A DNA stretch of 51,547 nucleotides from Hyphomicrobiales bacterium (GTDB lineage: Bacteria; Pseudomonadota; Alphaproteobacteria; Rhizobiales; Beijerinckiaceae). This document shows, piece by piece, positions 1 to 51,547 of the stretch. Position 1 is the stretch's first letter. Every line of letters starts with the position of its first letter. The stretch is from assembly GCA_025356415.1 (NCBI GenBank), contig JANXTB010000132.1:1-51547 (forward strand), given 5' to 3'. The notes beneath the pieces are model-generated. The model had not been told where the DNA came from. It did no database searches and saw only the letters and a list, made by a program, of their open reading frames with translations. The translations under genes and the position numbers were made by a program.

Positions 1-1434
1 GTGCGCACCCGCGATCTCATCCATATCAAGGGTGTATCGATCTGGCTGAAGGCTGATCTCGACGTGCTGATGCGCCGCGTACGCAAACGCTCTAACCGTC
101 CGCTGCTGCACACCGAAGACCCCGAAACCACGATGCAGCGACTGATCGACGATCGTTATCCGGTCTACGCACTCGCCGATTACACCGTGATGTCCAGCGA
201 CGGACCGCATGACGGCGTCGTCGAAAACATCCTCGTCGCGCTCGAACGCGGGCTGCCGCCCGACACCGGCCCCGAGCCTCATGCGCACGATCTGGCGCCA
301 GGAAATCATATGCCGCAACCGCCCGCCGTCACCCGCGTCCCCGTCGAACTCGGCGCGCGCCGCTACGACATTCTCATCGGTTCGCATCTCATCGAAGAAG
401 CCGGCGCGCAGATCGCACGCCTCTTCCCCGGTTCGGCCTGCGCGGTCATCACCGACCGGAATGTCGCCGAGCGCCACCTGCCCTCGCTGGAAGCCGGGCT
501 CGACATGGCCGGCATCCGCCACACGCGCTGCATCGTCGAGCCGGGCGAAGCGTCTAAATCCTACGAGACCTTCGCGACGGTTTGCGATTCGATCATTGAA
601 TCGCGCATGGAACGCCGCGATCTCGTGATCGCGCTCGGCGGCGGCGTGATTGGTGATCTCGCAGGATTTGCGGCGGCGAGCGTGCGGCGTGGCATGCGTT
701 TCGTGCAAATTCCGACGACGCTACTTTCGCAAGTAGATTCTTCCGTCGGCGGCAAGACCGGCATCAATTCGCGGCATGGGAAAAATCTCGTCGGCGCCTT
801 TCATCAGCCCTCGCTCGTGCTCGCCGACACCGGCGCGCTTTCGACTCTGCCCGAGCGCGAATTCCGCGCCGGCTATGCGGAAGTCGCCAAATACGGATTG
901 ATCGACAACGCCGAGTTTTTCGCATGGCTTGAAAACAACTGGCGCGGCGTGTTCGGCGCCGGCCCTGAACTGACGCATGCGATCGCGACGAGCTGCGCAT
1001 CGAAAGCGTCCGTGGTCATTCGCGATGAAACCGAACAGGGCGACCGAGCGCTGCTCAACCTCGGCCATACATTCGGCCACGCGCTGGAATCGCTTACGCG
1101 TTACGACGGCTCGCGCCTCGTGCATGGCGAAGGCGTTTCCATTGGCATGGCGTGCGCGTTCCGCTTTTCCGCAGGGCTCGGCCAGTGCTCGCACGAGGAA
1201 GCCGATCGCGCCATTGCGCATCTGGCCGCCGTCGGCCTGCCGACGCGCATTCACGCCATTCCGGGCTGGACCGCCGACGCGCAGACGATTCTCGACGCCA
1301 TGTATCAGGACAAGAAGGTCGAGCGCGGCGCGCTGACCTTCATCCTCGCGCGTGGCATCGGCAAGAGCTTCGTCGCCAAGAATATATCGAGCGTCGACGT
1401 CCTCGCGTTCCTGAAGGACGAACTCTCTAATTAG
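1..1434 (+). CDS. aroKB: Bifunctional shikimate kinase (C-terminal part) / 3-dehydroquinate synthase, truncated at window start
   Basis: Single open frame: N-terminal ~90 aa like the shikimate kinase C-terminus (RxNRPLL...[12 protein letters not shown]), then full AroB motifs ([44 protein letters not shown]). Confidence 0.9.
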
Positions 1435-3233
1435 GCCGGCACCTTCTCGCCCGCGCCATCGACGGTTGGCGTGGGCGCTGGTTCGGCGGCCATGAATTGC
1501 GCGCGTGCGAGCGCTGCGAAACGCCCGTTCTGCGCGACGAGCTCATCGAACGTGCCGGTTTCAACGACGCGACCCTGATCGAAGACGAGGATGCGCGTCG
1601 CGTTGCGCACGGTGGCGAGGCGATGCGCAATCACGAAGGTCGTGCGGCCCGCGGTCGCGGCATCGAGCGCTTTTTGCAACTGGCGTTCGGTCGTCGCGTC
1701 GAGCGCGCTGGTCGCCTCATCGAAGATCATGATCGGCGGATCTTTCAGCAGCGCGCGCGCAATTGACACGCGCTGCCGTTCGCCGCCTGACAGCGAGCGT
1801 CCCCGCTCACCGACCAGCGTCATCAATCCATCGCTCTGGCGACCGACGAAATCGAGCGCCTGCGCGCGCTCCAGCGCGACTTGGATTTCCTCATCGGTGG
1901 CGTCCGGCTTGCCGACGCGCAGGTTCTCTTCGATCGAGCGCGCAAACAGCATCGGCTCCTGGAAGACGACGCCGATGTTTCGCCGCATCGAGACGAGCGT
2001 CATATCGCGAATGTCGATGCCGTCAATCTTGACGGCGCCATGCAGCGGATCGAACACGCGATGCAGCAGGCTGAGCGTCGTCGACTTGCCCGACCCCGTG
2101 GAGCCGACCAGCGCGACGGTTTCGCCGGGCTCGACCACGAAGGACACGTCCTGCACCGCCGTGCGCCGCCCGTCATAGCTGAACGTCACATTCTCGAATG
2201 CGACGCGGCCCTGCAGCCGGCCGACATCCTGCGCATTCGGCTTGTCGTGCACGCCCGGCTGCGTGTCGAGCACATTGAAGAATTCCTGCAGTTTCGGCGT
2301 CAGCAGGAAGCCCGCGTTCACGAATCCGACGATCTGCTCGAGCCGTCCGATCAGCATGGTCGCGAAACTCATGAAGGCGACGATTTCGCCGATGGTCGCG
2401 AGCCCGCGCATATGCAGCCACGTGCCAAGAAGGAAGATGCCGACGAGCGTCAGTGTCGCGGAAGCGCGCGTCGCCACCGCGGCCAGCGCCCACCACGACA
2501 ACACCGGCATTTGCGCGCTCAGCACATCGTCGATGATGCGGCGCATGGCGCGTGTCTCGGATTCGACGCGCGTGAAGCTCTGGATGACGGGAACATTGCC
2601 CAGCGCATCCGACGCGCGCTCGGCAAGATCGGTGTTGAACTGCTCGACGCGGCCCTGCATGCCTTCAGTCCGGCGCAGCACGAAGGTGGTCAGCAATCCG
2701 AAGAAGATGACGAGCACGATCAGCAAGCCGGCGAGCCGCCAGTTCACGAACAGCGACAGCGGCAGCATGACGCCGAGCGCCATGATCGACGCGCAATTCT
2801 CGCGGAAGAACGACAGCCACATCGACGCCATGCCGCTGGCGCCATCGAGCATGGTTTTAAGCAACCGCCCCGAATGGCTCGCCGTGTGGAAGCTCAAGGG
2901 CAGATGCAGCACGTGCTCGAAATAAGCGCCGGTCACGGCGAGCCGGCGGCGATGCGAGAGCCGGTCCGCATGCAAGGCGACGAGAACCGCGGCCGCGATG
3001 GTGAACAGGCCGAAGCCGACCCAAGCGCCGACAAGGGGCGTCAGCTCTTGCCATTGCACGGAGTCGGGCTGGTTCTGCGCGGTCGCCAGCTTGTCGATGA
3101 TTCGGCCGAATAGGACAGGCTCGGCGAACTGGGCCGCGGCGAGCGCCAGATTGGCGAGCACCAGAACCACAGCGATGCGGTACTCGCTTCCGAGCTCTCT
3201 GAGGACGCGGATATAGACCCGGATGAAATTCAT
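1431..3233 (-). CDS. ndvA: ABC transporter, fused permease/ATPase, cyclic beta-1,2-glucan exporter NdvA-like
   Basis: TM domain plus Walker A (GSTGSGKST), LSGGERQR, Walker B; N-terminus ([13 protein letters not shown]) resembles NdvA/ChvA. Confidence 0.85.
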
Positions 3234-3417
3234 GTTCTTCTAACCCGCTCCGGCGTAGCCCCCTTTGGCGATATAGACGAGCGCCAGAGGAATGACCATG
3301 GCGCGCCAATGTTCGATCCCCACCCAAGGTTCATCCCGCACCCGCGAAAAAGGCTTGGTTTCCTCAATCCGTCCGAATAGTTTCAGGCAAAGTTTGCACG
3401 GGAGCCCGGCGACGGTC

Positions 3418-4119
3418 ATGAGGAAAGTTTATTCTGACGCGACATCCGCGCTGGCGGGTCTTCTCAAGGATGGCATGACCGTCATGTCGGGAGGCTTCGG
3501 CCTTTGCGGCATTCCGGAAACGCTGATCCTGGCGATCCGGGAATCCGGCGCGAAGAACCTGACGGTCATTTCCAACAATGCGGGGATCGATGGCATCGGC
3601 CTTGGCATCCTGCTGGAAACCCGGCAGATCAAGAAAATGATCTCGTCCTATGTCGGCGAGAACAAGCTGTTCGCGCAGCAATTCCTCGCCGGCGAGCTCG
3701 AGCTTGAATTCAACCCGCAGGGCACGCTGGCCGAGCGCATCCGCGCAGGCGGCGCAGGCATCCCGGCCTTCTTTACAAAGACTGGCGTCGGCACCGTCAT
3801 CGCCGAGGGCAAGGACCTGCGCGAATTCGATGGCGAGACCTTCGTGATGGAGCGCGGCCTTGTCGCCGATATCTCGATTGTCCACGCCTGGAAGGGCGAT
3901 ACGGAAGGCAATCTCGTCTACCGGAAGACCGCGCGAAACTTCAATCCGATGATGGCGACGGCCGGCAAGGTCACGGTGGCTGAGGTCGAGCACCTCGTGA
4001 AGCCGGGCGAAATCGACCCCGACCACATCATCACCCCCGGCATTTTCGTCCAGCGCATCGTACATGTGCCGAATGCCGAAAAGCGCATTGAGCAGCGCAC
4101 CACCCGCAAGCGCGCCTGA
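3418..4119 (+). CDS. scoA: 3-oxoacid CoA-transferase subunit A
   Basis: [36 protein letters not shown]; followed by the B subunit. Confidence 0.9.
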
Positions 4120-4141
4120 AGACGCTCAAGGAGAGACCGAC

Positions 4142-4792
4142 ATGGCCTGGACCCGTGATGAAATGGCTGCGCGCGCCGCAAAGGAATTGCGCGATGGCTA
4201 TTATGTGAACCTCGGCATCGGCATTCCGACGCTGGTGTCCAACTACATTCCCGCCGGCATGACCGTGCAGTTGCAGAGCGAAAACGGAATGCTCGGCATG
4301 GGCCCGTTCCCCTATGAGGGCGAAGAGGACGCCGACCTGATCAACGCCGGCAAGCAGACGATCACCGAGCTGCCGACCACGAGTTATTTCTCGTCCGCCG
4401 ATTCTTTCGCGATGATTCGCGGCGGCCATATCGACCTCTCGATCCTGGGCGCCATGCAGGTCGCCGAAAACGGCGATCTCGCGAACTGGATGATCCCCGG
4501 CAAGATGGTCAAGGGCATGGGCGGCGCGATGGACCTTGTCGCCGGCGTCAAGAAGGTGGTCGTGGTGATGGAGCATGTCGCCAAGGATGGCGCGAAGCTC
4601 CTGCATCGCTGCAACCTGCCGCTGACGGGTTCCGGCGTGGTCGATCTCGTGATCACCGATCTTGCGGTCTTCTCGATCGACAAGGCCGGAAAGGGCGGCA
4701 TGACGCTGATCGAACTCGCGCCGGGCGTCACGCAGGACGAAGTCCGCGGCAAGACCGAAGCGGCTTACAGCGTCGCGAGCGGCCTGAACTAA
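4142..4792 (+). CDS. scoB: 3-oxoacid CoA-transferase subunit B
   Basis: [37 protein letters not shown] motif. Confidence 0.9.
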
Positions 4793-4816
4793 CCTGTGAC
4801 GTCTTCACATTTTCGT

Positions 4817-4846
4817 GCGCGGCCCTGACAAGGCCGCGCTTTTTTT
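4817..4846 (+). terminator. Rho-independent terminator after scoB
   Basis: GCGCGGCC-CTGACAA-GGCCGCGC followed by seven T. Confidence 0.85.
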
Positions 4847-5341
4847 GTGTCGACGTCCCGAATCGAACGCCTGCTCCGAAAGGCGCAGCTCGGACGCCCC
4901 GTCGTGGGGCCCCTGCAAGCTCCGCGGTCCTAGCTTCGCAGCGCTCACGTTTGGCTCAATAAGCAACTGAATTTACTATTGATCTAACGATCATGCCCGG
5001 CGCGGAAAGCTCTTGGCGGAGCCGATGGACCGGCAATTATCGCACTGTCCCAGCGCGAACGACGCACCTCCGCAACATGCGTGAACTTTGTCACAATCAC
5101 GGCCGAGTGCGACTTTCGTTCAACTTCTTGCTGTGATTATATCCCAGCCAACAGAAGGGGAATGGCTCTGGCCAAATCCCCCGGTTGGAGGGAACGGAAA
5201 GACGAACGGCCGCAAAGCGCGCCGGTCGGGCGCACCACACGGGCGCGCTCTTCCAGACCTCGATCCTGACTTTGACTGCGCCGGCCAAGGCCCCGAGCGG
5301 CTGGCCCCGACAAATGTTGTGAATTCGAGAGGTTAATCAAT

Positions 5342-7420
5342 ATGGACGTCTCCATGCTCGACAGCGCCGCAAAGGCGTTCGTCATGCTGCTAGATCCGTT
5401 CCGGATGATGCTGCTCTTCCTGGGCGTGATCATGGGCCTTGTGCTCGGCATCCTGCCCGGCATCGGCGGTCTGGCAGGCACCGCGCTGCTCCTGCCCTTC
5501 ACCTTCAACATGGACCCCTATGCCGCCATGGCGCTGCTGCTCGGCCTCGGGGCGACCACGGCGACGGGCGATCCCATCCCCGCCATTCTGTTTGGCGTGC
5601 CCGGCGGCGCAGGCTCCGCAGCCACCGTGCTCGACGGCCTGCCCATGGCCAAGCGCGGCGAGGCGTCCCGCGCCCTGTCGGCGGCCTACATGTCGTCGAT
5701 GATGGGCGGCATTTTCGGCGCTGCGCTCATGGCCGTGCTGCTGCCGGTGCTGCGTCCGATGATGCTGTTTATCGGCTCTCCAGAGCTATTAGCCTTCGCG
5801 GTGCTGGGCATATCCATGGTGGCCGTGCTCTCGGGCAGCGCGCCGCTCCGTGGCCTTGCTGCGGGCTGTATCGGCCTCATGATCTCCATGGTCGGCTCCG
5901 ACCCCCAGACCGGCACCCTGCGCTGGACGCTGGACAGCCTGTACCTGTGGGAAGGCGCGCCGCTCGTGCCGATCGTGCTCGGCCTCTTCGCCTTGCCGGA
6001 ACTGGCTGACCTCGCCATTTCCCGCCAGTCGATCGCGCCCGGCTCGAAACAGCTCGCTACCTCCGCGTCCGGCATGATTCAGGGCGCGCGCGATTGCTTC
6101 ACTCATTGGTGGCTCGTCCTGCGCTGCTCTTGGCTGGGGGCGACGCTCGGCGCGATCCCCGGACTCTCCGGCGCCATCGTCGACTGGCTCGCCTACGGCC
6201 ATGCGCTCAAGACGGAGAAGGGCGCCGCCCTCACCTTCGGCAAGGGCGACGTGCGCGGCGTCATCGCGTCGGAAAGCGCCAACAATGCGAAGGAGGGCGG
6301 CGCGCTCGTCCCGACTGTCGCGTTCGGCGTGCCCGGCTCGGCCGGCATGGCGATCCTGCTCGGCGCCTTCCTGATCCATGGCCTGGTTCCCGGACCGGAC
6401 ATGCTCACCAAGAACCTCGACGTGACCTATGCGATGGTCTGGTCGGTGGCGCTCGCCAACGTCCTTGGCGCGGGCCTCTGCTACCTGTTCAGCGCCCAGT
6501 TCGCCCGTCTGGCGACCTTGCGCTACACGCTGATCCTGCCGGCGACGCTGTCGATCATCTACATCGGCGCCTTCCAGGGTTCGCGTAACTGGGGCGACCT
6601 CTACACGCTTCTCGCCTTCGGCGTTCTGGGCTGGGTGATGAAGATGCTGAAGTGGCCGCGTCCGCCGCTCCTGCTCGGCTGCGTGCTGGGCGAAGTGGTC
6701 GAGCGTTACCTGTTCATCTCGATCCAGCGTTACGGCGTGGAATGGTTCTCGCGTCCGATCGTGATCCTCATCTTCGCCTTCGCGTTCTTCGGTCTGATGC
6801 GCCCGCTTCTGCAGGACATCAAGATCCATGGCGGCCTTCGCCAGATGCTGACCGGCTTCCACATGAAGCCCAACTTCAAGGCCGATCAGCTGTTCTACGT
6901 GTTCCTGTTCTGCATCCTCGGCTACATGCTGACGGAAGCTTCGACCTGGAACATGCACGCCAAGATCGTGCCGATGATTGTCGGTTCGGTGGCGGGCGTC
7001 GTCCTGTCGATCTCGCTCTTCAACTATCTCTTCCGCAAGCCTGAGGACGCAACTGACGTCGGAATGGCCGGGGTGGTGACGGAGAAGATCGAGCAGAAGA
7101 TCCACATGGATCTCGAGGCCACAACCGATCATCTCGACACGTGGACGATTCTGCGCCGCGCGGCGATGTTCTTCGGCTGGCTCATCGGGTTCATGGCCTC
7201 CATGGCGACCATAGGTCTGATCCCGACGGTGCCGATCTTCGTGATCGCCTTCATGCGCCTCGAAGAAACCAAGGAGCGCTGGTCGTTGGTCATTCCGCAG
7301 GCGATTCTGCTGACGCTCTTCGTCTACGTCCTGTTTGATCAGCTGCTGACCATTCCGTGGCCGCAGACTTTGCTCGGCGGCTGGTTCCCGGCGCTGAAGG
7401 GTCTGATCCCGTCGGTGTAA
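5342..7420 (+). CDS. Tripartite tricarboxylate transporter permease, TctA fused to a TctB-like C-terminal membrane region
   Basis: 692 aa; TctA signature (GLVLGILPGIGGLAGTALLLPFTF...GDPIPAILFGVPGGAGSAATVLDG) plus extra ~190 aa hydrophobic C-terminal region. Confidence 0.9.
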   Translation: MDVSMLDSAAKAFVMLLDPFRMMLLFLGVIMGLVLGILPGIGGLAGTALLLPFTFNMDPYAAMALLLGLGATTATGDPIPAILFGVPGGAGSAATVLDGLPMAKRGEASRALSAAYMSSMMGGIFGAALMAVLLPVLRPMMLFIGSPELLAFAVLGISMVAVLSGSAPLRGLAAGCIGLMISMVGSDPQTGTLRWTLDSLYLWEGAPLVPIVLGLFALPELADLAISRQSIAPGSKQLATSASGMIQGARDCFTHWWLVLRCSWLGATLGAIPGLSGAIVDWLAYGHALKTEKGAALTFGKGDVRGVIASESANNAKEGGALVPTVAFGVPGSAGMAILLGAFLIHGLVPGPDMLTKNLDVTYAMVWSVALANVLGAGLCYLFSAQFARLATLRYTLILPATLSIIYIGAFQGSRNWGDLYTLLAFGVLGWVMKMLKWPRPPLLLGCVLGEVVERYLFISIQRYGVEWFSRPIVILIFAFAFFGLMRPLLQDIKIHGGLRQMLTGFHMKPNFKADQLFYVFLFCILGYMLTEASTWNMHAKIVPMIVGSVAGVVLSISLFNYLFRKPEDATDVGMAGVVTEKIEQKIHMDLEATTDHLDTWTILRRAAMFFGWLIGFMASMATIGLIPTVPIFVIAFMRLEETKERWSLVIPQAILLTLFVYVLFDQLLTIPWPQTLLGGWFPALKGLIPSV

Positions 7421-7441
7421 GGCGAACAGCAAAAAGATCTG

Positions 7442-7472
7442 AAATGGCCGGGCTCAGTCCCGGCCATTTTTT
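7442..7472. terminator. Bidirectional intrinsic terminator between convergent genes
   Basis: AAATGGCCGGG-CTCAGT-CCCGGCCATTT followed by T-run. Confidence 0.8.
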
Positions 7473-8229
7473 ATGGGCGCGGCCCGATGACGGGATGAAT
7501 GTCGAGATCGACGACCAGCGGCAGATGGTCGGAGGCGACGCGCGTGATCGCGTTGCGGATGACTTCCACACGCCGGACGCTGATGTCGCCGCGCGTGAAC
7601 ACATGGTCGATGCGCAGCACCGGGAAGGCTGCGGGAAATGTCGGGCGCGGACGTCCCATGCCGGGCGCGCGTTGCACATCGAGCATGCGCTTGGCCAGCC
7701 GGTGATAGAGTCGCGAGCGCGGCACGAGGTTGAAGTCGCCGACCAGCGCGACGGGGCCGGTGCAATCGTCGCCGCCCATCCAGTCCTCGCCGAGCAGGTA
7801 ATCGGTTTGCGTGCGCCGCTCGCGCGCGATCAGCGACAGATGCGTGTTGACGACATGCAGATGCGCGCCGCCGACGTCGATCGTCGCCCAGAGCGCGCCG
7901 CGCGGCTCGATCGTGCGCAGCCCGGGGCGGCCAGGCAGGCGCCCGGAGCGTTTCAATTCGGACGGAAGCGTCGTCAGAATCGCGTCGCCATATTGTTCTT
8001 CGAGCACGCGGACGTTGGCGTGGAAATGCGAATCCATGCCGAGCGCGCGCGCGATTTCTTCCGCCTGGTCGATGCGTCCCGTGCGCCGGCGCAACACGTC
8101 GACTTCCTGCAGCGCGACCACGTCCGGCGCCGCGGCGGCGATCACCTCCGCGATGCGACCAGGCGAAATGCGGCCATCGACGCCAAGACAACGATGGACA
8201 TTCCAGGTGAGGAGACGAATGGCCGGCAC
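7471..8229 (-). CDS. Endonuclease/exonuclease/phosphatase family protein
   Basis: LTWNVHRC, ALQEVD, GDFNL, SDHLPLVVDL motifs. Confidence 0.85.
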   Translation of the reverse strand: MPAIRLLTWNVHRCLGVDGRISPGRIAEVIAAAAPDVVALQEVDVLRRRTGRIDQAEEIARALGMDSHFHANVRVLEEQYGDAILTTLPSELKRSGRLPGRPGLRTIEPRGALWATIDVGGAHLHVVNTHLSLIARERRTQTDYLLGEDWMGGDDCTGPVALVGDFNLVPRSRLYHRLAKRMLDVQRAPGMGRPRPTFPAAFPVLRIDHVFTRGDISVRRVEVIRNAITRVASDHLPLVVDLDIHPVIGPRP

Positions 8230-8425
8230 GCGTACCTTCGTGTCTGAGGAGTCGAAATCTTGTCAGCGCGGAGCGGCGTCTCCGGCGCGCTTGCGACAAC
8301 GCCAAGGATTCGCGGGTTGTTCAACAACAAGCAAGCACTGTTCCGGCGCAGGGCCGCAGGAACCCGCGGCGCGGGGCGGTGTTGCCCTCCACGATCCCGA
8401 CCAATACGACGCAAAGGGGCCACGC

Positions 8426-8629
8426 ATGCAGAACGTCCCGAAACCGCCCGACCCGGCGCCGGACCAGACGCCGCCGCCGCAGCCAGAGGTGCCCGTAACG
8501 CCGCCAGATGTGTACCCCGGCCTGCCGATCAACGATCCCGGAACGCCGGCGCCGATCGGCATCCCCCCGGTCGAGCCACCGAGCGTGCCGCCGGGACCCG
8601 AGGGGCCGGAGATTCCCGCCACCATTTGA
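8426..8629 (+). CDS. Small proline-rich protein
   Basis: 67-aa ORF, very rich in Pro (MQNVPKPPDPAPDQTPPPQPEVPVTPPD...), followed by a terminator. Confidence 0.55.
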   Translation: MQNVPKPPDPAPDQTPPPQPEVPVTPPDVYPGLPINDPGTPAPIGIPPVEPPSVPPGPEGPEIPATI

Positions 8630-8648
8630 CGAGACCCCATCTGACGAG

Positions 8649-8683
8649 AAAAGGGCGCCATCCTCGCGGAAGGCGCCCTTTTT
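8649..8683. terminator. Bidirectional intrinsic terminator
   Basis: AAAAGGGCGCC...GGCGCCCTTTTT between the proline-rich ORF (+) and the SWIB gene (-). Confidence 0.8.
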
Positions 8684-8705
8684 GGCTTTGAAAGCCCTTT
8701 TGGTC

Positions 8706-8990
8706 CTACTTCAGGTGCTGGGCGAGATGCTTGTTCATCTCGAACATCGTCACCTTCGGCTTGCCGAACACGGCCTCGAGGGGCTTGTCGGCAATAATCT
8801 CACGCTTGTTCTCGGGGTTCTGCAGGGAATGCTTCTTGATGTATTCCCAGACCTTGCTGACCACTTCCGAGCGCGGCAACGGATCGGAGCCCACAATGGC
8901 GGCCAGTTCCTTGGACGGCTGCAGGGGCTTCATGAAAGCCGAATTGGCCTTGGCCTCGGTCTTGCCTTCGGTGGTGGGATTCTTCGCCAT
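8706..8990 (-). CDS. SWIB/MDM2 domain protein
   Basis: FMKPLQPSKELAAIVGSDPLPRSEVVSKVWEYIKKHSLQNPENKREIIADKPLEAVFGKPKVTMFEMNKHLAQHL. Confidence 0.9.
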   Translation of the reverse strand: MAKNPTTEGKTEAKANSAFMKPLQPSKELAAIVGSDPLPRSEVVSKVWEYIKKHSLQNPENKREIIADKPLEAVFGKPKVTMFEMNKHLAQHLK

Positions 8991-9134
8991 GTATGCCTCC
9001 GTCGAATACGTGAAATGTCGCGCCATCCAGCCCGGGAACGGGCGGACGACAAAGCTCATTCCGCATCTGCACGTTTTCGAGACCCGATGCAACGCACATG
9101 AGAGATTCCGGCCATGCTGGCAGGGGAGAACTTG

Positions 9135-9335
9135 ATGAACAAGCGCCTAAATGCGCCTTCCGCAGCGACAAAGGGAGAACAGGACCGGGCCAGCGACAGC
9201 TTGGCGGAATCAAGCGTCAATGAGGCGCCGGCCTCCCCGGGCGGCCTGCCGGCGCGAGACGAAGCCCATCACAAGATCCCGCAAACCGGAACCCCGCCAA
9301 GCCCTGACGCCCGCCCCAAGGGAACGCTGCATTAA
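9135..9335 (+). CDS. Small hypothetical protein
   Basis: 66-aa ORF, hydrophilic and probably disordered; weak support. Confidence 0.35.
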   Translation: MNKRLNAPSAATKGEQDRASDSLAESSVNEAPASPGGLPARDEAHHKIPQTGTPPSPDARPKGTLH

Positions 9336-9340
9336 CGGGC

Positions 9341-10648
9341 ATGGCGGATCATGCCCCCATGTTCTGGCACTCCAAATCACTGATCGACGCCATCGCCTCG
9401 GGCGCGTGGGCCACGCGCGAGCGGCTCTGCGTCTATGCCGCGCTGCTGATCGGCGCTTACGTGCTCGCCGCCGTGGCGCTGGTGCTGACGGGAGGGGGAA
9501 TCACCGACCATTCGGGGCGGCTGATCGGCGCCGACTTCGGGATGATCTGGAGCGCGGGGCGGACCGCGCTCGCCGGCCGCGCCGAGGAGGTGTTTTCACT
9601 CGCGGCTCAGGAGATCGCCCAACGCGACATGTTCGGCGAGGCGGCGGGCTTCACGCCCTGGCACTACCCGCCAACCTTTCTGCTAATCGCCGCCCCGCTC
9701 GCCGCCCTGCCTTATATCGCCGCGCTCGCCATCTGGCAGGGCGTGACCTTCTCGGCCTACCTCGTCGCGGTCCGCGCCGGCGCGCCGCGTGAGGCTGGCG
9801 CGTGGGCCTTGTTGCTGGGCGCCAGCTTCCCGGCGGTTTTCATCAATGCTGCGCATGGCCAGAATGGCTTCCTGACGGCGGCGCTGATGACCGGCGGCGT
9901 GCTGCTGCTGACCACGCGCCCGGTTGCTGCGGGCGTGCTGTTCGCGTTGCTCTCCTACAAGCCGCAATTCTGCGTGCTGATTCCTGTCCTGCTGCTTGTG
10001 CAGCGCGACTGGCGCGCGATCGCCGCGACGATCGTGTCCGGCTGCGTGCCTCTGGCGACAACCTATGCGCTGTTTGGCATTGGCGTGTTTCAAGCGTTCC
10101 TCGCCTCGTTGCCCGATGCGAAGCGGCTGACGATGGAGACCGGCGCGACCGGCTGGGAAAAGATCCAGAGCGTGTTCGGCGGCGTTCGATTGATGGGCGG
10201 CGGTTACGAGCTCGCGATGCTGACGCAGGTCGTCGTCGCGCTACTCGTCATCGCCGCCATCGTGTTCGTGTGGCGTTCGCAGGCGGATGCGCGGCTGAAG
10301 CAGGCGCTCGTCTTTCCGGGCGTGCTGCTGACGACGCCCTATTGTCTCGACTACGACATGGTCTTGCTGGCGCCGGCGCTTGTCTTGCTGGCGCTGCACG
10401 CCGCGAACCGCGGCTTTGAGCGGTGGGAGATCAGCCTGCTCGCCGGCATCTTCGTCACGCCGATAATCGCGCGGCTTGTCGGCGCCGCCGTGCACTTGCC
10501 GCTCGGCGCGCTGGCGATGCTGGCGCTCTTTGCATGGACGCTGCGTCGCGCGCAAACGGATGCGCGCGAGGCGCGCATCCAGACTTCGAACCTCAGAACT
10601 TCGCCAGCTCGACCACCTCTTTCGGCGACGCCACCACTTTCGCCGTAA
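9341..10648 (+). CDS. GT87 (DUF2029) family integral membrane glycosyltransferase
   Basis: Multiple TM segments, GADFGMIWSAGRTAL...WHYPPTFLL pattern, YDMVLLAPAL. Confidence 0.8.
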   Translation: MADHAPMFWHSKSLIDAIASGAWATRERLCVYAALLIGAYVLAAVALVLTGGGITDHSGRLIGADFGMIWSAGRTALAGRAEEVFSLAAQEIAQRDMFGEAAGFTPWHYPPTFLLIAAPLAALPYIAALAIWQGVTFSAYLVAVRAGAPREAGAWALLLGASFPAVFINAAHGQNGFLTAALMTGGVLLLTTRPVAAGVLFALLSYKPQFCVLIPVLLLVQRDWRAIAATIVSGCVPLATTYALFGIGVFQAFLASLPDAKRLTMETGATGWEKIQSVFGGVRLMGGGYELAMLTQVVVALLVIAAIVFVWRSQADARLKQALVFPGVLLTTPYCLDYDMVLLAPALVLLALHAANRGFERWEISLLAGIFVTPIIARLVGAAVHLPLGALAMLALFAWTLRRAQTDAREARIQTSNLRTSPARPPLSATPPLSP

Positions 10649-11609
10649 TGCGCGCAAGTTCCTGATGCGACATCGGCTCGATCACGAGCCTCAGCCGCGC
10701 CGCGTCCGCCAGAAAAGCCTCGTCCTTCATGGTCTTTTCGAAAGCCGTGCGCATCATGTCGACGCGCTCGGCGGGGACGTTGGGCGGAAGGAAGACGCTG
10801 CGGCCGAAGTCCGATTCAGCTGACAGGAATTCAGCGACCTGGCGCTGCACGGGGTCCTTGATGAGTTCAGCCAGCGTCGGCACATCGGGCGCGCTCGGCT
10901 CGCGCGTGATCGAGGCGAAGACGATGGGCTTGATGCGCCCGTCAGCAATCGCGTCCGGCATGGCGAGCTGCACGCTCACCCATGACGCGCCGCGTCCCTC
11001 GATCTCGCCGCGCTGCATGGCGAGGTTGAGATCGGCCGCGCCTTTGTAGCCGGTGACGATCTTGAATTTGGTGCCGAGAAACTTGTTCATCAACGCGGGC
11101 ACGATGTAGGTCGGCGAACTCGGGCCCGTCGCGCCGATGATGACTTCGTTGGTCTTGGCTTCTTCGATCGTCTTGGCTTTCGCCGTGTGCCAGATCGACA
11201 GCATGTTGCGCACCGGCGCCATATTGCCGAGCCACAACCATTCGCGCGCATCGTATTTCGCAAATTGCGGCTGCAGCAATTGATTGAGCACAATGGTCTG
11301 CTGCGTCATCGCCATGGTGAGGCCATCGGCAGGCATGTTGCCGCGCACCGAATTGGCAAGACCGAGCCCACCGGATTCGCCGCCAGTGTATTTGATGATG
11401 ATCTTGGGCCGCTCGGGAATGTATTTTGGCATGTGCTCGGCAAGAACCTGCGCATAAGGCCCGAAGCTGCCGCCGGGATCCGACCCCACCAGAAAGGTGA
11501 TGTTCTTGCCGCGATAGAAATCGGACAGGCTGTCGGCCTGCGCGGTCGCTTGCGCAAGAATGCCTGAAGCCATGACGCCGGCGGCGGCCAGCAGATGAAG
11601 TTTCAACAT
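10593..11609 (-). CDS. Tripartite tricarboxylate transporter substrate-binding protein (Bug/TctC family)
   Basis: Signal peptide then FYRGKNITFLVGSDPGGSFGPYAQVLAEHMPKYIP. Confidence 0.85.
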   Translation of the reverse strand: MLKLHLLAAAGVMASGILAQATAQADSLSDFYRGKNITFLVGSDPGGSFGPYAQVLAEHMPKYIPERPKIIIKYTGGESGGLGLANSVRGNMPADGLTMAMTQQTIVLNQLLQPQFAKYDAREWLWLGNMAPVRNMLSIWHTAKAKTIEEAKTNEVIIGATGPSSPTYIVPALMNKFLGTKFKIVTGYKGAADLNLAMQRGEIEGRGASWVSVQLAMPDAIADGRIKPIVFASITREPSAPDVPTLAELIKDPVQRQVAEFLSAESDFGRSVFLPPNVPAERVDMMRTAFEKTMKDEAFLADAARLRLVIEPMSHQELARITAKVVASPKEVVELAKF

Positions 11610-11631
11610 CGGCGTTTCCTCTTCTCTTTTT

Positions 11632-12777
11632 TCACGCCGTCTCGGGGACAGCGACATTGTATTTCGTGGCGAGCTCGACCAGCTCGGCCCAGGTCTTCGC
11701 CGACACCGGCACGCCGTCGCGCTGGCGTTGGCTTGCGAGCCGCGCGCCGCGTTCGCCTGGCAGGCGCAATTCCGGCGCGCCCTCGGCGCGCGGCAGCCGC
11801 TTGACGATGTCAGCCAGCATGTCGACGTCAGCGACAAAATCCTGCTGCGGACGCAGGCGCGCGATGTCGATCAGGATAATGGTCGCGTTCTGACCATGGC
11901 CTTTCTTGCCCTCGCCCAGCATGCGCGACAGGATCGGCATGCCTGCGAGCAGGCTGGTGAGGCACTCGACCATCAACGCGAAGCCCGCTCCCTTCGGGCC
12001 GCCCACCGGCAGCAGAACTTCGGCCTGCGCCGGATCACTCGTCTCGCGGCCCTGCGCATCCAGCGCCGAGCCCTCCGGCAGGGGCTTGCCGTCGCGCTTG
12101 GCGTGTTTCAGGGCGCCGTTGGAAATGCGGCTGGAGGCCATGTCGAGCAGGATCACGCCCTCGGGCCCGCCGGGCACGGCGATAGCGATGGGGGCCGTCG
12201 AGACGCTCGGAATGCGCGCGCCATGATAGGCCATGAGCGGCGGGCCGGCGGCGATGACGATCGCGGCGAAGCCCTCGCGCGCCGCCGCCTCGGCGTAGCA
12301 GCCCATCGCGCCCGCGTGGGTGGCGCCGCCGACCAGCGCCAGCCCGATTCCATGCGCGCGGGCGCGCGTTTGCGCCTCGCCCAGCGCCTTCAGCATGGCG
12401 ACCGGCCCTGCGGCGCCCTCCGCGTCGAAAGCCGCCAGCGCGCCGAAATCGACCCGCAGGCGCGGCTCGGCCTGCGGCTTCATGGCGCCTTTGTCGATCA
12501 TCCCGAAATAATGCGCGGTGCGGCTGACCCCATGCGTCTCGCCGCCGCGCGAGTCGGCCCAGACGAGGACACGGGCGACGGCCTCAGCCGAGGGCGCGCC
12601 CATGCCACGGGCCATGAACAGCCGCGCCACAAAGGCGCGGAGGAGCGATTCGGAAAAGATCGGCGATTCCCGCTTCAATGGGGCGTCCCTGCCTTGTTCG
12701 GGCGCCTTGAGCTGGTCGCCCAGCGTGACAGTGGCGTCCCTTTTGTTGCCGGCCAGGCCGGAATGAGCAGCCAACAT
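11632..12777 (-). CDS. Ldh family oxidoreductase (malate/lactate/ureidoglycolate dehydrogenase type)
   Basis: ADSRGGETHGVSR, GGATHAGAMGCYAEAA, DMASSRISNGALKHAKRDGKPLPEG; exact start uncertain. Confidence 0.85.
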   Translation of the reverse strand: MLAAHSGLAGNKRDATVTLGDQLKAPEQGRDAPLKRESPIFSESLLRAFVARLFMARGMGAPSAEAVARVLVWADSRGGETHGVSRTAHYFGMIDKGAMKPQAEPRLRVDFGALAAFDAEGAAGPVAMLKALGEAQTRARAHGIGLALVGGATHAGAMGCYAEAAAREGFAAIVIAAGPPLMAYHGARIPSVSTAPIAIAVPGGPEGVILLDMASSRISNGALKHAKRDGKPLPEGSALDAQGRETSDPAQAEVLLPVGGPKGAGFALMVECLTSLLAGMPILSRMLGEGKKGHGQNATIILIDIARLRPQQDFVADVDMLADIVKRLPRAEGAPELRLPGERGARLASQRQRDGVPVSAKTWAELVELATKYNVAVPETA

Positions 12778-12939
12778 AGCAATTCAGGCGCCCAAAAGCA
12801 TCCGCTGCGCCGCGGCTCATGCGTCACAGCGAGGGTCGAAATTTAACCTTCCGGCGCAAGCGTCACAAAAGAGGTTGCAATTCCTTCTTAGACTGAGCAA
12901 TTCTATCAGCAGTTTCAGATTCTTGCTGGAGTGCTAGCC

Positions 12940-13236
12940 ATGTTTCCGGGTGTCGACGCCGAGAAACCCTGTTTTGGGCCCGCGGAGATCCACGTGATGC
13001 GCCGCGCTCTCGAGCTGGCCGAAGGCGCGCTGGTCACTCGCCGCCCCATGGCCCGGCGCGCGTTCCAGGAACATCGCCAGCAGCTCGCAAAGTCGATCAT
13101 CCGGCTAGCGACGGCTGGCGAACTCGATCCGGTGGTGCTGAGCGCGGCCGCGCTCGGCTCCGCTCCGCTCGCGGCGTCTATCCCGACACCGCCCAGCGCC
13201 GCGCATCCCCGCCGCCGCACAGCCCGCCGCGGCTGA
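12940..13236 (+). CDS. Hypothetical protein
   Basis: ORF with amphipathic helical region EIHVMRRALELAEGAL...; start uncertain. Confidence 0.45.
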   Translation: MFPGVDAEKPCFGPAEIHVMRRALELAEGALVTRRPMARRAFQEHRQQLAKSIIRLATAGELDPVVLSAAALGSAPLAASIPTPPSAAHPRRRTARRG

Positions 13237-13324
13237 CGCAACGTTAGGCTACCTTCTACTGAAGCTGTTGAAATACATCGTGTCTTCATGGTGAGCCGCG
13301 TCCAATTCGGCTATTCATGAGGTC

Positions 13325-14236
13325 ATGTCTTCGAACTCTGATCCGACGCCCGCTCCCGATTATTCCGCCATGGCCGACGCGCTGCAGGCGACGGGCGAAT
13401 ATCGCGTGCTGCGCAAGCTGCGACCGCCGGCGCGCTACGAGGCCGAGGGCGACACGGGCCTGCGCCGCGCGATCTTTCTCGACGTCGAGACCACCGGGCT
13501 CGACTCAGCCCGTCACGAAATCATCGAACTCGCGATGGCGCCGTTCACCTATGCGCAAGACGGACGCATCTTTGACGTCGGCGAGCCTTTTCAGGCGCTG
13601 CGCGAACCTTCGCACCCGATCCCGCCGGAGGTGACGGCGATCACCGGGATCGATGATTCGATGGTCGCGGGCCGCAGCATCGATCCGGCCGACGTCGCCC
13701 GCTTTGTCGAGGGCGCGGATCTCGTGATCGCGCATAATGCGGCCTTCGACCGTCGCTTCATGGAAATGTTCTGCGAGAGCTTCGCGCATCTGCCGTGGGC
13801 CTGCTCGATGTCGCAGGTCGAATGGCAGGCGGAAGGACATGAGGGCGTGAAGCTGGCGTGGCTGGCGGCCGGCGCCGGCTTCTTCTACGACAAGCACCGC
13901 GCCGTGAACGATTGCCACGCCGGCATCGAACTGCTGGCGCGTGCGCTGCCCAGGAGCGGCAAGCGCGCCATGGCGCAATTGCTGGAGCGGGCGCGCACCC
14001 CGAGCTGGCGCATCTGGGCGTCGGGCGCCCCGTACGATCTCAAGGACAATCTGAAAGCGCGCGGCTACCGCTGGAACGCCGACGGCGCTGGCGCGCAGCG
14101 CGCCTGGTTCATCGACGTGCCGGACCACGCGCGTGAGGACGAATTCCGCTTTCTGCACGAAGAGATTTATGGGCGCGTCGTCGACATCAATTGCCGCAAG
14201 ATCGACGCTTACGACCGGTTCTCGAACCGCGTTTAG
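13325..14236 (+). CDS. 3'-5' exonuclease, DnaQ-like
   Basis: FLDVETTGLDSARHEIIEL, VIAHNAAFDRRFME, NDCHAGIELL (DEDD motifs). Confidence 0.9.
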   Translation: MSSNSDPTPAPDYSAMADALQATGEYRVLRKLRPPARYEAEGDTGLRRAIFLDVETTGLDSARHEIIELAMAPFTYAQDGRIFDVGEPFQALREPSHPIPPEVTAITGIDDSMVAGRSIDPADVARFVEGADLVIAHNAAFDRRFMEMFCESFAHLPWACSMSQVEWQAEGHEGVKLAWLAAGAGFFYDKHRAVNDCHAGIELLARALPRSGKRAMAQLLERARTPSWRIWASGAPYDLKDNLKARGYRWNADGAGAQRAWFIDVPDHAREDEFRFLHEEIYGRVVDINCRKIDAYDRFSNRV

Positions 14237-15126
14237 TTGCGATTCACCAGCACGATGCCAACGAGCACGCACAACGCGCCCGCGATCTGCGCCACGCCGA
14301 TGATCTCGCCGAGAAACAACGTCGCCAAGACCGCGCCGAACACCGGCATCAGATGGATGAATTGCCCGGCCTTGCCCGGCCCGATCGCGCCCACGCCATA
14401 GGACCACAGCATGAACGCGAAGAGTGACGCGAACAGCCCGACGTAAAGCAGCGCCGCCACGATCATGGGTGTGAAAGCGGGCCACGCGCCGGTGTCGACG
14501 ATGGACAGCGGAATGAGGATCAGCAACGCGGCGACGATGCTTCCTGCAAGCGATACGTCGGATGGCAAATCCGCAGGCCGCTTCGTCAGCAGCAGCGAAT
14601 AAATCGACCAGAACAGCACAGCGGCCATCATCCAGAGATCGCCGCGCTCGAAGGACAGAGTCGCAAGCACCCGCCAGTCGCCGCGCGTCACCAGCACGCC
14701 GACGCCGAGCAGCGAGACCAGCGTGCCCACCCATTGCACGGGCCGTGGCCGCGCCGCGCCCGTCACTGCGGTCCCGATGAGAATGGCGGCGGGCGTGAAG
14801 GCCAGAAGCAGCAGCGCATTGATGGCCGTCGTGGTCTCCAGCGCGAGATAGACGACCGTCTGAAAACCCGCGACGCCGGTGACGCCCAGCGCGAGCAGAT
14901 ATTTCCACTCGCGCCGCAACACGCCCGCATGCGCGCGCGCCTCGCGCCCGACCATCGGCAGAAACACGAGAAGGCAAATGATCCAGCGCAGCGTGGACAA
15001 ATGCACGGGATCGATCTGACCGCGCAACGCGCGACCAACGACAAAATTGCCCGACCAAAACAACGCGGCGAGCGACAGGGCGATAATGGGAAGAGCGGCC
15101 TGTGTCCGTCGATCGGTGAGTTTCAC
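14233..15126 (-). CDS. DMT/EamA family transporter
   Basis: Ten hydrophobic segments, FWSGNFVVGRALRG N-terminus. Confidence 0.9.
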   Translation of the reverse strand: MKLTDRRTQAALPIIALSLAALFWSGNFVVGRALRGQIDPVHLSTLRWIICLLVFLPMVGREARAHAGVLRREWKYLLALGVTGVAGFQTVVYLALETTTAINALLLLAFTPAAILIGTAVTGAARPRPVQWVGTLVSLLGVGVLVTRGDWRVLATLSFERGDLWMMAAVLFWSIYSLLLTKRPADLPSDVSLAGSIVAALLILIPLSIVDTGAWPAFTPMIVAALLYVGLFASLFAFMLWSYGVGAIGPGKAGQFIHLMPVFGAVLATLFLGEIIGVAQIAGALCVLVGIVLVNRN

Positions 15127-15207
15127 TGATGAAGCCTGCGCTCGCTCATGCGCGCCACAAGAAGCGCGTCTTGATGGCCGGAATTCAGATCGTCTGGGAG
15201 AGGAAAT

Positions 15208-15228
15208 GGCTTGGTGGAGCTGAGCGGG
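15208..15228. repeat. attL-type direct repeat (copy of tRNA-Ala 3' end)
   Basis: GGCTTGGTGGAGCTGAGCGGG, identical to 30025-30045. Confidence 0.9.
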
Positions 15229-15552
15229 GGATCAATCTCAGCTACGCGACTTCATTGATTTCAGTGGGATATATTCCACAGCGTCAAACACGTGTAGCAC
15301 GGATGTGTATCACTGAAAAGTGGTGTTCCAACCTCTCGCGCGGTGCGTTGGCCGTCGCCCAAAGGCATGCTCGCGCGCGTCCTAGTCGGGCGGCGAGACC
15401 ACGACGAACTCGCTCCGAGGCCGACGAGTTGCTACGCAGCGTCTTTCAGTGCTCACGCTGCTACGACGTTAAGCCTTCATTAATCAGAGGGATCGCCTAT
15501 GCAGTCTAGGCTGGTCAAGGATCGGTCCACTGTGACAATGGAGCGATGAGAC

Positions 15553-16554
15553 ATGGGTCTCACAGATGACGTCGTGAAGCTGGGAGAAGCGCGAACCAAG
15601 AAGCTGGGCTACGCCTCCCCTGTCGCTCTACAAGGAGTGACCAAGAAGCGGATTGTCGAAGTGCTCCGTCGGTTAGACCTCGCGCAGAACGCCGATCTGA
15701 TCGACGCCGTGTTTGCTCTCCTCGACAATGAAACGGACAGCTGGTTCGCAAGGGCTCCCCGCGGTGCTCGGTTCTGCGATGGGGCTACCACCGCTCACGT
15801 CGGTTGCCATGTCGGTATCTTGCAGCGCAATGGCACGAAGCTCGATCGAGAGGGCAGGGATTATTGGATTAAGCCTCTCCGAGAGCTTGGAGGCATTGAG
15901 GCAATCACGCTTCATGAAGGCGAGTTCATTGCCGGGCACGTCAAGGCCAAGTCGCCAAACTCTTGCTACCGACTTGATGAGGGCTTGAAAGCTGTCTTGA
16001 CTGGTCGAGATGCAGAATGGCCGAAATTGCTGACTGAATGGGCGAGCCGAGACGCAGCGCGGACGCGCCGTGAATTTCAAGCGCAAGCCGCCGACGCGGC
16101 AAGATTGCTGGTAGATAGCGGCCATAGCGACCTGATCGCTGCCTCGATCGAGGTATACGCTAAGCGGTTCCTCCCCGAATACCAAGTCATCTACGTGGAT
16201 GATGGGGACGGTGACCGGATCACTGTCGCGGATCGCAATCGGTTTAAGGACGCGGGAATTGAGATCACGCTCGATGATGGGATGCCAGACGTTCTATTGT
16301 GGGACCCCGGAACGGACATGCTTTGGGTTATCGAAGCTGTCACGAGCGATGGCGAAGTGGACCTTCACAAGGTGACACAGCTCAAGCGGCTGGCGGAACG
16401 ATCCGGTAAAGCGGGTATCCAATTCACCACAACGTATCGAACATGGAAAGACGCCGCCGCGCGCCAGGGTGCTCACCAGAACATCGCAGTTGAAACTTAC
16501 ATCTGGATACAGGCGGACCCAGCAAAGCACCTACTCGTTCAGTCGTTCAACTAA
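15553..16554 (+). CDS. Type II restriction endonuclease, BsuBI/PstI family
   Basis: DMLWVIEAVTSDGEVDLHKVTQLKRLAE matches the BsuBI/PstI catalytic region; N-terminal domain also consistent. Confidence 0.88.
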   Translation: MGLTDDVVKLGEARTKKLGYASPVALQGVTKKRIVEVLRRLDLAQNADLIDAVFALLDNETDSWFARAPRGARFCDGATTAHVGCHVGILQRNGTKLDREGRDYWIKPLRELGGIEAITLHEGEFIAGHVKAKSPNSCYRLDEGLKAVLTGRDAEWPKLLTEWASRDAARTRREFQAQAADAARLLVDSGHSDLIAASIEVYAKRFLPEYQVIYVDDGDGDRITVADRNRFKDAGIEITLDDGMPDVLLWDPGTDMLWVIEAVTSDGEVDLHKVTQLKRLAERSGKAGIQFTTTYRTWKDAAARQGAHQNIAVETYIWIQADPAKHLLVQSFN

Positions 16555-18040
16555 AGTACGAGTTGATGATCCTGTCCAACTCCACTTGGTCCGGCATCTG
16601 CATGCGCACCTGCTCACCGATCGTACAGAGCTGTTGCCGCGTCGGGTAATGCAGGCCGCGCAGGTCAGTCGCATTCACCTGTGTGTGCCCGCTGAACTGT
16701 CGGAAATACTCGTCCACTGCGGTTGAGTTCAGGAACATTGCAAGTCCTCTGGCAAGATCGCCAGGCAGCCCACGGCCTTGCTCATGGAAGTAGTTCAGAT
16801 GGTTTTCGAACCCAACCCAGCTACCGGGAACGGTCGCAGGGTCGAAGATCACGGCTACAAGCCGCCTCTTCTCCTCTTTTGACGTGAACCGCTTCGTCAG
16901 CACGTAGGTCCCGCTTGGCACCACGAGGTCAATAGTGGATTGCGAGAACGCCAATGCATTGTGCTTTCGTCCATTCGGCTTCGGCCATACAACGAAGCCC
17001 TCCTCAAAATGCATTGGGTAGATGAGCGGCACCGCGCCGGGTTGCGCCTCACGTCTCAGATGATCCCGTGCGCGAAAATCAACGACGCGCCCCGTTGACA
17101 CTTTGATCCCGAGATCGGTCAGCTTGCACGGGAGCGCCTGGACACGTTCTGCCAGCGCGCCATCGGCGTCCGATAGAACCAGGTGAATGTAATTATGAGG
17201 ATCACCCGGGTGAACGACTTCCGCGAAGGGGACCTGCCGCCGTGTCACTTCCTCGTCGTCGGGGTTTGCGCTCGAAGTGATCGTCACTTCTGGGGGCTGA
17301 GGCTCTCCCTTCACAAGCCGATAAATGATGTTCTCTTGCAAAACGGCGTCGTCGGCAAACGCCTTCCGGCGAGAACTGTAAACATGGATTTCGCGGAATG
17401 CCGAACTGTCGAGCAATATGCGTCGGAACGGCGTGAAGTATGCGCCGTTGCAAAAGCTGCGCGGCGTGATCGCCACGAGCTGGCCACCCTTACGTAACTG
17501 GCCGAGCGCGACAGCCACAAACGCGGTGTAGAGATTGCTCGTCTCGATCCCGAGCCGCCTTAATGCAGCTCGAGCTTTCGATCCTGAATTGATTTTCGCA
17601 TAAGGCGGATTGAGGATTGCGCAATCGTATGTCGGCTCTTCCCGAAGGAGCGGCTCGCACGAGTGCAGGACGAAATCATCGTGAACAATGCTGAACTGAA
17701 AGTCGATTTCATGGGCCGCGCACTCTGCTGCACAGGCCAACATGGTGATCTCAAGGTGTTTTGCGAGCACGGGATCGATCTCGAATGCTGTAACATCGAT
17801 CGCCCGAGGTCGGGGACTACGCTTGGTCGCCTCCTGCACAAATGCTGCGGTCAACCCGCCAACGCCCGCGCCCGCATCTAAAAGGCGGATTTTGTCAGGA
17901 AGTGGGTCAAACATTGCAGCCATGAACGACGCCACGAGGGCTGGCGTCATATACTGGCCAAGTGAGCTTCGTGTTTTTGGGTCCAACTGCGGCGACACAT
18001 TCAGTCGCGACCGATCCGCATGCTTCAGGGCTGTTGTCAT
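16547..18040 (-). CDS. N6-adenine DNA methyltransferase (Eco57I-like class), partner of the BsuBI/PstI-type enzyme
   Basis: LGQYMTPALVASFMAAMF, LLDAGAGVGGLTAAFV (motif I), CAILNPPYAKI (motif IV NPPY). Confidence 0.9.
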   Translation of the reverse strand: MTTALKHADRSRLNVSPQLDPKTRSSLGQYMTPALVASFMAAMFDPLPDKIRLLDAGAGVGGLTAAFVQEATKRSPRPRAIDVTAFEIDPVLAKHLEITMLACAAECAAHEIDFQFSIVHDDFVLHSCEPLLREEPTYDCAILNPPYAKINSGSKARAALRRLGIETSNLYTAFVAVALGQLRKGGQLVAITPRSFCNGAYFTPFRRILLDSSAFREIHVYSSRRKAFADDAVLQENIIYRLVKGEPQPPEVTITSSANPDDEEVTRRQVPFAEVVHPGDPHNYIHLVLSDADGALAERVQALPCKLTDLGIKVSTGRVVDFRARDHLRREAQPGAVPLIYPMHFEEGFVVWPKPNGRKHNALAFSQSTIDLVVPSGTYVLTKRFTSKEEKRRLVAVIFDPATVPGSWVGFENHLNYFHEQGRGLPGDLARGLAMFLNSTAVDEYFRQFSGHTQVNATDLRGLHYPTRQQLCTIGEQVRMQMPDQVELDRIINSYFS

Positions 18041-18103
18041 TTATGAAAGTTCGCCTTGATCAGGAAGGGGCGCAAGCGCCGGAATATGGTCGAATTCGCG
18101 GGT

Positions 18104-19114
18104 TTAAAGGAGGCAAGAGGCGGCGTTTTCCACAAATAGGTTTGCGTCTCTAACGTATCGCGCCACCATCGTGTCGCTGCTGTGTCCAGTCTGCTGCCTG
18201 ATCTTCCATGTCGAGACGCCCGCTTGCGCAGCTGAAGTCACAAGCCCAGCCCTTAAGCTGTGACCGGAAAAACCTGATGGATCGAGGCCAGCTTCAGAGA
18301 GGCGCTGTCGTACAATGATGGAAACAGCTTCTCTTGATAATCTGGCTTCACGAACGTGGCCATGACGATCAACGGGACGGAAAATCGAACCTTGTTTGAT
18401 TTCCGCTTGCGCCAGCCAACCGTCAAGTGCCGTGACCGGGCAATGGCGTGTGCGTCCGAGCGGAATACCAATTCTGCGTCCCACGCCTTCCTGATCGGTC
18501 TTTGACCGGCGGAGCGCAACGACCATGCCCTGCCGGACGCGCTCAATATCGGAGCAGTTGAGTGAGACGAGTTCGGAGCGCCTAAATCCACCCGCGAAGC
18601 CAAGCAGTAGCAGGGCACGATCCCGAACGTCTCTGCGCGAATTGCCCATTGCCCCGAGGACAGCGAACAGGTTCTCGCGAAGCAGGGGCTTCGCCTGCGT
18701 CTGCGCCGTCCCATGTTCGCGGCGAATGCCGCGCAGCGTCGCGCGGACCAGAAGGGACCTCGTCGGGCTCGCCAACCCACATGCTCCATGAGCGACAGAG
18801 ATCGCCGCAAGCCTCCGCGTCAGGGTCGCAACTGCGAGGGTCCCGGCATGCGCGGAAAGATAAGAAGAAACTTCCGTGGCGCTGGCGGGGACCGTCCCTC
18901 CCCAAGCCTCAAAGTGCGCAAGGTCAGCTCGATAAGCGACGCGGGTAGCGGGCGCGATCCCCGCCCGGACATAGTCCTCAACGCCCTTTGGGCAATTAAT
19001 TGCACAACCCTCGATGCCGAGTTGGCGTGGCGCATGAGTTCCGATCCTGTCCGCCAGCAAGTTTGTGGCCTCCGATAAGTGAAGGTTATCGCGGGTTAGA
19101 CGATCATCTGTCAT
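18104..19114 (-). CDS. Tyrosine recombinase / site-specific integrase
   Basis: FAGGFRRSELVSL (Arg box), GFSGHSLRAGLVTSAAQAG (HxxR), QTGHSSDTMVARYVRD (H...Y). Confidence 0.92.
   Translation of the reverse strand: MTDDRLTRDNLHLSEATNLLADRIGTHAPRQLGIEGCAINCPKGVEDYVRAGIAPATRVAYRADLAHFEAWGGTVPASATEVSSYLSAHAGTLAVATLTRRLAAISVAHGACGLASPTRSLLVRATLRGIRREHGTAQTQAKPLLRENLFAVLGAMGNSRRDVRDRALLLLGFAGGFRRSELVSLNCSDIERVRQGMVVALRRSKTDQEGVGRRIGIPLGRTRHCPVTALDGWLAQAEIKQGSIFRPVDRHGHVREARLSREAVSIIVRQRLSEAGLDPSGFSGHSLRAGLVTSAAQAGVSTWKIRQQTGHSSDTMVARYVRDANLFVENAASCLL
18992..19009 (+). repeat. Island repeat copy GCAATTAATTGCACAACC (inside the second integrase gene)
   Basis: 18-nt exact match to 26866-26883. Confidence 0.85.
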
Positions 19115-19671
19115 CGCGCTTTCCTCGCCAGCCGGAGCGCCTGTGCCCGGTAGGCCATCGCTAGACGCTGTTCGCGCGAGGCTAGGAGATCGGCGTCGGT
19201 CTGTCTGGTCATGGCGAGCAGTCGATCTTCGGTTTCGCACTGCCGTTCAAGCGAGCCGTCGCGCCGGATGTGGCGAACAGGAAACAGCTGGTCATCGAGG
19301 TAGCGGGCGAGGAGCAGGAAGCGGTGACACTCGCAAGGCTCGCCCTCGGAGCACATCAGCGCCACACGCGAATGATCAGCCATGTCCTGGCATTGTTCCA
19401 AGGCCCGCTGAAACGCGGGACGGGCGACTGCTTGTTCGTAGTCGTGAGCCTCCCCGGAACTTGAAAGCCCGCCGAGGTCGTCGCCCATCCAGAGATAGGA
19501 AATGCCCGCCGCGTTAAGGGCGGTCCGCAACGCCGGTCGGCTGAAGTGTGGCCACCGGGATCGAGGTCGGGATCGGACGTCGGCGATGACCCCAATTTTA
19601 TGTTGCTGCAAGAGCTTCAGGAAGTCGCTCCAGGCCATCGAGGAGTGGCCTACGCTGAATAGAGGATACAT
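19111..19671 (-). CDS. DUF488 domain protein
   Basis: FSVGHSSMAWSDFLKLLQQHKIGVIADVRSRPRSRWPHFS...ALMCSEGEPCECHRFLLLARYL. Confidence 0.9.
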   Translation of the reverse strand: MYPLFSVGHSSMAWSDFLKLLQQHKIGVIADVRSRPRSRWPHFSRPALRTALNAAGISYLWMGDDLGGLSSSGEAHDYEQAVARPAFQRALEQCQDMADHSRVALMCSEGEPCECHRFLLLARYLDDQLFPVRHIRRDGSLERQCETEDRLLAMTRQTDADLLASREQRLAMAYRAQALRLARKAR

Positions 19672-19793
19672 TTGCTTGTCCCGGTTTCGATCCCGAGATT
19701 ATAGTTCAGTTAAAGCTCCGGAAACAGCCGAAACCGTTACGACGCAGCGGTTTTCTGTAAGAGCTGATCCCGAGCCGCAAGCTAGGCTCCTCA

Positions 19794-19811
19794 CACGCAA
19801 AACCTTGCGTG
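19794..19811. other. Stem-loop between DUF488 and response regulator genes
   Basis: CACGCAA-AACC-TTGCGTG perfect 7-bp stem. Confidence 0.5.
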
Positions 19812-19816
19812 CACGC

Positions 19817-20194
19817 CTAGGGCGTTTCGTTCAGCAGGTTTGAAAGGGCGGTGATCAACTGCGCGATTGCAAACGGCTTTGAAAGCATGACGCTCTTTGG
19901 AACACCATTGGCCTTCCATTGCTCCGCGCTATCCCCGCTCATATAGACCACGGCAATGTCAGGCGACAGCTCCCGCGCCTTATGGCCGAGATCGAAGCCG
20001 TTCGGACCATCAATCGGCAACCTAATGTCCGTCAGGAGGGCACTATATGAGGCGCATGCCACATCCAATGCGGCAGCCGCCTCGGCACCCGTGTGAACGA
20101 CCTCCACTTCGAAGCCTGCCTCGCCAAGCCCCTCTTGCAGGCCAAGCGCGATCAGAACCTCGTCTTCTACCAGCAGAATTTTGCCAGTGCTCAT
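19817..20194 (-). CDS. Single-domain response regulator (receiver only)
   Basis: ILLVEDEVLIALGLQEGL...LLTDIRLP...VVYMSGDS...MLSKPFAIAQL. Confidence 0.88.
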   Translation of the reverse strand: MSTGKILLVEDEVLIALGLQEGLGEAGFEVEVVHTGAEAAAALDVACASYSALLTDIRLPIDGPNGFDLGHKARELSPDIAVVYMSGDSAEQWKANGVPKSVMLSKPFAIAQLITALSNLLNETP

Positions 20195-20433
20195 CAGGCT
20201 GCCATGTTGAGGGGCAGCCGTAGAGCTGACTGCGTCACGGTGCGGGAACTTAGGTTCTGTCGTCAAGAACACACAGGAGCTGCCAAAGTTCCAGCTTGCG
20301 TATTCACCCACGCTGACCAGCACCCGGCGCGCCCGTTGTCCTTCCCCGAGCCCGGGGCCTAGTGATTGTATTGCGAAGCTCGCTTGCAAACTCCAGTGCG
20401 CCTAGAGACTAGGTCAGTGGAAGAGGAAGCATC

Positions 20434-21528
20434 ATGGTCGTTGATCCAGCAATCATCCCGCACAACGAGGCCCAGCGCATTGCCGCTGTGAGGCGCTATG
20501 ACATTCTCGACACCCCGCCGGATGGCATGTTCGACCGCATAACGGCCCTGGCGGCTCGGCGCTTTGACGTGCCGATCTCAATCATCAGTGTCGTCGATAA
20601 GGACCGGATATGGTTCAAGTCTCATCACGGCCTTTCGGCCCAGCAGATTGGCCGGGATGCGGGCCTATGCGCCTCAGCGATTTTGTCTGACGCGCCGCAC
20701 GTCTTGAGAAATGCCAAAGTGGACCCGCGCGCGCTGGCCAACCCACTGGTGGCGGGAGACTTCGGGCTTCGGTTTTACGCGGGCGTGCCTCTTCGGACGG
20801 GAGACGGCTTCAACCTTGGAACCATGTGTATCATCGACAAGAAGGCTCGTCCGATCAGCCAGGGCCAGATCGACGACCTCCACGACCTCGCCTCTATCGT
20901 GATGGATCAGCTGGAGCTGCGTCTTTCGGCTCGGCAGGCAGTTTCACGAGCAGAGATCATGGCGCGCGAGATTGACCATCGGGTGATGAACAGTCTTCAG
21001 TTCGTTGCCGGTCTGTTGACGATGCAGAGCAGATCGCCTGGTTTGCTTGATCCTGCGAGCCAGCTTGAAATGGCAGCTCTGCGCGTTCAGGCGGTAGCGC
21101 GCGTCCACCGCCATTTCTATCTTGAGGATACGGGCGAGAATGTTTCATGCCTGACATATCTTCAGCGGTTATGTGCGGACCTGTCAGGCATCCTCGAACG
21201 TCCCATCGAGGTCAGAGGCGACCAAGGAACGATCCCGACAACGCTAATCCAGCCGGTCGGGCTTCTCGTGAACGAACTGGTCACCAATGCCGCCAAGCAT
21301 GGCGATGGGCTCATCAACGTCTCTTACCGGGTGAATGCCAACAAGCGCGTGCTGACAATCTGCGACCGTGGTGAAGGGCTGCCGCATGGCTTCGACGTTG
21401 AGACAGCGCGCACGGGACTGGGAATGCGGGTGATCAGCGCACTGACAAAGCAGCTCAATGGGCAACTCACCGCTACGGTAAATCCTGAGGGCCAGGGAGC
21501 CTGTTTCGTGATCGCCTTTCCGGGTTGA
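20434..21528 (+). CDS. GAF-domain sensor histidine kinase (HisKA_2 type)
   Basis: RRYDILDTPPDGMFDRITALAARRF (GAF), EIDHRVMNSLQFVAGLL (H box), LLVNELVTNAAKHG (N box). Confidence 0.88.
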   Translation: MVVDPAIIPHNEAQRIAAVRRYDILDTPPDGMFDRITALAARRFDVPISIISVVDKDRIWFKSHHGLSAQQIGRDAGLCASAILSDAPHVLRNAKVDPRALANPLVAGDFGLRFYAGVPLRTGDGFNLGTMCIIDKKARPISQGQIDDLHDLASIVMDQLELRLSARQAVSRAEIMAREIDHRVMNSLQFVAGLLTMQSRSPGLLDPASQLEMAALRVQAVARVHRHFYLEDTGENVSCLTYLQRLCADLSGILERPIEVRGDQGTIPTTLIQPVGLLVNELVTNAAKHGDGLINVSYRVNANKRVLTICDRGEGLPHGFDVETARTGLGMRVISALTKQLNGQLTATVNPEGQGACFVIAFPG

Positions 21529-21626
21529 CAACGGGCAGGACTAAACGGTTCGTCCTTTGGACTGACTGTAATGAGACCACGGAGCAGGTTAAAGTGGGCT
21601 CAATTCCGCCAACTCTGGGGTCACCT

Positions 21627-22619
21627 ATGCGACGCGAACTACAACCTTTGGTCTGGGACACGCGACACTTTCGTCTAGCCATCGACGCTGCTGGGGTCGC
21701 GCTTTGGTCCTGGAACGTCGAAAACGATCTGCTGACGATGGATGCGCGTGGTTGCGAACTCTGGGACGTTGCGCACGCAGAGGTCACTTTTGAAGAACTT
21801 TCGTCCCGTATTCACCCAGCGGACCGCGACAGAGTGCGAGCGGGTTTTGCAGCCACACGCGCCATCGTCGGACCCTATGAAATCGACTTCAGAGTCATGG
21901 TTCAAGACGAAGTCAGGTGGATTTCTGCACGCGGTCGCGGAAGCGACGAGGACATTGTTGACCGGGTCATGTTCGGCATCTTCCTCGACGTGACGGGGCG
22001 GAAGCAAGCCGAGGAGAGCCACGAGCTGCTTGCTGGTGAGATGAGCCATCGGGTCAAAAACGTGCTTGCCATAGCCTCAGGGCTGACAACTATGACTTCG
22101 CGAGGAGCGGCGACGGCGGCGGACATGGCGCGCGAACTCACGGGTCGGCTGAGTGCGCTAGGTAGGGCGCACGATCTCGTACGTCCCTTGCCGGGGAGCG
22201 AAGGCAGAGGAACACTCCTTGGCGATTTGATCTCGATCCTCCTCGCCCCCTATGACGACGTAGGTCCGTTCAGCGGTCGTGTTCGTGTCGCCGTCCCCCG
22301 AATGGGCGTGGGCGAAGATGCCGCGACGACCCTAGCTCTGATCATCCACGAGTTAGCGACTAATTCAGTAAAGTATGGCGCGCTCTCCGTAGAAGCTGGA
22401 CTACTCGACGTCGCGTGCGCTGCGGAGGACAGCCAGGTGACCCTCATCTGGACAGAGCGCAATGGGCCTCTTGTTACGCCACCGCAAAGCAAAGGTTTCG
22501 GAGGACGGCTGCTCGAACGCAGTATTCAGTCCAAGTTTAATGGGTCCATAGACTACAACTGGTCACCTGAGGGATTGATCGTCACGTTGCGACTTCAGAA
22601 AGACTGCCTCACTCGATGA
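21627..22619 (+). CDS. PAS-domain HWE-family histidine kinase
   Basis: PAS region (AIDAAGVALWSWNVENDLLTMDARGCELW), EMSHRVKNVLAIASGL, LIIHELATNSVKYGALS, LIWTERNGP; an alternative TTG start at 21525 overlaps the upstream stop. Confidence 0.88.
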   Translation: MRRELQPLVWDTRHFRLAIDAAGVALWSWNVENDLLTMDARGCELWDVAHAEVTFEELSSRIHPADRDRVRAGFAATRAIVGPYEIDFRVMVQDEVRWISARGRGSDEDIVDRVMFGIFLDVTGRKQAEESHELLAGEMSHRVKNVLAIASGLTTMTSRGAATAADMARELTGRLSALGRAHDLVRPLPGSEGRGTLLGDLISILLAPYDDVGPFSGRVRVAVPRMGVGEDAATTLALIIHELATNSVKYGALSVEAGLLDVACAAEDSQVTLIWTERNGPLVTPPQSKGFGGRLLERSIQSKFNGSIDYNWSPEGLIVTLRLQKDCLTR

Positions 22620-22627
22620 GGCGGCGA

Positions 22628-22984
22628 TCAACAAAGCAGACCACCTAGCACTCGCGCGATTGCCCTTACGGTGAAAGGCTTGTGGATCAGCTGTGCGCCG
22701 GGAACGGGTCGCGCGTTGTCGCCAAAAAATCCAGTGATGTAGACGACTGGGAGGTCGGGACGGCTCTCCCGGACCTTCTCTGATAATGTCCACCCGTCTA
22801 AGCCCGGCATCAGTATGTCGGTGATCAGCACATCGAGGTCGTGCAGCCCCGGCAAGTAGTCCAACGCATCCGCCGCGCTCTGCGCCTCAATGACCTCGAA
22901 CCCAAGATCGCCCAGTGCCTCGGCGAGCGCCAATCGCACCAGAGCATCATCATCGACGAGCAGTACGGTGCGCCGAACCGGCAT
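22628..22984 (-). CDS. Single-domain response regulator (receiver only)
   Basis: VLLVDDDALVRLALAEALGDLGFEVIEA...LITDILMPGLDGW...VVYITGF...LIHKPFTV. Confidence 0.9.
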   Translation of the reverse strand: MPVRRTVLLVDDDALVRLALAEALGDLGFEVIEAQSAADALDYLPGLHDLDVLITDILMPGLDGWTLSEKVRESRPDLPVVYITGFFGDNARPVPGAQLIHKPFTVRAIARVLGGLLC

Positions 22985-23088
22985 TTGCGTCTCCCCGAAC
23001 GGTGCACCGATTATTCATAAGGTATGGCAAGGTCAAGCGCGGCCACAATACAGAAGAATTGCGGCCAAACGAAAAAGGAAACGAAACT

Positions 23089-23682
23089 ATGGCTGAAGCA
23101 GTCCACGAACTCGCGCACGAGGCGACCCACAACGCGGCTCACGGTCCAAGCGGGCATTCCAAGCTCATCGGGTTGCTCATCTCTGTCTTGGCGCTGTTCC
23201 TCGCTGTGTCCGAGCTGCTAGGCAATTCCTCCCAGACGGCGGGGCTGGCAATGAACATTGAGGCGAGTAACACCTGGAATTTCTTCCAGGCAAAGACGGT
23301 TCGTCAAACCGCCGTACGGACCGCGATTGAGAACGCCAAGATAAGTGGTGTGCCTACCTCACCCGAACGCGAAAAGCAGCTCGCGGCCTGGCAAGCGAAC
23401 GTCGATCGTTGGGAAAGCGAGCCGAGTACGAATGAGGGGCGCAAAGAGCTAATGGTACGAGCGAAGAAGCTCGAGATAGAACGCGATGCAATGCTCGGCC
23501 AGTACCACGCTTATGAAATCATCTCGTTGATCTTCCAACTCGGAATTGTGCTGGCGTCAGTGTCGCTGCTCTCGTCGATCATGGGTTTTGCGCTCGCCTC
23601 CCTCGGGCTCGGGGTTCTCGGACTGCTGACGCTCGCTGGAACCTATCTGAACTGGCATGTGGTGACGGCGATGCTGCACTAG
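23089..23682 (+). CDS. DUF4337 family membrane protein (island copy)
   Basis: Hydrophobic N-terminus, NIEASNTWNFFQAKTVRQTAV, two C-terminal TM segments; similar to the protein at 41415-41984. Confidence 0.75.
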   Translation: MAEAVHELAHEATHNAAHGPSGHSKLIGLLISVLALFLAVSELLGNSSQTAGLAMNIEASNTWNFFQAKTVRQTAVRTAIENAKISGVPTSPEREKQLAAWQANVDRWESEPSTNEGRKELMVRAKKLEIERDAMLGQYHAYEIISLIFQLGIVLASVSLLSSIMGFALASLGLGVLGLLTLAGTYLNWHVVTAMLH

Positions 23683-23771
23683 ATGACCGCAGGTGAGAGC
23701 CTTTCCCCGCACGTAACTAGGTCGGCTCGGAGCAGCCCGCCTGTACTTTGTTGTGAAGCAGTTTGAGGCTG

Positions 23772-24296
23772 ATGATGCCACGTCCTGACGGCCAACCGCG
23801 CGGTCTGGCGAGGGTGCTGATCAGCATCGTCGTAATCCCGATCCTAATTGTCGATGAGGTCATACGCCCCCTGTATGGGCCGGTGATCAGGGCGATAGCA
23901 CGCTTGCGGCTCCTCGACGCGATCTCTGCACAAATTGCACGCCTACCGCCCTACGGCATCTTATGCGTTCTGGCCGTCCCCTTCATCATCGCCGAGCCAC
24001 TAAAAGTCGTCGCTCTTTACTGGACGGGCACCGGGCACCTGATCAGAGGAGCCGTGACCCTGGCTTTCGCTTACGGCATGAGCTTTATTATCGTCGAGCG
24101 CATTTATGACGCCGGTCGCGACAAGCTGATGCAGATCGCATGGCTGTCTCGCCTCGTTGGGTGGGTCGGCGATTATCGAGACGCTTTCTTAAGTTGGCTT
24201 CGGGCGACCGGGGCATGGCAGCGCGCCCGATCTGTTCTGGCGCTCACACGCGAGCACCTGGGCAAACTAATTCGACGAGGAAAAACACCCCGTTGA
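23772..24296 (+). CDS. Hypothetical membrane protein
   Basis: 175-aa ORF with several hydrophobic stretches. Confidence 0.55.
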   Translation: MMPRPDGQPRGLARVLISIVVIPILIVDEVIRPLYGPVIRAIARLRLLDAISAQIARLPPYGILCVLAVPFIIAEPLKVVALYWTGTGHLIRGAVTLAFAYGMSFIIVERIYDAGRDKLMQIAWLSRLVGWVGDYRDAFLSWLRATGAWQRARSVLALTREHLGKLIRRGKTPR

Positions 24297-24406
24297 GCCG
24301 ACCGAAGGCTCACCCAGTCCACGGAGCGCGAGCATCTCACTGCGAGAGGAAGACGAGATGTTGATGCAAAAGCTGAAGGCCGCTCGCGACTTTCATCAGC
24401 AGGGGC

Positions 24407-24712
24407 CTATCGGAAGCCCATTGGGACCGTGATCGGTGACTTCCCGTCTACGACGTCGCAGAGGTACGAATAAACAGCATCAAAGGTGGCGGCTTTCACT
24501 GCTATTTCGACAGTCATTGCCTTTGGTCCAAGACTACCCATTCCGCTCGGCGAAGCCTTGAAATTTACGGACGCGATTTGAAGCCCCGGTATCGCGGGCA
24601 ATTTCGTTGCGCTTAGCAGTCCACAAGCCTTTTGCTCGGCTTGCTGCGCATATCCACTCACCGGGGCCAAGATCGCAACAGCCATCAGGCAAGCACGAAG
24701 TGTTTTGATCAT
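24407..24712 (-). CDS. Small secreted hypothetical protein
   Basis: N-terminal signal peptide (MIKTLRACLMAVAILAPVSGYAQQ). Confidence 0.5.
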   Translation of the reverse strand: MIKTLRACLMAVAILAPVSGYAQQAEQKACGLLSATKLPAIPGLQIASVNFKASPSGMGSLGPKAMTVEIAVKAATFDAVYSYLCDVVDGKSPITVPMGFR

Positions 24713-24905
24713 CTGTTTTCCTTAGCATTCTATTTCTTCTGCACGAGCGTCATACAAGCAGAAGGTTATCATCCCGTAGGTGGATCGTCAGCTGACTTAC
24801 GCTTCCACGAGCACTATTCATCACCATCACGTGAATAAGTTTCTCCACAGGTCCGTCCTGCTCGAAGCATATATCCTAGGCGCATCCCTGATCGCAGCTC
24901 GACAA

Positions 24906-25763
24906 TCATTCAAATTCCAGAGAAGCGGCGACACTCTCGGCACGTTCTGCCAAAGCACGACGCTCCAATTCGGTGAGGCGCTCTGCATTCGTCTGCAGGC
25001 CCCGACAATTAGAAGAGACACTGGAAAGCTCGACTAGAAACTCTATCGTCTCCCGCTCAAAGCTGGAAGTCCTGCGCGCGAACATATGAGTTCGGCTAAT
25101 CCCCTCAAGACGCGCCTTCAGCTCAATGTTTTGGGCCTTTTCCTCCTGCAGCAGCTGGTGCCAAAACGCGCGCGCTTCTTCTTCGCGCCGAAGTTGTTCT
25201 TCTGCACTCTCACGGGCTATCGCATGGTCCTGCGCTTCTCCACGCGCTTTCGCAGCTGCGGCTTCAGCCTCTTGTACTCGAACCCGAAGGGCTTCTATCT
25301 CGTCCTGCAAGATTTGCCCCGCATCCGTTGGCGGGGGCGGGGGAACAAACGGGCCAGGCGCAAACCTGCTATCGAAGTAGGTCTTGTAAAACCAAACCCC
25401 GAGCTGCCTGGCCATTCTTAGGGAATACAGTGCTTCGCGGTGTGTCCCGTGATGATCGTGAACTGCGGCGTTGCCCAACTTCCTGAGCCGGTGTAGGACG
25501 TCCGCGATCTGTCGAGGAATGACACGTTTCTCGCACAATCGGCAGAGCGTATCTTGAAACCCTTCACCCTGACCAACGTATAGCGCGTGGCGTGCAGCAA
25601 CCAGTTTTGTCAAGTGCTCGGCGTACTGCCGAACCTTGATCAGGCAGGTGCTCGCATCTTCCAAGAAGTAGCGTTCTGCTGATGCACAGAGCTGGCTTAA
25701 CTTCACGTCTGCTTCAATCAGAAATTCGAAATTCGTGCTGTGCAACATCAAAGCACCATCCAA
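24906..25763 (-). CDS. DUF4145-type HsdR N-terminal-like domain plus coiled coil, no helicase/nuclease domain
   Basis: DASTCLIKVRQYAEHLTKLVAARHALYVGQGEGFQDTLCRLCEKRVIPRQIADVLHRLRKLGNAAVHDHHGTHREALYSLRMARQLGVWFYKTYFDSRFAPGPFVPPPPP resembles type I HsdR N-termini. Confidence 0.75.
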   Translation of the reverse strand: MDGALMLHSTNFEFLIEADVKLSQLCASAERYFLEDASTCLIKVRQYAEHLTKLVAARHALYVGQGEGFQDTLCRLCEKRVIPRQIADVLHRLRKLGNAAVHDHHGTHREALYSLRMARQLGVWFYKTYFDSRFAPGPFVPPPPPTDAGQILQDEIEALRVRVQEAEAAAAKARGEAQDHAIARESAEEQLRREEEARAFWHQLLQEEKAQNIELKARLEGISRTHMFARRTSSFERETIEFLVELSSVSSNCRGLQTNAERLTELERRALAERAESVAASLEFE

Positions 25764-25857
25764 CTGGCTAGGTTCAGTGAACGGAGAGCAGTGCCTCGCA
25801 TAGGAGCAAGTCTACGTCGCGCTCCAAGAACCATGAAACGTTCATCACGACCTCTGC

Positions 25858-26769
25858 TCAAGGCCACGGCATCTTATTGAAAGACGCTCTAACGGTCGCG
25901 CAGTCATCAGGCGAGTTCCCCGCCCGCTGCTGGTGAGCATGGTGCTGCATCCCAAGCCCGAAGACGGCGTTCATTCTTTCGCTCTCAGTGCCGAAGGTCG
26001 ATGCGATCCAGGCAATGACCCTTAGCAACGTCGGCTCATAAGCCACCCCGCAACCGAGCCCGCGACCCATGATCACAGAGTAGGAGGTCAGCCGGTCTAT
26101 TTCGCTTGCGCCTACGTTCTTGCGGCCTGCGAAATTAAGAGGCGGGCTGCTCGCCTGTTTTGGCGGCGCACTCTCAGGAGCGTCCCACCGCGTCACGCCA
26201 CTGCCGGAGGTGCCGCCTGAAAGCCGTTCGCTGACGTTATCTTCGACTTGGGAACGCCACTCCGAGGCAGGCAAGCCCCCGCTGTTGGCGTGATCTTCAA
26301 TCCTGGTCAGCTGGGAATTGCATTCGTCCTGCTGAAAAAGGGAGCCTCCGGCTGCCTCTCGGCAACCTTCGTAAACGCCCGCCAAAACGGAAACATCAAC
26401 CGGAGCCGCCCCGGACGGGACCTTGTACTCCGTAAGATAACGGGCGCTCGACCAGCCCTCCCAAATTCCAAAACGGACCCGGCACCAGACATATCCATCC
26501 GAGGTGCACCCGAGGTTCTGGACGCCCGTAGTCAGTGGAGGAATTTCTCCCACTTTTTCGTACCGCACGTCCGGCCCGGATCGGATGTTAAGTGCGTCGG
26601 GACCGCGAACGGCGAAATAGCTTGTCTCCGCGGCCAGGCACTGGGAACCGAGGATCGCCGGAATGATACAGCCGATAATTTTTGCGTGTTGGCGCACGAA
26701 ACCCCCAAGGTGAACGAACTCACCTTGTTGATCTCCTCCTAAGAACGCATGAACCAGCAGAGTAAACAT
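25858..26769 (-). CDS. SH3b-like domain hypothetical protein
   Basis: YFAVRGPDALNIRSGPDVRYEKVGEIPP...YVWCRVRFGIWEGWSSARYLTE; start uncertain. Confidence 0.6.
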   Translation of the reverse strand: MFTLLVHAFLGGDQQGEFVHLGGFVRQHAKIIGCIIPAILGSQCLAAETSYFAVRGPDALNIRSGPDVRYEKVGEIPPLTTGVQNLGCTSDGYVWCRVRFGIWEGWSSARYLTEYKVPSGAAPVDVSVLAGVYEGCREAAGGSLFQQDECNSQLTRIEDHANSGGLPASEWRSQVEDNVSERLSGGTSGSGVTRWDAPESAPPKQASSPPLNFAGRKNVGASEIDRLTSYSVIMGRGLGCGVAYEPTLLRVIAWIASTFGTESERMNAVFGLGMQHHAHQQRAGNSPDDCATVRASFNKMPWP

Positions 26770-26865
26770 TTTTCCGGTCCCGCGCCGGATCGAGGATTAG
26801 TTACCAATTCGTTTCGCGGGTGAGAGGTGCGGAGGGTAAGCGCCGATTTGATCGGCCGCCTCGAA

Positions 26866-26883
26866 GCAATTAATTGCACAACC
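26866..26883 (+). repeat. Island repeat copy GCAATTAATTGCACAACC
   Basis: 18-nt exact match to 18992-19009. Confidence 0.85.
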
Positions 26884-27047
26884 TTTCTCCAGGCATCCTT
26901 GCAGAGTGGAGTACGTCCGAGGTCGTCGGGAGGCCTCACAATATCCCTTCAAAAGCGCATTCTCTGTTTCGTGGCTACTGAAGATGTAACCTGAATATCA
27001 GCCAATCGGCATGCCGACGCACCCGACTGCTCGGCAACTCCTTAGCC

Positions 27048-27065
27048 GCAATTATTTGCACGAAC
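27048..27065 (+). repeat. Degenerate island repeat copy GCAATTATTTGCACGAAC
   Basis: Same orientation as the other copies; few mismatches. Confidence 0.6.
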
Positions 27066-27159
27066 TTAGTTCGACATGGAACGGTGGACGAGCCATATTC
27101 CTTCCGCTCTTCTTTCTCAGACGGCCTGAAGCAGGCGTCAGGCTAATCGGCTCGGGAAG

Positions 27160-27171
27160 TTAATTGCTCAA
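27160..27171 (+). repeat. Partial island repeat TTAATTGCTCAA
   Basis: 12-nt match to 29726-29737. Confidence 0.6.
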
Positions 27172-27178
27172 AGCGGGG

Positions 27179-28195
27179 CTACCCCTTGAACACCTGAAGA
27201 ATGCCAGTTTCGTCAATTGACGACGGCCAATTACACCAAATCGCATCTACGTCCCACCACGGCTTCATATGCGCTTCCAGGTGCTTGCGATACCGGCTGC
27301 GTCGGGCTTGCGGTAGGTGACCAAGCGCAGCCTGCACGCCGACTTGTTGCGCAGACAGTGCGAAGAGCGCCCAAATGTACGGCTTGTCTTCGCCCGGTGG
27401 CGCATCGGGAATGTTTTCAACCATTTTCATAGCTGCGAACGGGTTCGGCAGCAGCTTTAAATCAGAAAGGAGTTTGACGCTGGGCTGGCGGAGGCGACGC
27501 TCGATCCTCACCACCGACTTGCCATGCCACTCTTGGTGCTTCGCGATGCGCTTAGCTTTTTGGGAATAGATGACGGTTTGATTGCCGTCCTTCTTTCCTG
27601 ACGTGTACGTCTCCAAAGTCCCATTGGTGCGCCACTGCTTGGTCGTCGCAAGCTGCTTAGGCAGCAAGAAAAATTCCTCCATGCGTACGCCCGGAACATC
27701 GACCGCAACGTCCAAGCGAGTTATGCGGCCCCTTTCGACGAAAGCATTCCAGCCGCCCTCAACTAAGAGCGACAACGATGCGTGAAGCTCCTCGATGCCC
27801 TTTGAGCCGAGGTCAATAGGAACGAATTCGAGCCGCAGATCGACCCACTTCTTGTGGTGATGACTGTATTGGAGCAGCGGGTAACGCTTTGCATCGGCCA
27901 CGCTCTTCAGCATGATCCGCTTGGCAATTTTGTATTGGCCCCACTTCGACTTCGCATAGGCATTCGGAAAGAACTCGTCGCTCTTCAGCTGCGTCCAGAT
28001 ATTCCCATGCAGAGCGAAGGCGTCGTCAGTCAGGGACGGGCTAAGGATGAGGCTGATCTTGTCGAGGAAGGGTAAGTAGGGAGACGTGTTCTTCGGTCCG
28101 GTGGTTGCGCTAGGATCGCTCTGGTGGGCGTCCATATGGGGGATGGTTTTGTTCTTGTTAGAAGCGCCACCCTTTTTGGGAATTTTGATCAGCAT
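27179..28195 (-). CDS. Putative replication initiation protein (Rep_trans-like / phage-plasmid Rep family)
   Basis: RITRLDVAVDVPGV, TLETYTSGKKDGNQTVIYSQKAKRIAKH, SVVRIERRLRQP follow the pattern of Rep_trans-type initiators; immediately downstream of the integrase. Confidence 0.6.
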   Translation of the reverse strand: MLIKIPKKGGASNKNKTIPHMDAHQSDPSATTGPKNTSPYLPFLDKISLILSPSLTDDAFALHGNIWTQLKSDEFFPNAYAKSKWGQYKIAKRIMLKSVADAKRYPLLQYSHHHKKWVDLRLEFVPIDLGSKGIEELHASLSLLVEGGWNAFVERGRITRLDVAVDVPGVRMEEFFLLPKQLATTKQWRTNGTLETYTSGKKDGNQTVIYSQKAKRIAKHQEWHGKSVVRIERRLRQPSVKLLSDLKLLPNPFAAMKMVENIPDAPPGEDKPYIWALFALSAQQVGVQAALGHLPQARRSRYRKHLEAHMKPWWDVDAIWCNWPSSIDETGILQVFKG

Positions 28196-28217
28196 CCGTC
28201 CGCCCGCAACTCCCAGC

Positions 28218-29939
28218 TCACTGCTTCACGTGTAAGTGGTTCAGGTCGAGTGCTTCATATTGCACGCCGCTGACGTCTTTCTCATAGAGATCGGGGTGCA
28301 GCTTTGACCCGTAGTGGTCACTGGTCGTTGTTCCCTCAGACCAACCGCCCAGGGACTTAACGGCGTCCTCCGAGGCCCCCGAACGCCGAAGAGCATCACG
28401 CCACGTGTGGCGAAAGCTATAGACCGCTTGTCGCGGCTTCATCTGGATCGCCTGGGGAAGATACACATCTCGAAACTGCTTCAGCGCATACGACGCCGGA
28501 TCGCCGTATTGGTTCGTCGCCAGCTTGGGGAAGAGCCGCTGGTCATCCTTCATGCTTCGTCGATCTTCAACGAAGAGAACGAAGCCAGCTCGCTGCACCT
28601 CAGGGTGCAATGGGACCTGTCGGCGGCTTGCCTTGGTCTTCAAGGACTTCTTCGGCAGATTGTCGAGATCGTCTTCATCCGAGGTGGTGGCAATGTCGAT
28701 GAACCACACGCCCTTCTTCGTCTTCTGAAGGTCTCGCACCTGCAGCTGACAAATTTCACGCGGGCGCAGGCCCATGAACAGCATCAGGTGCGGCAACCAA
28801 AACCGCCAAGACTTTTCGGCATTTCGATAGGGCGGCCCACCTAAAGTCGAACACGTCCGGTAGAAGTCCGACTGAAAAAAAGTGATCAGCTGTTCCGAGG
28901 TGAAGGGCAACCGCTTCTCCTGCGCGCTGAGAACATCGCGGACCAGCGGCTTTAGGCGCTCCGCCGGATTGGACGGCAGCAAGCGTTTGTCCACAGCGAG
29001 CCCGAGCAGCTCCTTTAGTGTCGCCAGGTACTGCTGCTGGCTAAGGAACGAGAGCGTCTTCTTGCCCTCCTGATGGCCCCGAAGGACAGCTGCTTCAAGA
29101 CTGAGCTTCGGATAGTGCTTAGTGCGGTTGGACGGGACACGCGCCAGCAAACTGCACGCGGCGCGGCACTGGTCGAAACCGAGGTCCCGAACGAGCGTCC
29201 CGCCCCCAATAATTTCGCAAACGAGCTTTACACTCGCTTTCTGCCTATCGAGGCTCTTCTCGGCGTGGCCGAACGCTTTCCCCTCCTCGGTTTTGTAACG
29301 CATGAACTCTTCGGCTAACGCGGCAAACGTCAGTGGCGGCGGAATTTGCGGGTCGAACAGCGTGTCAAAGAACGTCCGGTCATTTTCGCCAGCGATCACA
29401 GCGAGCCGTCGCCGGTCGATCTCCATTAGGGTCCGCCGCAGGAGGGAGCCCGCTTCCTGATCGGTCAGCCCCACGCTGGCAGGTCCCGCCTCACCCAACA
29501 ACTGCCGTTCAAGGCGGAGGATGCGTTCGTCGGCGCGAACGTCTCCAGGTTCTCGCAAGGATTGAAGGCCGATCTCTACGTCCTTCAGCATTTCGGCGCG
29601 TTCGCCGCCAGTCTCGGGCTGATCGTTTTCAAGGCGCTTAACCATGCGCCCGGTCACCTCTTCGACATAGCGCCGGACGAGTTCGACCGGGTTGGAAAGG
29701 ACAATCTCGCTTGATCCGTGAGCAATTAATTGCTCAAGACCGTGACGCAAATGATCGAATTTGGCGTCCCATTCCACGTCGGCCACATTCAGACGCGCTT
29801 TGGCTTCCTTGAGGCTGCTGGTCTTGAGCGAGTATTTGACCACGGCTTTGCCAAACGCGGTGCGCACGTCGCCGGGCACGCGGCGGTTGTAGTAGTACAC
29901 TCCAGCGCGTCGGAGTAGATGTTCGGGCATCTTGGCCAT
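28218..29939 (-). CDS. Tyrosine integrase adjacent to tRNA-Ala (element integrase)
   Basis: N-terminal MPEHLLRRAGVYYYNRRVPGDVRTAFGKAVVKYSLKTSSLKEAKARL; C-terminal LMLFMGLRPREICQL, VYSFRHTWRDALRRSG, SDHYGSK. Confidence 0.92.
   Translation of the reverse strand: MAKMPEHLLRRAGVYYYNRRVPGDVRTAFGKAVVKYSLKTSSLKEAKARLNVADVEWDAKFDHLRHGLEQLIAHGSSEIVLSNPVELVRRYVEEVTGRMVKRLENDQPETGGERAEMLKDVEIGLQSLREPGDVRADERILRLERQLLGEAGPASVGLTDQEAGSLLRRTLMEIDRRRLAVIAGENDRTFFDTLFDPQIPPPLTFAALAEEFMRYKTEEGKAFGHAEKSLDRQKASVKLVCEIIGGGTLVRDLGFDQCRAACSLLARVPSNRTKHYPKLSLEAAVLRGHQEGKKTLSFLSQQQYLATLKELLGLAVDKRLLPSNPAERLKPLVRDVLSAQEKRLPFTSEQLITFFQSDFYRTCSTLGGPPYRNAEKSWRFWLPHLMLFMGLRPREICQLQVRDLQKTKKGVWFIDIATTSDEDDLDNLPKKSLKTKASRRQVPLHPEVQRAGFVLFVEDRRSMKDDQRLFPKLATNQYGDPASYALKQFRDVYLPQAIQMKPRQAVYSFRHTWRDALRRSGASEDAVKSLGGWSEGTTTSDHYGSKLHPDLYEKDVSGVQYEALDLNHLHVKQ
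29719..29736. repeat. Island repeat copy, perfect palindrome TGAGCAATTAATTGCTCA (inside the tRNA-proximal integrase gene)
   Basis: 18-bp perfect palindrome containing GCAATTAATTGC. Confidence 0.8.
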
Positions 29940-30028
29940 CCCTCATGTGTACCAGTCAGGTACGCCACCGGGGAATGTAAGCCGCTGATTTCTTAGAAGT
30001 CTTGGTTTCCAGCGAGTTAAGCTGGGCT

Positions 30029-30104
<76 letters not shown>

Positions 30105-30257
30105 AAGCCGCGGTTTGTTTACGCGCAGGCATTTGGCATGTCAACGCGCGAGCGCCGGCAAATGTCTCAAAACGCGCGAAAGAACGCGGGCCTCGGCTTC
30201 GCTTGCCCCGGCGCCCGCAGCAAGCTAAACCGGAAGCGAATTCGACCGGAGCCAGTG

Positions 30258-30554
30258 ATGCGCGCGATCCTCGATCTCATCCTTCTTGTGCTGCAACTCT
30301 ACACCTGGGTCATCATCGCGATGGCGATCCTGTCCTGGCTGGTCGCGTTCGGCGTCATCAACATCCGCAACGATTTTGTGCGTTCCGTCTGGAACACGCT
30401 GCTGGCGGTGACGGAGCCGATCCTGATGCCGATCCGCAGGCGCCTGCCCAACCTTGGCGGCCTCGACCTGTCGCCGGTCGTCCTGCTGCTCGCCATTTTC
30501 CTGCTCGAGCGCATCATCGTCTATTACATTTACCCTGCCGCCATGGGATTCTGA
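30258..30554 (+). CDS. YggT family membrane protein
   Basis: VLQLYTWVIIAMAILSWLVAFGVIN...EPILMPIRRRLPNLGGLDLSPVVLLLAIFLLE. Confidence 0.9.
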   Translation: MRAILDLILLVLQLYTWVIIAMAILSWLVAFGVINIRNDFVRSVWNTLLAVTEPILMPIRRRLPNLGGLDLSPVVLLLAIFLLERIIVYYIYPAAMGF

Positions 30555-30878
30555 GTGGCCAACGTTCCCTGGACGGTGCGCCCGGAAGGGCTGCTCGTCG
30601 AGGTGCGGCTGACGCCACGTGCGGCCATGGACCGGATCGACGGCGTCGAGACGCTCTCGGACGGAACGCCGGTCCTCAAAGCCCGCGTCCGCGCCGTGCC
30701 CGAAAAGGGCAAGGCGAACGCAGCCGTGCTGAAGCTTCTCGCCAAGACCGCTGGCCTTCCCGCCTCGCGGGCGCGCCTGCTCTCGGGCGATACGGCGCGG
30801 CGCAAGACAATCCTGCTCGATGGCGATGGCGCGGCTCTTGCGAGGGCCTTTGCGGAGCTTTTTGCGGCGAAGGGCTAG
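30555..30878 (+). CDS. DUF167 (YggU) family protein
   Basis: VRLTPRAAMDRIDG...VLKARVRAVPEKGKANAAVLKLLAK; GTG start directly abutting the YggT stop. Confidence 0.88.
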   Translation: MANVPWTVRPEGLLVEVRLTPRAAMDRIDGVETLSDGTPVLKARVRAVPEKGKANAAVLKLLAKTAGLPASRARLLSGDTARRKTILLDGDGAALARAFAELFAAKG

Positions 30879-30944
30879 GATGAAAATCGCTCCGCCCTCG
30901 CCTATGCAGGAAGCCTTGAGCGGACGTGCGAGGAGTTTGCGGAC

Positions 30945-32000
30945 ATGACGGCGCCGAAAACCAATTCAGGCCATTACTTCGAGGATTTCCGGCCCGGCCA
31001 GATCCTGCGCCACGCCACGCCGCGCACGGTGACGACGGGCGACGTCGCGCTCTACACCGCGCTGACAGGCTCGCGATTCGCCGTGCAATCCTCGGACGTC
31101 TTCGCGCAGGCCTTGGGCTATCCGCGCAGCCCAATCGACGACCTGCTCACCTTTCACATCGTTTTCGGCAAGACCGTGCCGGACGTGTCGCTGAACGCCG
31201 TCGCCAATCTTGGCTATGCGCAATGCCGCTTTCTTGCGCCGGTCTATCCGGGCGACACCTTGTCATCGTCATCGGAAGTCATCGGCCTGAAGGAAAATTC
31301 CAACAAGCAGACCGGCGTCGTCTATGTGCGCTCGACCGGCGTCAACCAGCATGGCGTGACCGTGCTCGACTATGTGCGCTGGGTGATGGTGCGCAAGCGC
31401 GACGTGAATGCGCCGGCGCCCGACGAGCTTGTGCCGAAACTCGCAAAAGCGCTGTCGCCCAGCGAGATCGGCACGGCCTGCCCGCCGATCGACAAAGAGA
31501 AGTTCGACCTCGCGCTTGCGGGCGCTCCGCACCGCTTCGGCGATTACGCCAAGGGTGAGCGCATCGACCATGTCGATGGCATGACGATCGAAGAAGCCGA
31601 GCACATGATTGCGACGCGGCTTTATCAAAATACCGCAAAGGTGCACTTCAACCAGTTTACTGAAGGGCAGGGCCGCTTCGGGCGCCGTCTGATCTACGGC
31701 GGGCATGTGATCTCGCTCGCGCGCGCGCTGAGTTTCAACGGGCTCGGAAATGCGTTTCACATCGCGGCGATCAACGCCGGGCGGCATGTCGCGCCGATGT
31801 TTGCAGGGTTGACGGTGTTTGCCTGGAGCGAGATTCTCGATTGCGCCGAATTGCCCGGGCGCGATGATGTCGGCGCCTTGCGCATCCGCACCATCGCGAC
31901 GAAAGACAAGCCCTGCGCGGACTTCTCGCTGATGGAGGGCGAGGGCTATGACCCGTCGGTCATCCTCGACCTCGATTACTGGGCGCTGATGCCGCGGTAA
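30945..32000 (+). CDS. MaoC-like tandem hot-dog hydratase, probable mesaconyl-CoA hydratase
   Basis: YFEDFRPGQILRHATPRTVTTGDVALYTALTGSRFA...FHIVFGKTVPDVSLNAVANLGYAQ...RLYQNTAKVHFN. Confidence 0.85.
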   Translation: MTAPKTNSGHYFEDFRPGQILRHATPRTVTTGDVALYTALTGSRFAVQSSDVFAQALGYPRSPIDDLLTFHIVFGKTVPDVSLNAVANLGYAQCRFLAPVYPGDTLSSSSEVIGLKENSNKQTGVVYVRSTGVNQHGVTVLDYVRWVMVRKRDVNAPAPDELVPKLAKALSPSEIGTACPPIDKEKFDLALAGAPHRFGDYAKGERIDHVDGMTIEEAEHMIATRLYQNTAKVHFNQFTEGQGRFGRRLIYGGHVISLARALSFNGLGNAFHIAAINAGRHVAPMFAGLTVFAWSEILDCAELPGRDDVGALRIRTIATKDKPCADFSLMEGEGYDPSVILDLDYWALMPR

Positions 32001-32936
32001 TTATTGCGGGGCGCGCTTCAGCAGGAAGTCCCACATCAGGCGCGCGCCATCGATGTCGTTGTTCTGCGCGCCCACTGGCACGCCGCGCGAGCCGCTCAAA
32101 CGGCGACCGGGAATCGTATGCCCGCCGCCCTCGATCCTGACGAGTTCGACAGGCGCCTTGCAGCCCACGCCATGCTCGATCACTACGCGCGAACCATCAT
32201 TCTTGTCGCGATCGAGGATCGTCTGGTTGCGCTGACCACTGCATTGCGCGGCCTTGCTGAAAATCGCGAAGGTCGCCTCCGAGGACAGCACTTCGCGCGG
32301 CCCTTCCGGCATGTTGGCGACGCCGCCATTGAACGGCGTCATCGGGTCGGCCGTGCCATTCATCAGCATGAAGGCGATCGGCTGCTTGGGATTGCAGGAG
32401 GCGGCCCAATCAACCGGCATGTTGGCGACGAAGGCGCCGGCCCCGGCGAAGAGATCGGAATTATCGCAGGCGAGTTTCATCGCCAGCATGCCGCCGCCTG
32501 AAATTCCGGCGACGAAAATTCGCCGGCGGCTAGCGACGCCCTGATCGACCAGTTTCGTCGTCAACGCCTTGATAAACGCCTCGTCATCGGGCGGCGGCAG
32601 GCCGGGCTTGGAGCGTCCCCAGAAGCCATCGACGGCGTCCGGATAGACCACCACGGCGCCGATGTTGCGCGCGAAGGCGTCGAGCCCGAGATTGCGCCGC
32701 GCGCGCAGGCCCGCGCCGCTGCCGCCAGAGCCGCCATGCAAGACGATGATCACCGGGCGCTTGCGCTTCTTCAGTCGCTCGAACTCGACCAGCGTCGCCG
32801 TGCGCTTGACGCCGTCGACCGTGATGGTGACGCGACCGTAGGCCGCTTCCGCCGGACGCGGGGCCGCCATCAGGCAGAGGGCGAGCGTCGCGGCGGCGGC
32901 CGCAACGGAAATCAGGCGTGGGTGCATTGCAAACAT
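32001..32936 (-). CDS. PHB depolymerase/esterase-like (LpqC family) secreted alpha/beta hydrolase
   Basis: Signal peptide, PVIIVLHGGSGG, FVAGISGGGMLAMKLAC, MNGTADPMTPFNGG. Confidence 0.85.
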   Translation of the reverse strand: MFAMHPRLISVAAAAATLALCLMAAPRPAEAAYGRVTITVDGVKRTATLVEFERLKKRKRPVIIVLHGGSGGSGAGLRARRNLGLDAFARNIGAVVVYPDAVDGFWGRSKPGLPPPDDEAFIKALTTKLVDQGVASRRRIFVAGISGGGMLAMKLACDNSDLFAGAGAFVANMPVDWAASCNPKQPIAFMLMNGTADPMTPFNGGVANMPEGPREVLSSEATFAIFSKAAQCSGQRNQTILDRDKNDGSRVVIEHGVGCKAPVELVRIEGGGHTIPGRRLSGSRGVPVGAQNNDIDGARLMWDFLLKRAPQ

Positions 32937-33044
32937 TCTTTGATCTTGCGGGAAGCTGCTCCGCTGCGCAAGAAGGCGGCAGGAACTTTGACGCTGAGGC
33001 GGCTGGCGCGTCAGAATGAAGCAAATAAACGTGAGGGATTCGAC

Positions 33045-33938
33045 ATGCAGAGCGGCACGCAGGCAGCGCCCAAGGTCTGGCGCGATTACGATCAGGCCGC
33101 TCTCGACGCCGCCTATGATCAATCGGTCTATGCGCCGAATCAGGAGGCGATCAAGGATCGCCGCATGATGATGTCGGGCGTCGCGCTCGAGCGCCTCGGC
33201 GCGCCACAGGTGATCGCCTACGGCGCGGGCGCGAACGAGACCTTCGATCTCTACCGCACGGCTGGCGAGAACCGTCCGCTGGCGATCTACGTCCATGGCG
33301 GCGCATGGCGCGCCGGACGCGCGCGCGATTTCGCCGTTCTTGCCGAACCTTTCATCAGGGCCGGCGCGCATTTCGCCATCCTCGATTTCGATCTCATCCA
33401 GGATTGCGACGGCGATCTTTCAAAGATGATCGACCAGGCCAGACGCGCCACGGCGCAGATCTGCGTGAAGGCGAAGGAATATGGCGCGGACCCGTCACGC
33501 ATCCATCTCATCGGCCATTCGTCCGGCGGGCATATGGCTGGTTGCGTGGTGACGACCGACTGGCGGCGTGACTTCGGGCTATCGCCGGATCTCTTGCGCG
33601 GGGCCATGCTGTTTTCAGGCATGTATGAGCTGGAGCCGGTGCGCCTGTCGGCGCGCTCGCGCTATGTCGCCTTCACCGACAAGATCGTCGAGGAGCTCAG
33701 CGCCATCCGCCGCCTCGACCACATCCACTGCCCGTTGCTGCTCGCCCATGGCACGCTGGAGACGCCAGAATTCCAGCGCCAGACGCGCGACTTCCACGAC
33801 GCGGTCGTGAAAGCAGGAAAGCCGGCCCGACTGCTCATCGGGACCGGCTATAATCATTTCGAGATTCTGGAAACGCTCGCCAACCCCTACGGCCTGCTCG
33901 GCCATGCCGCGCTGGAGCAGATGGGGCTGGCGCCGTGA
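33045..33938 (+). CDS. Alpha/beta hydrolase, arylformamidase-like
   Basis: IYVHGGAWRAG, IHLIGHSSGGHMAG, NHFEILETL. Confidence 0.85.
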   Translation: MQSGTQAAPKVWRDYDQAALDAAYDQSVYAPNQEAIKDRRMMMSGVALERLGAPQVIAYGAGANETFDLYRTAGENRPLAIYVHGGAWRAGRARDFAVLAEPFIRAGAHFAILDFDLIQDCDGDLSKMIDQARRATAQICVKAKEYGADPSRIHLIGHSSGGHMAGCVVTTDWRRDFGLSPDLLRGAMLFSGMYELEPVRLSARSRYVAFTDKIVEELSAIRRLDHIHCPLLLAHGTLETPEFQRQTRDFHDAVVKAGKPARLLIGTGYNHFEILETLANPYGLLGHAALEQMGLAP

Positions 33939-33952
33939 TCAGCGCAGTTTGA

Positions 33953-34294
33953 TCAGCCTTTGGCGGGCTGCTGGCAGACGATGCCGTTCTCGCTGAGATG
34001 CGTGGCGAGTTCGCCGGCCTGGAACATCTCGCGGATGATGTCGCAGCCGCCGACGAATTCACCCTTCACGTAGAGCTGCGGGATCGTCGGCCAGTTGGCG
34101 TAATCCTTGATGCCCTGGCGGATGCCGTCGTCCTCGAGCACATTCACGCCCTTGAAGGGCACGCCGAGGTAATCGAGAATCTGCACGACCTGTCCGGAAA
34201 ACCCGCACTGCGGGAATTGCGGCGTGCCCTTCATGAAGAGCACGACATCGTTGCCGGTGACTTCCTGTTTGATCTGTTCCTGAACGTCGGCCAT
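33953..34294 (-). CDS. grxD: Monothiol glutaredoxin (Grx4 family)
   Basis: VVLFMKGTPQFPQCGFSGQVVQILDYLGV, WPTIPQLYVKGEFVGGCDI. Confidence 0.95.
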   Translation of the reverse strand: MADVQEQIKQEVTGNDVVLFMKGTPQFPQCGFSGQVVQILDYLGVPFKGVNVLEDDGIRQGIKDYANWPTIPQLYVKGEFVGGCDIIREMFQAGELATHLSENGIVCQQPAKG

Positions 34295-34370
34295 GGCTGT
34301 CTTCCTTTGAGCGGAGGTCAAGGTTCCGCCTTCATGTGGATAATATAAGCGGTTCGCGGCTCTGCGCCAG

Positions 34371-34604
34371 TCAGGCGGGCGCGCTTGTGGTCAATGCGAG
34401 CGCATGCAGCGCGCCGCCCATGTGTCCTTTCAGCGCGGCGTACACGATCTGGTGCTGCTGCACGCGCGTCTTGCCCTTGAAGGCGGTGGAGACGACGGTC
34501 GCGGCGTAATGATCGCCGTCGCCCGCCAGATCGGTGATCTGGACGACCGCGTCTGGCAGCGCCGCCTTGATCATCTCTTCGATTTCGTGAGCCTGCATGG
34601 CCAT
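34371..34604 (-). CDS. BolA family protein
   Basis: MAMQAHEIEEMIKAALPDAVVQITDLAGDGDHYAATVVS...RVQQHQIVYAAL. Confidence 0.93.
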   Translation of the reverse strand: MAMQAHEIEEMIKAALPDAVVQITDLAGDGDHYAATVVSTAFKGKTRVQQHQIVYAALKGHMGGALHALALTTSAPA

Positions 34605-34616
34605 GGAGTTCGATCC

Positions 34617-36839
34617 TCAGACTGAAACGAGAGCGTCGGGGCCGGCCATGTAGACCGGCAGCCATTCTTCGTGTGCGCGGGCAAGCCGCTCGATTGCGAC
34701 CGGCGCTTCGCCGGGAAGCTCAATAGAGTCGCCGCCCGTGACGCCCACAATGGCGGCCGGAACGCCAGCGGCCTTCGCCTCCGTGACGATCTTGGTCGCC
34801 TCATCGGCGGACGCCGTCATCAGATAGCGTCCCTGATCTTCGCCGAACAGGACGCCATGCGGCGCGGCGCCGAGATCCATGACGAGTTTCGCGCCGATGC
34901 GCGACGCCATCGCCATTTCAGCCAGCGCGACCGCAAGGCCGCCGTCGGAGAGATCATGCACGGCATCGACGCGCGAAGCCTCGATCAGCTTGCGCACGAA
35001 GTCGCCATTGCGGCGCTCGGCGACAAGATCGACCGGCGGCGGCGCGCCTTCTTCGCGGCCGCAGACATCGCGCAGGTAGACCGACTGGCCGAGCCAGCCC
35101 TGCGTCGCGCCGATCAGCACGATGCTTTGCCCGGCCTTCTTGAAGGCCACCGACGCTGACTTCGACACATCGGCGATCACGCCGACGCCGCCAATTGACG
35201 GGGTCGGCAGAATGCCGCGTCCCTGCGTCTCGTTGTAGAGCGACACGTTGCCGGACACGATCGGGAAATCGAGCGCGCGCGCGGCCTCGCCGATGCCCTG
35301 GATGCAGCCAACCAGCTGGCCCATGCATTCGGGCTTTTCCGGATTGCCGAAATTCAGATTGTCGGTGAGCGCCAGCGGCAATGCGCCCGTGGCGGTGATG
35401 TTGCGCCAGGCTTCCGCCACCGCCTGCTTGCCGCCCTCGACAGGATCGGCCTCGCAATAGCGCTGCGTCACGTCGGTGGTCATGGCGAGACCCTTGGGGC
35501 CGTCGCCGATGCGCACCACGCCGGCGTCGCCGCCGGGCTGCTGCACGCTGTTGCCGAGGATCAGGTGATCGTACTGCTCCCAGACCCAGCGCTTCGAGCA
35601 CAGGTCCGGCGTGCCAAGCAGATGCACGAGCGCATCCGCATTCGACATCGGCGGCGTGATGGAAGCCGCATCGATCACCGGCTGTTTGGGCGTCGGCACA
35701 TGCGGACGGTCGTAGAGCGGCGCTTCGTCGCCGAGCTCCATGATCGGCAGGTCCGCTTCGATCTGGCCCTTGTGCTTGATGACGAAACGCTTGGTGTCCG
35801 TGGTCTTGCCGATGACCGCGAAATCGAGGCCCCATTTGACGAAGATGGCTTCGGCTTCGGCTTCTTTCGCGGGATCCAGGACCATGAGCATGCGCTCCTG
35901 GCTTTCCGACAGCATCATCTCGTAAGCGCTCATGCCGACTTCGCGGCACGGCACCTTGTCGAGATCGAGCTCGATGCCGAGCCCGCCCTTGGCGCCCATT
36001 TCAACCGCCGAGGACGTGAGGCCGGCCGCGCCCATGTCCTGAATGGCGATGACGCAGCCCTTGGCCATGATTTCGAGACAGGCCTCAAGCAACAGCTTTT
36101 CGGAGAAGGGATCGCCGACTTGCACGGTGGGGCGCTTCTCTTCGGCATTCGCCTCGAATGACGCCGACGCCATGGTCGCGCCATGGATGCCGTCACGGCC
36201 GGTCTTGGAGCCGAGATAGACGATGGGACGGCCGACGCCCGTCGCCTTGGCGTAGAAGATCTCGTCGGTCTTGGCGAGGCCGACCGCCATGGCGTTGACG
36301 AGGATATTGCCATCGTAGCGCGTGTGGAAATTCACCGAGCCGCCAACCGTCGGCACGCCGAAGGAATTGCCGTAGCCGCCCACGCCCGCCACGACGCCGG
36401 CCACAAGATGACGCGTCTTGGCGTGCTCCGGTGCGCCGAAGCGCAATAGGTTCAGGCAGGCGATGGGGCGCGCGCCCATGGTGAACACGTCGCGCAGGAT
36501 GCCGCCCACGCCCGTCGCCGCGCCCTGGTAGGGCTCGATGAAGGACGGATGATTGTGGCTCTCCATCTTGAAGACGCAGGCCTGCCCGTCACCGATGTCG
36601 ATGACGCCGGCGTTTTCGCCCGGCCCCTGGATCACCCACGGCGCTTTCGTCGGCAGCTTGCGCAAATGCAGGCGCGACGACTTGTAGGAACAATGCTCGT
36701 TCCACATCGCCGAAAAGATGCCGAGCTCGGTGAGCGTCGGCGCGCGCCCGATCAGCTTGAGAATGCGATCGTATTCATCGGGCTTGAGGCCGTGTTCGGC
36801 GACAAGTTGCGGTGTGATCTCGATGGTTTGGCTTGCCAA
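34617..36839 (-). CDS. purL: Phosphoribosylformylglycinamidine synthase subunit PurL
   Basis: [55 protein letters not shown]. Confidence 0.97.
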
Positions 36840-37075
36840 GTGACGGCCCTCTGGCGACGGGCCTGTCGTGGCCCGGGGAGCAGGGTTTTCGATTAGCCGC
36901 CGCGGCGCTGGAAGGCAATCGAATCAAACGTGGCAATAAGGCAACAAGCCCTGAGAACCGGTCCCGAAAGCTTTGCATATTGATTTAACGCAATTCCCTT
37001 ACGGCACAGCTGGGAGCCAATGGTGACGCTAGGGTCTGAAGATCCACACGAATCACCTCTGCCAAGGATCCAATT

Positions 37076-37756
37076 ATGAAAACGTCCTCCCGCGCCGCTC
37101 TCGCCCTGCTGCTGGGCTCGGTTGCGCTTCCTGCTTTCGCCGCCGACCTTCCCAGTCGGGGGCCCGCTCCCCTGCTGATCCAGGAATCAAGCCCGTGGAT
37201 GATTCGTGTCCGCGCCCTCGCCGTCCTCCCGCAGTCCTCCGCTTCCGTGAGCATCAATGGCGGGCCGGACATCTCCGGGCTAAAGGCCTCGAACGCGGTC
37301 GTGCCTGAACTCGACATTTCGTACTTCTTCAGCAAAAACATCGCCGCCGAACTCGTTCTCGGCGTCACGCCGCATGACGTGAAGGGCACGGGCGTGCTGG
37401 CGCCCCTCGGCAATATCGGCTCGACCTGGCTGCTGCCGCCGACCCTGATGCTGCAATATCACTTCACCGATTTCGGCGCGTTCAAACCCTACGTCGGCGC
37501 CGGCGTGAATTACACGTTCACGTTCTCGAACAAGGAAGCCGGCGTGATGACCGCCTTCAAGGTCAAGAACGCGCCGGGCGTCGCCCTGCAGGCCGGCTTC
37601 GACTACATGTTCGACAAGCATTGGGGCCTGAACGTCGACGTGAAGAAGCTCTGGCTGCGCCCCGACGCCACGGCTGCGGTCGGCCTCATTCCGGTGACGG
37701 CGAAAGTGAAGCTCGACCCGTGGTTGGTCGGCGCCGGCGTCACCTACCGCTTCTGA
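37076..37756 (+). CDS. OmpW family outer membrane protein
   Basis: Signal peptide, PWMIRVRALAVLP, FFSKNIAAELVLGVTPHDV, C-terminal VGAGVTYRF. Confidence 0.92.
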   Translation: MKTSSRAALALLLGSVALPAFAADLPSRGPAPLLIQESSPWMIRVRALAVLPQSSASVSINGGPDISGLKASNAVVPELDISYFFSKNIAAELVLGVTPHDVKGTGVLAPLGNIGSTWLLPPTLMLQYHFTDFGAFKPYVGAGVNYTFTFSNKEAGVMTAFKVKNAPGVALQAGFDYMFDKHWGLNVDVKKLWLRPDATAAVGLIPVTAKVKLDPWLVGAGVTYRF

Positions 37757-37774
37757 TCGTCCATCGCAGAATCG

Positions 37775-37802
37775 AAAGAGCCGGCTCGCGCCGGCTCTTT
37801 TT
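37775..37802. terminator. Bidirectional intrinsic terminator
   Basis: AAAGAGCCGGC-TCGC-GCCGGCTCTTT plus T-run. Confidence 0.85.
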
Positions 37803-37824
37803 TATTTGCTGGACTGTCGGCCGC

Positions 37825-38511
37825 TCAGGCGGCGACAAGGCTCTTGAAGAGACCCGCGCCGTCGATGCCGCCGACCAGCGGATCGATCAGGTTTTCCGGA
37901 TGCGGCATCATGCCGAGCACGTTGCGCTTTTCCGAATAGATGCCGGCAATGTCGTTGGTCGAGCCGTTCGGATTCGCGACGCCGCCCACGACGCCATTCG
38001 CGTCGCAATAACGGAAGGCGACGAGGCCTTCGCCTTCGATTCGCGCAATGGTCGCTTCATCGGCTTCGTAATTGCCTTCGCCATGCGCGATCGCGACCTT
38101 GATCACCTCGCCCTTCGTGTAGGCGCGCGTGAAGATCGTGTCGGCGCGCTCGACGCGCAGGTGCTGCATCTTGCAGACGAAGCGCAGGTCCTTGTTGCGC
38201 ATCAGCACGCCGGGCAGCAGCCCGCCCTCGCAGAGAATCTGGAAACCGTTGCAGATGCCGAGCACGAGGCCGCCACGCGCCGCATGCGCACGCACGGCGT
38301 CCATGATAGCGGCGCGACCCGCAATGGCGCCGCAGCGCAGATAATCGCCGTAGCTGAAGCCGCCGGGAAGCACGACGAGGTCTGTTCCAGCAGGCAATTC
38401 GGTTTCCGCGTGCCAGACGATCTGCGGCTTGCGGCCGGTCGCCATTTCAATCGCGCGAACGGCGTCGCCTTCGCGGTTCGAACCGGGAAAAAGAACGACG
38501 GCGGCTTTCAT
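37825..38511 (-). CDS. purQ: Phosphoribosylformylglycinamidine synthase subunit PurQ
   Basis: VVLFPGSNREGD, LPGGFSYGDYLRCGAI, GICNGFQILCE, MMPHPEN. Confidence 0.97.
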   Translation of the reverse strand: MKAAVVLFPGSNREGDAVRAIEMATGRKPQIVWHAETELPAGTDLVVLPGGFSYGDYLRCGAIAGRAAIMDAVRAHAARGGLVLGICNGFQILCEGGLLPGVLMRNKDLRFVCKMQHLRVERADTIFTRAYTKGEVIKVAIAHGEGNYEADEATIARIEGEGLVAFRYCDANGVVGGVANPNGSTNDIAGIYSEKRNVLGMMPHPENLIDPLVGGIDGAGLFKSLVAA

Positions 38512-38537
38512 GGACGCGATACCTTCTTGGGATCAGA

Positions 38538-38777
38538 TCAAACGATCTCGACGCGATAATTCTCGACGACGGTGTTGGCGAGGAGCTTTTCGCAAGCGGC
38601 CTTGAGCAAGGTCTCGGCCTGCGCGCGATCGTCGGTGGACAATTCGATGTCGAACACCTTGCCCTGCCGGACGCTGCCGACGCCATCGATGCCGAAGGAC
38701 TTCAGCGCGCCTTCGATGGCTTTGCCCTGAGGGTCGAGAACGCCGTTTTTCAAGGTGACGGTGACGCGGGCCTTCAT
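38538..38777 (-). CDS. purS: Phosphoribosylformylglycinamidine synthase subunit PurS
   Basis: MKARVTVTLKNGVLDPQGKAIEGALKSFGIDGVGSVRQGKVFDIEL. Confidence 0.95.
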   Translation of the reverse strand: MKARVTVTLKNGVLDPQGKAIEGALKSFGIDGVGSVRQGKVFDIELSTDDRAQAETLLKAACEKLLANTVVENYRVEIV

Positions 38778-38810
38778 GCTCATGCCTTCATACTTGACGG
38801 TCGAAACGAT

Positions 38811-38831
38811 CCGGGGGCGCGAAGCCCCCGG
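38811..38831. other. Stem-loop between purS and purC
   Basis: CCGGGGGC-GCGAA-GCCCCCGG, no T-run. Confidence 0.6.
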
Positions 38832-38840
38832 GAGAATTGA

Positions 38841-39635
38841 TTACTGCACCAGCTTCGGACCGGCCGAACGCGGCGGCTCGTTTTCCTGCATGATGCCGAG
38901 ACGGCGCGCGACTTCGCTATAGGCTTCGACGAGGCCGCCCATGTCGCGGCGGAAACGATCCTTGTCGAGCTTGTCGTTCGACTTCATGTCCCAGAGGCGG
39001 CATGAGTCGGGCGAAATCTCGTCAGCGACGACGATGCGCATCATGTCGCCTTCCCAGAGGCGGCCGCATTCCATCTTGAAATCGACGAGACGGATGCCGA
39101 CGCCGAGGAACAGGCCGGAGAGGAAATCATTGACGCGAATGGCGAGCGCCATGATGTCGTCGATCTCCTGCGGGCTTGCCCAACCGAACGCCGTGATGTG
39201 CTCTTCCGACACCATCGGGTCGTTGAGCGCGTCGTTCTTGTAGTAGAATTCGATGATCGAGCGCGGCAGCTGCGTGCCTTCCTCAATGCCGAGGCGTTGC
39301 GACAGCGAACCGGCGGCGACATTGCGCACGACGACTTCGAGCGGCACGATCTCGACTTCGCGGATCAGCTGCTCGCGCATGTTGAGGCGGCGAATGAAAT
39401 GCGTCGGCACGCCGATGTCATTCAGGTGCTGGAACACGAATTCGGAAATCCGGTTGTTCAGCACGCCCTTGCCGTCGATCACATCATGCTTCTTGGCGTT
39501 GAACGCGGTGGCGTCATCCTTGAAGTGCTGGATCAGCGTACCCGGCTCCGGGCCCTCATAGAGGACCTTGGCCTTGCCTTCGTAAATGCGACGGCGGCGG
39601 TTCATGGGGATCAACCGTGGCTTGAGAAAATCCAT
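38841..39635 (-). CDS. purC: SAICAR synthetase PurC
   Basis: [50 protein letters not shown]. Confidence 0.96.
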
Positions 39636-39985
39636 GGGCGGGCCGAGGCTCCTGTTCTCAAGACTTCGGGGCGCGAAGCTTCGGGCCGGATTGCCCGAAT
39701 GAAGCGCGAGCCAAAGTCAAACGACGCATAGCCGCAGTACCGTTGGGGTCCTAGACCGTTCTGGCCCGTGAGACAACCCACGCGGAAAAACTATCCCCTT
39801 TACCGACCATGTACAATCATTGGACTTCGCGGCGACGTGGCGCGGTGACGCGCCTGTGATCGTCTCAAGGCTGAAATTCGTGGTCCTACGCGGCCGCGCG
39901 CCTGTGAATGGCGCAGGTCAGTGCCCAGATTCCGTTTCTGGCCGCCTTGCGGTGGTCACGCAAAAAGAGCGCAACGGGAGAATTC

Positions 39986-40309
39986 ATGTCGACATTCAAT
40001 CAGCGTAGCGACGGTTTCGAGAAGAAATTCGCGCACGACGAGGAATTGCGGTTCAAGGCGATGGCGCGGCGCAACAAGCTGCTCGGCCTCTGGGCGGCTG
40101 AAAAGCTCGGCAAGTCCGGCGCGGACGCCGAAGCCTATTCTGGCGATGTGGTCAGCGCCGATTTCGAGGAAGCCGGCGACGAGGACGTTTTCCGCAAGAT
40201 CCGCAAGGACTTCGACGCCGCGGGCGTGGACCAGTCCGACCACCGGATCCGCCGGACCATGGATGAACTGCTGGCGACCGCCATCGAGGCGATCCGCACC
40301 GGGCGCTAG
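39986..40309 (+). CDS. DUF1476 protein (ATPase inhibitor zeta subunit family)
   Basis: FEKKFAHDEELRFKAMARRNKLLGLWAAEKLG. Confidence 0.92.
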   Translation: MSTFNQRSDGFEKKFAHDEELRFKAMARRNKLLGLWAAEKLGKSGADAEAYSGDVVSADFEEAGDEDVFRKIRKDFDAAGVDQSDHRIRRTMDELLATAIEAIRTGR

Positions 40310-40353
40310 CAAAACTCTGTTCAGCAAGACTTTGTTCAGCATGAGGCCCGAGG

Positions 40354-41328
40354 ATGCGCCCCATGGATGCTTCCCCGGAGCCTCACCTCATCTTTCCGCA
40401 GGCCGCGCCCGATCTCGCAGCCGAAGCCCGCGTCTGGCTGAACAGGCTGACGGCGCAACGGCAGGCCTCGCCCCTCACCGGCGAGGCCTATGCGCGCGAC
40501 CTGCGGCAATTCATTTCCTTCCTCACCGGGCATCTGGGCCAGAAACCCGATCTCGCCGCCTTCGCGCAGCTGAAACCGGCGGACCTGCGCGCTTTCATGG
40601 CGATGCGGCGGGCTGGCGGCATCGAAAGCCGCTCGCTGATGCGCGCGTTGGCGGCGCTGCGCTCCTTCGCCCGTCATTTGGAGCGCGAGGGCAAGGGCAA
40701 GGCCGGGCCCTTTGCGGCTGTCCGCACACCCAAAGTCGCCAGAAGCCTCCCCAAACCCTTGAGCGCCGGCGCGGCGATCGAGGTCACGGGCGTCGAGGCG
40801 CGGACCGGCGAGACGCGCGCGCCATGGATTCTCGCCCGCGACGCCGCCGTGCTCGGCCTGCTCTATGGGGCTGGCCTGCGCATTTCCGAGGCTTTGAACA
40901 TCCAGCGCCGGGATGCGCCCGTGTCGGGCCGCGAATCGCTGACGGTGCTGGGCAAGGGATCGAAGCTGCGCAGCGTGCCGGTCATCGCGCCGGTCTCGAA
41001 GGCGATCGAAACCTACCTCGATCTCTGTCCCTACAAGGTAGCGCCCGAGGGCCCGTTGTTTGTGGGAGCAAAAGGCGGCCAGCTCTCGCCCCGCATCATC
41101 CAGCTCACCGTGGAGCGCCTGCGCGGCGCGCTGGGGCTGCCTGACACCGCCACGCCGCATGCGCTGCGCCATTCTTTCGCAACCCACCTGCTGGCGCGCG
41201 GCGGCGACCTGCGATCGATTCAGGAATTGCTCGGCCACGCATCGCTTTCCACGACACAGGTTTACACCGCCGTCGATGGCGCGCGGCTGCTGGAAGCCTG
41301 GCGCGGCGCGCACCCCCGCGCCCGGTAG
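40354..41328 (+). CDS. xerC: Tyrosine recombinase XerC
   Basis: LLYGAGLRISEALNI, PHALRHSFATHLLARGGDLRSIQELLGHASLSTTQVYT. Confidence 0.92.
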   Translation: MRPMDASPEPHLIFPQAAPDLAAEARVWLNRLTAQRQASPLTGEAYARDLRQFISFLTGHLGQKPDLAAFAQLKPADLRAFMAMRRAGGIESRSLMRALAALRSFARHLEREGKGKAGPFAAVRTPKVARSLPKPLSAGAAIEVTGVEARTGETRAPWILARDAAVLGLLYGAGLRISEALNIQRRDAPVSGRESLTVLGKGSKLRSVPVIAPVSKAIETYLDLCPYKVAPEGPLFVGAKGGQLSPRIIQLTVERLRGALGLPDTATPHALRHSFATHLLARGGDLRSIQELLGHASLSTTQVYTAVDGARLLEAWRGAHPRAR

Positions 41329-41414
41329 GCTTCGTCGTCATTGCATGGTCGCGTGGCTCGATTTAGATGGCTGAGAGGGGCGAATCGATTCGCACGCCAT
41401 CTGCGGGGGGATGC

Positions 41415-41984
41415 ATGTCGGAACACGGACCTGAGATTCATACGAACAACAAGGGCGTCGCGCTGCTGATCGCGATCCTCGCGCTGTTTCTGGCCTTTTC
41501 GGAAATGGGCGGCAACAATGCCGAACGCCAGGCGCAGGCCTATAATCTCGAGGCCTCGAACCTCTGGGCCTTCTTCCAGGCGAAGACCATCCGCCGCACC
41601 AGCGTGCAGGTCGCGTCCGAACAGGTGGAAGCGCAGCTCGTCACCATCACGGATCCGGCGCAGCGCGACGTGATGCAGAAGCGCATCGCCGACTGGAAGA
41701 AAACCGCGGACCGCTACGAAACAGAGCCGGAAACCGGCGAAGGCCGGCGCGAACTGATGGCGCGCGCGAAGGACGCGGAAGAAAAGCGCGACACCAACAA
41801 GGCGCGCAACGAGATCTTCGAATTGTCATCGGCGCTGTTGCAGATCGCGATCGTGCTCTGCTCGGCGATGATCATCACGGGGATCGGCGCATTGGTCTGG
41901 GCGGCCGGCGGTCTGGGACTCGCCTCGATCGCCCTGATGGTGCTGGCGATCTTCTCGCCCGGCGTCATCCATCATTTCATCTAG
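41415..41984 (+). CDS. DUF4337 family membrane protein (core copy)
   Basis: YNLEASNLWAFFQAKTIRRTSVQVASEQVEAQ, YETEPETGEGRRELMARAKDAEEKRD; C-terminal TM pair. Confidence 0.8.
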   Translation: MSEHGPEIHTNNKGVALLIAILALFLAFSEMGGNNAERQAQAYNLEASNLWAFFQAKTIRRTSVQVASEQVEAQLVTITDPAQRDVMQKRIADWKKTADRYETEPETGEGRRELMARAKDAEEKRDTNKARNEIFELSSALLQIAIVLCSAMIITGIGALVWAAGGLGLASIALMVLAIFSPGVIHHFI

Positions 41985-41991
41985 ATACAAA

Positions 41992-42018
41992 AAGGGCCGG
42001 AGCATTGCTCCGGCCCTT
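41992..42018. terminator. Bidirectional terminator-like hairpin
   Basis: AAGGGCCGGAGC-ATT-GCTCCGGCCCTT. Confidence 0.75.
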
Positions 42019-42024
42019 GTCAGA

Positions 42025-43428
42025 TTACATGTGGATCTGGCGTTTCTCGACCGCCATGGCGGCTTCCTTCACGGCTTCCGAAATCGTCGGATGCGCATGG
42101 CAGGTGCGGGCGAGATCTTCCGACGAGCCGCCGAATTCCATCAGCACCGCGCATTCGGCAATCAATTCGCCAGCGCTGACGCCAATGATGTGCACGCCGA
42201 GCACGCGATCGGTCGTCGCATCGGCCAGCACTTTCACGAAACCCTCCGTGTGACGCATCGCGCGCGCGCGGCCATTCGCCGTGAACGGGAACTTGCCCAC
42301 CTTGTAGGCGATGCCCGCAGCCTTGAGTTCTTCTTCCGTCTTACCGATCGCGGCGATTTCCGGCATCGTGTAAACGACGCCCGGGATCACATCGTAATTC
42401 ACGTGGCCGTGCTGGCCCGCGATGATTTCCGCCACCGCGACGCCTTCATCCTCCGCCTTGTGGGCGAGCATGGGCCCACGCACCACATCGCCGATGGCGT
42501 AGACGCCCGGCACGTTGCTGGCGAAATGATCGTCGATCACGACGCGGCCGCGCTCCATCGCGACGCCTGATTCTTCGAGGCCCAGGCCATCCGTGTAGGG
42601 ACGGCGGCCGGTCGCGACCAGCACAACATCACCGCTAAGCGTAACGGCGTCGCCGCCGGCGACAGGCGAGAATGTGACGCTGCCGCCCTTGGCGGTCTTC
42701 TCGACCTTGGTGACCTTGGACGAGAGGTGGAACGCGAAGCCCTGCTTCTCCAGGATGCGCTGGAACTGCTTGGCGACTTCATTGTCCATGCCCGGCAGGA
42801 TGCGGTCGAGATATTCAACCACCACCACTTCGGCGCCGAGACGCTTCCACACAGAACCGAGTTCGAGGCCGATGACGCCGGCGCCGATGACGATGAGTTT
42901 CGCCGGGACTTTTTCGAGCGTGAGCGCGCCGGTCGATGACACAATGGTGGTCTCGTCGAAGGGCACATCGACGCCGGGCGGCGTGGCGATGTCGGAACCC
43001 GTGGCGATGACGATGTTCTTCGTCTCGAGCGTCGTGACCTTGCCGTCTTCGGCTTTCACATCGACCTTGCCGGCGCCCTTGATCGAGCCATGGCCGAAGA
43101 AGCTCTCAACCTTGTTCTTCTTGAGCAGGAAGCCGACGCCGTTGACGTTGGCGTCAACCGTATCGGCCTTGTGCTTCATCATCGCGGGAAGATCGAGCGA
43201 CGGCTTGTTCACAACGATGCCGAGCGGCGCAAAATCATGGCCCGCGAGATCGAACATTTCAGAGGCGTGCAGCAGCGCCTTCGAGGGAATGCAGCCGATG
43301 TTGAGGCAGGTGCCGCCATGCGTCTTGCGCTTCTCGACGACGGCCACTTTCATGCCGAGCTGGGCGGCGCGGATCGCGCACACATAGCCGCCGGGGCCAG
43401 TGCCGATGACAACAAGATCGTAGGACAT
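42025..43428 (-). CDS. lpdA: Dihydrolipoyl dehydrogenase
   Basis: [38 protein letters not shown]. Confidence 0.96.
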
Positions 43429-43505
43429 TCATTTGCTCCGCAGCTTTTCAGCTCGGCAGATGGCAGAGCCGTGGGAATTCAGGAGAGAGCCGCCATCATT
43501 CGCGG

Positions 43506-43586
43506 CGTCATTGCGAGGCGAAAGCGACGAAGCAATCCAGAAGCAGCACGCGCGCTCTGGATTGCTTCGCTTCGCTCGCAAAGACG
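43506..43586. repeat. REP-like palindromic intergenic element
   Basis: Imperfect inverted repeat CGTCATTGCGAGGCGAAAGCGACGAAGCAATCCAG...CTGGATTGCTTCGCTTCGCTCGCAAAGACG. Confidence 0.8.
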
Positions 43587-43587
43587 A

Positions 43588-44802
43588 TCAGAGATCGAGA
43601 ACCATGCGGGCCGGATCTTCCAGCGCTTCCTTCACGCGGACGAGGAAGGTGACTGCTTCCTTGCCGTCGACGATGCGGTGATCGTAGGAGAGCGCGAGAT
43701 ACATCATCGGGCGGATTTCGATCTTGCCGCCAACGACCATCGGACGTTCCTGGATCTTGTGCATGCCCAGAATGCCCGACTGCGGGGCGTTCAGGATCGG
43801 CGTCGACATCAGCGAACCGTAGATACCGCCGTTCGTGATCGTGAACGTGCCACCCTGCATTTCGTCGATCTTGAGCTGGCCGTCACGGGCGCGCTTGCCG
43901 AAATCCGCGATCTTCTTTTCGACGCCGGAAATCGACAGCTGGTCGGCGTCGCGAACGACGGGAACGACAAGGCCCTTCTCGGTGCCGACGGCGATGCCGA
44001 CATGGTAGTAATTCTTGTAAACGAGATCCGTGCCGTCGATCTCGGCGTTGACCGCCGGCAGATCCTTCAGCGCCTGCACGCAGGCCTTCACGAAGAAGCC
44101 CATGAAGCCGAGCTTGTTGCCGTGCTTCTTCTCGAAGACGTCCTTGTAGCGGGCGCGCAACGCCATCACCTCGGTCATGTCGACCTCGTTGAAGGTCGTC
44201 AGCATCGCGGCGGAGTTCTGCGCTTCCTTGAGGCGGCGCGCGATCGTCTGGCGCAGCTTCGTCATCTTGACGCGCTCTTCGCGCGAAGCGTCGTCGGCGG
44301 GCGAGGGCGCACGGAACGCGATCGGCGCGGCGGCGGGAGCGGCGGGGTTCGCCAGAGCGGCGAGCACATCACCCTTCAACACCTGACCGCGCTTGCCGGA
44401 ACCGGCGACCGCGTCCGTGTCGATGCTGTTTTCAGCGGCGATCTTCGCGGCCGAGGGAGCCGCCGGCATGGACGAACCGGCGACGGGCGCCGGCGCGGTC
44501 TTGGCGGGCGCGGGCGCGGCGGCGGGAGCCGAAGCGGCGGCAGCCGGGGCGGGAGCGGCGCCAGCGCCGCCAGCCGTGATCTGGCCCAGCAAGGCGCCAG
44601 GCGCGACGGTCTCGCCGTCCTTCGCGGTGATTTCCGCCAACACGCCAGCCGAGGGTGCGTTCACTTCGAGAGTGACCTTGTCGGTTTCGAGTTCGAGCAA
44701 GGGCTCGTCAGCCTTCACGACATCGCCGGGCTTCTTGAACCAGCGACCGATGGTGGCTTCCGAGACGGACTCGCCGAGAGTGGGAACGCGAATTTCTGCC
44801 AT
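43588..44802 (-). CDS. sucB: Dihydrolipoamide succinyltransferase (2-oxoglutarate dehydrogenase E2)
   Basis: [27 protein letters not shown]...[12 protein letters not shown]...[13 protein letters not shown]. Confidence 0.96.
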
Positions 44803-44852
44803 TTTCGTCACGCCCGCGCTGATGCGCGGCCCTTCATTGAATGAATCGTGGG

Positions 44853-47813
44853 TCAGGCCGCGAAGGCCTCGTCGAGGAATGCTTTGAGCTGTGCGAGATG
44901 CTTGGACATCAGGCCCGTCGCGGTGGCGGCGGAAGCCGGACGACCGACGTAGCGCGCGCGCTTCGTCTTGCCGCTCGTCTGTCCGAGCACCCATTCGAGA
45001 TACGGCTCGACGAAGGTCCATGACCCCATGTTCTTGGGCTCTTCCTGGCACCAGACGATGTCGGCTTTCTTGAAGCGCGACAGCTCGCCCACGAGCGCCT
45101 TGAGCGGGAACGGATAGAGCTGCTCGACGCGCAGGAGATAAACGTCGTCGATGCCGCGCTTCTCGCGCTCTTCGTAGAGATCGTAATAAACCTTGCCGGT
45201 GCACAGCACGACGCGGCGGATCTTGTCGTCCTTGACGAGCTTGGTCTTCTCGTCACGGCCCTGCTCCGCATCATCCCAAAGCAGACGATGGAAGGATGTG
45301 CCGGTGGCGAGCTCGTCGAGGCGCGACACGGCGCGCTTGTGACGAAGCAGCGACTTCGGCGTCATCAGGATCAGCGGCTTGCGGATATCGCGCTTGAGCT
45401 GGCGGCGCAGGGCGTGGAAGTAATTCGCCGGCGTCGTGCAGTTGGCGACCTGCATGTTGTCTTCCGCGCACATCTGCAGGAAGCGCTCAAGGCGCGCCGA
45501 GGAATGCTCCGGACCCTGCCCTTCATAGCCATGCGGCAGAAGGCAGACGAGGCCCGACATGCGCAGCCACTTGCGTTCTCCCGACGAGATGAACTGGTCG
45601 AACAGAACCTGCGCGCCGTTGGCGAAGTCGCCGAACTGGGCTTCCCACAACGTCAGCGCATTCGGCTCGGTGAGCGAATAGCCGTATTCGAAGCCGAGCA
45701 CGGCCTCTTCCGAGAGCATCGAATTGATGACCTCGTAACGGGCCTGGCCTTCGCGGATGTTGTTGAGCGGCACGTAACGCGCTTCGGTCTCCTGGTCGAT
45801 CAGCACCGAATGGCGCTGCGAGAAGGTGCCGCGCTCGCAATCCTGACCGGAAAGCCGCACGCGATTGCCCTCGTCGACGAGCGTGCCGAAAGCCAGCGCC
45901 TCGCCCATCGCCCAATCGATATCCTGCCCCGTCTCGATCATCTTGCGACGACCTTCGAGGAAGCGGCCGATGGTCTTGTGGACGTTGAAGTCGGCGGGAA
46001 CGGACGAGATCTTCTCGCCGAGTTCCTTCAGCTTCGCGAGATCGACGCCAGTCTGGCCGCGACGCGCGTCATCGCTCGTGTCGCCCGCCGGGCGCATGCC
46101 CGACCAGCGGCCGTCGAGCCAATCCGCCTTGTTGGGCTTGTAGCTCTGGCCGGCTTCGAATTCGGCGTCGAGGCGCGCGCGCCAATCGGCCTGCACCTTG
46201 TCGATTTCGCCCTGCGTCATCACGCCCTGCTCGACGAGCTTCTTCGAGTAGATCTCGAGCGTCGATTCGTGGCCGCGAATCTTCTTGTACATCAGCGGCT
46301 GGGTGAAGCCCGGCTCGTCGCCTTCGTTATGGCCGAAGCGGCGATAGCAGAACATGTCGATGACGACAGGCTTGTGGAACTTCTGCCGGAACTCGATCGC
46401 AATCTTTGCGGCGTAAACCACCGCTTCCGGATCGTCGCCATTCACGTGGAAGATCGGCGCCTCGATCATCTTCGCCACATCGGACGGATAGGGCGAGGAG
46501 CGCGAGTAGCGCAGATAGGTGGTGAAGCCGATCTGGTTGTTCACGATGAAGTGGATCGAACCGCCGGTGCGATGGCCTTTCAGGCCCGACAGGCCGAAGC
46601 ATTCCGCGATGACGCCCTGGCCCGCGAAAGCCGCGTCGCCATGGATCAGCAGCGGCAGCACCTTGGCGCGCTCGACCACGTCGCCCATCTGGTCCTGCTT
46701 CGCGCGCACCTTGCCGAGCACCACGGGATCGGCGATCTCGAGATGCGAGGGGTTGGCGGTGAGCGACAGATGCACCTTGTTGCCGTCGAACTCGCGGTCC
46801 GACGAGGCGCCGAGATGATACTTCACGTCGCCCGAGCCTTCGACTTCATCAGGCGTGAACGAACCGCCCTTGAACTCGTGGAAGATGGCGCGATGCGGCT
46901 TGCCCATCACCTGCGCGAGCACGTTCAGGCGGCCGCGATGCGCCATGCCGAGCACGATGTCGCGCACGCCGAGCGCGCCGCCGCGCTTGATGATCTGCTC
47001 CAGCGCCGGAACCATCGCTTCGCCGCCATCAAGGCCGAAGCGCTTGGTGCCACGGAAGCGCAGGTCGCAGAACTTCTCGAAGCCTTCAGCCTCGACGAGC
47101 TTCGTGAGAATCGCGCGCTTGCCTTCGCGCGTGAAGGTGATCTCCTTATCCGGACCTTCGATGCGTTCCTGCATCCAGGCCTTTTCGGCCGGATCGGACA
47201 TGTGCATGAATTCGAAGCCGATCGTGTCGCAATAGGTGCGGCGCAGGATCGCCATCATTTCCGGGATTGTCGCGAAGTCGAGGCCGAGCACGCGATCGAT
47301 GAAGATCTTGCGGTCGTAATCGGCTTCCGTGAAACCGTAGCTCGAGGGATGCAGCTCTTCGTGATCCTTCGGCGGTTCGAGGCCGAGCGGGTCGAGATTG
47401 GCGTGCAAATGGCCGCGCATGCGATAGGCGCGGATCATCATCAGCGCGCGAACGGAATCGCGCGTGGCGCGCAGTACGTCGGCCTGCGAGACTTCGACGC
47501 CCTTGGTTGCGGCCGTCTTCTGGATCTTGTCGCCGATCTTCTTTTCGACGACGCCCCAGTCGCCATCGAGCGCGGAGACAAGTTCGCCATTGGCGTGGAT
47601 CGGCCAGTTGGCTTTCTGCCATGAGGCGCCCTTGGCGCTCTTCTCGACAGCGGCCGGATCGTCTTTCAACGCGCCAAAGAATGTCTGCCATTCGGCGTCT
47701 ACGCTGGCCGGGTCCTTCTCATACTTCGCGTAGAGATCCTCGATATAGGCCGCATTGGCGCCATAGAGGAAAGAGGTCGAGAGCAGAGCGTCGTTGATGT
47801 CCTGACGTGCCAT
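44853..47813 (-). CDS. sucA: 2-oxoglutarate dehydrogenase E1
   Basis: [65 protein letters not shown]. Confidence 0.97.
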
Positions 47814-47908
47814 ATCGGTTCACCTGGTCAGATTGCGCCGAATCGCCGTGTGCGAATCGCGCGTCCCGTTTCCGCGTGGAAGATTGCGAAATTGCGGCGG
47901 GTGGAAAA

Positions 47909-47936
47909 TCCCGCCGCCCGTAATCGGGCGGCGGGA
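47909..47936. other. Strong stem-loop between sucD and sucA
   Basis: TCCCGCCGCCCG-TAAT-CGGGCGGCGGGA (12-bp stem); only a short T stretch on the transcribed strand. Confidence 0.7.
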
Positions 47937-47946
47937 GGATTTCAGT

Positions 47947-48830
47947 TCAGCCCTTGAGGACTTCGATCAGCGTCGTGCCAAGACGCGCGGGCGACGGCGA
48001 GACGCGGATGCCCGCGGCTTCCATCGCGGCGATCTTGTCTTCCGCGCCGCCCTTGCCACCGGAAATGATGGCGCCGGCATGGCCCATGCGGCGACCGGGA
48101 GGAGCCGTGCGGCCGGCGATGAAGCCAACCATCGGCTTCTTGCGGCCGCGCTTCGCCTCGTCGATGAGGAACTGCGCCGCTTCTTCTTCCGCCGAGCCGC
48201 CGATTTCGCCGATCATGATGATCGACGTCGTCTTGGGATCCGCGAGGAACATCTCGAGCACGTCGATGAACTCGGTGCCCTTGACCGGGTCGCCGCCGAT
48301 GCCGACAGCCGTCGTCTGGCCGAGGCCGACCTGCGTGGTCTGGAACACGGCTTCATAGGTCAGCGTGCCGGAGCGCGAGACGACGCCGACATTGCCGGGC
48401 TTGAAGATGTTGCCCGGCATGATGCCGATCTTGCATTCGCCGGCGGTCATCACGCCCGGGCAGTTCGGGCCGATGAGGCGCGACTTGGAACCGGAAAGCG
48501 AACGCTTCACGCGGATCATGTCGGCGACCGGAATGCCTTCCGTGATGCAGACGATGAGCGGGATTTCAGCCTGGATGGCTTCGCAGATCGCGTCAGCGGC
48601 GCCCGGCGGCGGAACGTAGATCACCGACGCGTCGGCGCCGGTGGCGTCGCGCGCTTCGCCGACCGTGTCGAATACGGGGAGACCCAGATGAATAGCGCCG
48701 CCTTTGCCGGGCGACGTGCCGCCGACCATCTTCGTCCCGTAAGCGATGGCCTGCTCCGAATGGAACGTGCCGTTCTTGCCGGTGAAGCCCTGGCAGATGA
48801 CCTTGGTGTTACGATCGATAAGAACCGACA

Positions 48831-48831
<1 letters not shown>
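47947..48831 (-). CDS. sucD: Succinyl-CoA ligase alpha subunit
   Basis: [51 protein letters not shown]. Confidence 0.97.
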
Positions 48832-50030
<1,199 letters not shown>

Positions 50031-50064
50031 CGGAAGGGCTCACATTCCCCTGAAGATGTGGGAA

Positions 50065-50091
50065 TTGCCGGCGGCTTGCCGCCGCCGGCAA
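50065..50091. other. Stem-loop between mdh and sucC
   Basis: TTGCCGGCGGC-TTGCC-GCCGCCGGCAA (11-bp stem), no T-run. Confidence 0.65.
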
Positions 50092-50105
50092 AGGCGGAAG
50101 TCCGC

Positions 50106-51152
<1,047 letters not shown>

Positions 51153-51547
51153 TCACTGACAAGTCGGACGGAAGGCTAAGATTCCGGCGTTCCAGCCTTC
51201 ATATGGTGGGGTGAATGTTGTTCAACATCATAAAAGCGCAGGGCAGTCAGATAGTTACGTAGAAAAAAGTCTCTTAACATCCACGCGAGAGACGGCTGGG
51301 AGAAAGACGTAACAAATTACATTTTTTGTCACTTGTCAGTAAGATTCTCAGATTTTGCCGCTTGCCAGAATGCGGAGGATCAACCTGACGCAACGGTCGC
51401 AACGCCCGTCCATCTGTGCGCGCGGGACGTCCTTGTCGAGCCTGATCGCGATGGGACTCATGAACCGATAGACCGCATCAAACACGAGCGCGAGCGCCCG
51501 GCGCTGGTCGGCGACGTCGAACCTGCCGCCGCTGGTTCCCACATCCA

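Follow-up and report, generated by a model that had tools for sequence, protein, structure and literature searches.

What are the short palindromes that recur in this stretch of DNA, and what would bind them? The window, meaning the whole stretch of 51,547 nucleotides that was analysed, contains a 14.8-kb island with a tRNA target, direct att repeats and an integrase, as expected of an integrative genomic island (Table 1). The primary integrase is the probable role of the DUF6538 integrase, and the cargo includes a BsuBI/PstI-type restriction-modification pair. The reading frame of integrase 2 most likely starts with the ATG at 19114, overlapping the stop of the preceding gene as ATGA, so that the palindrome at 18992 is intragenic and covers codons 38-41. 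Relatives of the gene upstream of integrase 2 were found in islands and in the phages G299 and G303. The 'rep' protein, named so by a first, sequence-only reading of the DNA, had no match in Pfam or PHROG. No relatives of it were found in the contigs of the genome, in plasmids or in the order; only islands selected by the motif had any.

Table 1. Features of the island (positions in the window)
Feature	Position	Strand	Remarks
Outer attachment-site repeat GGCTTGGTGGAGCTGAGCGGG, 21 bp	15208..15228	+	One boundary of the island
Integrase 2, tyrosine recombinase (PF00589)	18104..19114	-	Common to most motif-bearing chromosomal islands
Palindrome copy, 18-mer GCAATTAATTGCACAACC	18992-19009		Core GCAATTAATTGC at 18992-19003, inside the integrase-2 CDS, in-frame A-I-N-C
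Gene upstream of integrase 2	19111..19671	-	DUF488-like by reading; stop overlaps integrase start (ATGA)
Palindrome copy, 18-mer GCAATTAATTGCACAACC	26866-26883		Core 26866-26877, intergenic, with 'rep' on one side and the SH3 gene on the other
Palindrome copy GCAATTATTTGCACGAAC	27048-27065		Core 27048-27059 is GCAATTATTTGC, one mismatch
Degenerate half-copy GAAGTTAATTGCTCAA	27156-27171		12-mer TTAATTGCTCAA of the sequence-only reading at 27160-27171; just downstream of 'rep'
'rep'	27179..28195	-	Relatives in islands G304 (44%) and G307 (39%)
DUF6538 + Phage_integrase gene, adjoining the tRNA	28218..29939	-	Pfam domains
Perfect 18-bp palindrome TGAGCAATTAATTGCTCA	29719-29736		Core 29722-29733, in the DUF6538 integrase gene, towards its 5' end
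Attachment-site repeat GGCTTGGTGGAGCTGAGCGGG at the 3' end of tRNA-Ala(CGC)	30025..30045	+	Other boundary of the island
tRNA-Ala(CGC), integration target	30029..30104	-	tRNA

Five copies had been listed by the sequence-only reading, and all were verified by position and letters. Two of them lie within the two integrase genes, as described, and those that had been placed beside 'rep' are all in the gap downstream of it (26770-27178). The first two 18-mers are identical. The copy at 27156/27160 has 2 mismatches and is weak, with no significance by itself. A chance origin, already thought unlikely, was rejected on the basis of shuffles, Markov models and the genome count. Exact GCAATTAATTGC occurs 3 times in the window compared with 0.00 in 100 dinucleotide shuffles, and Markov models (orders 1-3) predict 1e-4 to 2e-3 copies for the island. 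A palindromic 12-mer with 3 copies was seen in none of 300 simulated islands, and with 2 copies twice. The whole genome of 4.62 Mb, whose count had been set as a check, has 3 copies of GCAATTAATTGC, all in the island, where 0.04-0.7 would be expected genome-wide (Markov orders 1-3). Three matches with one mismatch were found elsewhere, on contigs C289, C330 and C368. Since no island genes and no genes of fam0, the candidate binder described below, were found around them and the reversed control gave 2, these look like chance.

Public collections were scanned with the pattern TTGWGCAATTAATTGC, the motif alone serving as the query. Most matches were AT-rich chance, and GC-rich contigs had the palindrome several times within a few kb. 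This search brought up defence-type islands of other alphaproteobacteria and phage contigs of ~50-96 kb. The description of the motif as island-specific was right within its own genome, but the motif is common to other islands and phages. In whole-record counts, four IMG/VR contigs of 95.8, 91.8, 71.6 and 50.4 kb had 28, 29, 22 and 21 copies, respectively, against 0.0003-0.001 expected per phage contig (order-2 Markov). The bacterial genomes in the same counts had only 1-8 copies each. These were in one cluster each in Methylobacterium jeotgali, Sandarakinorhabdus and Tsuneonella, and clustered with a few elsewhere in Sphingobium jiangsuense and Rhodoblastus sphagnicola. The reversed pattern gave zero throughout. 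The natural variants listed for elements bearing fam0 were TGCAATTAATTGCA, TGCAATCAATTGCA, TGCAACCGGTTGCA and TCTACCCGGGTAGA; the centres found were TTAA, TCAA/TTGA and CCGG/CTGG, with TCTACCCGGGTAGA as a separate palindrome. The class of site can be written TGCAA-YYRR-TTGCA, its centres differing between lineages.

Most of the chromosomal clusters found by the motif carry a relative of integrase 2 (52-65% identity); the exception among the clusters examined was a short Rhodoblastus contig, C27. In the converse test, genomes were selected by the integrase-2 protein among 298 genomes of the order and then searched for the motif. All 5 genomes (query excluded) in which an integrase-2 relative reached 53% identity or more contained the motif or a close variant of it. 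It was exact in G188, GCAATYRATTGC in G027 and G249, and paired GCACTTAATTGC/GCAATTAAGTGC in G175 and G219. The motif was absent from those of the more remote integrase loci that were retrieved. In about 10 islands the site lies in frame in the N-terminal coding region of integrase 2, where GCA-ATY-RAT-TGC encodes AINC or AIDC. The palindromic codons are invariant whereas the surrounding residues are unrelated, which argues for conservation at the level of the DNA and not of the protein. The sequence-only reading had named a lack of positional conservation in related islands as refuting it; such conservation was seen for the integrase-2 copy and not for the others.

That the palindromes reflect chance or a constraint on the AINC/QLIA peptide instead of a DNA signal has a practically negligible probability. 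Two window copies are indeed within genes and specify residues that are common, but there are intergenic copies as well, and the two coding copies use different reading frames, AINC in integrase 2 and QLIA in the DUF6538 integrase. In Aeromonas phage HJ05, moreover, both halves of the palindrome centre have changed in step (TGCAACYGGTTGCA), and the phage counts and the positional conservation speak against this explanation. Protein-level constraint is ruled out by the frames and codons, and is refuted for the family as a whole.

The proposal of iterons did not stand, and sites for Rep or a replication origin are very improbable. Although 3 of the 5 copies are beside 'rep', they show no tandem array or phasing, only single distant copies are near rep in G304 and G307, and the motif occurs in phages and islands that yielded no relative of this rep.

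The relatives examined have defence-like cargo. Type I restriction-modification is present in both G304 and G306, accompanied in G304 by RhuM and a Hachiman-like helicase and in G306 by a nearby reverse transcriptase. In the plasmid collection fam0 was not found, and the integrase-2 matches were only <60% identical. Degenerate prophages were rejected as an explanation of the islands, as 0 proteins of G304, G306, G305C22 and the window are common with the phages RcZahn or DLP5.

The motif-rich contigs have 22-45 proteins in common with Rhodobacter phage RcZahn; for Stenotrophomonas phage DLP5 (Delepquintavirus) the number is 11-23. Almost all of the 28 sites in DLP5 are GCAATCAATTGC; those of RcZahn are mixed. 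Between G299 and G303, 21 of the 23 alignable sites were perfect, compared with 1.3 expected at the flank identity of 78.7%. In DLP5, 8 of the 28 sites are intergenic, where intergenic DNA makes up 4.9% of the genome (P 4e-5), and 20 are intragenic. Promoter control alone does not fit this excess of intragenic sites.

A protein family of ~180 aa, termed fam0, recurs in the long phage contigs. Its members include gp66 of RcZahn, WEV89389 of HJ05 and a protein of a Sphingobium island. It gave no Pfam match above cut-off, no NCBIfam identity and no match to the ParB NCBIfam models. Longer paralogs have ~250-600 aa, and those tested match phrog_17202. The islands with fam0 are G304, G305 (two), G306, G307, G298 (two), V48856 and G027; in G249 it is present elsewhere in the genome. 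It was not found in G317, G175, G219, G188 and the window, though the motif or a variant is present there. Scans of viral contigs for fam0 gave nothing beyond the contigs already known. In nine phages (G299, G303, G300, G302, G309, RcZahn, DLP5, DLP3 and HJ05) a perfect site lies 69-144 bp upstream of a fam0-family gene, which is a longer paralog in the first five. In HJ05, where the upstream site is changed to TGCAACYGGTTGCA, the motif is changed likewise genome-wide: all 16 copies have the altered centre, TGCAAC(C/T)GGTTGCA and once TGCAACCAGTTGCA. Vibrio phage 1.215 has fam0, with no clear upstream site.

The association was also tested blind to the motif in two further genomes (3.3 and 4.0 Mb) that were chosen by fam0 homology alone. 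They contained a different 14-bp palindrome, TCTACCCGGGTAGA, in 2 and 3 copies, all at fam0 loci. It lies, for example, 14 bp past the fam0 stop in G073 and about 50 bp past the stop in G139, where one TGCAATTAATTGCA was found 3.3 kb from a fam0 gene. The expectation that a fam0 gene is accompanied by a 14-bp palindrome of its own thus held in a motif-independent test. Genomic position and co-variation make fam0 a candidate for the binder. Its AlphaFold model is mainly helical and confident (pLDDT 87.5). No significant Foldseek match was obtained in the PDB; ParB-parS DNA-binding domains were among the most probable hits, with probability 0.35-0.51 and E 2-4, and the ParB-like predicted fold is a hint, not membership. 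The AlphaFold model of a long paralog scored poorly (57.7), and Raf1, which came out on top in the PDB, was uninformative.

The sites are element-specific, conserved as DNA and dispersed, and their lineage-specific centres track the fam0 genes. From these comparisons it is fairly probable that the palindromes are dispersed operator- or partition-like sites, bound by the fam0 proteins of RcZahn/Delepquintavirus-like phages and of tRNA-integrating defence islands. In this mechanism, fam0 would bind the palindromes, autoregulate its own gene and repress or roadblock the island integrase 2. In the phage, the many sites would jointly silence, organise or partition the genome in the fashion of KorB operators or stoperators. 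This would fall in the plasmid-like lysogenic state that was reported for DLP5, which replicates as a phagemid (PMC5834331). Partition or silencing sites had been among the functions suggested for the island, and this class agrees with the DNA conservation, with the sites 5' in the integrase and upstream of the candidate binder, and with the dispersal over the phages. As to the suggested Xis/regulator operators, the class of regulator operators was right, but an Xis operator is unsupported by anything found.

A rather unlikely alternative is that the palindromes are parS-like sites of genome organisation or partition and not transcriptional operators. Then, fam0 would coat or partition the phage in its plasmid state, and the island copies would be incompatibility or hitch-hiking sites. 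The DLP5 sites are spaced more evenly than random ones would be (CV 0.51 against 0.95, P about 2e-4), which, like the 20 intragenic sites, the phagemid replication and the hint of a ParB-like DNA-binding fold in fam0, is consistent with this. However, the regularity was weaker and less clear in other phages, intergenic DNA is enriched for sites, the copies that recur at fam0 and at integrase 2 look like regulatory sites, and integrated islands need no partition.

For operator- or partition-like sites bound by fam0, the closest working analogies are KorB and the stoperators of mycobacteriophage L5, membership in neither being established. KorB is the ParB-family global repressor of plasmid RK2 (PMC11790492). 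Like the present sites, its OB sites are small palindromes served by one element-encoded protein at several promoters near and far, and the predicted fold of fam0 weakly resembles ParB DNA-binding domains. Unlike KorB, fam0 with its ~180 aa lacks the length for a distinct CTPase domain and gave no match to ParB or in Pfam, and the 14-bp TGCAA-YYRR-TTGCA sites number up to 28-29 per phage genome, many of them intragenic. L5 has >20 short repressor sites across a temperate phage genome, some of them placed where elongation could be blocked (PMC9283540). With a stoperator-type network the present sites have in common many copies far above chance and selection as DNA. The L5 sites are asymmetric 13-mers that follow the direction of transcription and bind the repressor as a monomer (PMC9283540), whereas the present ones are palindromic, mostly inside genes and shared with chromosomal islands, and the DLP5 centre variant is present in both orientations. 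Chromosomal ParB-parS systems (6s6h, 4umk, 6t1f) also have a palindromic site and a DNA-binding domain that fam0 may resemble, but parS sites cluster near the origin and the present sites are dispersed. Phage satellites of the P4/PICI type respond to helper regulators and resemble the islands in tRNA integration, integrases, defence cargo and regulatory DNA shared with phages. In contrast to them, the islands tested had no RcZahn or DLP5 proteins, and Pfam, PHROG and PADLOC searches showed no genes for packaging, capsid remodelling or interference in the islands.

Dispersed operators are a known kind. The publications consulted on DLP5, DLP3 and RcZahn do not mention the motif, and a literature search with the exact letters gave nothing relevant; within the searchable literature, the fam0 family and the palindrome code appear to be undescribed, as does the occurrence of this code in both phages and defence islands. 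The ~95-kb phage family of RcZahn, the temperate DLP5/DLP3 and their relatives would gain an operator code and a named candidate regulator, and a group of tRNA-integrating defence islands would be linked to the same code. The putative protein-DNA pair has several natural specificities and could be used to study specificity change in dispersed-site silencing or partition systems. On a bolder and rather unlikely reading, the operator code shared by defence islands and RcZahn/Delepquintavirus-like phages would let a phage-borne fam0, entering with infection or lost upon induction, act on the integrase operators of the islands. Excision, replication or defence of an island would in this way be tied to the state of that phage, a regulatory cross-talk between phages and defence islands that would rely on a DNA-binding family not described before, whose palindrome specificities can be exchanged.

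The window copies themselves have changed. In their three perfect cores the outer T/A is kept in 2 of 6 half-sites, compared with 56 of 60 in other islands and 221 of 230 in phages (277 of 290 pooled), and TGCAAYYRRTTGCA has 0 copies in the genome. Together with the lack of a fam0 gene in the window island, this means that the copies are best seen as targets bereft of a cis-encoded partner, probably relics or trans-acting targets. The island would have lost fam0 and its copies would have drifted at the outer base pair; a trans-acting relative could be supplied by a phage that is co-resident or incoming. The genome encodes a single distant fam0 homolog, on the 11.5-kb contig C398, to which no recognisable dispersed palindrome is linked. 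It is a serious possibility, though at somewhat less than even chances, that the island once had fam0 and that the copies are only decaying leftovers with no present function. The lack of fam0, of most of the outer T/A and of TGCAAYYRRTTGCA is consistent with such relics. The homolog on C398 argues against it, and three 12-bp cores that are still perfect, together with the shared identical 18-mer, are much for neutral decay.

An identical 18-mer was found within the integrase 2 gene (window 18992-19009) and within a short ORF (26797-26952), and in both it encodes the residues GCAINC. Since no further similarity between the short ORF and integrase 2 was seen beyond these 18 nucleotides, the shared stretch probably represents the extended consensus of the putative operator.

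In G188, a relative of the DUF6538 integrase (C54:104-2019) is placed at tRNA-Ala(CGC) as in the window and contains a copy of the motif. The integrase 2 of G188 is located on a separate contig, C9, and the two contigs are possibly the two ends of one island. In G175 (12821-12874) and G219 (11110-11163), two imperfect copies each, GCACTTAATTGC/GCAATTAAGTGC, were observed in inverted orientation with 42 bp between them, adjoining the 5' end of integrase 2. The DUF488-like gene (window 19111-19671) lies ahead of integrase 2 in several islands and is also present in two of the motif-rich phages (G299, 5755-6255; G303, 89101-89631).

Among public phages, 14-bp palindromes were spread over the whole genomes of DLP5 (28 copies), RcZahn (about 19) and Aeromonas phage HJ05 (16, TGCAACYRGTTGCA). 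They are unmentioned in the publications consulted on DLP5, DLP3 and RcZahn.

In G073 and G139, which were picked by homology to the candidate DNA-binding family fam0 alone, TCTACCCGGGTAGA is confined to the fam0 loci within each genome. This is another palindrome paired with the same kind of protein. The host genome encodes a distant fam0 homolog of 456 aa (G000:C398:9179-10546), and no dispersed palindrome was recognisable on the surrounding 11.5-kb contig.

Restriction genes and a possible defence gene of the island
Feature	Window position	Remarks
BsuBI/PstI-type restriction endonuclease and N6-methyltransferase	15553-18040	genes convergent, overlapping
DUF4145 protein	24906-25763	resembles type I restriction subunit N-terminus (PADLOC)

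The endonuclease and methyltransferase form a type II restriction-modification system carried as cargo. The DUF4145 gene may be a truncated defence gene, because its product is similar to a portion of a 1133-aa ORF of Rhizobium laguerreae (G317).
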